Shown here piece by piece: positions 1 to 46,396 of a stretch of 46,396 bases of DNA (within the stretch, counting starts at the first letter, position 1; each line of letters starts with the position of its first letter). The position numbers and the translations under genes were made by a program. The stretch is from the IMG/VR virus record IMGVR_UViG_3300032287_001415, positions 1 through 46,396 of that record; one strand, written 5' to 3'. Origin of the DNA: a virus. The notes beneath the pieces were generated by a model. The model did no database searches. It was not told the origin of the DNA and worked only from the letters and a program-made list of their open reading frames with translations.

Positions 1-291
1 TATCAGTTAGATGAGTATGTTTATCAAGGATCTGATCCAGCAAACTCAAAAGCATATGGTTTTGTTGTTGATCAAGATACTAACGTTATCAAAATTTCCA
101 ATAAATACGGATCGTTTTCTGTTGGTGAAATTTTGACTGGTGCAAATTCTGGAACGCAACGAATAATTTCAAGTTCAAGTAATCCAGAACTGGAACCATA
201 TACAGGCGATATTATTTACACAGAAAATGTTACTAAGATTGATCGAGAAGACGGTCAAGCTGAAAATATCAAACTTATTGTTAGATTCTAA
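1..291 (+). CDS. Baseplate wedge protein, gp8-like (3' end only)
   Basis: An open frame enters from the left edge in frame 1 and stops at TAA 289-291; 96 residues are visible. The end has the pattern GDIIYTENVTKIDRE followed by a short beta strand (IKLIVRF). I recognise this as typical of the C-terminus of gp8-type baseplate wedge proteins of marine T4-like phages. The position just before the large DUF4815 fibre gene fits the T4 order of baseplate genes. Residues 1-60 form a small beta-rich unit (VYQG... GSF... ILTGANSG) that resembles units inside the gp14 and gp15 genes of this window. The role would be a wedge component of the tail baseplate. The family call rests on remembered motifs and context; the N-terminal part lies outside the window. 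Confidence 0.6.
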   Translation, partial: YQLDEYVYQGSDPANSKAYGFVVDQDTNVIKISNKYGSFSVGEILTGANSGTQRIISSSSNPELEPYTGDIIYTENVTKIDREDGQAENIKLIVRF

Positions 292-301
292 AGGTTAATG
301 A

Positions 302-3300
302 ATGGCACTCAATACTAATTTCAATGTAAATCCATACTACGATGATTTTGACGAAGATAAGTTATTTCTTCGTTTGTTGTTCAAGCCTGGATATGCTGTT
401 CAAGCACGTGAACTTACTCAACTTCAAACAATACTTCAAAACCAAACATCACGTTTTGGTAATCATGTTTTTGTAAATGGTTCTTTGGTAAGTGGTGGAC
501 AAACGGTTGTTCAGACTGCAACTTATCTAAATGTGTCTTCAGCGTATGCAGAAACTACCATTGATATTAATGAGTTTGAAGGTAAAACAATCGTTGATAA
601 TGTAACAAATCCAACAAAACGTGCAGAAGTTGTTAAAGTATATGACGAAAATACAACAACCGGTGAACCAAAAACAATTTATATTAAACAGATATACGGC
701 AATCCATTTACCGATAGTGAAACAATTCGAACACTTGAAACAAATCCTGTTTATGCAAACATAAGCACAAATGCAACAGGAACAGCACAAGTTTTTTCTG
801 TCAACGAAGGTATTTTTTATTATGAAGGTTTCTTTATCAAGAATCTTCCACAAACGGTAGCACTTTCAAAATATACTGCAAATACAGCCAACGTTCGTGT
901 TGGTTTTGAAGTCGGTGAAGTCATTGTTGAACCTGCAAGTGACACATCTCTGCTTGATCCAGCACAAACTGCAAGTAACTATCAAGCACCAGGTTCAGAT
1001 CGTTATAAGATCGTATTGACACTTTCTACAAGAACACTCGATTCGACAGATACAACAGCATTCATTGAAATCTCTCAGATTCAAAAAGGCATTCTTACAA
1101 AAGAAGCCAAGTATCCATTATATTCTGTTTTAGAGGATACTTTAGCAAGACGAACATATGATGAATCGGGTAACTATACTACTCAACCATTTACGATTTC
1201 GTTAGAAACAAGCGCAAACAATTCTGCATATGCAAATGTAATTTTATCACCAGGTAAAGCATACATCTATGGTTATGAAACAGAAACAATTTCACCTACT
1301 GTTATTACTTACGAAAAACCAAGAACAACAGTAAGCGTTACAAACAAACGAGTTTCTGCCGACTATGGCGGTTTTGTTTACGCAAATACAATACATGGTA
1401 CGCCTCCTATTGGTGGCACAAGTTTAGTTAACCTACATTGCGTTTCAAATGGTAATATCGAACGTGCCGATACTGCTAAAATTGCAAATACAAAAATTGG
1501 TACAGCCCGTATCAAATCGATTGCATACGAGACATCAACAAACTCAGCAAATGCAAATACATATATTTACCGAACATATTTGTTTGATGTGAATGTGGGT
1601 GATGTAATTACAGGCTATGTCAACAATACTATCAACGTAACGACGATTCAAATTGCAAACAGTCTTGCTAACTGGTTCAGTAATACAAACAATGCATATG
1701 CTGGAGCAAGATTTAAAATCAGTTCTGGTCCTGGTTCGAATGAAGCGCCAAAAACAATTATTGGTTATAATGGCACAAATCAAACTGTTACACTCTCTGA
1801 TCCATTTATAACTGCGCCAGTTGCAGCCAATTCTGGCGCTGCTGCAAATGCATCAACGTCAGCATGGACGATTGATTTTGATTTTACAGATGCGAAGAGT
1901 ATGGTTGTCAATGCTGCGACACCAACAAATCGTCCTGTATTTGCCGCAAATATGGACGAACGTTCAAAAGATGCGTCTACAGATTTTGGCGATATTATTC
2001 TTACGGATTCACAATTAGAACCGATTGTTTTCCCAATCGGTGAACAATATATTGCAAATAACACCATTGCAGATTTCGTTTATTCATATAGAAAACAATA
2101 TTCAGAATTGACATTTGGTGCGCCATCAGGTGGAAGTGCATCTGTGTCGATTACACCAGGTAGTGGAGAAACATTATCTGCTGCGGGTTCTTCAACAGAA
2201 GCAGATAATTATTTTGTTGTTGTAACTGATCCAACAGGTTCCATTGGTTATTTTGCTGGTCAAGTTCTTAACACAAATTCATTCAGTGTTGATGCTGGTG
2301 CAAATACTTTGACTGTTACAGGATTGACTGGTTCTGGTTTCAAAGCAAATCTTATTGCAACAATAGATGTTGTTAATTCGAGTCAAAAAAATAAAACATT
2401 GGTAAGAGCAGCACAAAACGTTGCTACATCAACAGGTACAACGATCAATGATGTATTTGGTAATGGTTCTGTGGTATTGTTTTCAACAATTGGTCAAGTT
2501 CACATTGCAGCGAACACTGTCGTAAAAACACCAGGTTCAGCACAGCAATTGTTTATTTCTGATGTTGTTCGCATCAACTCTATTTTTGATTTCGGCAATA
2601 CATCAATCACAACAGCAAACTTAGCTACTGCTGTCAATGTAACATCTCGTTATAATCTTGACACTGGACAAAGAAATTCGTTTTACGATCATTCTTTAAT
2701 TCGTTTAAAGTCAAATAATACACCACCAACAGGTAATCTGCTGGTTCGATTTGATCATTATACATCTTCCGGTGAAGGTTATTTCACTGTATCTTCATAT
2801 CCTGATTATACAGATATTCCTGTTTTTACTGCAACAAACCAAGAACAATTTAATCTTCGTGATTGTCTTGATTTCCGTCCCGTTCGTCTTGCTGCGACAA
2901 CACCCGCAAGAGCAAATGCAATCACATTTAGTTCTTCTGGTAATATACCAGTTGTTGGTTCTAACATTGATTTAGATTACCAATATTATTTGCCTCGTAT
3001 TGATAAAGTCATATTGAACAAAAATAAGACTTTTGAGGTTATTCAAGGTAAACCAAATTCTAATCCAGTAGCCCCAACAGACAAAACGGATTCAATGACG
3101 CTGTATACTCTTTACAGCCCAGCTTATGTATCGGATACCGCAGAAATCTCTGTTGTTTATAACGATAATAGACGTTATACGATGCGTGATATTGGAGCAA
3201 TCGAAAAACGTGTTGAAAATCTTGAATACTATTCATCATTAACATTGCTTGAACAAGATACTCTGAATAAACAAGATTTGACTACACGTGATGCAGCAGG

Positions 3301-6300
3301 TTTGGAAAGATTTAAAAACGGTATAGTCACAGATGCATTCAAGGGTCACGCAATTGCTGATGTAACAAAAAATGATTATAATGCATCGATTGATATTGGA
3401 GAAAATGAACTTCGTCCTTCGTTTAATATCTCAAATCATTTATTATCTTTTGATGGTGGAACATCTTCTGGACACAAAAGAAGAGGACCAAACATTACAA
3501 TTGGCTCAACTGAAGTTCAGTTTATTGATCAACCAAAAGCGTCAAAGTCAATTAATGTTAATCCGTTCAATGTAATCAATTATCTTGGTAGAATTGAGCT
3601 TGATCCTAAATCGGACACATGGATTGACGTAGATCAAAAACCCGATGTTCTGGTAAACATTGGTGGTGATAAAGATGCATGGGAAGAAATTATAGATCGA
3701 GTTGGTGGTGCCACACAAGTTGAATGGGATAGTTGGAAAACTGTTTCTTATGGTAAACCGAAAACATCAACAACTAAAACTTTTGAACGTACTGGAGGAG
3801 GTGCAGGTGGCAATCAGCTTGCGATAATTGAAAACAGAACAACATCACGCAGTAAGAGACAAACTCGTTCAGGAGTTTCTACAACACTTTCTGTAGAAAC
3901 AATTACACGATCACTTGGCGACCGTGTAGTAGACGTTTCAATTATACCTTATATGCGTAATCGCAATGTGTTGTTCACTGGTTCGAACTTCAAGCCAGAA
4001 AGCACATTATATTCGTTCTTTGATAGTACAAACGTTTCACAATATGTTGCTAGAGCAAACAGAATTCTGTTGAATAATAACAATCTTTTATACAGAACAG
4101 AAATAGGAAATGCAGAAATTGCCAACATTTACAACAATTTGACATCAACTGTCAATGGCACATGTGCTATTGTGAAGACATCGAACGACTCTGTTTTTAT
4201 TGTTTCTGTCAATGCAATTACGCCATTCGATGTTGCAAACGCAAACTTGATCGGTACTTCAACATCAACATCTGTTCGTATTAGTGGTTACGAACATAAT
4301 AGTGGTAATGCAAATGCTGCAACCGCAAGCACAATTACACTTCGTCTTGACGCATCTGGCGCAATTAATGAAACTCTGTATGCAAATACAGCAAACAGTA
4401 ACACGATTTATATTGTTTCTGGTACTGGCGCAGGTCAAGAAAGAACGATGAATGCGTACAACGCACTTACACGTACAGCAAATGTTTCGGTAAATTGGAC
4501 AACAACTCCAGATAGCACATCGATTTATTCGATTGGTAATCCGCGCACAACACTTGCGGGTGATGTTGCTGGTGTATTCTTTATTCCTACAGGTATTTTC
4601 CGTGTAGGTGAAAAACGATTCCGTCTAATTGATAATCAATCTGGTGATCTTGGTTCTTCTAGCACAAATGGTGATGCATCATTCTTTGCACAGGGTTTAC
4701 TGCAAACAAAAGAAGAAACTATTATTTCTGCAACTGTTCCACAAATCGAACGTGTCGCGGTTCAAGACGAACGAGTTGTTACAACATCTACTACTACAAA
4801 AGTTGTTGTTGGATATGTTGATCCTCTTGCACAAACATTCTTAGTATCTCCTGTTATTCATAATCAAGGTGTGTATCTTGAGAAAATACGTGTGTGTTTT
4901 GAAACAAAAGATGACGATGTTCCTGTAACACTTCAACTTCGTCCCGCAGTCAATGGTTATCCTTCGTCGGCAGTTGTTTATCCATACTCGACTGTTACAC
5001 TGACACCAGATAAAGTAAAACTTACATCATCACCAGATTTTGATGATGAGTCAAAATATACCGATTTTGTATTTGACAGCCCTGTTTATATGCAACCAGG
5101 AGAACATTCATTTGTTCTGATTGCAAATTCAAACAAATATAACGTATGGATTGCAGAGAAAGGCTCAACAGATGTTAAGAGTCAAACATTGATTTCTGAG
5201 CAACCATATGGAGGATCATTGTTCTTGTCGCAAAACGGGTCAACGTGGGTTGCAGACCAAAACGCAGACATGATGTTCCGTATGTATCGCAGTCAATTCG
5301 ATTCAACGGCTACTGCATACTTCAACGTGAACAAGCCAAGTGCAAATGTTCCTTATGATTTGGTATTCTTATCAACATCAGATGTAGTATTGGGCAACAC
5401 CTCAATCGCATACTCGTTCAATTCAGAGAAAATCACAGGTGGTATGGCAGGATATCAGTCAATCATTCCGTTAGAAAACTATGAAATGACTGATGGATCA
5501 GGTCGTCGTGTATTAAATCCAACAACAGGTAATAATACATTCATCGTTAAAGCAACGATGTCTACAACAAATCCTGATATTTCTCCATTGATTGATTCGT
5601 CACGCATGGACATCATTGCAGTTGAAAATCTTATCAACGATATGCCACTGACAAATGATACTATTATCATTGCAAACACTGGTGCGTCAATGCAAAACGG
5701 CATTTACAACTTGAACATTACAGGCGGTGGCGGCTCAGGTGCTACAGTTTATGCAAACGTTGTGGGTAATCAAATCTCACGCACATGGGTTGTTAACGGT
5801 GGTTCTGGTTATACAACAACACCAACAATTAATTTGTTTGCTTCCACAGCGGTATCTGCTTACGGATATACTGATAAGATGATCGTAGGAACAACTGCCA
5901 ATGGCGCATCGATCATCATCAATGGTGAAGATGCAAAGAGTGGTGGTAATGGTAAAGCACGTTACATGACACGCTCAATCACACTTGCAGATGGTTTTGA
6001 ATCTGGCGATTTACGTGTTTATTTGACTGCATATCGTCCACCAGGAACAAGCATCTATGTATATTATAAAATTCTTTCTGCATCCGATCCAGATCAGTTT
6101 GATGATAAAAACTATCAACTGATGACGGAATTGACAGGTACGAATAACTTTGCATCAACAAATACATTTGATTATCGTGAATTGACATTTGCTCCTGGTA
6201 TTAATAACCAAGCAAACAACTCTGTTACATATACAGTGGGATCAAGTTCATTTGATCGTTTCAAGACATTTGCAATCAAAGTCGTAATGGCAGGAACAGA

Positions 6301-6358
6301 TACGACAGACGTACCAAAAGTTCGTGATTTTCGTGCAGTTGCATTGCCAAGAGGTTAA
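302..6358 (+). CDS. Giant DUF4815-type baseplate/tail-fibre structural protein
   Basis: This 2018-residue protein starts at ATG 302, 7 nt after an AAAGG ribosome-binding sequence that overlaps the previous stop. The first ~100 residues (NPYYDDFDEDKLFLRLLF, then QARELTQLQTILQNQ) are the hallmark of the DUF4815 family, found in large virion proteins of marine T4-like phages. The rest is beta-rich and Asn/Thr/Ala-rich. It includes a GSGYTTTPTI beta-repeat element around residues 1830-1850 and a compact C-terminal domain (RPPGTSIYVYYKIL ... KVRDFRAVALPRG). It occupies the place of T4 genes 9-12, between the gp8-like gene and the neck genes, so it probably links baseplate and fibres. No enzyme motif is visible. 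Family assignment is confident; the precise structural role is inferred. Confidence 0.8.
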   Translation: MALNTNFNVNPYYDDFDEDKLFLRLLFKPGYAVQARELTQLQTILQNQTSRFGNHVFVNGSLVSGGQTVVQTATYLNVSSAYAETTIDINEFEGKTIVDNVTNPTKRAEVVKVYDENTTTGEPKTIYIKQIYGNPFTDSETIRTLETNPVYANISTNATGTAQVFSVNEGIFYYEGFFIKNLPQTVALSKYTANTANVRVGFEVGEVIVEPASDTSLLDPAQTASNYQAPGSDRYKIVLTLSTRTLDSTDTTAFIEISQIQKGILTKEAKYPLYSVLEDTLARRTYDESGNYTTQPFTISLETSANNSAYANVILSPGKAYIYGYETETISPTVITYEKPRTTVSVTNKRVSADYGGFVYANTIHGTPPIGGTSLVNLHCVSNGNIERADTAKIANTKIGTARIKSIAYETSTNSANANTYIYRTYLFDVNVGDVITGYVNNTINVTTIQIANSLANWFSNTNNAYAGARFKISSGPGSNEAPKTIIGYNGTNQTVTLSDPFITAPVAANSGAAANASTSAWTIDFDFTDAKSMVVNAATPTNRPVFAANMDERSKDASTDFGDIILTDSQLEPIVFPIGEQYIANNTIADFVYSYRKQYSELTFGAPSGGSASVSITPGSGETLSAAGSSTEADNYFVVVTDPTGSIGYFAGQVLNTNSFSVDAGANTLTVTGLTGSGFKANLIATIDVVNSSQKNKTLVRAAQNVATSTGTTINDVFGNGSVVLFSTIGQVHIAANTVVKTPGSAQQLFISDVVRINSIFDFGNTSITTANLATAVNVTSRYNLDTGQRNSFYDHSLIRLKSNNTPPTGNLLVRFDHYTSSGEGYFTVSSYPDYTDIPVFTATNQEQFNLRDCLDFRPVRLAATTPARANAITFSSSGNIPVVGSNIDLDYQYYLPRIDKVILNKNKTFEVIQGKPNSNPVAPTDKTDSMTLYTLYSPAYVSDTAEISVVYNDNRRYTMRDIGAIEKRVENLEYYSSLTLLEQDTLNKQDLTTRDAAGLERFKNGIVTDAFKGHAIADVTKNDYNASIDIGENELRPSFNISNHLLSFDGGTSSGHKRRGPNITIGSTEVQFIDQPKASKSINVNPFNVINYLGRIELDPKSDTWIDVDQKPDVLVNIGGDKDAWEEIIDRVGGATQVEWDSWKTVSYGKPKTSTTKTFERTGGGAGGNQLAIIENRTTSRSKRQTRSGVSTTLSVETITRSLGDRVVDVSIIPYMRNRNVLFTGSNFKPESTLYSFFDSTNVSQYVARANRILLNNNNLLYRTEIGNAEIANIYNNLTSTVNGTCAIVKTSNDSVFIVSVNAITPFDVANANLIGTSTSTSVRISGYEHNSGNANAATASTITLRLDASGAINETLYANTANSNTIYIVSGTGAGQERTMNAYNALTRTANVSVNWTTTPDSTSIYSIGNPRTTLAGDVAGVFFIPTGIFRVGEKRFRLIDNQSGDLGSSSTNGDASFFAQGLLQTKEETIISATVPQIERVAVQDERVVTTSTTTKVVVGYVDPLAQTFLVSPVIHNQGVYLEKIRVCFETKDDDVPVTLQLRPAVNGYPSSAVVYPYSTVTLTPDKVKLTSSPDFDDESKYTDFVFDSPVYMQPGEHSFVLIANSNKYNVWIAEKGSTDVKSQTLISEQPYGGSLFLSQNGSTWVADQNADMMFRMYRSQFDSTATAYFNVNKPSANVPYDLVFLSTSDVVLGNTSIAYSFNSEKITGGMAGYQSIIPLENYEMTDGSGRRVLNPTTGNNTFIVKATMSTTNPDISPLIDSSRMDIIAVENLINDMPLTNDTIIIANTGASMQNGIYNLNITGGGGSGATVYANVVGNQISRTWVVNGGSGYTTTPTINLFASTAVSAYGYTDKMIVGTTANGASIIINGEDAKSGGNGKARYMTRSITLADGFESGDLRVYLTAYRPPGTSIYVYYKILSASDPDQFDDKNYQLMTELTGTNNFASTNTFDYRELTFAPGINNQANNSVTYTVGSSSFDRFKTFAIKVVMAGTDTTDVPKVRDFRAVALPRG

Positions 6359-6361
6359 TCT

Positions 6362-6601
6362 ATGCCACTAGTCAAAATTGATGGAAATAACGGTCTAGTT
6401 CGTGATACGCATTCCAAAGCTATTCTAAATACTGACAGAATAGGTTTGGAAAAGTATCTGGCTGAACGTGAGATTGCACTAAAACAGATACAAGAAAAAA
6501 ATGACCTCAAAGACAAAGTTCACAAACTAGAAACCGACATGAGTGAGATAAAGAATATGCTTTATGAACTCACAAGAATGAGAACACCAAATGGCAATTA
6601 A
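6362..6601 (+). CDS. Small coiled-coil virion-associated protein
   Basis: A 79-residue protein starts 3 nt after the giant structural gene and overlaps the next gene by 11 nt. Residues 1-28 (VKIDGNNGLVRDTHSKAILN) resemble a short peptide found beside fibre genes in T4-like phages. Residues 30-70 are charged, with heptad-like Leu/Ile spacing (EKYLAEREIALKQIQEK ... VHKLETDMSEIKNML), consistent with a coiled coil. The tight coupling to two structural genes suggests a minor virion component or assembly partner. I do not recognise a named family, and the function is inferred from context only. Confidence 0.65.
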   Translation: MPLVKIDGNNGLVRDTHSKAILNTDRIGLEKYLAEREIALKQIQEKNDLKDKVHKLETDMSEIKNMLYELTRMRTPNGN

Positions 6602-7292
6602 TCAACTTACTACCGCTAATACATTTCAAGAATGGTTATCAGCCACTTCTGAACTAATTGCCGTTGCAAACAATCTCACAAACAATACCAGCGGTGGATT
6701 CTTAGCAAATTCTTCAATCTTTATTGAGGGAAGTGGTTCATCACTGAATGTTCGGAATCTTGCAAACATCAATACACTGCAAGCAAACTCATTCAATCTG
6801 ACTGGTAACGTTGCAACAATGAATGTAACCAGCAACGGTTACATTGGCGGTGATTTGTTTGTTTATGGTAATGTTACAATTAGCGGTAACGTATCTTTAG
6901 ATGAGATTGGATTTGATGATCTTTTAGTCAGTGGATCAGCAAACATCGTTGGTAATACCACGATGTCTAATACGACAATCAATTACGGAAATCTCAGTAC
7001 CGCAAATGTTGTTTACTTAGTAGGCTCATCAAACACAGCAATTTATGCGAATATTACTTCTGCATATTCTGTAGCACTCAGTGCAGGATCATATGCAAAC
7101 TCGGCATTCGTCCACGCAAACGCGGCATATCAAAGTCAGAATGCCACCGGACAATATGCAAATTCAGCGTTTACAGTAGCAAATGGCGCATTCATACACG
7201 CCAACTCTGGCTTCATTCAAGCAAACTCAGCATTTACTGCCGCTAATGCTGCGATAGATCAGACTGTAGCATTTTCAATTGCTTTAGGATAA
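6591..7292 (+). CDS. Short Ala-Asn repeat tail-fibre protein
   Basis: A 233-residue protein whose ATG lies inside the upstream gene (11-nt overlap). The N-terminal two thirds are beta-rich, with short glycine turns (GNVTISGNVSLDEIGFDDLLVSG). The last ~80 residues carry the repeats seen in the 1895-residue fibre gene at 18093-23780: AYQSQNATGQYANSAF, FIHANSGFIQANSAF. Both proteins end almost identically (AANxAID..VA..IALG). It is probably a short fibre or fibre-base subunit related to that long fibre. It has no late-promoter motif of its own and probably reads through from upstream. Structural role: likely; exact position in the virion: unknown. Confidence 0.7.
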   Translation: MAINQLTTANTFQEWLSATSELIAVANNLTNNTSGGFLANSSIFIEGSGSSLNVRNLANINTLQANSFNLTGNVATMNVTSNGYIGGDLFVYGNVTISGNVSLDEIGFDDLLVSGSANIVGNTTMSNTTINYGNLSTANVVYLVGSSNTAIYANITSAYSVALSAGSYANSAFVHANAAYQSQNATGQYANSAFTVANGAFIHANSGFIQANSAFTAANAAIDQTVAFSIALG

Positions 7293-7297
7293 ATAGA

Positions 7298-7305
7298 TAT
7301 AAATA
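7298..7305 (+). promoter_or_regulatory. T4-type late promoter (TATAAATA)
   Basis: An exact match to the T4 late consensus lies 20 nt before ATG 7326. If initiation is at the T4-typical distance (sixth base after the last A), the leader is about 15 nt and carries AAGGA at 7313-7317. A second, weaker copy (GATAAATA) sits at 7288-7295, over the stop codon of the preceding gene. Confidence 0.75.
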
Positions 7306-7325
7306 AAGAATCAAGGACATTATAA

Positions 7326-7652
7326 ATGGCTAACAATTTTAGATCAAGAGCAAACGTCAACATTGAAACGACAGGAAACACGATTTACACCTGTCCTTCT
7401 GCAACACAAACCACACTGATTGGTATGACGATTGCCAACAAATCAACCGGAACAGTGACCGCAAATATTCATCTTCGTCGGTCAGGCGTTGATTATGTTC
7501 TCATTGCAAATGTTCCAATTCTTTCTGGCTCAACATTGGTACCAATTGGTGGTGAACAGAAACTTGTCTTGGAAGCAGCAGACCAATTGAGAGCAAACTC
7601 ATCAACGAACAACACAATAGATATTATTGCTTCTCTGTTGGAGATATCATAA
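7326..7652 (+). CDS. Small beta-sandwich virion structural protein
   Basis: A 108-residue protein with AAGGA 8 nt before its ATG, first gene after a consensus late promoter. The pattern TIYTCPSATQTTLIGMTIAN, then LVPIGGEQKLVLEAADQLRA and a final IIASLLEIS, is one I recognise from small structural proteins of marine and freshwater T4-like phages. It looks like a single beta-sandwich that may decorate a fibre or baseplate. It opens a cassette of six small adhesin-like genes (7326-9794). No catalytic residues are seen. Virion association is inferred from family resemblance and position. Confidence 0.7.
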   Translation: MANNFRSRANVNIETTGNTIYTCPSATQTTLIGMTIANKSTGTVTANIHLRRSGVDYVLIANVPILSGSTLVPIGGEQKLVLEAADQLRANSSTNNTIDIIASLLEIS

Positions 7653-7653
7653 T

Positions 7654-7869
7654 ATGGCAATTACCAGAGTTCAGGGTGGATTGATCGGTACTGCTGCAAG
7701 TACCAACACAGCTATTCAGTTGGGTAGCGCAATTATTTCAACTTCAAATACAATTTATAACAGCTATACATTCCAAACAAATGAAAACGGATACTCTATT
7801 GGTCCGGTGACGATACTTGATGGTCGTTTCATTTCACTTGGAAGTGGCGCAAGATGGGTGATTCTATAA
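7654..7869 (+). CDS. Stand-alone fibre C-terminal-type domain
   Basis: A 71-residue protein beginning MAITRVQGGLIG. An upstream in-frame start at 7627 exists but lies inside the previous gene; ATG 7654 directly follows its stop and gives the expected MAI start. The second half (GYSIGPVTILDGRFIS, ending GSGARWVIL) matches the end of the 12910-13332 protein (SAGPLTIANNRTVTVANGATWVII, aligned in two parts). This is a common C-terminal module of phage fibres. Here it is encoded as a nearly independent gene, immediately followed (0 nt) by the next gene. Probable small fibre component. Confidence 0.65.
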   Translation: MAITRVQGGLIGTAASTNTAIQLGSAIISTSNTIYNSYTFQTNENGYSIGPVTILDGRFISLGSGARWVIL

Positions 7870-8466
7870 ATGCCAAAACTGAATACAACAACATCAGGTG
7901 TTATTAGTGCAACACTTACAGCAGATTCGTCACCTACTTTAGAATTACAACAGAATGGCGTAGCAATCCGAACATTAGGTGAAAGTCAGTTAGTACCAGC
8001 AACAGTTCAAAGCACTGCTACTGGCGCAACACTTTATGACTTCTCTGGAATACCGTCGTGGGCAAGACGGATTACGGTGATGTTTCAGGGCGTTAGTACG
8101 AATGGCACAAGCAATTACGTGGTACGCATTGGTAACTCAACTTTTACAATCACTGGTTATGTGTCTGCTATGACATATGTCAACACTAGTCCTAGCAATT
8201 CTACTGTAGGAACATCCGATACCACTGGTTATATTCTCACTAGAGACACTGGATCTAGTGTTAGTTTTACTGGCGAAATGAGAATATGTTTACTGTCTAA
8301 TTATACCTATGTGGCAACATTTAATGGGATAGGTGGTACCGGTGGACCTACATATCAAGGCAGCGGTTTTTTAAATCTTGGATCTGTTTTGGATCGTGTT
8401 CGTATCACCACGCTGGGCGGCACAGATACATTTGATGCTGGTTCAGTCAACATTATGTGGGAATAA
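7870..8466 (+). CDS. Tail-fibre/receptor-binding-like protein
   Basis: A 198-residue protein whose ATG abuts the preceding stop codon. The segment YDFSGIPSWARRITVMFQGV at about residues 57-76 and the ending DAGSVNIMWE are characteristic of a widely distributed phage fibre-tip family. The N-terminal ~45 residues (ATLTADSSPTLELQQNGV) form a common connector seen in phage structural proteins. It is beta-rich, with few charged residues and no enzymatic motif. It probably binds the host surface as part of a multi-component fibre made by this cassette. Receptor unknown. Confidence 0.7.
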   Translation: MPKLNTTTSGVISATLTADSSPTLELQQNGVAIRTLGESQLVPATVQSTATGATLYDFSGIPSWARRITVMFQGVSTNGTSNYVVRIGNSTFTITGYVSAMTYVNTSPSNSTVGTSDTTGYILTRDTGSSVSFTGEMRICLLSNYTYVATFNGIGGTGGPTYQGSGFLNLGSVLDRVRITTLGGTDTFDAGSVNIMWE

Positions 8467-8479
8467 GGAGAATAACTAA

Positions 8480-8860
8480 ATGGCACTTACTCTTAATGGC
8501 GATGGTAATATTGTAGGTTTATCTGTAGGTGGATTGCCTAGCGGTGTAGTAACTTCAACAAATCTGAGTGCATCTATTGTTCCTATAGGAGTTAATCAAA
8601 CTTGGACCAATGTAACAGCTAGTCGTGCATTATCTACCACATACACAAATACTACAGGAAAACCAATTCAATTGTACATAGTTTGTACTGGTGGCAATTC
8701 AAACGGTGCGGCAGTCACAATAGGCGGGGTAACTCCAGCGTTCGTGTATACAAACGTTGCAGGTGGTCGTGTGGCACTTTTTGTAATTATTCCAAATGAT
8801 GTATCATATTCACTCGGTGATGCAAGTTCAACAATTCACTCTTGGTGGGAACTTCGTTAA
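8480..8860 (+). CDS. Small tail-fibre tip protein
   Basis: A 126-residue protein with a good ribosome-binding sequence (AAGGAG about 10 nt before ATG 8480). The pattern VNQTWTNVTASRALSTTYTN then TGKPIQLYIV, ending SWWELR, is a familiar phage tail-protein domain often fused to longer fibres. Here it has only a ~35-residue N-terminal leader (LNGDGNIVGLSVGGLPSGVV). It sits between another fibre-tip protein and a small chaperone-like protein. Likely an adhesin tip; the receptor is unknown. Confidence 0.7.
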   Translation: MALTLNGDGNIVGLSVGGLPSGVVTSTNLSASIVPIGVNQTWTNVTASRALSTTYTNTTGKPIQLYIVCTGGNSNGAAVTIGGVTPAFVYTNVAGGRVALFVIIPNDVSYSLGDASSTIHSWWELR

Positions 8861-8868
8861 GGAAAATT

Positions 8869-9159
8869 ATGAAATATTACAAAGACCCAAACACAAATGA
8901 AATTTATGCATATGAATCTGACGGTTCACAAGATGCATGGATAGATTCAAGACTTGTTCTTATTACTGAAGAACAAGCAACAGAAATTAGACAGCAAAAA
9001 GTACAAGAGATTTTCAACTCTTTACCTTATCAAGAAAAACGAGTTACTGAATATCCATCAATCGGTGATCAACTAGATGCATTATTTCGTGCAGGTGTTT
9101 TTCCTGCTGAAATGGCTGCTCAGATTCAAGCAGTCAAAGACAAATATCCAAAGGGCTAA
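8869..9159 (+). CDS. XkdW-like small tail-associated protein
   Basis: A 96-residue protein. ATG 8869 is preceded by AAGGAAAA at the end of the upstream gene; an in-frame start at 8842 inside that gene is rejected because this one has the ribosome-binding sequence and gives the family-typical MKYYKDP start. The C-terminal half (YPSIGDQLDALFRAGVFPAE, then IQAVKDKYPKG) is the conserved signature of small XkdW-like proteins encoded beside phage tail fibres. An intermediate segment (TEEQATEIRQQKVQEIF) is helical. It is thought to help fibre assembly, though that role is not firmly established for the family. Confidence 0.75.
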   Translation: MKYYKDPNTNEIYAYESDGSQDAWIDSRLVLITEEQATEIRQQKVQEIFNSLPYQEKRVTEYPSIGDQLDALFRAGVFPAEMAAQIQAVKDKYPKG

Positions 9160-9161
9160 GA

Positions 9162-9794
9162 ATGGCAATTGTATATAGTGGCGATAACATAACATTTGGT
9201 GATGGTTCAATCATTGCCGGAGTTGCAACGCAAAACAATGTGTATAATGTTGTTACTGCAAATGCAAATACTTCTACGGGTAATTCATATGTAACATTCA
9301 CATCAAATACTGCTACAATCAATGCAGGAATGATTATCTACGCAGCAGGATTTGGTAGAGGTGTTACAGTATCTTCAGTAGTCAATGCAAATACAATTTT
9401 GCTTTCAACAGCAGCAGCAAACACTGCAACAAACACAAGAATATCTTTTGTTGAACCAAATCGTGTGATGACTGCGGATGTTGCAGGACCAGGATTATGT
9501 AAAGCGTGGGTGAACTTCAACGGCACTGCAACAACTACTGCAACACTTATTCGGGCAGCATTCAACGTATCAAGCATTCAAGATGATGGTGTTGGCATTT
9601 ACACAGTGAACTTTACACAAGCATTGCCCGATGTAAACTATTGTGTAAATGCATCCCAATCAATAGGATCTATTGCTGCAAAAATAAGAGTAATGGAAGG
9701 ATATACCACTACGTCTGTTACTATCAGAACAAGTTCCGGTGATACATCTACACAATCAGATGCGACATCTGTGTTTGTTTCAGTTTTCCGTTAA
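9162..9794 (+). CDS. Adhesin with KAWVNF tip module (copy 1)
   Basis: A 210-residue protein. After ~23 leader residues (VYSGDNITFGDGSIIAG) comes a ~75-residue beta unit (QNNVYNVVTANANT ... NTATNTRISFVEPN). Next is the tip domain with GLCKAWVNFNGTATTTATLI, AAFNVSSIQDDG and ALPDVNY. The extreme C-terminus is variable and ends SVFR. The same two-part module recurs in 9858-11108 and 16632-17387, making this one of three paralogous tips. This domain is common in fibres of aquatic phages and presumably contacts the cell surface. It is the last gene of the cassette opened by the 7298 promoter; only ~30 nt separate its stop from the next late promoter. Confidence 0.75.
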   Translation: MAIVYSGDNITFGDGSIIAGVATQNNVYNVVTANANTSTGNSYVTFTSNTATINAGMIIYAAGFGRGVTVSSVVNANTILLSTAAANTATNTRISFVEPNRVMTADVAGPGLCKAWVNFNGTATTTATLIRAAFNVSSIQDDGVGIYTVNFTQALPDVNYCVNASQSIGSIAAKIRVMEGYTTTSVTIRTSSGDTSTQSDATSVFVSVFR

Positions 9795-9824
9795 TAAAGA
9801 CAACACATGAACTTCTGCAAGCTA

Positions 9825-9832
9825 CATAAATA
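9825..9832 (+). promoter_or_regulatory. T4-type late promoter (CATAAATA)
   Basis: The motif CATAAATA lies 25 nt before the TTG start at 9858, in a 63-nt intergenic gap. The gap also holds AAAAGGACA just ahead of the start. Spacing matches the other late motifs in the window. Confidence 0.65.
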
Positions 9833-9857
9833 CAAAGTAAAATAAAAAGGACATATT

Positions 9858-11108
9858 TTGGCATACATTGGGCAAAATTCATTACCGTTTGATCCGTTCA
9901 GATCAGCAGCGCCTGTTTCTGATGCTGATCGGTTTTCGGGTAATGCTTCTACGACAACATTTACATTATCACGTGCAGTGTCATTTCCAACAGATATTGA
10001 AGTGTTTGTTGAAAATGTCCAGCAAGAGCCTATTGTTTCGTACAGTGTTTCAGGCGCATCACTGACATTTACTGAAGCACCGCCAACAGGTACAAATAAT
10101 GTTTATGTTGTTTATCGCAATTATCAAACAGGCGCACAGATAACATTACCTGACGGTTCTGTTACTTACAACAAACTTGCAAACAATATTCGGTTATTTA
10201 CGACAGATAACTTCACCTCAAACGGTACTGTTTCTACATTCTCACTTTCTGAACAGCCTGCTGATGCAAACACAGTATTAGTCACAATTGATGGTATCGT
10301 TCAAAGAGCAACAGAACACTATGGTTTGTCAGGTAAAACAATTACATTTACTTCAACACCTGCATCAAACTCATTGATTTCAATTCGTCATTTAGGCTTT
10401 AGAACAACAACAACTGTCACAGCAATACCGCCAGGCACGAACATTTCAAATCCTGTGATTACCAATGGTATGACAGTAACAGGTGATGTTACCGTATCTG
10501 GTAATGTGACGATGAACCTGTTGAACTTTAGTTATATTGCATCAAATGATGTTGCATCGTTTACTGACATGCAGGGCGTTGCTGCTAACTGTACAACAGC
10601 ATCAGGAAATACATCAGTAACTTATCGGTCAAATACAGCAGCAATTTCTGTTGGTATGTTTGTTACTGGTGCAACAATCAATGTGGGTTCGGTTGTTACT
10701 TCAGTTGTCAATGCAAATACAATTACAATTTCATCTGCGGCTGCAAACTCATCAACAAATACAGCACTGACATTTTATACACCTAATAAATTATTAGTGT
10801 CACATGTTGCATCACCTGGTGTTGCAAAAGCATGGGTGAACTTTGATGGTACAGGAACAGTACGAATTCGTGGTGCATTCAATGTGTCCAGTATTACGGA
10901 TAACGGTACGGGCGCTTACACTGTGAACTTTACGGTTGCGATGCCAGATGTCAATTTTTCAGCAGTGGCTGCATGTGAAGATAATGGTGGGGCTTATGGT
11001 GCTTATTCTCAACAAGTGTCTTCCGCATCTTCAGTAAGAATTGCTACCAGTCGTCCAGGAACCGCTAATTATGACCAAAACAATATTGCCGTTGCCGTTT
11101 TCCGCTAA
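9858..11108 (+). CDS. Tail-fibre protein with KAWVNF tip module (copy 2)
   Basis: A 416-residue protein starting at TTG 9858, 6-8 nt after AAAAGGACA; the start gives the family-typical MAYIGQN. Residues ~25-95 (DRFSGNASTTTFTLSRAV ... TFTEAPPTGTNNVYVVYRNY) form a beta domain also seen at the start of the 12910 protein. A second copy spans residues ~115-175 (TSNGTVSTFSLSEQPADANT ... ISIRHLGF). A short triple-helix-like stalk follows (NPVITNGMTVTGDVTVSGNV). The C-terminal ~180 residues are the module shared with 9162-9794 and 16632-17387 (AKAWVNFDGTGTVRIRGAF), ending AVAVFR. It looks like a complete small fibre: N-terminal attachment, stalk and tip. Single-gene transcription unit with its own late promoter. 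Confidence 0.75.
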   Translation: MAYIGQNSLPFDPFRSAAPVSDADRFSGNASTTTFTLSRAVSFPTDIEVFVENVQQEPIVSYSVSGASLTFTEAPPTGTNNVYVVYRNYQTGAQITLPDGSVTYNKLANNIRLFTTDNFTSNGTVSTFSLSEQPADANTVLVTIDGIVQRATEHYGLSGKTITFTSTPASNSLISIRHLGFRTTTTVTAIPPGTNISNPVITNGMTVTGDVTVSGNVTMNLLNFSYIASNDVASFTDMQGVAANCTTASGNTSVTYRSNTAAISVGMFVTGATINVGSVVTSVVNANTITISSAAANSSTNTALTFYTPNKLLVSHVASPGVAKAWVNFDGTGTVRIRGAFNVSSITDNGTGAYTVNFTVAMPDVNFSAVAACEDNGGAYGAYSQQVSSASSVRIATSRPGTANYDQNNIAVAVFR

Positions 11109-11117
11109 AAGACACAG

Positions 11118-11125
11118 AATAAATA
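11118..11125 (+). promoter_or_regulatory. T4-type late promoter (AATAAATA)
   Basis: The motif AATAAATA lies 31 nt before ATG 11157, in the 48-nt gap after the preceding fibre gene. AAAGGAAA follows at about 11141-11148 as the ribosome-binding sequence. Confidence 0.6.
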
Positions 11126-11156
11126 GATTATATCAACACAAAAGGAAACCTAAAAA

Positions 11157-11381
11157 ATGAATTCAAGAATTATTTTTGAAAATGAAAATGGTGGAGTATC
11201 AATCATTGTTCCTGCACCATCTGCTGGTCTGACTATTGAGCAGATCGCAAAGAAAGATGTACCAGCAGGCAAAGAATATTGGATCGTTGATGCATCTGAT
11301 ATTCCTGAAGATCGTACATTTAGAAACGCATGGGAACTAGACTCATCAATGGGTACTGCTCATGGTATTGGAGGTCAATAA
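11157..11381 (+). CDS. Small fibre-cassette partner protein (DRTFRNAW type)
   Basis: A 74-residue acidic protein preceded by AAAGGAAA. It carries GGVSIIVPAPSAGLTIEQIA, then VPAGKEYWIVDASDIPEDRT and FRNAWEL. I recognise this pattern from small proteins encoded next to tail-fibre genes in many phages of proteobacteria, nearly always followed by a gene like the next one. The stop overlaps the next start by 1 nt (TAATG). The pair may act in fibre assembly or be minor virion parts; no biochemical function is known to me. Confidence 0.7.
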   Translation: MNSRIIFENENGGVSIIVPAPSAGLTIEQIAKKDVPAGKEYWIVDASDIPEDRTFRNAWELDSSMGTAHGIGGQ

Positions 11382-11608
11382 TGGCTATTACTGTAAATCT
11401 AGGCAAAGCAAAAGTTATCACTAAAGACAGACTTCGTGCAGAAAGAGCGCCACTGCTTGAAGCATTAGACGTTCAATTTCAACGTGCATTAGAAACAAAT
11501 GCAGACACAACAGAAATCGTTGCAGAGAAGCAGCGTCTTCGTGATATCACAACATTAGCAAATGCAGCAACAACAACAGACGAACTTAAAGCACTCAGCG
11601 TAAACTAA
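11381..11608 (+). CDS. Small helical fibre-cassette partner protein
   Basis: A 75-residue protein. A longer frame opens at 11330, but ATG 11381 overlaps the upstream stop by 1 nt (GGTCAATAATG) and yields the family-typical start MAITVNLGKAKVITKDRLR. The protein is highly helical (RAERAPLLEALDVQFQRALE ... AEKQRLRDITTLANA) and ends DELKALSVN. It is the usual partner of the preceding DRTFRNAW-type protein in phage fibre cassettes. Probable assembly chaperone or minor tail component; function inferred only from this repeated association. The next gene begins immediately after its stop. Confidence 0.7.
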   Translation: MAITVNLGKAKVITKDRLRAERAPLLEALDVQFQRALETNADTTEIVAEKQRLRDITTLANAATTTDELKALSVN

Positions 11609-12718
11609 ATGGCTATTCAAACAGCATTAGATAGTATCAGCAATTCATCTGGATCACCGTTCGGTTTCAAGAACCGGATTATTAACGGTGCGATGGTGAT
11701 CGACCAGCGCAATGCTGGGACTTCAAATACGGTTAACAGCAATAGCGGAACTCAATTTGGGGCGGATAGATTTTTAGTTCAAGGCACATCGTCTGAAGGT
11801 GTGTTTACATCTCAACAGTTAAGCGCAACACCGCCAACTGGTTTTAAAAACTATGTTCGCATTCAAACAACAACCGCATCTGCATCTCCAGCATCAGGTT
11901 CGTTGTATGCAATGTCTCAAATTATTGAGGGCTTTAATATTGCCGACCTTGGGTTTGGTGCGGCAGGTGCTTCCACAGTTACCTTTTCATTTTGGATTCG
12001 TAGTTCATTGACAGGTACATTTTCGGGTTCTTTGAAAAACGGAAATGCTTACAACCGTTCATATCCATTTACCTTCACAATCTCTGCCGCAAACACTTGG
12101 GAATACAAGACCGTTACTGTGGCTGGTGACACAACTGGTACATGGCAAACAGGAAACTTGGGTGGCTTGATTGTTTATTTTGATTTGGGTTGTGGCAGTT
12201 CTTTGCTGTCTACCGCAAACTCTTGGCAAGCCGGAAACTTTAATGGCGTTACAAGTTCTACTCGCCTTATCTCTACGCTCAACGCAACCCTTGACATCAC
12301 CGGCGTACAACTCGAAAAAGGCAGCACAGCCACCAGCTTTGACTACAGGCCGTATGGTACGGAGTTGGCGTTATGCCAGCGGTATTACTATACGACAGGC
12401 GGCGATGCGACGCTCCAATTTTTTGGAACAGGTGCAGCTTTCTCAACCAGTCAAGTTAATGGCATAGTAATTCCGTTTCCAGTGACGATGAGAACAACGC
12501 CTACATTTTCCGTATCTGCTGTATCGGATTTTTATTTACAAAACGCGGCTGGTACTGGCGGCGTTACTAGCGCAATTAGCCAAGATGCAGCTGAGGCATC
12601 AGCCAAGTCAGGAAATCTTCGCGCTACTAGAAGTGCTGCAGGTCTTACTGCTGGAAACGCTTCTGTGCTTATCGCTGTAAATACTTCTTCGCGTCTTAAC
12701 TGGTCTTCGGAGCTATAA
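11609..12718 (+). CDS. Tail-fibre protein with carbohydrate-binding-like C-terminal domain
   Basis: A 369-residue protein beginning directly after the previous stop. Residues ~18-40 (FGFKNRIINGAMVIDQRNAG) and the central beta-sandwich (ADRFLVQGTSSEG ... WIRSSLTGTFSGSLKNG) end at the signature VQLEKGSTATSFDYRPYGTE followed by LALCQRYYYTTGG. This is a very widespread phage fibre domain with a carbohydrate-binding-module-like fold. Residues ~255-369 form a further tip domain ending SSRLNWSSEL. By eye the gene is richer in GC and in codons such as GCC, CTC and ACC than its neighbours (29 of 60 bases G/C in the line at 12181), suggesting recent transfer. It probably binds surface glycan. Confidence 0.8.
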   Translation: MAIQTALDSISNSSGSPFGFKNRIINGAMVIDQRNAGTSNTVNSNSGTQFGADRFLVQGTSSEGVFTSQQLSATPPTGFKNYVRIQTTTASASPASGSLYAMSQIIEGFNIADLGFGAAGASTVTFSFWIRSSLTGTFSGSLKNGNAYNRSYPFTFTISAANTWEYKTVTVAGDTTGTWQTGNLGGLIVYFDLGCGSSLLSTANSWQAGNFNGVTSSTRLISTLNATLDITGVQLEKGSTATSFDYRPYGTELALCQRYYYTTGGDATLQFFGTGAAFSTSQVNGIVIPFPVTMRTTPTFSVSAVSDFYLQNAAGTGGVTSAISQDAAEASAKSGNLRATRSAAGLTAGNASVLIAVNTSSRLNWSSEL

Positions 12719-12883
12719 ATGTACAAGTTATTTAAAAGCGAAAGAACAGGTGAAGTAGTTACTGTTATTCGCCTTGAAGACATCGCTTATATCCCATTCG
12801 ACCCAGCCAACACGGATTATCAAGCATATCTGAAATGGCTAGCCGAGGGCAATACTCCAGAACCTGCTGATACACCAGAATAA
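12719..12883 (+). CDS. Short fibre-partner protein, 54 residues
   Basis: A 54-residue gene below common length cut-offs: ATG 12719 touches the preceding TAA, and TAA is at 12881-12883. It begins [19 protein letters not shown] and has [20 protein letters not shown] followed by NTPEPAD. That pattern is a conserved small-protein signature I know from phage tail-fibre loci, so I consider it a real gene. The perfect juxtaposition with the fibre gene, an open frame of normal codon use, and the late promoter overlapping its stop support this. Likely role: fibre assembly partner or minor virion part. Confidence 0.8.
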
Positions 12884-12886
12884 ATA
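12879..12886 (+). promoter_or_regulatory. T4-type late promoter (AATAAATA)
   Basis: AATAAATA overlaps the stop codon of the 54-residue gene and lies 23 nt before the TTG start at 12910. TAAGGAAAT precedes the start as ribosome-binding sequence. Confidence 0.6.
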
Positions 12887-12909
12887 AAAGAAAACATTAA
12901 GGAAATACA

Positions 12910-13332
12910 TTGGCATATCTCGGTAATCAACTCATCAATGGATCGTTTCAATCTGAATACTTTTCAGGTGATGGTTCTACGACTGAATATAATCTAGCGT
13001 ATCCACACGGAAACGAACCGTCGGTTATCGTTTCAATTTCTGGTGTCAAGCAGAAAACAGATTCATATGCACTCATTGCAGGTAAACTTGTGTTTACTGA
13101 AGCACCACCAGCGGGTTCAAATAACATTGAAGTTGTTTACTTAGGTAATCGTGTTCTGACAAATCCTTACTTGTCAGCAGATACATATGGTATCATTCGG
13201 ATCAATCCAAACACAATTTCAGAGAACGTTACGATTCCAACATTATACAATGCAAGTTCCGCTGGACCATTAACGATTGCAAATAACAGAACAGTAACCG
13301 TAGCAAATGGTGCTACATGGGTCATCATTTAA
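12910..13332 (+). CDS. Fibre-attachment-like structural protein
   Basis: A 140-residue protein starting at TTG 12910, behind TAAGGAAAT. The start gives MAYLGNQLI, similar to MAYIGQN of the 9858 fibre. Residues ~15-80 (EYFSGDGSTTEYNLAY ... FTEAPPAGSNNIEVVYLGN) are the same beta domain as in that fibre. The end (SAGPLTIANNRTVTVANG, ATWVII) is the C-terminal module found alone in 7654-7869. The protein thus joins an N-terminal attachment domain to a C-terminal cap with no tip. The following two genes may supply the missing parts, as if one long fibre had been split into separate genes. Confidence 0.7.
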   Translation: MAYLGNQLINGSFQSEYFSGDGSTTEYNLAYPHGNEPSVIVSISGVKQKTDSYALIAGKLVFTEAPPAGSNNIEVVYLGNRVLTNPYLSADTYGIIRINPNTISENVTIPTLYNASSAGPLTIANNRTVTVANGATWVII

Positions 13333-13348
13333 TTTTTAGGAAAACAAA

Positions 13349-13741
13349 ATGGCAGGTTCACTTAAAATAGACGCAATAACGACAGACAACGGATTGACGC
13401 TGACTGGTGGCGCAAGATCAACGCCCTGCACGACTGTTCCCGGAATCACTTATGCTGGTGGTACGATTACACTTGATTTGAATGCAGCGAACAATTTTGA
13501 AGTCGGTCTTGCAAACAATGCGACACTAACAAATCCAACTAACATCAAATTAGGTCAATCAGGTTGTATCTTTGTTCGTCAGACACTTGGATCAAATACA
13601 ATTTCATATGGTTCGTACTACAAGTTTCAGTCAAACTCAGCACCTGTATTATCAACAGCAGTTAATGCAATTGATCTACTCACATATTATGTCGCAAACT
13701 CAACAACAATTATTGTTGATGCAATCACTGGTCTAGTCTAA
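13349..13741 (+). CDS. Phage tail structural protein (anchor-type domain)
   Basis: A 130-residue protein, ATG 13349 behind TTTAGGAAAAC. The region ITLDLNAANNFEVGLANNAT then LTNPTNIKLGQSGCIFVRQT and SNTISYGSYYKFQSN is a well-known beta domain of phage tail proteins. The ~25-residue leader (AGSLKIDAITTDNGLTLTGG) is a typical fibre connector. Its stop overlaps the next start by 1 nt (TAATG), so expression is coupled to the large LamG-type protein that follows. Probably part of the same fibre; no enzymatic motif. Confidence 0.7.
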   Translation: MAGSLKIDAITTDNGLTLTGGARSTPCTTVPGITYAGGTITLDLNAANNFEVGLANNATLTNPTNIKLGQSGCIFVRQTLGSNTISYGSYYKFQSNSAPVLSTAVNAIDLLTYYVANSTTIIVDAITGLV

Positions 13742-16140
13742 TGAGTTCATTATTCAATTTAGCTACTGCAACAGCAGCTGGTGGACATCGTAATCGGTTA
13801 GGTTATCAAATTAGCCGCAGCGTAAGACTTCGTGCAAGTGCGACTGGATATTTTAGTCGTTCAGCTTATCCAGTTGCATCGGCTGGTACGCAATGGACGC
13901 TTTCAATGTGGGTAAAGCGTGGTACACTTGGAACGCAAACCGATCTGTTTTCATTTGTTTCCACTGCTGGTTCAGCACAACAAGCCGGTATTCAGTTTGA
14001 TTCAAATAATAATATTCGTTGGTGGCAATATGTTTCGCCAAGTTATGCTTTCCAAAAAATCACAACGGCGGTTTTTCGTGATCCATCTGCTTGGTATCAT
14101 TTAGTTTTTGTTTACGATACAACTCTAGCAACGGCAGCAGATCGTTGTCAAGTTTGGGTAAATGGTGTTCGTCTAACTGCGTTTTCAACAAGCACTGATC
14201 CAACACAAAATCTTGTTACTTATTACAAAAACGGAACACACTATCCCCATCTTGGCGCAGAAAACAGAAATGCTTCTTCTGCACTTTCTCCGTTTGATGG
14301 TTACATGACCGAAGTCAACTTCATTGACGGTCAGGCTTTAACACCATCTTCGTTCGGTGAAACTAGTCTTGTTACTGGTGTATGGCAACCAAAAAGATAC
14401 ACCGGCACTTACGGCACTAATGGTTTTGACATAGACTTTAGTGATAACTCCGCAGCAACAGCAGCAGCGATTGGTAAAGACTATAGCGGCAACGGCAACA
14501 ACTGGACACCGAACAACATCAGCGTGACTGCTGGCGTGACGTTTGACTCAATGTTGGATGTGCCTACACAGTTTGGTGATGGCGGCAATGGGCGGGGGAA
14601 TTATGTTGTGTTTAATCCAGTTAATGTTTCTGGTGGAGGCACAACAACAATTACAGATGGCAGTCTTGCCACCTCTGTTGGCTCAACTACCACTTATGGA
14701 AAAGTGCTTGGAAGCATAGGTATGTCAACAGGAAAATGGTATTGGGAAGTTACGGTCACTGCTGTTGGTGGTGCTGGCAATATTGGCATTGGTGATGGAA
14801 CTGCTCCTTCAGCAAGTTTTGGTCTTGGGGGTGTGGCTGGTGAAATTGCATATCAAAGTAGCGGCAACAAGTACACGAACAACTCAGGCACTGCCTACGG
14901 TGCAAGCTACACCACCAACGATGTGATTGGTGTTGCCTACGATGCTGATGCAGGAAGCATTACGTTCTATAAAAACAACGCGAGTCAGGGTGCTATCACT
15001 GGTTTCTCTGGAACCAAGTTCCCGGCTGTTGGCTCTGGCGGTGGAACCAACCCGCAGTACGCGGCCAACTTCGGCCAGCGCCCCTTCACCTACACACCAC
15101 CGTCCGGCTTCAAAGCACTGAACACACAGAACTTGTCAACGCCGACTATTCTGAGGGGCAATCAGTATTTTGATGTGTCCACTTGGAGTGGCAATGCGTC
15201 CACGCGAAGCATAGTCAATGACGCTGCAATGCAGCCTGATCTGGTGTGGATCAAGAAACGCGGTGGTGGAACTACGCCGACACGCGACCATAGGTTGTTT
15301 GATGCTGTGCGTGGAGCAACATTGTACTTGTCAAGCAATGCGACCGGCGCAGAAATTACTGAAACAGACGGGCTGACTGCATTTAACTCAAACGGATTTA
15401 CACTTGGTGCGAGTGATGGCGTAAACGGCACTACCGGAGGCACAGGCACCTACGTCGGCTGGCAATGGAAAGAAGGCGCAACGCAGGGCTTTGATATTGT
15501 GACGTATACGGGAACGGGTGCGAACCGCACAGTGTCTCACTCGCTTGGCGTTACTCCGTCCATGATTATTGTCAAAGCACGAAACTTACCAAATAGTATT
15601 GCTCGTTCGTGGTCGGTTTGGCATACCGCGCTGGCAGCGACAGAAGTTATTTTCCTGAATCAAACTTCGGCTAAACAGACTGGCGCAACAACTTACTGGA
15701 ACAGCACACTGCCAACATCTTCTGTATTCTCACTTGGCGATGAGCCAACTGTCAATGGCGCAGTTGGAACTGTTGGTGAGTATGTCGCTTATTTATTCTC
15801 CGAAGTCGCAGGCTTCTCCAAGTTCGGCAGTTACACAGGCAACGGCGCCGCTGACGGTCCGTTTGTGTTCACAGGATTTAGACCGAGATTTGTAATGTGG
15901 AAACGATCAGATGCTACTGCAAATTGGTTTTTAATGGATTCATCTAGAACTCCAGCAAATCCAGTAAATCTTGAGTTGTATGCAGACCAATCTAACGCAG
16001 AGGTAACATTTACTGATTGTGATTTTGTGTCTAACGGCTTTAAGTTAAGAACATCAGATTCAAGCAGAAATGCCAGCGGCGGCACATACATCTTTGCAGC
16101 TTTTGCCGAAAATCCATTCAAAAACGCTCTTGCTAGATAA
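13741..16140 (+). CDS. Large LamG/SPRY-type adhesin
   Basis: A 799-residue protein whose ATG overlaps the previous stop. Residues ~45-215 form a concanavalin-like (LamG) domain: TQWTLSMWVKRG, AWYHLVFVYDTT, FDGYMTEVNFIDGQALTPSS. A linker follows with KDYSGNGNNWTPNNI. Residues ~320-450 form a SPRY-like unit (GKWYWEVTVTAVGGAGNIGI ... GVAYDADAGSITFYKNN). The remainder has a domain typical of phage adhesins (GWQWKEGATQGFDIVTYTG; GVTPSMIIVKARN; FVFTGFRPRFVMWKR). Part of the gene is strikingly GC-rich (39 of 60 bases in the line at 15061), so that stretch was probably acquired from elsewhere. Likely the main glycan-binding adhesin of this cassette. Confidence 0.8.
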   Translation: MSSLFNLATATAAGGHRNRLGYQISRSVRLRASATGYFSRSAYPVASAGTQWTLSMWVKRGTLGTQTDLFSFVSTAGSAQQAGIQFDSNNNIRWWQYVSPSYAFQKITTAVFRDPSAWYHLVFVYDTTLATAADRCQVWVNGVRLTAFSTSTDPTQNLVTYYKNGTHYPHLGAENRNASSALSPFDGYMTEVNFIDGQALTPSSFGETSLVTGVWQPKRYTGTYGTNGFDIDFSDNSAATAAAIGKDYSGNGNNWTPNNISVTAGVTFDSMLDVPTQFGDGGNGRGNYVVFNPVNVSGGGTTTITDGSLATSVGSTTTYGKVLGSIGMSTGKWYWEVTVTAVGGAGNIGIGDGTAPSASFGLGGVAGEIAYQSSGNKYTNNSGTAYGASYTTNDVIGVAYDADAGSITFYKNNASQGAITGFSGTKFPAVGSGGGTNPQYAANFGQRPFTYTPPSGFKALNTQNLSTPTILRGNQYFDVSTWSGNASTRSIVNDAAMQPDLVWIKKRGGGTTPTRDHRLFDAVRGATLYLSSNATGAEITETDGLTAFNSNGFTLGASDGVNGTTGGTGTYVGWQWKEGATQGFDIVTYTGTGANRTVSHSLGVTPSMIIVKARNLPNSIARSWSVWHTALAATEVIFLNQTSAKQTGATTYWNSTLPTSSVFSLGDEPTVNGAVGTVGEYVAYLFSEVAGFSKFGSYTGNGAADGPFVFTGFRPRFVMWKRSDATANWFLMDSSRTPANPVNLELYADQSNAEVTFTDCDFVSNGFKLRTSDSSRNASGGTYIFAAFAENPFKNALAR

Positions 16141-16151
16141 CCAATATCGTG

Positions 16152-16159
16152 ACTAAATA
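16152..16159 (+). promoter_or_regulatory. Late promoter variant (ACTAAATA)
   Basis: ACTAAATA lies 23 nt before ATG 16183, in the 42-nt gap after the large adhesin. The same 8-mer occurs at the same distance before the 17488 gene and also before gp18, so it looks like a genuine variant of the late motif. Confidence 0.6.
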
Positions 16160-16182
16160 AAGAACAACATAGGAACAAAAAA

Positions 16183-16632
16183 ATGTTTTTACTGAACGAC
16201 AAACCTCTATCAACAGACGTAGCATTTACAGTAAACGGTATTCAATATCCAGCCAACTGGCTCAGACTTTCTTCAGCAGCAGAAAAAGCTGCAATCGGAA
16301 TTACTGAAGTCGCTGATCCTGTTCGTGAAGATGATCGCTTTTACTGGAACGGCGTCAAAACAAATCCACGCCCACTTGAAACGCTCAAAGAACAATTCTC
16401 TGCACAAGTCAAAGATACTGCAAACAAACTGTTAGCATCTACTGATTGGATGATTATCAGAAAGATTGAACGTCAAGTCAATGTTCCTACAGCAATTGCA
16501 ACGTATCGTGCAGCAGTTATTTCTTCAGCAGAAACAAATGAAACTGCTATCAATGAAGCAGAAGATGTTGAAGCACTTCAGCAAGTTGTATATTCATTGA
16601 CATGGCCTACACTTGAAACTGAGGAAGAATAA
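16183..16632 (+). CDS. DUF4376-type tail-fibre assembly-like protein
   Basis: A 149-residue protein; AGGA sits about 10 nt before ATG 16183. The N-terminal part (FTVNGIQYPANWLRLSSAAE, then IGITEVADPVREDDRFYWNG) and the helical C-terminal part (TANKLLASTDWMIIRKIERQ ... TYRAAVISSAETNETAINEA) match a common phage family (DUF4376-like) beside tail-fibre genes. These are generally considered chaperones or minor fibre parts. Its stop overlaps the next start by 1 nt (TAATG), coupling it to a KAWVNF adhesin. Assembly function is inferred from this association. Confidence 0.75.
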   Translation: MFLLNDKPLSTDVAFTVNGIQYPANWLRLSSAAEKAAIGITEVADPVREDDRFYWNGVKTNPRPLETLKEQFSAQVKDTANKLLASTDWMIIRKIERQVNVPTAIATYRAAVISSAETNETAINEAEDVEALQQVVYSLTWPTLETEEE

Positions 16633-17387
16633 TGGCAGGTACTCTTGTTGTAGATAAAATTCAGCTTGATATTGGTAATACTTTTCAAATAGTAAGTAAT
16701 ACCGGTGGTCTAATTTTATCTGCAAATAATGCTGGCTTACAAACAGGTATTGCAGCGAACAGCATTACTTATGGAATGATTTCGCCTAGTATTCTTGCAA
16801 CACAGAATAATGTCTATAATGTTGTTTCTGCAAATGCAAATACTGGTGTGGGTAATTCTACAGTAACATTTACAAGCAATACTGGAGCAATCAGTGCCGG
16901 CATGATTGTTTATGGTGCAGGATTTGGCACAGGCACAACTGTTTCTTCTGTAATCAATGCAAACACAATTCTGCTTTCAACAGCCGCAGCAAATACATCA
17001 ACGAATACAAGACTTTCATTTGTTGAACCTAACAAATTAGTTACCGCAGAAATCGTTGGTCCTGGACTATGTAAAGCATGGGTGAACTTTAGCGGTACAG
17101 GCACCGTTGCAATTCGTGCTGCATTCAATGTGAGTAGTATTCAAGACAACGGAACAGGTGATTATACGGTCAACTTTACAACTGCAATGCCGGATGTGAA
17201 TTATTCTATTGCAGCTAATTCAGACACTACAAACTCCAGCGGGCCACAATCGGTAGTAATAAACTATTCAACCGTAATTAATAACAAAGTAACCCCAACA
17301 GCATCCGCCTTTCGCTTGGCTTGTATGATTATGGGTACTGGTGCTGGTGTTGACAACCCATATATAAATGCTTCAGTCTTCCGCTAA
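16632..17387 (+). CDS. Adhesin with KAWVNF tip module (copy 3)
   Basis: A 251-residue protein coupled to the DUF4376-like gene by a 1-nt overlap. The leader (LVVDKIQLDIGNTFQIVSNT) is a typical fibre connector. From about residue 58 it is closely similar to 9162-9794 over ~140 residues: QNNVYNVVSANANT, NTILLSTAAANTSTNTRLSF, GLCKAWVNFSGTGTVAIRAA, AMPDVNYS. The last ~60 residues differ and end NASVFR. A conserved body with variable ends is what is expected of receptor-binding paralogues. This gene closes the accessory adhesin region and is followed by a strong terminator. Confidence 0.75.
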   Translation: MAGTLVVDKIQLDIGNTFQIVSNTGGLILSANNAGLQTGIAANSITYGMISPSILATQNNVYNVVSANANTGVGNSTVTFTSNTGAISAGMIVYGAGFGTGTTVSSVINANTILLSTAAANTSTNTRLSFVEPNKLVTAEIVGPGLCKAWVNFSGTGTVAIRAAFNVSSIQDNGTGDYTVNFTTAMPDVNYSIAANSDTTNSSGPQSVVINYSTVINNKVTPTASAFRLACMIMGTGAGVDNPYINASVFR

Positions 17388-17411
17388 AAGTAAACACACC
17401 AATAATCAACG

Positions 17412-17434
17412 ACCCCGCTTCGGCGGGGTTTTTT
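17412..17434 (+). terminator. Rho-independent terminator after the adhesin region
   Basis: A stem of ACCCCGC paired with GCGGGGT around a TTCG tetraloop, followed directly by a run of six T's (17429-17434). The stem is perfect, and GC-rich in an AT-rich context. It ends the adhesin transcripts before a new late promoter at 17457. Confidence 0.93.
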
Positions 17435-17456
17435 GTTTCTACCAATTCCGCATTTG

Positions 17457-17464
17457 ACTAAATA
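17457..17464 (+). promoter_or_regulatory. Late promoter variant (ACTAAATA)
   Basis: ACTAAATA sits 23 nt after the terminator and 23 nt before the TTG start at 17488. ATAAGGAGAAAA follows as a strong ribosome-binding sequence. The terminator-promoter pair isolates the long-fibre unit from the adhesin region. Confidence 0.7.
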
Positions 17465-17487
17465 CTACATTATAAGGAGAAAACACT

Positions 17488-17823
17488 TTGGCAGCTTATT
17501 TGGAACTTACACTTGAGCAGGGTGCTAATCTAACATCAGTCGTGACTGTAAATAATGCACAAGGTGATGCAGTGAATCTGACAACATACTCAGCAGCATC
17601 TCAGCTCCGCAAATCTTATTACTCTTCATCTGCAAATACACTTGCAGCAACAATCACGGGTAATGCAAATGGTGAAATAACACTGACAATGACTGCGGCA
17701 AATACTGCATTGCTTACTCCAGGAAGATATGTCTACGATTTAGTCATTACAAATAGCACAGACAATTCAAAAACTAGAGTTATTGAAGGTACAGCAATTG
17801 TATTACCATCTGTAACGAGGTAA
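17488..17823 (+). CDS. Ig-like small virion structural protein
   Basis: A 111-residue protein starting at TTG 17488 behind AAGGAG. It has ELTLEQGANLTSVVTVNNAQ, GDAVNLTTYSAASQLRKSYY and LLTPGRYVYDLVITNS, ending GTAIVLPSVTR. This is a beta-sandwich family common in phage structural operons, often just before fibre genes. It is the first gene of the unit containing the 1895-residue fibre and probably forms a connector or baseplate decoration. No enzyme residues are seen. Confidence 0.7.
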   Translation: MAAYLELTLEQGANLTSVVTVNNAQGDAVNLTTYSAASQLRKSYYSSSANTLAATITGNANGEITLTMTAANTALLTPGRYVYDLVITNSTDNSKTRVIEGTAIVLPSVTR

Positions 17824-17826
17824 TAA

Positions 17827-18081
17827 ATGCCATTGACATTAGGCTCTGTTTCACTCAGAAACAACACACTAGGAACAATTACAGTACAGCAACCAAATAG
17901 AACTACACTTGCTGCATCTGATTTTGCTCCTAAACCAAATATTACTCTTGCTGAAATCAATGATGTCTCAACTGTAGGTGTTGAAGATGGCGAATCATTA
18001 GTTTTTAGTTCAGCAAATAATCGGTACGAATTCAAAATTGCCTCTGCGGCTGTTACTAGTATTGACGGCGGCACATTCTAA
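17827..18081 (+). CDS. Small structural protein preceding the long fibre
   Basis: An 84-residue protein 3 nt after the previous stop. The motif ITLAEINDVSTVGVEDGESL then VFSSANNRYEFK is a connector segment I know from phage fibre and structural proteins, where it usually precedes a trimeric shaft. It ends SIDGGTF, 11 nt before the long-fibre gene. It may be a detached N-terminal or linking domain of that fibre. The name and exact role are inferred. Confidence 0.65.
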   Translation: MPLTLGSVSLRNNTLGTITVQQPNRTTLAASDFAPKPNITLAEINDVSTVGVEDGESLVFSSANNRYEFKIASAAVTSIDGGTF

Positions 18082-18092
18082 GCTCTAAAAAA

Positions 18093-21000
18093 ATGGCAAA
18101 TTCATCTATTCAAATAAAACGTTCGTTAGTAACAAGCACACCAACTAAACTAAATGTTGGTGAACCAGCATATTCATACACAAGCAATACATTATTCATT
18201 GGTACTCCAGACAGTAATGGTGCGATTGCAATTGGTGGTTATGATTTATTTACTCGTCAAACTTCTGGATATGCACAAGCAAACGCTGCATTCATTCGTG
18301 CGAACAATTCACTGAATGCAAATGTTGGCGGCACAATCACTGGTGATATTACGATTCAAGGTAATCTAAACATCATTGGTGGTTCAATTGCAGCAAACGT
18401 TCCTACAGTATTGATTGGTGATAATATCATTACGTTGAATACTGCAATCAGTCAGTCGGGTCAGCCGACAATGAATGCTGGTATTGAAATTGATCGTGGC
18501 GCACAACCGAATGTTTATTTGCTTTGGAATGAGACTGCTGACAAATGGCAATTTACAAATGACGGAACAAGTTACGATGATCTAGGTGGTTCTGCAACTG
18601 CATCATATGCAAACTCAGCATTCATCAAAGCTAACGCAGCATTTGATCATGCAAACGCTTCTTTTGCTGCTGCTAACAATGTATTTCCACAAATTCAACC
18701 TGCATTCAATACAGCAAATGCAGGATTCATTCATGCAAACTCAGCGTTCATAAAAACAAACGCAGCATTTGATCACGCTAATTCTGGATTCATCCAAGCT
18801 AACTCATCATATCATCATGCAAATGCAGCATACATTCGTGCGAACAATTCGCTCAATGCAAATGTTGGTGGTCTAGTTACAGGTAATATTTCTGTTGGCG
18901 GTACAATTACCCCAAATAGTGATCTCACATGGAATTTAGGTAACACAGAGTATCGTTGGCATTCATTGTTCTTAGGACCAGGCACACTGAATATCGGTGG
19001 TTTGACGATCAGCAATTCAAGCGGCATAGCAACATTTGATGGTGAAGTTTTAGACTTCACGTTATCAAATACACTTTTACCTACTTTTGTTGGCGCAGTT
19101 TATCAAGCAAACGCTTCATTCAATCACGCAAATTCTGGATTCATCCAAGCTAACGCTGCATACAATCACGCTAACGGTGGATTTATCCACGCAAATTCTG
19201 CGTTCATAAAAACAAATTCTGCATTCAATCATGCAAATGCCTCTTTTGCAAACGCTAACGGTGCTTTTGCAAAAGCTAATGTAAGTTATAATCATGCCAA
19301 CAGTGGATTCATCCAAGCTAATGCTGCATTCAATACAGGTAACGCTGCATTTGTTCGTGCAAACAACTCACTGAATGCAAATGTTGGTGGTACAATTACT
19401 GGCGATGTAATTGTTGTTGGTAATGTTACATCAAACAGTCTGACAACAACAGGCACAAACGGTAGCATTACAGGTGCAAATGCAATTTTCTCTAACTACA
19501 TTTTTGCTTCTAATGTAGATTTGAGTATCTTCTCTGCACTAGCTTTTGCAAACGCAAACGCTGGGCTTGCAATGGCAAATGCTGCATTCGCAAACGCTAA
19601 CGGTGCTTTTGCTAAAGCAAACGGCGCTTATAATCACGTAAACGTAGCGTTCAATCATGCAAACTCTGGCTTTACTCAAGCTAATTCAAGTTTCTTCCGT
19701 GCTAATTCTGGATTCATTCAAGCAAACTCTGCATATGCACAAGCAAATGCTGCTTATATTTCACAGAATGCATCTGGTCAATATGCAAATGCTGCATACG
19801 TTCGTGCAAACAATTCTTTAGATGCAAACGTTGGCGGCACAGTAACTGGTGATGTTCGCATTACTGGTAATCTGACTGTTACTGGAAATACCACATACGT
19901 CAACACACAGACGGTCTTGATCGGTGATAATATCATCACACTCAATGCTGCTATCAATCAAGCATCTGCTCCTGTACTAGATGCTGGTATTGAAGTTGAT
20001 CGTGGTTCAGAAGCAAATGTTTATTTACTTTGGAATGAAACTACAAATAAATGGACAGTAACAAATGATGGCGTAGGTTATTTTGATATTGGTTCTGCTG
20101 ATGCTGAACACTATGCAAACTCTGCATTCATCAAAGCAAATGCATCTTTTGATCATGCAAATGCTGCATATATCTCACAGAATGCAACTGGTCAGTATGC
20201 TAATGCTGCGTTTACGGTAGCGAATGGTGCATTCATTCATGCAAACTCTGCATATAAAAGTCAGAACGCAACTGGTCAATATGCGAATGCTGCATTCATT
20301 CACGCAAACTCTGGATTTATTCAAGCTAACGCAGCATTCATTCACGCAAATGCATCATACCAATCACAGAATGCAACTGGTCAGTATGCAAATGCTGCAT
20401 TCATTCATGCAAATAGCGCATATCAAAGTCAAAATGCAACTGGTCAATACGCCAATGCTGCATTTGTTCATGCAAACAGTGCATATCAATCTCAAAATGC
20501 AACCGGTCAATATGCAAATTCTGCTTTTATACACGCAAATTCTGCTTATCAATCTCAGAATGCAACTGGACAATACGCCAATGCTGCGTTAATTCATGCA
20601 AATTCTTCATTTGATTTTGCAAACACAGTAAATGTATTTTCGTATTCAGCATATCATCATGCTAATGCTGCATTTGTTGCAGCTAACGTTGCCGATAGTA
20701 AAGCAGTAGCGTCAGGTAACTACGCAAATGCTGCTTTCATTCATGCAAACTCTGCATTTGAATTAGCAAACGGTACAGCAATTGCTGCAAATACACCATC
20801 GCATGTCGCAAACTCTGCTAGTGTATATGCAAACGGAGCATTCATTGCTGCTAATACAGCCGATTCAAAAGCAATCTCTGCTGGCTCATATGCAAACTCC
20901 GCATTTGCACAATCAAATGTAGCATTCATTCACGCAAATTCTGGTTTTATTCATGCGAATGCAGCATATCAATCTCAGAATGCGACGGGTCAATATGCTA

Positions 21001-23780
21001 ATGCCGCATTTGTTCGTGCAAACAATTCTATTGATGCAAATGTTGGCGGCACAATTACTGGTAGTTTGACTGTTACTCAAAATCTTTCTGTTGGTAATCT
21101 TTTTGTTACTGGTCAAGTTGTTAGTATCAACTCAAGCACTCTAGTTGCAAACGATACTCTTATTGTTCTTGGTTCTGGTAATTATTTTAGTGACACAAAA
21201 GACTTGGGTTTTGCTGGTCATTATAATGATGGCACAAATGCACATTCTGGTATCATTCGTGATTTTGCAGAAAAAGAATGGTATTTGTTTAAAGGATATA
21301 CACCAGAAGTTGGTGGTAATAATAACGTTGATTTAACTGATCCATCGTTTGAAATTGACACGCTGAATGCTAATTTACGCTCAACATTTATCACAATCAA
21401 AAAGATTGATATTTTACCTAGAACAAATATCATTTTTGATTTAACAAACTCAGCATTCATTCAAGCAAACTCTGGATATATCCACGCTAATGCTGCGTAT
21501 CTTTCACAGAACGCAACTGGTCAGTATGCTAATGCTGCATTCATTCATGCAAATAGCGCATATCAATCACAGAACGCAACTGGTCAGTATGCTAATGCCG
21601 CGTTTATACACGCAAATAGTGCATTCATACATGCCAATGCTGCTTTTGTATTTGCTAATGATGTCAGTGCTAATGCAAATTCCGCTGGAACATATGCTAA
21701 TGCTGCATTTATTCACGCTAACGCTGCTTACCAATCTCAAAATACAACTGGTCAGTATGCAAATGCAGCATTCATTCATGCAAACTCAAGCTTTATCCAA
21801 GCAAACGCTGTTTTTGTTCACGCTAACGCTGCTTATCAATCTCAAAATACAACTGGTCAGTATGCTAATGATGCATTTATTCAAGCAAACAGTGGATACA
21901 ATTTAGCAAACTCAATTGCTAATAATAGTGTCGTTGCTGGCACTGCGAATGTGGCGAATTATGTAAGAGTAGAAGTCAAATCTGGTGCTAGAAACTATAA
22001 TGTTGCTCTAGTTGACGCTACAACTGGTAATCTCATCATTGGTGCTAACACAGGACTGACATATCATCCCACACTACAAACACTTTCTGCTCAACTAGGA
22101 TCATTTGGTCAATCTGTTACCACATCATCATTACTTGCAGCATCAGTTACTATCACATTATTCAATGCAACTGCTACTACAATTCGTATGGGTGGTGCAG
22201 CAACGACTGTCAATATTGGTAATGTTGGTGGTACTACAAATGTATTTGGCACACTTGCTGTCAATGGTGTAAGTGTAATTGGATTTACACGAGGTGCATA
22301 TGACACAGGCAACTCAGCATTCATTCAAGCCAACGCATCATTCAATCATGCCAATGCGGCTTTTGTTGCAGCTAATAATGTATTTCCACAGATTCAGCCA
22401 GCATTTAACACAGCAAACGCTGCATTTATTCGTGCAAACAATTCACTGAATGCAAATGTTGGTGGTCAAATTACTGGTGATCTTACAATTACCGGTAATC
22501 TTGTAATTGTTGGTAATACTGTTTATGCAAACACACAAACTGTTCTGATTGCAGACAATATTATTACACTGAATGCTGCAATTGATCAGACTGCTGCACC
22601 AACACTCAATGCTGGTTTAGAAGTAGATCGTGGTTCTTCTGCAAATGTTTACTTACTCTGGAATGAAAGTGAACTGAAGTGGAAATATACCACTGATGGT
22701 GTTGCATATGAAGACGTTGGTGCGGGTGCAACAGCAACTTATGCAAACTCAGCATTTACGGTAGCCAACGGAGCATTCAATCACGCAAACGCTGCATTTA
22801 TCGCTGCAAATACAGCCGATTCAAAAGCAGTAACAGCAGGTAGTTATGCTAATGCTGCTTTCATTGTCGCAAATGCTGCAACTTTACAAGCAAATGCAGC
22901 ATTCAGTCACGCAAATGCTGGCTTCATTCAAGCTAACGCTGCTATACTTCACGCACAGTCTGCATTTTCTGCACAGAACACAACTGGTCAATATGCAAAC
23001 TCTGCATTTGCAACAGCAAACTCTGCTGGTATTGCAGCAAACACGCCAAGTCATGTTGCAAACTCGGCAGCATCTTATGCTAATAGCGCATTTATTCATG
23101 CAAACTCATCGTTCAATTTTGCAAATGGTGCAGCAGTCGCAGCAAACACGCCAAGTCATGTTGCAAACTCTGCTGCGATTTATGCTAACGGCGCTTTTGC
23201 TGCTGCTAACGCTGCTAATGCAACAGACGTAACACAAAATAATAGTATTACAGTAGCATTGAATACTGCTAATGCTGCATTCATACAAGCTAATACACCG
23301 AGTCATGTTGCAAACTCTGCTGCGATTTATGCTAACGGCGCTTTTGCTGCTGCTAACGCTGCTACTGCAACAGACGTAACACAGAATAATAGTATTGCTG
23401 CTGTTTTTGTTCATGCGAACTCATCGTTCAATTTTGCGAACGGTGTTTCAATTGCAGCTAATACACCAAGCCATGTAGCAAACTCGGCAGCAATTTATGC
23501 TAATGGTGCTTTTGCTGCTGCTAATGCTGCTACTGCTACTGACGCAACACAAAATAATAGTATTACTGCTGCATTTAATACAGCAAATGCTGCATTCTTG
23601 CAGGCAAATACACCAAGCCACGTAGCTAATTCTGCTGCTATTTACGCTAACGGCGCTTTTGCTGCTGCTAACGCTTCTGCTGCTATTGATGTAACACAAA
23701 ACAATAGCATTACCGCTGCATTTAGTGCTGCAAACTCTGCAATTGATAGCGCAGTCGCTCTTGCAATTGCTCTTGGATAA
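18093..23780 (+). CDS. Giant Ala-Asn repeat tail fibre
   Basis: A 1895-residue protein. The N-terminal ~60 residues (NSSIQIKRSLVTSTPTKLN, then YSYTSNTLFIGTPDS) resemble virion-attachment sequences of cyanophage-type fibres. Most of the rest is degenerate AxFxxAN units (AFIHANSGFIQANAAF; AYQSQNATGQYAN). Three 60-residue modules interrupt the repeats, each starting VLI[GA]DNIITLN, at residues 106-165, 608-667 and 1484-1543. A related but divergent insert near residues 1015-1080 contains LIVLGSGNYFSDTKDLGFAG. The composition suggests a long helical or coiled shaft with globular inserts. It ends AAFSAANSAIDSAVALAIALG minus its final residues, very like the end of 6591-7292. No ribosome-binding sequence is seen, so coupling to the upstream gene is likely. 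Confidence 0.8.
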   Translation: MANSSIQIKRSLVTSTPTKLNVGEPAYSYTSNTLFIGTPDSNGAIAIGGYDLFTRQTSGYAQANAAFIRANNSLNANVGGTITGDITIQGNLNIIGGSIAANVPTVLIGDNIITLNTAISQSGQPTMNAGIEIDRGAQPNVYLLWNETADKWQFTNDGTSYDDLGGSATASYANSAFIKANAAFDHANASFAAANNVFPQIQPAFNTANAGFIHANSAFIKTNAAFDHANSGFIQANSSYHHANAAYIRANNSLNANVGGLVTGNISVGGTITPNSDLTWNLGNTEYRWHSLFLGPGTLNIGGLTISNSSGIATFDGEVLDFTLSNTLLPTFVGAVYQANASFNHANSGFIQANAAYNHANGGFIHANSAFIKTNSAFNHANASFANANGAFAKANVSYNHANSGFIQANAAFNTGNAAFVRANNSLNANVGGTITGDVIVVGNVTSNSLTTTGTNGSITGANAIFSNYIFASNVDLSIFSALAFANANAGLAMANAAFANANGAFAKANGAYNHVNVAFNHANSGFTQANSSFFRANSGFIQANSAYAQANAAYISQNASGQYANAAYVRANNSLDANVGGTVTGDVRITGNLTVTGNTTYVNTQTVLIGDNIITLNAAINQASAPVLDAGIEVDRGSEANVYLLWNETTNKWTVTNDGVGYFDIGSADAEHYANSAFIKANASFDHANAAYISQNATGQYANAAFTVANGAFIHANSAYKSQNATGQYANAAFIHANSGFIQANAAFIHANASYQSQNATGQYANAAFIHANSAYQSQNATGQYANAAFVHANSAYQSQNATGQYANSAFIHANSAYQSQNATGQYANAALIHANSSFDFANTVNVFSYSAYHHANAAFVAANVADSKAVASGNYANAAFIHANSAFELANGTAIAANTPSHVANSASVYANGAFIAANTADSKAISAGSYANSAFAQSNVAFIHANSGFIHANAAYQSQNATGQYANAAFVRANNSIDANVGGTITGSLTVTQNLSVGNLFVTGQVVSINSSTLVANDTLIVLGSGNYFSDTKDLGFAGHYNDGTNAHSGIIRDFAEKEWYLFKGYTPEVGGNNNVDLTDPSFEIDTLNANLRSTFITIKKIDILPRTNIIFDLTNSAFIQANSGYIHANAAYLSQNATGQYANAAFIHANSAYQSQNATGQYANAAFIHANSAFIHANAAFVFANDVSANANSAGTYANAAFIHANAAYQSQNTTGQYANAAFIHANSSFIQANAVFVHANAAYQSQNTTGQYANDAFIQANSGYNLANSIANNSVVAGTANVANYVRVEVKSGARNYNVALVDATTGNLIIGANTGLTYHPTLQTLSAQLGSFGQSVTTSSLLAASVTITLFNATATTIRMGGAATTVNIGNVGGTTNVFGTLAVNGVSVIGFTRGAYDTGNSAFIQANASFNHANAAFVAANNVFPQIQPAFNTANAAFIRANNSLNANVGGQITGDLTITGNLVIVGNTVYANTQTVLIADNIITLNAAIDQTAAPTLNAGLEVDRGSSANVYLLWNESELKWKYTTDGVAYEDVGAGATATYANSAFTVANGAFNHANAAFIAANTADSKAVTAGSYANAAFIVANAATLQANAAFSHANAGFIQANAAILHAQSAFSAQNTTGQYANSAFATANSAGIAANTPSHVANSAASYANSAFIHANSSFNFANGAAVAANTPSHVANSAAIYANGAFAAANAANATDVTQNNSITVALNTANAAFIQANTPSHVANSAAIYANGAFAAANAATATDVTQNNSIAAVFVHANSSFNFANGVSIAANTPSHVANSAAIYANGAFAAANAATATDATQNNSITAAFNTANAAFLQANTPSHVANSAAIYANGAFAAANASAAIDVTQNNSITAAFSAANSAIDSAVALAIALG
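18408..18587 (+). repeat. LIGDNIITLN module, copy 1
   Basis: The first of three 180-nt (60-codon) modules inside the giant fibre; the others are at 19914-20093 and 22542-22721. Shared features are VLI.DNIITLN, then G.E.DRG...NVYLLWNE and a final D(L/I/V)G. Length is identical in all three. Confidence 0.85.
19914..20093 (+). repeat. LIGDNIITLN module, copy 2
   Basis: Second copy of the 60-codon module; it reads VLIGDNIITLNAAINQ at the start and YFDIG at the end. It is preceded, like the other copies, by a short GDV.ITGNLTVTGNT-type beta stretch. Confidence 0.85.
20394..20582 (+). repeat. 63-bp tandem coding repeats (three full units)
   Basis: Three consecutive 63-nt units start at 20394, 20457 and 20520. 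Each encodes 21 residues of the form AAFIHANSAYQSQNATGQYA plus N. The protein is nearly invariant while third codon positions differ (for example AATAGCGCA, AACAGTGCA, AATTCTGCT). Degenerate copies extend on both sides (about 20160-20600) and again at about 21490-21880. Confidence 0.85.
22542..22721 (+). repeat. LIGDNIITLN module, copy 3
   Basis: Third copy of the 60-codon module; it reads VLIADNIITLNAAIDQ at the start and YEDVG at the end. It precedes the C-terminal repeat region of the giant fibre. Confidence 0.85.
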
Positions 23781-23784
23781 CTAA

Positions 23785-23792
23785 AATAAATA
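23785..23792 (+). promoter_or_regulatory. Putative late promoter (AATAAATA) with almost no leader
   Basis: AATAAATA lies only 7 nt before ATG 23800 of the gp13 gene. At the T4-typical distance, initiation would fall at about 23798, giving a 2-3 nt leader and no ribosome-binding sequence. Confidence 0.5.
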
Positions 23793-23799
23793 GACAACT

Positions 23800-24753
23800 A
23801 TGGCTAAAATAAACACAAGACAACAATTCAAAGAATATTGCTTACGCAGATTAGGATGGCCTGTTCTTGAAATCAACGTAGATGATGATCAAGTAGAAGA
23901 TCGCATTGATGATGCGTTAGCTTTTTGGCGCGATTATCATTATGATGGCAGTGAAAAAATATTCATGAAGCATCAAATTACACAAGAAGATATTAGCCGT
24001 CAATGGATATATTGCCCAGATGCAGTTCAGTTCGTAATTGGTATAATGCCGTTCGATCAGTCAAATGCATCTATCAATATGTTTGACTTACGTTATCAAT
24101 TACGTTTGCACGATCTATATGACTTTACATCTGTTTCATACGTGTCGTATGAGATTACAATGCAGCACTTGCGTACACTGAATCTTTTATTCTCAGGTAC
24201 ACCACAGTTCCGTTTCAATCGTCACCAAAACAAAGTATTTTTAGATATTGATTGGACACGTGATGTTCAACCTGGAGATTTTGTAATCGTAGAATGCTAT
24301 CGTGTATTGAATCCTGATACGGTAACTCTTACAGGAACACTGTCTGGAGATCCATCGTCTAATACAATAACTGGATATGGCACAAAATTTGATCAAGAAA
24401 TAGTTGCTTTTGATTTTATCAATATTGGAAATGAATCTAAACAAGTTGGTAACATTGTATCTCCTACCAGTTTGACATTGATAGGACCACCAACATTAAC
24501 TCACAGCAATTCTACAGCAACGATATCTGGCACAACTGATTTATGGAATGACCGTTACCTGAAAAAACTTGCTACTGCTAAAATCAAACAGCAGTGGGGA
24601 ACAAACATGAAAAAGTTTGAAGGCATTCAAATGCCTGGTGGCGTAACACTCAATGGCCAAAAAATTTACGATGAAGCAACCGAAGAGATAGAAAAGATGG
24701 AAGAAGAAATCTATCAAATGGGTTCACTTCCTTCAGAAATATTTACTGGATAA
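23800..24753 (+). CDS. gp13: Neck protein gp13
   Basis: A 317-residue protein (T4 gp13 is 309). The sequence FKEYCLRRLGWPVLEINVDD, DDALAFWRDYHYDGSE, then FNRHQNKVFLDIDW is characteristic of gp13, which with gp14 forms the neck that closes the filled head and joins the tail. Residues ~178-245 (TLTGTLSGDPSSNTITGYG ...) look like an extra beta insertion before the conserved C-terminal helix (WNDRYLKKLATAKIKQQWG ... GGVTLNGQKIYDEA). It starts the gp13-gp17 unit, 3 nt before gp14. The start lacks a ribosome-binding sequence and sits directly behind a late-type motif. Confidence 0.92.
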   Translation: MAKINTRQQFKEYCLRRLGWPVLEINVDDDQVEDRIDDALAFWRDYHYDGSEKIFMKHQITQEDISRQWIYCPDAVQFVIGIMPFDQSNASINMFDLRYQLRLHDLYDFTSVSYVSYEITMQHLRTLNLLFSGTPQFRFNRHQNKVFLDIDWTRDVQPGDFVIVECYRVLNPDTVTLTGTLSGDPSSNTITGYGTKFDQEIVAFDFINIGNESKQVGNIVSPTSLTLIGPPTLTHSNSTATISGTTDLWNDRYLKKLATAKIKQQWGTNMKKFEGIQMPGGVTLNGQKIYDEATEEIEKMEEEIYQMGSLPSEIFTG

Positions 24754-24756
24754 ATT

Positions 24757-25665
24757 TTGGCTACCAACTTCTATTTTAATAATTTCCCATCTCGGCTAGG
24801 TGACGTTAGTGCAGTCACGCCAGAGCAGTTGCTTGTCGAAAATTTGGTAATTGAGGCTCTACAGATTTATGGCATGGATGCATATTACCTACCAAGAACA
24901 ACAAGAGATGAAGTTGATTATTTGTTTGGAGAAGACACACTCAAAGAGTATCGCACAGCTCATCCTATTGAAATGTATCTTGAAAACTTTACAGGAATGG
25001 AAGGTGAAAGTGATTTTATTTCCAAGTTTGGTTTGGAAATTAAAAGCGAAATTACTTTATTAGTTTCAAGACTTCGTTTCAGATATACAGTTAATGGTTA
25101 CACTCGTCCACGTGAGGGCGATCTTGTTTACATTCCAATGGTAACAGGATTATTTGAAATTACTCATGTTGAGCATGAAAAAGATCAAGCAATGTTTTAT
25201 ACATTAGGAAGAGGTCGTGGCGGTAACGTATATGTTTATGGATTGAGATTAAAACAATATGTCTTCTCTTCAGAGATTATTCAAACAGGCGTTGCTGAAA
25301 TTGATAACGCTATGAGAGTTTACTATCCAAGAACTCGTATTTCTCTTACTTCTGGTGGAACAGGTAAGTTTGTAAATGATGAAATTGTATATCAAGGTTC
25401 TAGCCTTGCTACAGCAACGGCACAAGCACTTGTTCTTGATTTTGTTCCGAACACACATATTGATATTTACAGAACTCAAGGTAGCTTTATATCAACAACA
25501 AACGTAAAAGGCAATACATCAAATGCAAGTTGGGGAATTACACTTGTTTCTGATGCTGCCACACAGAACAATGCATTTGAAGACATTATTGACAACGCTC
25601 GGATTGAAGCTGCAAGTGATGGTATTATTGACTTCTCCGAAACAAACCCTTTTGGTGAGCCATAA
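24757..25665 (+). CDS. gp14: Neck protein gp14
   Basis: A 302-residue protein from TTG 24757, 3 nt after gp13. The N-terminus (TNFYFNNFPSRLGD), followed by EALQIYGMDAYYLPRTTRDE and HPIEMYLENFTGMEGESDFI, is diagnostic of gp14, partner of gp13 in the neck. T4 gp14 is 256 residues; the extra length is largely a beta insertion at residues ~203-267 (KFVNDEIVYQGSS ... GSFISTTNVKGNTSNASWG). That insertion resembles segments in the gp8-like and gp15 proteins here. The C-terminus (DIIDNARIEAASDGIIDFSE) is conserved. The stop overlaps the gp15 start by 1 nt. Confidence 0.93.
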   Translation: MATNFYFNNFPSRLGDVSAVTPEQLLVENLVIEALQIYGMDAYYLPRTTRDEVDYLFGEDTLKEYRTAHPIEMYLENFTGMEGESDFISKFGLEIKSEITLLVSRLRFRYTVNGYTRPREGDLVYIPMVTGLFEITHVEHEKDQAMFYTLGRGRGGNVYVYGLRLKQYVFSSEIIQTGVAEIDNAMRVYYPRTRISLTSGGTGKFVNDEIVYQGSSLATATAQALVLDFVPNTHIDIYRTQGSFISTTNVKGNTSNASWGITLVSDAATQNNAFEDIIDNARIEAASDGIIDFSETNPFGEP

Positions 25666-26663
25666 TGCTAGGTAACGCACAATTCTATCATCGTACCATC
25701 AGAAAGATGGTCGTGACTTTTGGAACACTCTTCAATGATATTGAGATTGTTCGGTACACACAAGCAGGTGCGCCAAAAGAAAAACTTAAAATTCCATTAT
25801 CATATGGAGCAAAAGAAAGATATCTGACACGATTAACATCTAATCCTAATTTGATAAAAACAATTAATGTTCTTGTTCCAAGAATGTCATTTAATTTAGA
25901 AAACTTGGAATATGATGTTAGCCGTAAACAGATATCAACCCTTCGTAATTTTTCAAACGATACAGACTCGACTGTAAAGACACAGTTTGTTCCTGTACCA
26001 TATAATTATGAATTTTCTCTATCAATATATGTAAGAAATACAGAAGATGGCACACAAATATTGGAACAGATATTGCCATTTTTTACGCCAGATTTTAGTG
26101 TTGTCGTGGATTTTATTCCTTCAATGAATCAGAAATATACTGTTCCTATTATATTAAATTCGGTATCATCAACGGTTGACTATGAAGGATCTGATGAAGA
26201 TGGTACAACACGCTTGATCGTTTGGGATTTAAACTTCACAGCAAAAAGCTTTATCTGGCCACCAGTCAAAACTGGTGATCTTATCACACGTGCGAATACT
26301 CAATTGTTTATTGATTTGACGAATAATGCTGAACAAAAAGCTTATGTTGATTTTGCAAATGGAAACGGAGTGTTCACTCAAGGAGAAACTGTTCGTGATG
26401 CTGCAAATAATTTTGTTGGAACTGTTGACTATTTCTCTAATACGAATACTGGAATAATTATTGTTACTGGAGCAAATAAGGCACTTGAAACACGTTATGT
26501 TCTTACTGGCGATTATTCTAACTCAAGATATGTTATAGAATCTTTAGAGCAAAACTCTATAAAGGCAGTCAAAGTTATAACCGAACCAGATCCATTAACA
26601 GCTGGTCCCGAAGAAGACTTTGGATTTACTGAAACTATTATTACTTATCCTAATACATTATAA
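25665..26663 (+). CDS. gp15: Tail terminator / sheath stabiliser gp15
   Basis: A 332-residue protein overlapping gp14 by 1 nt. FYHRTIRKMVVTFGTLFNDI, IPLSYGAKERYL and ILEQILPFFTPDFSV are classical gp15 motifs; in T4, gp15 caps the tail end and joins it to the neck. It is longer than T4 gp15 (272), with an inserted beta element at residues ~228-292 (FANGNGVFTQGETVRDAANN ... VLTGDYSNSRYVIES) after the core WDLNFTAKSFIWPPV. It ends in an acidic tail (PEEDFGFTETII). The next gene, gp16, overlaps by 1 nt. Confidence 0.93.
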   Translation: MLGNAQFYHRTIRKMVVTFGTLFNDIEIVRYTQAGAPKEKLKIPLSYGAKERYLTRLTSNPNLIKTINVLVPRMSFNLENLEYDVSRKQISTLRNFSNDTDSTVKTQFVPVPYNYEFSLSIYVRNTEDGTQILEQILPFFTPDFSVVVDFIPSMNQKYTVPIILNSVSSTVDYEGSDEDGTTRLIVWDLNFTAKSFIWPPVKTGDLITRANTQLFIDLTNNAEQKAYVDFANGNGVFTQGETVRDAANNFVGTVDYFSNTNTGIIIVTGANKALETRYVLTGDYSNSRYVIESLEQNSIKAVKVITEPDPLTAGPEEDFGFTETIITYPNTL

Positions 26664-27061
26664 TGAAAAAGTTAAATGAAAATTTGTCAGAAATATTTGA
26701 CATAGAGCCTATTGAAATAAAAGAAAATCGGACAACCGAAGTTGTTGTGGTTGAAACTAGTAATGATATTGATTCAGACACCAGTTTTGCCAGAGAAAAT
26801 ATTAAACAACTTATTACTAAAGGTAACAAATCACTTGAGGAGCTGTCTACAGTTGCGAATCAATCTGAATCACCACGTGCATATGAAGTTCTTGCTACGA
26901 TGATGAAAAATCTAGCGGACATGAACAAAGATTTATTGGAACTTCAAAAACGAAAAAGAGATTTGCAGCCAAAAGAGTCAACGCAAAATCTGAATATAGA
27001 TAAAGCAGTCTTTGTTGGTTCAACAGCCGAACTTGTAAAAATGATTAAATCAAACAAATAA
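26663..27061 (+). CDS. gp16: Terminase small subunit gp16
   Basis: A 132-residue protein overlapping gp15 by 1 nt. T4 gp16 is 164 residues. Central helices (ARENIKQLITKGNKSLEELS ... SPRAYEVLATMMKNLADMNK) and the pattern DLLELQKRKRDL match the coiled-coil oligomerisation core of T4-type small terminases. The C-terminus (AVFVGSTAELVKMIKSNK) is also typical. It recognises DNA and regulates the gp17 motor. Unusually, it is separated from gp17 by a Dps-like gene. Confidence 0.9.
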   Translation: MKKLNENLSEIFDIEPIEIKENRTTEVVVVETSNDIDSDTSFARENIKQLITKGNKSLEELSTVANQSESPRAYEVLATMMKNLADMNKDLLELQKRKRDLQPKESTQNLNIDKAVFVGSTAELVKMIKSNK

Positions 27062-27072
27062 TTGGAGAAATG

Positions 27073-27507
27073 ATGGAACAGTTAATAGAACAAATGAAAG
27101 TTATTCTTGGTACGAACTTTGGTTTGTATTTCAAAGCACACAATTTTCACTGGAACGTAGAGGGTCCTAACTTTGCGGAGTATCACAACTTTTTAGGTGC
27201 ATTCTACGAAGCAGTGTTTGACCAAACAGATTCAATCGCGGAACATATTCGTGCATTGGGTTCATATACTCCAACATCATTAGGAAGAATGATGGAGTTA
27301 TCAAAAGTCGTTGATTTGGTAGCCATTCCTTCACCGCTTATTATGATGAGTGAACTTGCAAATGATAACGATAAGTTTATCATGGAACTTCGTGCAGGAA
27401 TTGCACTTGCTGATGCTGCTGATGAACCAGCAGTAGGAAACTTTTTACAAGACATTTTAGATGCTCATCAAAAACACGGATGGATGTTGAAGAGTTTTAC
27501 AAGATAA
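27073..27507 (+). CDS. dps: Dps-like ferritin (DNA-protection/iron-binding protein)
   Basis: A 144-residue protein. Two ATGs occur at 27070 and 27073; the second is preferred because GGAGA at 27064-27068 is then 4 nt away. Numbering from the first Met, H27-W28-N29 in HNFHWNVEGPNF, H39, D54 and E58 align with the Dps ferroxidase ligands H51, H63, D78 and E82 of E. coli Dps. The residue equivalent to D67 is Gly43, so one ligand is missing. It lacks the Lys-rich N-terminal tail used by E. coli Dps to bind DNA. It lies between gp16 (9 nt) and gp17 (3 nt), so it is expressed with packaging proteins. It may protect DNA, bind iron or be packaged; activity is unproven. Confidence 0.88.
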   Translation: MEQLIEQMKVILGTNFGLYFKAHNFHWNVEGPNFAEYHNFLGAFYEAVFDQTDSIAEHIRALGSYTPTSLGRMMELSKVVDLVAIPSPLIMMSELANDNDKFIMELRAGIALADAADEPAVGNFLQDILDAHQKHGWMLKSFTR

Positions 27508-27510
27508 AAG

Positions 27511-29142
27511 ATGGAAGACGGATATCTTGGTAATGCAAGGCTTAAAAAAGTCGGTGTTGAATTATCCTATACAAAAGAACAGTTAGAAGAAATTGTAAAG
27601 TGTACTGAAGATCCAGTATATTTTATACGTAACTATGTAAAGATTGTCAACGTTGACCGTGGTCTTGTTCCATTTGAAATGTGGGACTTTCAAGAAAACA
27701 TGGTCCGCACGTTTCATGACAATCGTTTTTGCATTGCAAAAATGCCACGACAGGTTGGTAAGACAACAACAACTGTTGGCTATATGCTTTGGTCAGCATT
27801 ATTCAATGAAGATTATGTCATTGGTATTCTTGCAAACAAACTTCAACTTGCACAAGATATTCTAGGTAAGATTCAAAAAGCTTATGAGTATCTTCCATCT
27901 TGGTTGCAACAAGGCATCATCAATTGGAATAAACGTTCAATTGAATTAGAGAATGGCTCAAAGATTTTTGCGTATGCAACATCTTCAGCAGGTGTTCGTG
28001 GTGGTACATACAATCTGATTTTTCTTGATGAGTTTGCGTTCGTTCCACACAACATGGCTGTAGACTTCTTTACTTCTACTTATCCTGTTATCTCATCTGG
28101 TAAAACGTCAAAAGTAATTATTGTTTCTACTCCAAATGGTCTAAATCTGTTCTATAAAATGTGGACAGATGCTATTGAGAATCGCTCCACATACAAAACG
28201 CTTGAAGTTCACTGGTCAATGGTGCCAGGGCGTGACGAAAAGTGGAGAGAAGAAACGATCCGAAACACGTCGGAAGAACAGTTCAGACAAGAGTTTGAAA
28301 CGGAGTTCATCGGTTCAGCAGCGACACTTATTTCTGGTGCTAAACTTCGTTCTCTGGCATTTCATGATCCAATCCGAATTGAAGATGATGGTAATTTATC
28401 GATATATGAAGATCCAAAACCAGGAAGAATATATATTGCGACTGTAGACTGTTCCGAAGGTGTAAGTTTAGACTATCACACAATCAATATTATTGATGCT
28501 ACTGAAGCGCCTTACAGACAAGTTGCGTTGTATAGAAACAATAAACTGCCTCTTCTGTTTTTGCCTACTGTTATATACGCTCTAGCAAATAGGTATAATG
28601 AAGCTTTTGTTTTGATAGAAACCAATAACATAGGTCAACAAGTTGTGGACATTCTACACTATGATCTTGAATATGGAAATATCTACAGAATTGAGCATCA
28701 TCATATCAAAGGACAAAGCATTTCTGCTGGTTTTAAACGATCGGTTTCTTTTGGTATTAAGACTACTAAATCAGTCAAGAAAATTGGTTGTGCTAACCTA
28801 AAGACGCTGATTGAAAATGATAAGTTAATTATCAACGATTTTAATACGATTGCAGAACTGAATACATTTGTTCGCACTAAAGACTCATATAAAGCCGAAG
28901 AGGGTAATAATGACGATATTGTCATGGGATTGGTTACTTTTGCTTGGCTGACAGCACAGACTTTTTTCAAAGATGAGACTCGGATTGACATTCGTAAAGT
29001 TATGTTGGATGAGCAAAATATGCTCGGAGAAGAAAGTATGCTTCCTTTTGGATTTATTGAAGACGGATTAGCAAGGGAAGCAGAAATTGCTGATGGAGAT
29101 ATGTGGGAGCCGCCGGCTGGCTATTTATCATCAAGTTTCTAA
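27511..29142 (+). CDS. gp17: Terminase large subunit gp17
   Basis: A 543-residue packaging motor (T4 gp17 is 610). Residues 79-85 hold the T4-type Walker A (PRQVGKT), and 169-174 the Walker B with catalytic Glu (LIFLDE; E174). The ATPase coupling segment (VIIVSTPNG) lies near 202-210. The C-terminal RNase-H-like nuclease has acidic residues at D313 (VDCSEG), E370 (LIETNN) and D468/D469 (NNDDIVMG), corresponding to the T4 nuclease triad. It drives ATP-dependent DNA translocation into the prohead and cuts the concatemer. It is the last gene of the gp13 unit; a late promoter for gp18 follows. Confidence 0.97.
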   Translation: MEDGYLGNARLKKVGVELSYTKEQLEEIVKCTEDPVYFIRNYVKIVNVDRGLVPFEMWDFQENMVRTFHDNRFCIAKMPRQVGKTTTTVGYMLWSALFNEDYVIGILANKLQLAQDILGKIQKAYEYLPSWLQQGIINWNKRSIELENGSKIFAYATSSAGVRGGTYNLIFLDEFAFVPHNMAVDFFTSTYPVISSGKTSKVIIVSTPNGLNLFYKMWTDAIENRSTYKTLEVHWSMVPGRDEKWREETIRNTSEEQFRQEFETEFIGSAATLISGAKLRSLAFHDPIRIEDDGNLSIYEDPKPGRIYIATVDCSEGVSLDYHTINIIDATEAPYRQVALYRNNKLPLLFLPTVIYALANRYNEAFVLIETNNIGQQVVDILHYDLEYGNIYRIEHHHIKGQSISAGFKRSVSFGIKTTKSVKKIGCANLKTLIENDKLIINDFNTIAELNTFVRTKDSYKAEEGNNDDIVMGLVTFAWLTAQTFFKDETRIDIRKVMLDEQNMLGEESMLPFGFIEDGLAREAEIADGDMWEPPAGYLSSSF

Positions 29143-29145
29143 AAA

Positions 29146-29153
29146 ACTAAATA
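29146..29153 (+). promoter_or_regulatory. Late promoter variant (ACTAAATA) for tail sheath
   Basis: ACTAAATA lies 45 nt before ATG 29199, giving a longer leader than the other units. The leader ends with AAAGGAGAAATCC, a strong ribosome-binding sequence, as fits an abundant protein. Confidence 0.6.
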
Positions 29154-29198
29154 CAATATCAAAAAGAAAATTGACCCAAACAATAAAGGAGAAATCCA

Positions 29199-30887
29199 AT
29201 GGCATTTCAATTATCACCTGGAGTAAATGTATCAGAGATCGATCTGACTACAGTTATTCCTTCAGTAGGCACTTCTACAGGTGCTTTCGTAGGACCTTTT
29301 GCTTGGGGACCATGTGGCGAAGTTACTACTATTTCTGACGAAGTTCGTCTAGCAAGCACCTTTGGTAATCCAAACAGCGATAATTATGAATACTGGTTCT
29401 CGGCAGCAAACTTTTTAGCTTATGGTAATAATCTAAAAATCGTTCGTGCTTTTAATGCATCAACAACACTAAATGCAACAGCAAACGGAAGTGGTCTTCT
29501 GATTAAAAATCAAGATGACTATGTAGAAAATCATACAGGTTATTCAGCAAACTCTTACAACGGTTTTGGCGCACGTTGGGCAGGTGCTTTAGGTAACTCA
29601 CTCAGCGTTTCTATGGCAGATGCAAACTCATATAGCACATGGGCATATAAGACACAATTCACATCTGCTCCTTCTACATCATCATATGTTGCAAAGAAAG
29701 GCGGTTCTTTTGACGAAGTTCACGTAATTGTTGTTGACGAAGATGGTCTGTTTACAGGAACAAAAGGAACAGTTCTGGAAAAGTATCCTTTCGTTTCAAA
29801 AGCTTCTGATGCAAGAGATGACTCTGGTAACTCAAGTTACTATAAGAATGCTATTCAAAATCAATCTCAGTACATCTGGTGGCTGTCACACCCAACACAA
29901 AACACTACAGGTGGAACAGCTTGGGGTTCAACAGCAAATGCATCATCATTTGCAAACACAACTGGTAATGTATCATTCTCATTATCAGGTGGTGCAGATG
30001 GTACAGTAGGTACATCACAAATTACAACTGGTTGGGATAGATTTAAGAATGCGGAAGCAGTAGATATTTCTCTGTGCGTAACTGGTACAGGCAACTCTAC
30101 AATTGCAGCATACGTTATCGATAATATAGCAGGCACACGTAAAGACTGCGTTGCATTCGTTTCACCAACAAAAGCAAGCGTTGTTGACAATGCGGGTAGC
30201 GAAGTTTCAGACATTACTACTTTCCGCAACGGTCTAACATCTTCGTCATATGCTGTGTTGGATTCAGGATACAAATATCAGTACGACAAATACAATGATG
30301 TGTATCGTTGGATACCACTGAACGGTGACATTGCTGGTCTATGCGTAAGAACAGATCAAGAGCGTGACCCATGGTTCTCACCAGGTGGTTTAAATCGTGG
30401 CGTTATCAAGAACGTTGTAAAACTTGCTTGGAATCCACTAAAATCAGAACGTGATTCGTTATATTCTGTTGGCGTAAATCCTGTTGTTTCTTTCCCAGGA
30501 GAAGGCACAGTTCTGTTTGGTGATAAAACATTACTGAGCAAGCCAAGTGCATTTGATCGTATCAATGTTCGTCGTTTATTCATCACTCTTGAAAAAGCAA
30601 TTTCACGTGCAGCACGTTTCTCGTTGTTTGAATTTAATGATCAATTCACACGCGCACAGTTTGTTGCTCTAGTTGAGCCATTCTTACGTGACGTTCAAGG
30701 TCGTCGTGGTATCACTGATTACCGTGTTGTGTGTGACGAAACAAACAACACTGGAGAAGTTATTGATCGTAATGAGTTTGTTGGTGACATCTATATTAAA
30801 CCAGCACGTTCTATCAACTTCATTCAATTGAACTTCGTAGCAGTTCGTACGGGAGTATCTTTCAATGAAGTCGTAGGTGCGGCATAA
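29199..30887 (+). CDS. gp18: Contractile tail sheath gp18
   Basis: A 562-residue protein (T4 gp18 is 659). The N-terminus FQLSPGVNVSEIDLTTVIPS then GAFVGPFAWGP is diagnostic of T4-type sheath. The C-terminal domain (FDRINVRRLFITLEKAISRA, RFSLFEFNDQFTRAQF and YRVVCDETNNT) is the conserved sheath core that contacts the tube and transmits contraction. The middle (residues ~120-330) is variable and beta-rich, as in other sheaths with surface domains. It has its own late promoter and strong AAAGGAG. Highly confident. Confidence 0.97.
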   Translation: MAFQLSPGVNVSEIDLTTVIPSVGTSTGAFVGPFAWGPCGEVTTISDEVRLASTFGNPNSDNYEYWFSAANFLAYGNNLKIVRAFNASTTLNATANGSGLLIKNQDDYVENHTGYSANSYNGFGARWAGALGNSLSVSMADANSYSTWAYKTQFTSAPSTSSYVAKKGGSFDEVHVIVVDEDGLFTGTKGTVLEKYPFVSKASDARDDSGNSSYYKNAIQNQSQYIWWLSHPTQNTTGGTAWGSTANASSFANTTGNVSFSLSGGADGTVGTSQITTGWDRFKNAEAVDISLCVTGTGNSTIAAYVIDNIAGTRKDCVAFVSPTKASVVDNAGSEVSDITTFRNGLTSSSYAVLDSGYKYQYDKYNDVYRWIPLNGDIAGLCVRTDQERDPWFSPGGLNRGVIKNVVKLAWNPLKSERDSLYSVGVNPVVSFPGEGTVLFGDKTLLSKPSAFDRINVRRLFITLEKAISRAARFSLFEFNDQFTRAQFVALVEPFLRDVQGRRGITDYRVVCDETNNTGEVIDRNEFVGDIYIKPARSINFIQLNFVAVRTGVSFNEVVGAA

Positions 30888-30890
30888 ATA
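30883..30890 (+). promoter_or_regulatory. T4-type late promoter (CATAAATA) for tail tube
   Basis: CATAAATA overlaps the stop codon of gp18 and lies 22 nt before ATG 30913. AACAGGAGAAA follows as ribosome-binding sequence. Confidence 0.7.
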
Positions 30891-30912
30891 AGAGAGAAAC
30901 AGGAGAAAATAA

Positions 30913-31458
30913 ATGGCATTTAACGTAAATCAATTCCGCTCTCAACTTCAAAGTGACGGCGCACGTCCAAATCTATTTGAAGTGAGTTTGCCGTTTCCTA
31001 CATTCTCGGTGCCAGGAAACGCACAAACAAAAATGACGTTCATGTGTAAGACAGCACAACTTCCAGGTTCAACTCTGGGCGTTGTGCCTGTTCAATACTT
31101 TGGTCGTGAATTAAAGTTTGTGGGCAATCGTACTTTTGCAGACTGGACAGTAACAATCATTAACGATGAAGACTTTGCTGTTCGTAATGCGTTTGAGCGT
31201 TGGATGAACGGTATCAATAGTCATAATCTAAACGTTCGTAATCCAATTGCGGGAACACCACTCGGATACAGTGTTGATGGTCAAGTTACACAGTTTGGAA
31301 AAGCCGGAAACACAATTAAAAAATATAACTTTGTTGGTATGTTCCCAACAGATATTACTCCAATTGATGTTGATTGGGGTTCAAATGATACCATTGAAGA
31401 ATTTTCTGTAACCCTGACGTATCAGTTCTGGGAAGCAGTAGCAGACGGTGTGGTTTAA
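30913..31458 (+). CDS. gp19: Tail tube protein gp19
   Basis: A 181-residue protein (T4 gp19 is 163), the subunit of the inner tail tube. The sequence FNVNQFRSQLQSDGARPNLF, then FMCKTAQLPGSTLGVVPVQY and NRTFADWTVTIINDEDFAVR, with a C-terminal EFSVTLTYQFWEAV, is the recognised T4-type tube fold. It is preceded by a late promoter and AGGAG and followed by a terminator, so it can be transcribed as a separate abundant message. A related tube-like protein lies after gp23. Confidence 0.97.
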   Translation: MAFNVNQFRSQLQSDGARPNLFEVSLPFPTFSVPGNAQTKMTFMCKTAQLPGSTLGVVPVQYFGRELKFVGNRTFADWTVTIINDEDFAVRNAFERWMNGINSHNLNVRNPIAGTPLGYSVDGQVTQFGKAGNTIKKYNFVGMFPTDITPIDVDWGSNDTIEEFSVTLTYQFWEAVADGVV

Positions 31459-31460
31459 GA

Positions 31461-31485
31461 GTAGGGGGAACAACCCCTACTTTTT
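31461..31485 (+). terminator. Rho-independent terminator after gp19
   Basis: GTAGGGG paired with CCCCTAC around GAACAA (31461-31480), followed by TTTTT. It sits 3 nt after the gp19 stop and before gp20. No late motif is visible between it and gp20, so portal expression may depend on read-through. Confidence 0.9.
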
Positions 31486-31510
31486 ATTATAGAATGAAAG
31501 GAAAATTCTA

Positions 31511-33211
31511 GTGGCAATTAAGCTGTTTGGCTTTACTTTAGGTACGAAAGATGTTGTTCAGAAAGAAAAACCTGAGCAACAATCTTTCGTTCTTCCTTCC
31601 GCTGCACAACTAGATGACGGTGCTGTTACCATTACGCAAAATGCGTACTATGGTACCTACGTTGATTTAGAAGGTTCAGTCCGTAATGAGATTGAACTCA
31701 TCACACGTTATCGTGAAATGTCCAATCATCCAGAATGTCAGATGGCGATTGATGAAATCGTCAACGAAGCTATTACACATGATGATAGAGGCAAAGTAGT
31801 TGATCTTGTTTTAGATAATCTGAAACAGCCAGAATCAATTAAGAAAAAAATTATTGAAGAATTTGAAAACATTCAGAAGATGTTGAACTTCAATAATCTG
31901 GCAGATGACTTATTCAAGCGTTGGTACATTGACGGTCGCATGTTCTATCATGTGGTAGTTAATGATAAGAATCCAAAAGAAGGTATTCAAGAATTAAGAT
32001 ATATTGACCCACGTAAAATTCGTAAAGTACGTGAAGTCAAAAAAGAAAGAGATCCAAAAACAGGTGCTTTAGTTGTTGATTCTGTTGCAGAATACTACGT
32101 GTTCAATGATCGTGGTACAACGACTCAAACATTTACCGCAAATGTAACTCAAGGTCTTCGTATTGCGCCAGAGTCTATTATTAACATCAATTCTGGTTTG
32201 ATGGATGCAAAGAATACTTTTGTTATTTCATATCTACATAAAGCAATTAAGCCACTCAATCAGTTACGTATGATTGAAGATGCGATTGTTATCTATCGTA
32301 TTTCACGTGCGCCAGAACGCCGTATTTTCTATATTGACGTTGGTAACTTACCAAAAGGTAAAGCAGAACAATATCTGCGTGACATCATGATCAAGTATCG
32401 TAACAAAATGGTCTACGATGCAAACACAGGTGAACTGCGTGACGAACGTAAACATATGTCAATGTTGGAAGATTTCTGGTTACCTCGTCGGGAAGGTGGT
32501 AAAGGTACAGAAATTACCACACTACCAGCTGGACAAAACTTAGGTGAATTGGAAGATGTTAAATACTTCCAGAAAAAACTTCTTCAGTCGTTGAATGTAC
32601 CGTATTCACGACTTGAATCACAAGAGGGTGGAATGGCTGGTTTAGGTCGTTCACAAGAAGTTACCCGTGACGAATTAAAGTTTGCAAAGTTTGTTATTCG
32701 TCTGCGTAATAAGTTTGCACAGATATTCGATGAAGCTTTAAAGATTCAGTTAGTATTAAAAGGTATCTGTACACGCGAAGAGTGGGATGAATTTAAAGAA
32801 GACATCTATTATGACTTCCGTAAAGATAACAACTTCACAGAACTTCGTGAGGCAGAACTATTGCAGAATAGATTACAAATGGTAGGCATGGTTGATCCGT
32901 TTGTTGGTCGTTATTTCTCCAATCATTATGTCATGAACAAAATATTGATGATGACGGATGAAGAAATTGAAAAGATGCAAGAAGAAATAAAGGAAGAAAA
33001 AGATACTCTTCCTCCAGAAATGCAAGGTCCTATGGCAATGCAACAAGCACAAGCGGAACAAGAACAACAACCTGCTGAAGATGAACAATCTGCTCAACAA
33101 GCAGAGCCGCAAGATAACACAATAGATAATGAAGACACTGAATCACTGACACCTCAACTTGATGATGAGGTAAACAAGTCGGTGGTTAGTATAAATAATA
33201 GACGTAGATAA
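31511..33211 (+). CDS. gp20: Portal vertex protein gp20
   Basis: A 566-residue protein (T4 gp20 is 524) from GTG 31511 behind AAAGGAAA. Recognisable segments are YYGTYVDLEGSVRNEIELIT, HPECQMAIDEIVNEAI, APERRIFYIDVGNLPKGKAE and FWLPRREGGKGTEITTLPAG, all typical of T4-type portals; the last was widely used as a T4-like marker region. The C-terminal ~70 residues are an acidic Gln/Glu-rich tail (MQQAQAEQEQQPAEDEQSAQ). The dodecamer is the DNA entry channel and head assembly initiator. Late promoter TATAAATA for the core genes lies inside its 3' end. Confidence 0.97.
   Translation: MAIKLFGFTLGTKDVVQKEKPEQQSFVLPSAAQLDDGAVTITQNAYYGTYVDLEGSVRNEIELITRYREMSNHPECQMAIDEIVNEAITHDDRGKVVDLVLDNLKQPESIKKKIIEEFENIQKMLNFNNLADDLFKRWYIDGRMFYHVVVNDKNPKEGIQELRYIDPRKIRKVREVKKERDPKTGALVVDSVAEYYVFNDRGTTTQTFTANVTQGLRIAPESIININSGLMDAKNTFVISYLHKAIKPLNQLRMIEDAIVIYRISRAPERRIFYIDVGNLPKGKAEQYLRDIMIKYRNKMVYDANTGELRDERKHMSMLEDFWLPRREGGKGTEITTLPAGQNLGELEDVKYFQKKLLQSLNVPYSRLESQEGGMAGLGRSQEVTRDELKFAKFVIRLRNKFAQIFDEALKIQLVLKGICTREEWDEFKEDIYYDFRKDNNFTELREAELLQNRLQMVGMVDPFVGRYFSNHYVMNKILMMTDEEIEKMQEEIKEEKDTLPPEMQGPMAMQQAQAEQEQQPAEDEQSAQQAEPQDNTIDNEDTESLTPQLDDEVNKSVVSINNRRR
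33190..33197 (+). promoter_or_regulatory. T4-type late promoter (TATAAATA) inside gp20 end
   Basis: Exact T4 late consensus within the last codons of gp20, 25 nt before ATG 33223. The leader holds AGAAAGG as ribosome-binding sequence. Confidence 0.7.
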
Positions 33212-33222
33212 GAAAGGTTATT

Positions 33223-33426
33223 ATGAATATAAACGACATCATTAACAACATTGCTGCTGGAGATAACTTAGCGGCAAAAGAAAGTATAGAAAATGTCTTA
33301 TCAGCAAAAGCGTTCGATGCGCTCCAAGGCCGTAAGCAAGAAATCGCTTCAACTCTTTTTGGCGGGCAAGACCAAGAAGCTGAAGAAAACGCAAACAACG
33401 AAGATTCGGAAGAAATAAATCAATAA
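33223..33426 (+). CDS. gp67: Prohead core protein gp67-like
   Basis: A 67-residue acidic protein (T4 gp67 is 80). The N-terminal helix (INNIAAGDNLAAKESIENVL, then SAKAFDALQGRKQEIASTLF) corresponds in pattern to T4 gp67 (short helix, Asp-Leu-x-Ala-Ala). The rest is the expected acidic tail (QEAEENANNEDSEE). It is a component of the prohead scaffold, normally degraded by gp21. Position between gp20 and gp21 agrees. Its stop overlaps the next start by 1 nt. Confidence 0.8.
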   Translation: MNINDIINNIAAGDNLAAKESIENVLSAKAFDALQGRKQEIASTLFGGQDQEAEENANNEDSEEINQ

Positions 33427-34097
33427 TGAAATCTTTAGTAAAGTTCAAATCTATCGTTGAAGAAGAAAAGTCCGACTACTCAAAGTTGGACATTCTTGTT
33501 CGTGCAGGTTTGGCTAACAAAGCACAGTTACAGCGTATTCATAAAATAATGGACAAGATGGGCGAAGAACGTCCAGTGTTCAATAATGCTGATCGTGAAA
33601 TCATGCGTAATCTTTTCAACCGTATGGCGGATTTGGTTACTAGCAATAAACAAATTTTTACACGTGCAAGACAAGCAGTACGTGAAGATTTAAACGAAGC
33701 AAAAGCAGATAGTGTTGGAAGTGCATTTCCATTATTACCAGATCCACCGGTTGTTCTGGTAATTAAACGTCGAGCAGTGAGATTATATCCAGACGGCACT
33801 AGAGTTGCACTCTATTGGAGCGATAAGCTTAAAAAATATTTCAGCGTTCCCTATGGACCAGCTATCGATTCTACAATTCAGGCTGAAGAATATGTCAGAG
33901 AATTTTTAGAATCTGATGAAATTGGATTGAACGATGGTAACAATGTTTCCCTCAATGAAGAAACAAAAGAAATGTTTATAAATGTTTATGACCGTTTAGA
34001 TGAACAGAATAAAGAATATTTTTGGAATCAATTAACAGAATCAGCATCAACATTTGGAAAACTCTATGAATTTTGTAGAACTAATTCTTCAGAATAA
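33426..34097 (+). CDS. Conserved head-region protein in gp68 position
   Basis: A 223-residue protein overlapping gp67 by 1 nt. The N-terminal half is helical (LDILVRAGLANKAQLQRIHK, NADREIMRNLFNRMADLVTS, then IFTRARQAVREDL). A central part has PLLPDPPVVLVIKRRAVRLY and YWSDKLKKYFSVPYG, suggesting a compact beta element. The C-terminus (YDRLDEQNKEYFWNQLTESA) is helical again. I recognise it as a conserved gene of marine T4-like phages between gp67 and gp21, but not as T4 gp68 by sequence. It overlaps the next gene by 32 nt. Core or head role is inferred from position. Confidence 0.65.
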   Translation: MKSLVKFKSIVEEEKSDYSKLDILVRAGLANKAQLQRIHKIMDKMGEERPVFNNADREIMRNLFNRMADLVTSNKQIFTRARQAVREDLNEAKADSVGSAFPLLPDPPVVLVIKRRAVRLYPDGTRVALYWSDKLKKYFSVPYGPAIDSTIQAEEYVREFLESDEIGLNDGNNVSLNEETKEMFINVYDRLDEQNKEYFWNQLTESASTFGKLYEFCRTNSSE

Positions 34098-34527
34098 ATT
34101 AGACGAAGCCAAAGAACTCATCTATGAAAAATTGGATGAGATAGCTTCTATTAAATTAGAAGAGGTAAAGCCATTTGTTGTTGATGAGATGTTTGAAGAG
34201 ATTGAAGTTGACGAAGAAGTATTAGAAGAAGCAGCAAAGAAACGAAACCCAAATATCGTAAAGATGGGTAGAGTTCAAAAGATTCGTCGCCGTATTCGTC
34301 GTAACAAAAAAGGTAAAATCATCGTACAAAAAAATGTACGTAGATCAGCAATAAAAGGATATCGTTTGTCTGGCAATACAGTAAAGCGTATACCAGCAAC
34401 AACAAGATTACGTAAAGCACGTTTATTGAAACGTGCATGGAAAACAACAAGAAGAGCAAAACTTAGACGCACATTGTTAAAGAGAAAGATGTCAATGCGC
34501 CGTCGTAAATCTATGGGACTAAAATAA
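34066..34527 (+). CDS. Basic prohead-core-like protein
   Basis: A 153-residue protein. A TTG start at 34054 is possible, but ATG 34066 has TTGGAAAA at 5-11 nt and is preferred. The first ~35 residues (FVELILQNKLDEAKELIYEK, then IASIKLEEVKP) resemble the gp67-type core helix. They are followed by an acidic stretch (EEIEVDEEVLEEA) and then an extremely basic second half rich in Arg/Lys (RVQKIRRRIRRNKKGK ... RRRKSMGLK). This bipolar layout suggests a scaffold or internal head protein that binds DNA or the acidic core proteins. The acidic-basic junction could be a gp21 processing point. Function inferred. Confidence 0.7.
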   Translation: MNFVELILQNKLDEAKELIYEKLDEIASIKLEEVKPFVVDEMFEEIEVDEEVLEEAAKKRNPNIVKMGRVQKIRRRIRRNKKGKIIVQKNVRRSAIKGYRLSGNTVKRIPATTRLRKARLLKRAWKTTRRAKLRRTLLKRKMSMRRRKSMGLK

Positions 34528-34528
34528 A

Positions 34529-34891
34529 ATGCCATTTGAAATAACTAATAGTTTAAGAGGCACATCAGTCATTCGTGGTGTTGATGCGGGTACTTATACG
34601 ATCACACTGAATGATCTGAGGGCCAATGCAACAATTGAAGCGGTAAGTGCTGCCGACATCAAACGAATTATGTGGTCAACAAACGGAAGCATTACTGTTA
34701 TTAGAAACGGTGTACCGCAAGTTGCTTTACATACTGGTGGCGTTATGGACTTTGCAGACTTTGCTTATTCCCTTGCCAATAATAATAATCAAAGCATTGT
34801 GGTAACAATTACTACGGGCGGTTCATTCGTTATGGAAGTATCTAAAGTTGCGACATACAATGTTGATCCATACACAGGAGTAACTCTATAA
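34529..34891 (+). CDS. Small beta-rich protein before gp21
   Basis: A 120-residue protein beginning 1 nt after the basic core-like gene; its stop overlaps the gp21 start by 1 nt. The sequence (SLRGTSVIRGVDAGTYTITL, then DLRANATIEAVSAADIKRIM) is beta-rich without charge clusters. It ends VATYNVDPYTGVTL. It does not resemble the T4 core proteins. I suspect a virion structural protein, for example a head decoration, because it sits inside the head operon. I do not recognise a named family with certainty. Confidence 0.6.
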   Translation: MPFEITNSLRGTSVIRGVDAGTYTITLNDLRANATIEAVSAADIKRIMWSTNGSITVIRNGVPQVALHTGGVMDFADFAYSLANNNNQSIVVTITTGGSFVMEVSKVATYNVDPYTGVTL

Positions 34892-35541
34892 TGAAACTCA
34901 TCAAAGAACATATTGAAGCAGTAAGATATCTTACCGAGAAAACAGAAGACGGTAAAAAACACATGTTTATCGAAGGAATCTTTCTGGTCGGTGATGCGGT
35001 TAATCGTAACAATCGTATGTACAAAATGGATACTTTACGTAACGAAGTCGCACGATATACAAAAGACCTTATTGAATCAAATCGTGCGCTTGGAGAATTA
35101 GGACATCCTGATACACCATCACTTAATCTTGAACGTGTATCTCATAAGATTGTTAGTCTTAAAGAAGACGGAAATACTTTTGTAGGTAAAGCACTTATTA
35201 TGGAAACACCCTACGGTTTGATTGCAAAGAATCTTATTGAATCTGGCGTCAACCTTGGTGTTTCTTCACGTGCCCTTGGCTCAGTTGTCATGACTAAAGA
35301 GGGTTATAATCTGGTTCAAGATGATTTACGTCTTGCAACAGCGGCAGATATTGTTGCTGATCCTTCAGCTCCAGGGGCATTTGTACAGGGAATTATGGAA
35401 AACAAAGAGTGGATGTACGTTGAGGGTCGTTTCGTTGAGTCACATATTGACTACGCTAAAAAACAGATTCGTCAAGCATCTCGTAAAGAAGTTGAGTCTG
35501 TCGGACTTCAACTTTTTGAAAATTTTCTACGAAAACTTTAA
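34891..35541 (+). CDS. gp21: Prohead core protease gp21
   Basis: A 216-residue protein (T4 gp21 is 212). H72 in LGELGHPDTPSLNLERVSH and S126 in LGVSSRALGSV match the catalytic His and Ser of T4 gp21 (H85 and S140), with nearly identical spacing (54 versus 55 residues). The fold is the herpesvirus-type assembly protease. It cleaves core and capsid proteins after (L/I)xE sequences during head maturation. A late promoter for gp22-gp23 lies 4 nt after its stop. Highly confident. Confidence 0.95.
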   Translation: MKLIKEHIEAVRYLTEKTEDGKKHMFIEGIFLVGDAVNRNNRMYKMDTLRNEVARYTKDLIESNRALGELGHPDTPSLNLERVSHKIVSLKEDGNTFVGKALIMETPYGLIAKNLIESGVNLGVSSRALGSVVMTKEGYNLVQDDLRLATAADIVADPSAPGAFVQGIMENKEWMYVEGRFVESHIDYAKKQIRQASRKEVESVGLQLFENFLRKL

Positions 35542-35545
35542 AATT

Positions 35546-35553
35546 TATAAATA
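35546..35553 (+). promoter_or_regulatory. T4-type late promoter (TATAAATA) for scaffold and capsid
   Basis: Exact consensus, 22 nt before ATG 35576. ATAAGGAGATATTC follows as a strong ribosome-binding sequence. It is the nearest late motif upstream of gp23 as well; no separate motif is visible before gp23. Confidence 0.75.
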
Positions 35554-35575
35554 AGAAATCATAAGGAGATATTCA

Positions 35576-36874
35576 ATGGCAACAAACAAACTAATGGAAG
35601 CAGCGGCAGAAATTCTTGCATCAAGCAAGTCTTCAGCTCCTGGTATGCCAATGCCTAAGTTACAGCACAACACTCCAGGTAACTCTGGAACACCTGAAGA
35701 TTTAGGCGGTCCTACACCACAAAACAACAAAGCAACTGATGATTCCAACAAGGTGTCAAACAAAGCTAGTGCTAAGAGTGCTTCTGCACCTACCACTAAG
35801 CCTTCCGATGCATCACCAGACACTCAGAACCGTGTTGGTAAAAACAGTATGCATGAAGAAGAAGATCGTGAAGATGAAGATCAAGATCAACTTGATGAAG
35901 TTTCTATGAAATTGGCAAGCAAAGTTTATAGAACAAGATTGGATAATGCTGAAGCACATGATAAGGGTGGTCGTTCTGGTGCCGATAAACAATATACAAA
36001 AAGTGGTGAACATAAAGCCGGTATATCACAAAAAGCAATTGCTAAAAAACCGGGCGGTGAAACAAGATTGAATAGAATTCATAGTGTACATTATAATGAT
36101 GTTCAATATGAAGATGATTCATTGGTTGAAGAACTCAGAAATCAAATGCATGATGATATGCAAGCATTGTTTTCTGATGATGAAACAATCTCTGAAGATT
36201 TCAAAATTAAAGCTGCAACTATTTTTGAAGCGCGTGTCTTTGACCGTGTTGCTCAAATCCAAGAACAGATTGAAGAAGAATATGCTGGTCAGTTAGTTGA
36301 AGCTGTTGAAGTAATCAAAGCAGAACTAACAGAAAAAGTTGATGACTACCTCAACTATGTTGTTGAGCAGTGGATGGATGATAATGAAATCGCGGTTGAA
36401 AGCGGTCTCCGTTCTGAAATCACAGAAGACTTTATCGCAGGCTTGCGTAATCTGTTTGCTGAAAACTACATTAATGTTCCAGAAGACAAAGTTGACCTCG
36501 TAGAAGAACTTGCTTCTAAGGTTGAAGAACTGGAAGAAAAATTAAACGAAGAAATTGAAACTAACATTCAGTATAAGAAACAACTTACTGAAGCAGTTAA
36601 AGTACAACTAGTAAATGAAGTTTGCGAAGGTCTCACAGCAACTCAAGTTGAAAAGATCAAATCACTCGCAGAGAGTGTTGAATTCTCCACAGAGGAAGAG
36701 TTCGTAGAGAAACTTGAAACAATTCGTGAGAATTACTTTCCATCAGGCATGAAAAAAGCCAATGCAGCACAACTTCACGAAACAGTTGATGACACAGATG
36801 GTAACGATAAGAAGGTCTCTTCAGATCCTTATGTTGCATCAGTCATGCAAGCAATTTCTAAAACAAAAATCTAA
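35576..36874 (+). CDS. gp22: Prohead scaffold protein gp22 with long N-terminal insert
   Basis: A 432-residue protein, much longer than T4 gp22 (269). The C-terminal ~250 residues are acidic helical scaffold (FKIKAATIFEARVFDRVAQI, then YLNYVVEQWMDDNEIAVESG and a coiled coil KVEELEEKLNEEIETNIQYK), typical of gp22, ending PYVASVMQAISKTKI. Residues ~20-90 are Pro/Ser/Asn-rich and disordered. Residues ~108-160 are an inserted element (LDEVSMKLASKVYRTRLDNA, then SGADKQYTKSGEHKAGISQK) resembling a short peptide module seen in other phage head proteins. It is the scaffold main component, degraded by gp21. Confidence 0.9.
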   Translation: MATNKLMEAAAEILASSKSSAPGMPMPKLQHNTPGNSGTPEDLGGPTPQNNKATDDSNKVSNKASAKSASAPTTKPSDASPDTQNRVGKNSMHEEEDREDEDQDQLDEVSMKLASKVYRTRLDNAEAHDKGGRSGADKQYTKSGEHKAGISQKAIAKKPGGETRLNRIHSVHYNDVQYEDDSLVEELRNQMHDDMQALFSDDETISEDFKIKAATIFEARVFDRVAQIQEQIEEEYAGQLVEAVEVIKAELTEKVDDYLNYVVEQWMDDNEIAVESGLRSEITEDFIAGLRNLFAENYINVPEDKVDLVEELASKVEELEEKLNEEIETNIQYKKQLTEAVKVQLVNEVCEGLTATQVEKIKSLAESVEFSTEEEFVEKLETIRENYFPSGMKKANAAQLHETVDDTDGNDKKVSSDPYVASVMQAISKTKI

Positions 36875-36897
36875 TAATAAACTAAGGAGATACAAAG

Positions 36898-38241
36898 ATG
36901 TATTTGTCTGAAAATCTACAAAACAAATGGGAAGGCGTCCTGGACCACCCAGACCTCCCAAAAATTGCTGATCCATACCGTAAAGCGGTTACAGCAGTTA
37001 TCCTGGAAAACCAGGCTACAGAAATGATCAAAGAATCTGGTATGCTGCAAGAAACAGGTTCACCAACAAACTTTGCTGGTACAGGCGGTTTTGGTGGTGG
37101 TGCTGCTGCTGCAGGCCCAGTTGCTGGTTTTGATCCAATTCTTATCAGCTTAGTTCGTCGTTCACTTCCTAACTTGATTGCATACGATGTTTGCGGCGTT
37201 CAGCCAATGACAGGTCCTACAGGCCTTATCTTTGCAATGCGTACACGTTACGCTGGTCAAAACGGTACAGAAGCATTCTACAACGAAGCTAACACAGCAT
37301 TCTCTGGTGCTAACGGCGCAATCGTTGCATCTTCAATGACAATCGCTGGTAACACAACAGATTATCTGTTTACTGGTAACGCTGCTCCTACAGGCGCAAT
37401 GACTACTGGTTCTGCTGAAGCATTGGGCGACGGCGCTGCTGGTAATACATTCCAAGAAATGGCATTCTCAATTGAGAAAGTTACTGTTACAGCACGTACA
37501 CGTGCATTGAAAGCAGAATACTCAATGGAACTTGCACAAGACTTGAAAGCAGTTCATGGTCTTGACGCAGAAACAGAATTGGCTAACATTCTGTCCGCAG
37601 AAATTCTTGCTGAAATCAACCGTGAAGTTATCCGTACAATCTACAAGATTGCTAAACCAGGTTGCCAAGCAGGTACGACAACACGTGGTGCATTCAACCT
37701 AGACACAGACTCAAACGGTCGTTGGATGGTTGAAAAGATCAAAGGTCTTGCATTCCAGATTGAACGTGAAGCAAATCAAATCGCTAAGACAACTCGTCGT
37801 GGTAAAGGTAACATCGTTATCTGTTCTTCAGACGTAGCTTCTGCTCTTGCGATGTCAGGTATTCTTGACTACAACTCAGCACTTGCTGGTCAAGTATCAT
37901 TGACAGTTGATGACACTGGCAATACTTTTGCTGGTACAATCTTCGGTCGTATCAAAGTTTACATTGATCCATATTTCCCAACAGGCTCAACATCTGAGTT
38001 TGCGGTTGTAGGTTACAAGGGTACTAACGCATACGATGCTGGTATGTTCTACTGCCCATACGTTCCTCTACAAATGGTTCGTGCAGTTGATACAGGTACA
38101 TTCCAGCCAAAGATTGGCTTCAAGACTCGTTACGGTCTAGTTGCTAACCCATTTGCTGAAGGCACTGACCAAGGTTTAGGCGCTCTTACAACACAGAGCA
38201 ACAACTACTATCGCGGATTTAGAATTGCGAACCTGATGTGA
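36898..38241 (+). CDS. gp23: Major capsid protein gp23
   Basis: A 447-residue protein (T4 gp23 is 521) behind TAAGGAGATAC. After the N-terminal propeptide (LQNKWEGVLDHPDLPKIADP, YRKAVTAVILENQ) come FDPILISLVRRSLPNLIAYD and VCGVQPMTGPTGLIFAMRTR, the classical T4-type capsid region. RALKAEYSMELAQDLKAVHG and KTRYGLVANPF also match. A likely gp21 cleavage site is LQE, after E52 (context GMLQE then TGSPTN), giving a propeptide shorter than the 65 residues of T4. It forms the hexamers of the head. A strong terminator follows. Confidence 0.97.
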   Translation: MYLSENLQNKWEGVLDHPDLPKIADPYRKAVTAVILENQATEMIKESGMLQETGSPTNFAGTGGFGGGAAAAGPVAGFDPILISLVRRSLPNLIAYDVCGVQPMTGPTGLIFAMRTRYAGQNGTEAFYNEANTAFSGANGAIVASSMTIAGNTTDYLFTGNAAPTGAMTTGSAEALGDGAAGNTFQEMAFSIEKVTVTARTRALKAEYSMELAQDLKAVHGLDAETELANILSAEILAEINREVIRTIYKIAKPGCQAGTTTRGAFNLDTDSNGRWMVEKIKGLAFQIEREANQIAKTTRRGKGNIVICSSDVASALAMSGILDYNSALAGQVSLTVDDTGNTFAGTIFGRIKVYIDPYFPTGSTSEFAVVGYKGTNAYDAGMFYCPYVPLQMVRAVDTGTFQPKIGFKTRYGLVANPFAEGTDQGLGALTTQSNNYYRGFRIANLM

Positions 38242-38280
38242 GTTAGAACCACTAACTTTATAATAACTATAAAGTGGATT

Positions 38281-38309
38281 GAGGGAGAAGAAATTCTCCC
38301 TCTTTTTTT
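38281..38309 (+). terminator. Rho-independent terminator after gp23
   Basis: Nine-base-pair stem GAGGGAGAA / TTCTCCCTC with loop GAAA, then seven T's (38303-38309). A weaker AT-rich inverted repeat (CTTTATA/TATAAAG within 38252-38278) precedes it. It ends the gp22-gp23 transcript. Confidence 0.95.
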
Positions 38310-38313
38310 GTCT

Positions 38314-38321
38314 TATAAATA
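38314..38321 (+). promoter_or_regulatory. Late promoter (TATAAATA) predicting a leaderless message
   Basis: Exact T4 late consensus 5 nt after the gp23 terminator and only 5 nt before ATG 38327. The usual start distance places +1 on the A of the ATG, and no ribosome-binding sequence is present. Confidence 0.7.
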
Positions 38322-38326
38322 CACAT

Positions 38327-38866
38327 ATGACAGCACTCAACAGAAACCCAATAAATCCAAATTCAATTCAACCTAACAAGTTTACGTTGAATTTTCCACG
38401 TGCGCCGAATCTACAATATTTTTCTCAAACAATTTCTTTACCTGGTATCTCTACATCAGAGATTCCGGTGTATAACCCATTTGTTGAGTTATATGCGCCT
38501 GGTGAGAAAACAATTTATGATGTACTAAACATTACATTTATTGTTGATGCTGAAATGTTAGCTTGGTTAGAAGTTCATAATTGGCTTCGTGCAATGACTT
38601 TTCCAACCGAATACGCAGAGTATCAAAATTTAGGTAAACTTTCTCAGTTTACCACAACACAAGCATCACCGACACCACAATATGCAGATGGTTCTGTAAC
38701 ACTTCTTTCTGCATCAAATAAACCATACTATCGATTTAACTTCAAAGATTTATTTCCTATTTCAATTTCTGGTTTTATTGTATCTTCCACTGATACTCCA
38801 GAATCAATTGTCACAGCAGATGCAACTTTCAGATTTACCTATTATGATGTAGAAAAATTATTTTAA
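38327..38866 (+). CDS. Tail-tube-like structural protein (gp19-related fold)
   Basis: A 179-residue protein. An in-frame TTG at 38279 lies within the terminator hairpin and is rejected; ATG 38327 gives MTALNRNPINPNSIQPNKF. The pattern (FTLNFPRAPNLQYFSQTISL then PGISTSEIPVYNPFVELYAP, DVLNITFIVDAEMLAWLEVH and a final DATFRFTYYDVEKLF) follows the strand order of tail-tube proteins such as gp19: ligand region, mid-strand and C-terminal F.YY strand. It is probably a tube initiator, tube-end or baseplate hub component. Marine T4-like phages often carry such a gene near gp23 (gp3 position). Specific role uncertain. Confidence 0.65.
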   Translation: MTALNRNPINPNSIQPNKFTLNFPRAPNLQYFSQTISLPGISTSEIPVYNPFVELYAPGEKTIYDVLNITFIVDAEMLAWLEVHNWLRAMTFPTEYAEYQNLGKLSQFTTTQASPTPQYADGSVTLLSASNKPYYRFNFKDLFPISISGFIVSSTDTPESIVTADATFRFTYYDVEKLF

Positions 38867-38869
38867 ATG

Positions 38870-38878
38870 TGATATACT
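38870..38878 (+). promoter_or_regulatory. Extended -10 (sigma70-type) promoter before uvsY
   Basis: TGATATACT is an extended -10 (TGn + TATACT) just after the tube-like gene stop. No good -35 hexamer is visible, as is common with extended -10 promoters. Initiation near 38885 would place GGAGGT (38887-38892) in a very short leader before ATG 38898. It differs from the late motifs, so uvsY/uvsW are probably early or middle genes. Confidence 0.45.
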
Positions 38879-38897
38879 CCTAATACGGAGGTAGACT

Positions 38898-39332
38898 ATG
38901 AGCAAACTTGACGAACTATTACAAATGTGGGCAACGGATTCTATTATTGATAGAACCGAACCAGGTAAAGCACTGATTGATATCCCAAAGCTTCATTCGA
39001 AGTATCTAAACATTCTTTCTTCACATAGGCTATTAGCTAAAGAAGCGGAATTTCAATACAATAAATGGCGTAAACTGAAGTGGGAATATTACACTGGTAA
39101 ACTTGACAGTGAAGAATTGAAACAGCGTGGTTGGGATCCATTTCCTTACACCATCAAATCAGAGATCAATACATACTTAGAAGCAGATGAAGATATCAAT
39201 AAGTATCTTGCTCGGAAACTGTTACATGAAGAAACTGTGGAAGTATGCCAAGCAATTCTAAAAGAACTGAACAATAGAACATGGGAGCTCCGATCATTTA
39301 TTGATTGGGAGAAATTTATTCAAGGTGTTTGA
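38898..39332 (+). CDS. uvsY: Recombination mediator UvsY
   Basis: A 144-residue protein (T4 UvsY is 137) with GGAGGT 5 nt before ATG 38898. KLDELLQMWATDSIIDRTEP and LHSKYLNILSSHRLLAKEAE, then YNKWRKLKWEYYTGKLDSEE are the conserved core of UvsY, which loads UvsX recombinase onto gp32-coated single-stranded DNA. The C-terminal helix (QAILKELNNRTWELRSFIDW) fits the hexamer-forming part. It overlaps uvsW by 8 nt if the GTG start is used. UvsX and gp32 are not in this window. Confidence 0.93.
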   Translation: MSKLDELLQMWATDSIIDRTEPGKALIDIPKLHSKYLNILSSHRLLAKEAEFQYNKWRKLKWEYYTGKLDSEELKQRGWDPFPYTIKSEINTYLEADEDINKYLARKLLHEETVEVCQAILKELNNRTWELRSFIDWEKFIQGV

Positions 39333-40806
39333 TTTAATTTTACGAAAGCAAAACGAAGCGTTCATAAGAATTGATTGTGAGAAGAGTGTTGCTTATGAAC
39401 TCTCTTCTTACTTTGAATTCTTTGTTCCTGGCTATCAGTTCATGCCTGCATTTAAGAATCGTCTTTGGGATGGTAAGGTAAGACTTTTTGATTTGCGTTC
39501 GCATACAATCTATTCTGGATTGTTACCATACATTGAGAAGTTTTGTAAAGAAAGAGAATATAAGTTTGATGTTGATTCAGCAATCACTGCAACAGAGAAC
39601 TTTTCAGCAGTAGAAGCTAAAGAGTTTATAGATCGTCTTGAACTGCACAAAACCATTATAACAGAGGGTGCAAGAGACTATCAAGTAAAAGCATTCATTT
39701 CTGCCGTTAGAAATAGAAGAATGTTGTTATTATCACCGACTGGTTCAGGTAAGTCACTGATTCTGTATCTCATCTTGAGATATGTACAGCATAAGAAACA
39801 CAAAAAAGGTCTATTGATTGTTCCGACAACATCACTTGTAGAACAGATGTATTCCGATTTTTCTTCTTATGGTTACGATTCAGAGAAGTATTGCCATCGT
39901 CAATATTCTGGTAAAGACAAGAACACAGATAAGTTTCTTACGATCACCACATGGCAATCAATCTATAAAAATCCACCAGAATACTTTGAACAGTTTGACT
40001 TTGTATTTGGTGATGAAGCACACCAATTCAAAGCAAAGTCTCTGACTACTATCATGTCTGGATTGAAGAATGCATCTTATAGAATTGGATGCACAGGTAC
40101 AATTGATGATACGCAAACACACAAACTTGTGCTAGAAGGATTGTTTGGACCAGTTTATCAGTCAACAACAACTGCTAAACTTATTGAAGATAAGATGTTA
40201 GCTGATTTTAGAATCAAGTGTTTGATACTCAAATACTCTGAAGATATCTGCAAACAATCACGTGGATGGGACTATCAAAAAGAAATAGAATACATAGTAA
40301 GTAGTAAAGCACGAAATGAATTCATACGCAATCTTGTAGTATCACTAGAAGGTAATACACTTGTTTTGTTCAATCTTGTAGAGAAGCATGGTAAACAATT
40401 ATATAAAATTATTAAAGAAAAAGCTGATAATCGCCATGTTTTCTTTGTGTATGGTGGAACAGATGTTGAAGTCCGCGAACAAGTTCGTGAAATTACAGAA
40501 AAGCAAAGTGATGCAATCATCGTCGCTTCTTACGGCACTTTTAGTACCGGTGTCAATATACGGAATTTGCATAATGTCGTATTTGCTTCTCCGAGCAAAT
40601 CCCGGGTAAGAAACTTACAGTCAATCGGTAGAGGCTTACGTATCGGAGACAACAAAAAAGAAGCGGTACTCTTTGATATAGCAGACGATTTTCGTGTAGG
40701 TAAACATGTGAATTTTACATTGAAACATTTTGCATCCCGTGTTACAATATATGATGAAGAGAAGTTCAAATATAAATTCTACAACATAGAGGTCAAAAAT
40801 GCATAA
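39325..40806 (+). CDS. uvsW: Recombination helicase UvsW
   Basis: A 493-residue superfamily 2 helicase (T4 UvsW is ~503). An upstream TTG at 39301 is possible; GTG 39325 is preferred because it gives the family start (FDLILRKQNEAFIRIDCEK) and a short overlap with uvsY. The N-terminal domain has PAFKNRLWDGKVRLFD. Walker A is SPTGSGKS (137-144), motif II DEAH (230-233), motif III CTGT (256-259), motif VI QSIGRGLR (432-439). It unwinds R-loops and recombination intermediates, helping the switch from origin-dependent to recombination-dependent replication. The stop overlaps the next gene by 8 nt. Confidence 0.95.
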   Translation: MFDLILRKQNEAFIRIDCEKSVAYELSSYFEFFVPGYQFMPAFKNRLWDGKVRLFDLRSHTIYSGLLPYIEKFCKEREYKFDVDSAITATENFSAVEAKEFIDRLELHKTIITEGARDYQVKAFISAVRNRRMLLLSPTGSGKSLILYLILRYVQHKKHKKGLLIVPTTSLVEQMYSDFSSYGYDSEKYCHRQYSGKDKNTDKFLTITTWQSIYKNPPEYFEQFDFVFGDEAHQFKAKSLTTIMSGLKNASYRIGCTGTIDDTQTHKLVLEGLFGPVYQSTTTAKLIEDKMLADFRIKCLILKYSEDICKQSRGWDYQKEIEYIVSSKARNEFIRNLVVSLEGNTLVLFNLVEKHGKQLYKIIKEKADNRHVFFVYGGTDVEVREQVREITEKQSDAIIVASYGTFSTGVNIRNLHNVVFASPSKSRVRNLQSIGRGLRIGDNKKEAVLFDIADDFRVGKHVNFTLKHFASRVTIYDEEKFKYKFYNIEVKNA

Positions 40807-41212
40807 CATAAAACTAATAAGAATGCAAACTGGCGAAGATATTGTGGCTTCTATGCATGAGGAAGAAAATTCTGATATGATTCAATTGATTGATCCTATG
40901 CGTTTAGTGTTCCGTAGAATGCCCACAGGTCAAACTGTAATGATGATGATGCCCTGGTTGCCGGTTGAACTTATCAAAGAAAATTCTGCACATGTTTATT
41001 CAACGGATATCATTACGATTGTTGAACCCAAAGAATCAATGATTCGATACTACGACAAAATTGTAGAGAAAGTCACTGAAGACATGTTGGATGCTGATAA
41101 CAAGTTAGATCAATTGTTAGAAGAACAAGAAGACGATGAAGATAGTGAAGAAGAGATTTATCAAGAAATTCTTCAACAAGTTCAGGAAGTAAAAAACAAA
41201 AAACTGCATTAA
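40799..41212 (+). CDS. Small conserved protein, LSm-like N-terminus, acidic tail
   Basis: A 137-residue protein overlapping uvsW by 8 nt, so probably translated with it. Residues 1-85 are beta-rich (IKLIRMQTGEDIVASMHEEE, MIQLIDPMRLVFRRMPTG, then IITIVEPKESMIRYYDK) and reminiscent of LSm-like folds, where an L..G..V/I pattern is typical. The last ~40 residues are strongly acidic (LLEEQEDDEDSEEEIYQEIL). Similar proteins accompany uvsW in marine T4-like phages. No function is known to me; RNA or protein binding is a guess from the fold impression. Confidence 0.6.
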   Translation: MHNIKLIRMQTGEDIVASMHEEENSDMIQLIDPMRLVFRRMPTGQTVMMMMPWLPVELIKENSAHVYSTDIITIVEPKESMIRYYDKIVEKVTEDMLDADNKLDQLLEEQEDDEDSEEEIYQEILQQVQEVKNKKLH

Positions 41213-41227
41213 AAGGATTATTTTGTT

Positions 41228-42742
41228 ATGTCAAAAGTGGTGACATTTGTTGTACCCAGCAGTGCTGCACAAGCATATCAGGCACTTGCAAATAAGTATT
41301 CTGCTATTGAACCTCCAACATGGGCATTGCTTCTTGCTAATGCTGTTCGTGTTGCTGGTCATGATCCTTGCATCTTAGACTTTGACGCTGAACCAACAAG
41401 CGTTGAAGATGCAGCAGAAAAGATTGCAAGCACAAAAACTGATATAGCAGTCTTTGTTCTTTACGGACAAAATCCAAACTCAGGCACCACGATGATGATT
41501 GGTGCATCAAAACTAGCAAAGCAACTCAAAGCATCACATCCTAATATCAAAATTGCTTTTATTGGTTCACACGCATCTGCTTTACCACACCAGACAATTA
41601 GTTTTCCATTTGTTGATTTTGTATTCATCAATGAAGGTGTTTATGGTTTGTTAGATTTACTTCAAACGAACCTGGAAGATGAGTTGCACAAAGTATCCAG
41701 TTTAGTATTTAAGAAAAATGGTTTTGCAGTGAATGGTGCACCAGGCAGAATTGTACAAACTGCTGACATGGATCGTGTAATGCCTGGTTATGCATGGGAT
41801 TTACTGCCGACTAATGGTAAACTCTTAGATAAGTATCGTTCTCATTACTGGCACAACTATTTTAAAGATGAAGGTCGTACACCGTTTGCTGCCATATCCA
41901 CATCACTAGGTTGTTCATTCGGTTGTAATTTCTGTATGATCAACATTGTGAATCGTACATCACATAGTCCTGCTGTAGCATCCGATTCAAGAGGTATGCG
42001 TTTCTGGTCACCCGAATTAATGCTCAAAGAGTTTGAATATCTTTGGGAGTCTGGCGTAAGAACCGTGCGACTTACCGATGAGATGTTTTTTCTAAACAAA
42101 AAATATTACGTTCCTATTCTTCAGGGTCTTGTTGATCGTGGAATAAAATTTAACTTTTGGGCATATGCACGTGTTGACTCTGTTCGCAAAGATCAACTTG
42201 AGTTGTTCAAAAAAGCTGGCGTAAATTGGCTTGCACTTGGTATTGAAGCAGGAAATCCACAAGTTCGTTTAGAGATTGATAAAGGTCGTTTCAAACAAGT
42301 TGATATTCATGATGTTGTTCAAGACATTAAAGATGCAGACATAAACGTATTAGGCAATTACATGTTTGGGTTTCCAGAAGATACACAAGAAACAATGCAA
42401 GAAACTTTAGACCTTGCACTTGAGTTGAACTGTGAACATGCAAACTTCTATGCAGCAATGGCATTACCAGGCAGCCCGTTGTATATGGAAGCAGTTAATA
42501 ATAAATGGGAATTACCACAAACGTTTGATGAGTTTGCGTTTCTTTCATATGACTGTAAACCACTCAGAACAAACTCATTAACTGGTGCTGAAGTATTGAA
42601 GTTTCGTGATGATGCTTGGCACAAATACTTTTCACATGAACCATTCTTGAATCTTGTTGAAAACAAATTTGGAATTGATTCACGTAAAAATATTGAAGAG
42701 ATGTCCAAGATTAGATTGAAAAGGAAAATTCTAGGTGACTAA
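41228..42742 (+). CDS. B12-binding radical SAM enzyme
   Basis: A 504-residue protein, ATG 41228 about 7 nt after AAAAGGATT. Residues 1-145 form a cobalamin-binding-type Rossmann domain (LLANAVRVAGHDPCILDFDA, DIAVFVLYG, IAFIGSHASALPH) without the classical DxHxxG histidine. C229, C233 and C236 (CSFGCNFC) are the CxxxCxxC ligands of the 4Fe-4S cluster that binds S-adenosylmethionine; the barrel continues with VRTVRLTDEMFFLNKKY, INFWAYARVDSV-like strands and LALGIEAGNPQVR. Such enzymes often methylate unreactive carbons or rearrange skeletons. In this operon a sugar substrate is plausible, but not shown. It overlaps the next gene by 8 nt. Confidence 0.88.
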   Translation: MSKVVTFVVPSSAAQAYQALANKYSAIEPPTWALLLANAVRVAGHDPCILDFDAEPTSVEDAAEKIASTKTDIAVFVLYGQNPNSGTTMMIGASKLAKQLKASHPNIKIAFIGSHASALPHQTISFPFVDFVFINEGVYGLLDLLQTNLEDELHKVSSLVFKKNGFAVNGAPGRIVQTADMDRVMPGYAWDLLPTNGKLLDKYRSHYWHNYFKDEGRTPFAAISTSLGCSFGCNFCMINIVNRTSHSPAVASDSRGMRFWSPELMLKEFEYLWESGVRTVRLTDEMFFLNKKYYVPILQGLVDRGIKFNFWAYARVDSVRKDQLELFKKAGVNWLALGIEAGNPQVRLEIDKGRFKQVDIHDVVQDIKDADINVLGNYMFGFPEDTQETMQETLDLALELNCEHANFYAAMALPGSPLYMEAVNNKWELPQTFDEFAFLSYDCKPLRTNSLTGAEVLKFRDDAWHKYFSHEPFLNLVENKFGIDSRKNIEEMSKIRLKRKILGD

Positions 42743-43334
42743 ACAAGAACTTATCGCATTTGAAGATAAGATTGCTGATCATTTCAACAATGGCAGAATT
42801 CGTGCGCCAATTCATTTGTACTATGGCAATGAAAATGAAATGATAAAAATCTTCAAAAACATTCGGTCAATAGATTGGGTGTTTTGTTCATGGCGTTCTC
42901 ACTATCAATGTTTGTTGAAAGGTGTGCCGCCAGATGTTTTAGAAAAAGATATTTTGGAAGGCAAGTCAATCTCACTTTGCTATCCACAATACAACATATA
43001 CTCATCAGCAATTGTTGGTGGCAATATTCCTATTGCAGTAGGAACTGCGATGGCAATGAAACGTAAAAAGATTGACACAAAAGTATACTGCTTTGTTGGT
43101 GACATGACATCAGAATCTGGTATTTTCATGGAAAACTTTAAGTATTCTATCCAACATGAACTGCCTATTAAATTTATTATTGAAGATAATGGCAAATCTG
43201 TTTGCACTGATACAAATAAAACTTGGGGTGTATCAGAATCAACATATAAGCATTGTGAACACGAATCCATTTATTACTATGAATATGAAACAAAATATCC
43301 ACATGCTGGTGCTGGAATGAGGGTACAATTTTGA
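42735..43334 (+). CDS. Thiamine-diphosphate enzyme, E1-alpha/transketolase-N-like subunit
   Basis: A 199-residue protein from GTG 42735, 7 nt after AAGGAAA, inside the 3' end of the radical SAM gene. CSWRSHYQCLLKGVPPD (with H56) resembles the R.HG.ALA.G segment of E1-alpha. D123 (GDMTSESG) and N152 (EDNGKS) are the Mg/thiamine-diphosphate ligands of the GD-x(26-28)-N motif; the usual third-position Gly is Met. It is shorter than normal E1-alpha (about 320-360 residues). It presumably pairs with the next gene product to make an active site at their interface. The TGA overlaps the next TTG start by 4 nt. Substrate unknown. Confidence 0.85.
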   Translation: MTKQELIAFEDKIADHFNNGRIRAPIHLYYGNENEMIKIFKNIRSIDWVFCSWRSHYQCLLKGVPPDVLEKDILEGKSISLCYPQYNIYSSAIVGGNIPIAVGTAMAMKRKKIDTKVYCFVGDMTSESGIFMENFKYSIQHELPIKFIIEDNGKSVCTDTNKTWGVSESTYKHCEHESIYYYEYETKYPHAGAGMRVQF

Positions 43335-43861
43335 AATACTTTGACGAACTAAAACGTGCAATGGAAATGCTTGCTGGTGATCCAAGAGTTATCTTTATGG
43401 GTCAAGCAGTTGAATATGCTGGTACAGCAATGTCTAACACACTAAAAGATGTTCCTAAAGAACAATTGTTAGAAATGCCTGTGTTTGAAGATACACAAAT
43501 GGGCATGACATTGGGTTTAGCACTTGCTGGTTATATTCCTGTGAGCATTTATCCACGTTGGAATTTTTTAGTGTGTGCAACAAATCAGCTGGTCAATCAC
43601 ATAGATAAAATTACGATGATGTCCGATTACAAGCCAAGAATTATCATAAGAACTGGCATTGGTTCAGAAAGACCTTTACATCCACAACATCAACATGTCG
43701 GTGATTATACAGATGCGTATAGACTTCTTTGCCCAAATATTGATATAATTAGGTTAGAAGAACCTAGACATGTGTATGACGCATACTGCACAGCGTACTT
43801 GAGAAGAGATGGCAAAGCAACCATATTAGTAGAGTATGGTGATTATTATAATGAAAAATGA
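43331..43861 (+). CDS. Thiamine-diphosphate enzyme, E1-beta/transketolase-Pyr-like subunit
   Basis: A 176-residue protein from TTG 43331, overlapping the alpha-like gene by 4 nt. E53 (EMPVFEDTQMGMTLGLALAG) is the conserved glutamate that activates the coenzyme. YPRWNFLVCATNQLVNHIDK matches the F.F...DQ..N segment of E1-beta, and IIIRTGIGSERPLHPQHQH the R....G....QHS segment. It ends after this pyrimidine domain; the C-terminal transketolase domain of ordinary E1-beta (about 325 residues) is absent. With the alpha-like subunit this is a minimal, two-chain enzyme. Likely reaction: decarboxylation or transfer of a two-carbon unit. It overlaps the kinase gene by 4 nt (ATGA). Confidence 0.85.
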   Translation: MKYFDELKRAMEMLAGDPRVIFMGQAVEYAGTAMSNTLKDVPKEQLLEMPVFEDTQMGMTLGLALAGYIPVSIYPRWNFLVCATNQLVNHIDKITMMSDYKPRIIIRTGIGSERPLHPQHQHVGDYTDAYRLLCPNIDIIRLEEPRHVYDAYCTAYLRRDGKATILVEYGDYYNEK

Positions 43862-44841
43862 TTATATCTAAAACACCGTATCGTTTATCTTTATTTGGAG
43901 GTGGCACAGATTATCCAGCGTGGTATGAAAAACACCCATCAAAAATAATCTCTGCTGCTATGGCACATTATTGCTATATAAGTTTGAAGAAGTTACCGCC
44001 GTATTTTGAACATGCTAATCGGATCATCTATTCAAAGATAGAAACTGTCAATGACATATCTGAGATAGAACATCCTTCAGTAAGGGAGTGTTTAAAGTAT
44101 CATGATATATCTAATGGTATTTCTATTAGCCACGACGGCGACCTTCCTGCTCGTTCTGGCATTGGATCATCTTCTGCATTTACTGTTGGACTGATTCACG
44201 CTTTACAAACATATCAGAAAAAATTACCTACAGCATATGGTCTTGCTTCAAGTGCTATTGATGTAGAGCAGAATTTTATTGGTGAATCTGTGGGTGTGCA
44301 AGATCAGATTACTGCTGCTTATGGTGGTATCAATGTTATTGAACTCTCTAAAGATAACATCAAAGTTTCAACTCTAGACATTCCGTTTCAGTACGAAGAT
44401 ACTTTAGAAAAACATATCATGTTAGGATTTTCTGGCATTGATAGATTGTCAGATGTTCACGCTAAACAACAAGTTGAAAATATCAAATCAGGTAAGTCAG
44501 AAAAATATTTGAAAAAAATTCGTGACTTAGCAGATGATGCTTATTGTGCTTTTCTAGGAGAAGAACCAATAGAACAAATCGGTGCGCTTCTTGATATTCA
44601 GTGGCATTACAAAAGACAACTTACTAATGATATTACAACCGAATACATAGATAACATTTATCAAAAAGCAAGAGCAGCGGGTGCATATGGCGGTAAACTT
44701 ATGGGTGCTGGTGGTGGTGGTTTCTTTATGTTTCTTGCATCTCCAGAAAAACATGATATAATAAAACAAGCAATACCTGAAATAAACATATGGGTGCCAT
44801 TCAAATTTGATTACAGTGGCAGCACGATAATTATGGAGTGA
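43858..44841 (+). CDS. GHMP kinase, HddA-like (heptose-7-phosphate kinase type)
   Basis: A 327-residue protein starting in the ATGA overlap with the previous gene. The N-terminus (IISKTPYRLSLFGGGTDYPA) is diagnostic of the HddA branch of GHMP kinases, which phosphorylate D-glycero-D-manno-heptose 7-phosphate at C1 on the route to GDP-heptose. The ATP-binding loop is PARSGIGSSSA (97-107), the catalytic Asp is probably D149 (VGVQDQITAAYGG), and the third motif is KLMGAGGGGFF near residues 280-290. Related kinases act on other sugars, so heptose specificity is inferred. The isomerase GmhA, phosphatase GmhB and nucleotidyltransferase HddC are not in the window. It is coupled to the ColD-like gene. 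Confidence 0.85.
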   Translation: MIISKTPYRLSLFGGGTDYPAWYEKHPSKIISAAMAHYCYISLKKLPPYFEHANRIIYSKIETVNDISEIEHPSVRECLKYHDISNGISISHDGDLPARSGIGSSSAFTVGLIHALQTYQKKLPTAYGLASSAIDVEQNFIGESVGVQDQITAAYGGINVIELSKDNIKVSTLDIPFQYEDTLEKHIMLGFSGIDRLSDVHAKQQVENIKSGKSEKYLKKIRDLADDAYCAFLGEEPIEQIGALLDIQWHYKRQLTNDITTEYIDNIYQKARAAGAYGGKLMGAGGGGFFMFLASPEKHDIIKQAIPEINIWVPFKFDYSGSTIIME

Positions 44842-44843
44842 TA

Positions 44844-46019
44844 ATGAAGTATCCTTTAATGTCCGACAATATTACTAGAGAAGATTTAGATTTGGTAATA
44901 GAACACCTAAAAAAAGATAATCCAAAACTTACAAACGGTCCAGAGTGCCGTGCTTTTGAAGAAGCATGGAGTAAATGGTTGGGCGTAAAGTATTCAGTCT
45001 TTGTAAACTCTGGTGCTTCAGCAAATCTCTTGTCAATGACAATGTTGAAGATCAAACATCCAGAAGGTGGTGAAGTTATCGTACCACCATTCACATGGGT
45101 ATCTGATATTGCATCTATCATTCAATGCGGTTTTACTCCGGTGTTTGTTGATATTGATTTAGATACATTGGGTATGAATACTGACGGTATCATCAATGCC
45201 ATTACAGATAAGACACGTGCAGTGTTTCTTACGTATGCACAGGGCTTTGATTGCTTGACAGACAAGCTTTTGGAAGAATTGAGAAATAGAAATATTCCTT
45301 TGATTGAAGATGTGTGTGAATCTCATGGTGCAACACACAATCACAAACTACTAGGTAGCTTTGGTTGGATGTCAAACTTCTCATTTTATTTTGCACATCA
45401 CATGTCAACGATTGAAGGCGGTATGGTTTGTACAAATGATGAAGAAGTTTATCACACAGTTCGTATGCTTCGTTCACATGGTATGGTACGTGAGTGTGGC
45501 TCAGAAGATATGTCTAATGAGTACAAGAAAAAATATCCAGATTTGAATCCTGATTTTATCTTTGCATATCCAGCATACAATATGCGTAATACTGAAATTG
45601 GTGGTATACTTGGTCAAAATCAGTTGAAACATTTGGATGAAAATGTTACACTAAGAAATAAAAATCTGTTCCACTTTTTGTCTAAGTTAGATCAGAGAAA
45701 ATATAAAGTAGATTTCAGATTGATAGGTTGTAGTAATTATGCATTCAATATTGTATTACAACATGACTACTGCACAGAATTTTTTGTAAACAGATTGATG
45801 GGTAAGATGCGTGATGAAGAAATTGAATTCAGAAGAGGCTCTGCTGGTGGTGGTAATCAGTTACGCCAACCATATTTGAAAAACATTGTGCCAGAGAAAC
45901 ACTACAAGAATTTTCCAAATACAGATCATATGCACTTCTATTCTTTCTACATCGGAAACTATCCAACGCTGAAAGAATCACAGATCAACGAAATCGTAAA
46001 CATTTTGAATAGGGTATAA
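44844..46019 (+). CDS. ColD-like PLP-dependent sugar 3-dehydratase (DegT/DnrJ family)
   Basis: A 391-residue protein. GTG 44838 is possible, but ATG 44844 has GGAG at 44835-44838 (5 nt). The DegT fold is clear: VNSGASANLL, IIVPPFTW-type segment VIVPPFTWVSDIA, PLP-nitrogen Asp D156 (IEDVCESHGA). The residue where aminotransferases have the PLP Lys is H185 (FSFYFAHHMSTIEGG). This is the arrangement of ColD, the GDP-4-keto-6-deoxymannose 3-dehydratase (His188), and of the E1 3-dehydrase family. Hence it probably removes the C3 hydroxyl of a 4-keto sugar nucleotide rather than transferring an amino group. One nucleotide separates its stop from the next gene. Confidence 0.9.
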   Translation: MKYPLMSDNITREDLDLVIEHLKKDNPKLTNGPECRAFEEAWSKWLGVKYSVFVNSGASANLLSMTMLKIKHPEGGEVIVPPFTWVSDIASIIQCGFTPVFVDIDLDTLGMNTDGIINAITDKTRAVFLTYAQGFDCLTDKLLEELRNRNIPLIEDVCESHGATHNHKLLGSFGWMSNFSFYFAHHMSTIEGGMVCTNDEEVYHTVRMLRSHGMVRECGSEDMSNEYKKKYPDLNPDFIFAYPAYNMRNTEIGGILGQNQLKHLDENVTLRNKNLFHFLSKLDQRKYKVDFRLIGCSNYAFNIVLQHDYCTEFFVNRLMGKMRDEEIEFRRGSAGGGNQLRQPYLKNIVPEKHYKNFPNTDHMHFYSFYIGNYPTLKESQINEIVNILNRV

Positions 46020-46020
46020 T

Positions 46021-46396
46021 ATGGGACAGTGGCGAGTATTAGTAACTGGTGGAGCCGGTTACATTGGATGTATTTTAGTAGAATATCTGTTGCAGATGAA
46101 TTGTAAAGTTACTGTTCTAGATAACTTTATGTTTCGTCAAAGTGGTTTGAATCATCTTTGCGAAAACAAAAATCTAACAATAGTAAATGGAGATATCCGT
46201 AATCCAGCACACATGACACCACTGCTGAAAGAAGCAGACATTATTATTCCTCTTGCAGCATTGGTTGGTGCGCCACTCTGTAACAAAGATGTTGTTGGTG
46301 CAGATACAACAAATAAAGATGCAATGTTTTGGATGTTGAAGAACATATCAAACGAACAGCGCATCATCATGCCAACAACAAACTCAGCATATGGCA
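46021..46396 (+). CDS. NAD-dependent sugar epimerase/dehydratase (5' part)
   Basis: A gene starting at ATG 46021 and running off the right edge; 125 residues are visible. The N-terminus (VLVTGGAGYIGCILVEYLLQ) is the GxxGxxG dinucleotide-binding loop of extended short-chain dehydrogenases. GDIRNPAHM, then IIPLAALVGAPL and MPTTNSAYG follow the family pattern; the catalytic Tyr-x-x-x-Lys lies beyond the window. It would act as 4-epimerase, 4,6-dehydratase or 4-keto reductase on a sugar nucleotide, fitting the ColD-like and HddA-like genes upstream. The exact reaction cannot be told from this part. Confidence 0.88.
   Translation, partial: MGQWRVLVTGGAGYIGCILVEYLLQMNCKVTVLDNFMFRQSGLNHLCENKNLTIVNGDIRNPAHMTPLLKEADIIIPLAALVGAPLCNKDVVGADTTNKDAMFWMLKNISNEQRIIMPTTNSAYG

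Follow-up and report, generated by a model that had tools for sequence, protein, structure and literature searches.

The window, meaning the whole 46,396-nt stretch of viral DNA analysed here, carries a gp23-type major capsid protein gene directly upstream of a gp3-type tail-completion or tube-terminator gene, with uvsY and uvsW as the downstream neighbours of gp3 (Table 1). The gp23 product has 64% identity to gp23 of Cyanophage P-TIM40 (tblastn). The 179-residue gp3 protein matches 488 deposited phage records; among 60 matches listed, most are annotated as gp3, tail completion and sheath stabiliser, tail tube, or head-proximal tip of the tail, and the protein also matches phrog_45 (tail tube). 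One scan of bacterial genome contigs with gp3 as the query found no bacterial relative.

Table 1. Late-promoter boxes, genes and terminator of the window discussed in the text.
Feature	Position	Strand	Remarks
T4-type late promoter box TATAAATA	38314..38321	+	Predicted -13 to -6, from sequence and conservation; numbering as in the available part of PMC2988020
5-nt spacer CACAT	38322..38326	+	Predicted positions -5 through -1, the last a pyrimidine
gp3-type tail-completion / tube-terminator gene	38327..38866	+	Start codon begins at A 38327, which is also the predicted +1
Major capsid protein gene (gp23 type) preceding gp3	36898..38241	+	SD aaggagat before the gene
Intrinsic terminator after gp23	38281..38309	+	Hairpin 38281-38302 and T-run
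Late box of gp13, AATAAATA	23785..23792	+	7 nt before ATG 23800
gp13-type gene (head-tail adaptor)	23800..24753	+	phrog_211; near-leaderless by the same reasoning as gp3
Late box of scaffold gene gp22 (contrast)	35546..35553	+	22 nt before ATG 35576; SD taaggag
Late box of tube gene gp19 (contrast)	30883..30890	+	22 nt before ATG 30913; SD aggag

The capsid gene is followed by a terminator-like hairpin with a stem of 9 pairs (-15.7 kcal/mol, z -3.3) and a T-run. As the initial annotation had described, a perfect copy of the octamer TATAAATA lies just beyond it and ends 5 nt upstream of the gp3 start codon (ATG, 38327-38329). No Shine-Dalgarno sequence (SD) is present in 38310-38326 or between the hairpin and the ATG, where the best match found by script is 3 nt, and no sigma-70-like site was found in 38200-38450. 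The T4 late box is numbered from -13 in the available part of PMC2988020; with a spacing of 5 nt this places +1 on the A of the ATG, in agreement with the annotated expectation that the usual start point falls on this base, which here is a predicted start. In bacteria, genes whose start codon follows a -10-like box by about 10-12 bp have been taken as leaderless (PMC3160421, in the portion available). The first T of the gp3 box is 13 nt before the ATG, in keeping with that definition, and the absence of an SD at gp3 agrees with the second property expected of a leaderless gene. Two properties of a T4-type late promoter are present too: the box is TATAAATA or a close variant, and it stands upstream of virion genes (gp3, gp13, gp22 and gp19 types).

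On sequence and comparative grounds, the box at 38314 very probably acts as a late promoter of the gp55 (T4) type and starts a leaderless gp3 message on, or within one or two bases of, the A of the AUG. The gp23 message would stop at the terminator just upstream of the gp3 box, and if it ends there gp3 needs a transcription start of its own. With RNA polymerase starting at the A of the AUG, or one or two bases off, the gp3 message would carry neither a 5' leader nor an SD and would depend for its translation on leaderless initiation, the ribosome recognising an AUG at the 5' end. We infer use of the box, the exact start base and leaderless translation of gp3 from the arrangement of the junction and its comparison with relatives. 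The octamer itself is not enriched in the window (4 found versus 3.08 expected, sd 1.89, from shuffles), so the case for the box rests on the conservation of its placement. The first 60 nt of gp3 are predicted to be unstructured (0 kcal/mol), and are not more weakly structured than shuffles of the same composition (mean -1.1, z 0.9).

A scan of the window for NATAAATA and NCTAAATA boxes at most 60 nt before the start of an open reading frame of at least 60 aa gave 12 distinct late-box starts. The annotated view that the phage uses leaderless late messages applies to gp3 (5 nt) and, with a small difference in distance, to gp13 (7 nt), but not to the other ten, which lie 20-45 nt from their boxes; all ten (seven ATG and three TTG) agree with the SD consensus over 4 nt or more. 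For the start at 33223 the script names TAAG as the matching stretch, and AAGG is present too. The window phage is thus one with ordinary leadered late genes plus a second class of late starts. The genes at 9858, 12910 and 17488 are late-box genes with an SD and TTG as their first start codon. Tandem late boxes, GATAAATA and TATAAATA, occur at 7288-7305, upstream of the ORF at 7326.

The gp13 gene had been put forward as a second independent example. Its box is real, but the 7-nt distance makes it near-leaderless rather than leaderless. In a survey of the best 80 of at least 594 gp13 matches, together with the window, 55 distinct junctions were obtained: the box is 7 nt from the ATG in 27, 6 nt in 2, and 31 and 47 nt in one each, and in 24 there is no late box within 60 nt. 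We therefore set aside gp13 as an example equal to gp3, as 29 of these 55 loci are at 6-7 nt and the other 26 are without a near box; a near-leaderless promoter at gp13 appears from these junctions to be common but optional.

Conservation of the spacing, the check proposed in the initial annotation, was assessed at gp3 loci collected by IMG/VR searches with four gp3 proteins (three of them using the best 80 of 111, 141 and 281 matches, and one giving 15), to which two deposited phages and the window were added. Of the 248 loci, many of them repeats, two had no start and one too little upstream sequence; the remaining 245 reduce to 128 distinct junctions. The box is exactly 5 nt from the ATG in 94 of these, 6 nt in 3 and 7 nt in 18, giving 115 of 128 at 5-7 nt; the poor conservation named in the initial annotation as grounds for refutation was thus not seen. 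No junction among the 128 has a distance of 8-17 nt, eight have the box 18-27 nt away, and five have no late box within 60 nt. The 94 junctions at 5 nt comprise 40 distinct 13-mers of box and spacer, and when the loci are clustered at 95% protein identity, 47 of the 69 clusters have 5-nt members only. The base at -1 in the 94 is T in 89, C in 5 and never a purine; the box core TAAATA is invariant in them, this core being part of the search pattern. The eight distant junctions count against the leaderless reading; a clear SD is present in three of them (L077, L199 and L117), GGAA or GGGA only in four, and neither in L231. L117, the gp3 locus of Melnitz-2 (2460-2500), reads TATAAATA-GTAGT-ATG like the leaderless class, but its ATG does not share the gp3 frame; the gp3 start there lies 16 nt further on, behind AAAAGGG.

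The constancy of this distance bears on the possibility, in our view very unlikely, that gp3 has no transcript of its own and depends on read-through from gp23 or on an operon, with the box and its spacing inherited and without meaning. The chance-level frequency of the octamer in the window would agree with this, as would an upstream ORF overlapping gp3 by ATGA in some relatives with no box at gp3. Four of the five boxless loci (L021, L181, L249 and L252) have a small ORF before gp3 that itself lies 5-6 nt behind a box, and in the last three of these its stop codon overlaps gp3 as ATGA; upstream of gp3 at the fifth, L011, no ORF of 60 aa turned up in the script's scan. Against this possibility, a strong terminator precedes gp3 in the window, and the lengths flanking the box vary freely on the same tree on which the distance from box to ATG hardly varies. 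On a gp3 tree of 79 proteins (97% representatives and Mosig), the length from T-run to box changed at least 30 times among the 56 short-spacing rows with a T-run near the box, versus at least 7 changes in the length from box to ATG, only among 5, 6 and 7 nt, for the same rows; 31 of the 76 inner branches of this quick tree are weak, which makes both counts rough minima, and the two were taken on one and the same tree. The same arrangement is also found at gp3 of two isolated SAR11 phages, and so beyond the clade of the window: HTVC008M, the gp3 protein of which is 26% identical to that of the window, has the 5-nt arrangement, and Mosig has GATAAATA-TTAGT-ATG at its annotated start.

Eight loci (L002, L009, L049, L050, L078, L188, L201 and L229) carry a homing-endonuclease-type gene inserted between gp23 and gp3. 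In all eight the gp3 box remains at 5 nt, with the stop codon TAA of the inserted gene inside the box, and in seven of them the inserted gene starts 5 nt behind a box of its own; the contig of L201 begins inside the gene. Profile tests of the inserted gene in the contigs of L050 and L078 (G017 and G022) gave phrog_655, with Pfam NUMOD3 in one of the two and a sub-threshold HNH match in the other. Five further loci share the opening residues of a tested endonuclease gene, and L201 shares its last ones.

The identity of the start codon and the nature of the A/T-rich stretch were considered with the same material. A frame started by TTG opens at 38279, and the true gp3 start could in principle lie there or further downstream, leaving ATG 38327 unused. 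This frame passes through the terminator, however; residues M1, T2 and P8 are invariant in an alignment of nine gp3 sequences that begins at ATG 38327, and the deposited gp3 starts of Mosig and HTVC008M are at the corresponding ATG, making another start scarcely credible. It is also highly improbable that the stretch is a translation element of a longer message, such as an S1 or standby site, rather than a promoter. Its position directly before a start codon without an SD would suit such an element, but the same octamer family lies 13-45 nt before leadered late genes in the same genomes, most of which have separate SDs, and the stretch varies in the way T4-type late boxes do (NATAAATA and CTAAATA, with NATAAATA also given for cyanophages in the available part of PMC2984593).

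A reading closer to the one we favour, which we regard as unlikely, is that the promoter is real and the message has a very short leader of 1-3 nt, so that it is not strictly leaderless and start selection is perhaps loose. The gp13 distance and the gp3 junctions at 6 and 7 nt point this way, and all 18 of the 7-nt gp3 junctions have A as the fifth base after the box, a position at which A is favoured in the leadered promoters of the clade and which would also allow a 3-nt leader. Against it, the 5-nt majority always has a pyrimidine as the last spacer base, followed by the A of the ATG, and the sixth base after the box in leadered late promoters is a purine in 26/26 cases in Melnitz-2 and 89% of 28 in Syn9; the T4 figure is 78% of 31. 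In the leadered late promoters of the window clade (n=61) the sixth base is most often T (49%) and the fifth most often A (67%), and the usual start in these promoters may be 5 rather than 6 nt after the box, which speaks against +1 at the sixth base. No member of the 5-nt gp3 class has A as its fifth base, an absence that agrees with the start predicted for the leaderless gp3 message, on the A of the ATG.

Genes other than gp3 share the short spacing. Six contigs of relatives were scanned, two of them (G004 and G005) near duplicates by gp23, and their short class includes a Dps-like ferritin gene and a gp8 type, both at 5 nt, gp25 and gp2 types at 4 nt, two genes of 78 and 87 aa, and the endonuclease. 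The window has a Dps-type DNA-binding gene (phrog_3636) at 27070-27507, just before a 543-aa ORF, and its counterpart in the relative G010 is ferritin-like; the window copy has an SD and no late box, whereas the relatives' copy is 5 nt from one. Elsewhere in the window, 41228-46019 holds a sugar-metabolism-like block with a B12-binding radical SAM protein, a GHMP kinase, a DegT-type aminotransferase and two TPP-dependent E1 or transketolase-like pieces.

In whole-genome counts with one row per ATG start near a late box, exact 5-nt starts make up 12/29 in HTVC008M (P 1.5e-14 versus uniform spacing) and 6/38 in Mosig (P 3.4e-5 versus uniform spacing). They number 3/38 in Melnitz-2, 1/33 in T4 and 1/35 in S-PM2, where the single case has an SD, and are absent from KVP40 (0/40), Syn9 (0/32), S-SCSM1 (0/44) and P-TIM40 (0/39); HTVC008M has no starts at 4 or 6 nt. 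Taken contig by contig, the window clade gives modest P values (1.4e-1 to 2.3e-4), and weight is placed on conservation. Ten permuted heptamers of the same composition gave no 5-nt peak, with some hits at 4-7 nt in A/T-rich genomes. Plain pattern counts exceeded those of a reversed-pattern control in HTVC008M (18 versus 4) and S-SCSM1 (8 versus 2) and were not clearly above it in the other eight records; the subsequent scan of ORF starts found nothing at 4-7 nt among the 44 of S-SCSM1, nor is there any among the 39 of P-TIM40. Deposited start codons coincide with all 11 of the 5-nt ATGs of HTVC008M that were compared (9/9 in bases 1-50,000, plus 75559 and 75830), the twelfth, at 142360, being outside the comparison. 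By annotation these 5-nt genes include gp3 tail completion, gp2 DNA end protector, head closure, two baseplate wedge genes and the baseplate tail tube cap; since curli-like, cyclase and oxygenase genes are also among them, the class in this phage is not one of virion genes alone. SD-like matches occur just upstream of short-class starts in 2/4 rows of G010 and 2/15 of HTVC008M, where they would lie upstream of the predicted transcription start.

A homologue of gp55 is encoded in 10 of the 13 records searched, including eight relatives of the window; none was found in the 46-kb window fragment itself, in G013 or in G021. The gp23 tree places the window lineage (nine rows) apart from Mosig, Melnitz-2 and HTVC008M. 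A single origin of the arrangement with the SAR11 phages was set aside on account of this separation, ancestry and convergence both being possible. These comparisons are best read as late transcription of a leaderless kind in two or more Kyanoviridae-like lineages. Two properties of the gene starts were also compared. Leaderless genes do not begin with sequence richer in CA (3.59 versus 3.49 CA per 45 nt, no real difference), and their mean folding energy of -2.55 (n=32) versus -3.70 kcal/mol (n=70; P 0.0075) comes from a single unplanned test on pooled, partly related genes, so that weaker structure at leaderless starts offers weak support.

Late transcription in T4 is a textbook system, the messages of which are usually leadered and have SDs. 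The arrangement described here resembles it (gp55 / gp33 / gp45) in its box TATAAATA with the variants NATAAATA and CTAAATA, in the position of the box before virion genes and in the presence of gp55 in relatives. It differs from T4, KVP40, Syn9, S-PM2, S-SCSM1 and P-TIM40, in which most start-near boxes are 13-45 nt off, in having a class of genes at exactly 5 (or 4, 6 or 7) nt. A leaderless message of lambda is that of cI, a single repressor gene. Here too a phage message is expected to begin at its AUG, but unlike cI, the arrangement extends to a number of late structural genes and to an endonuclease gene that has been inserted. Leaderless initiation in lambda is noted in the available part of PMC3160421, as are the bacterial leaderless (TA-led) genes, which the gp3 junction resembles in lacking an SD and in having a -10-type box roughly one turn of the helix ahead of the start codon; unlike in those genes, the box here is of the phage late-sigma type rather than a host -10, and the genes are T4-like virion genes. 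Phage transcripts are described as often leaderless in the text available of PMC5312081. No report of leaderless late messages in T4-like phages was found in titles and abstract openings of the open-licence papers listed, in part the top 10-20 matches, and in the accessible parts of PMC2704228 and PMC7892664 the word leaderless occurs in the reference lists only. The parts are known, and their combination was not found in the open-licence papers listed.

Taken together, the observation made at the gp23-gp3 junction is correct, comparison lends good support to its interpretation as a leaderless late start, and the finding extends past the window. As a more tentative proposal, which we would not yet put at even chances, leaderless late transcription may be a standing mode in T4-like phages of heterotrophic aquatic bacteria (the window lineage and the SAR11 phages), not seen in four cyanophages scanned whole. 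It would serve several virion genes (gp3, gp2, gp25 and gp8, joined in HTVC008M by genes for head closure and the tube cap), with the promoter passing to genes inserted behind it, and by way of leaderless initiation it may favour the messages of the phage late in infection. HTVC008M and Mosig, which share the 5-nt class, are SAR11 myophages, and the prediction of late promoters in pelagimyophage genomes was unsuccessful according to the available part of PMC7029224; the position of the box relative to the start codon may be one reason. If a large group of aquatic relatives of T4 does start some of its late messages on the AUG, the search for promoters and the calling of start codons in such phages would need to be redone, the missing late promoters of pelagimyophages may be recovered, and leaderless translation of virion genes could be tested directly in the cultured SAR11 phages.
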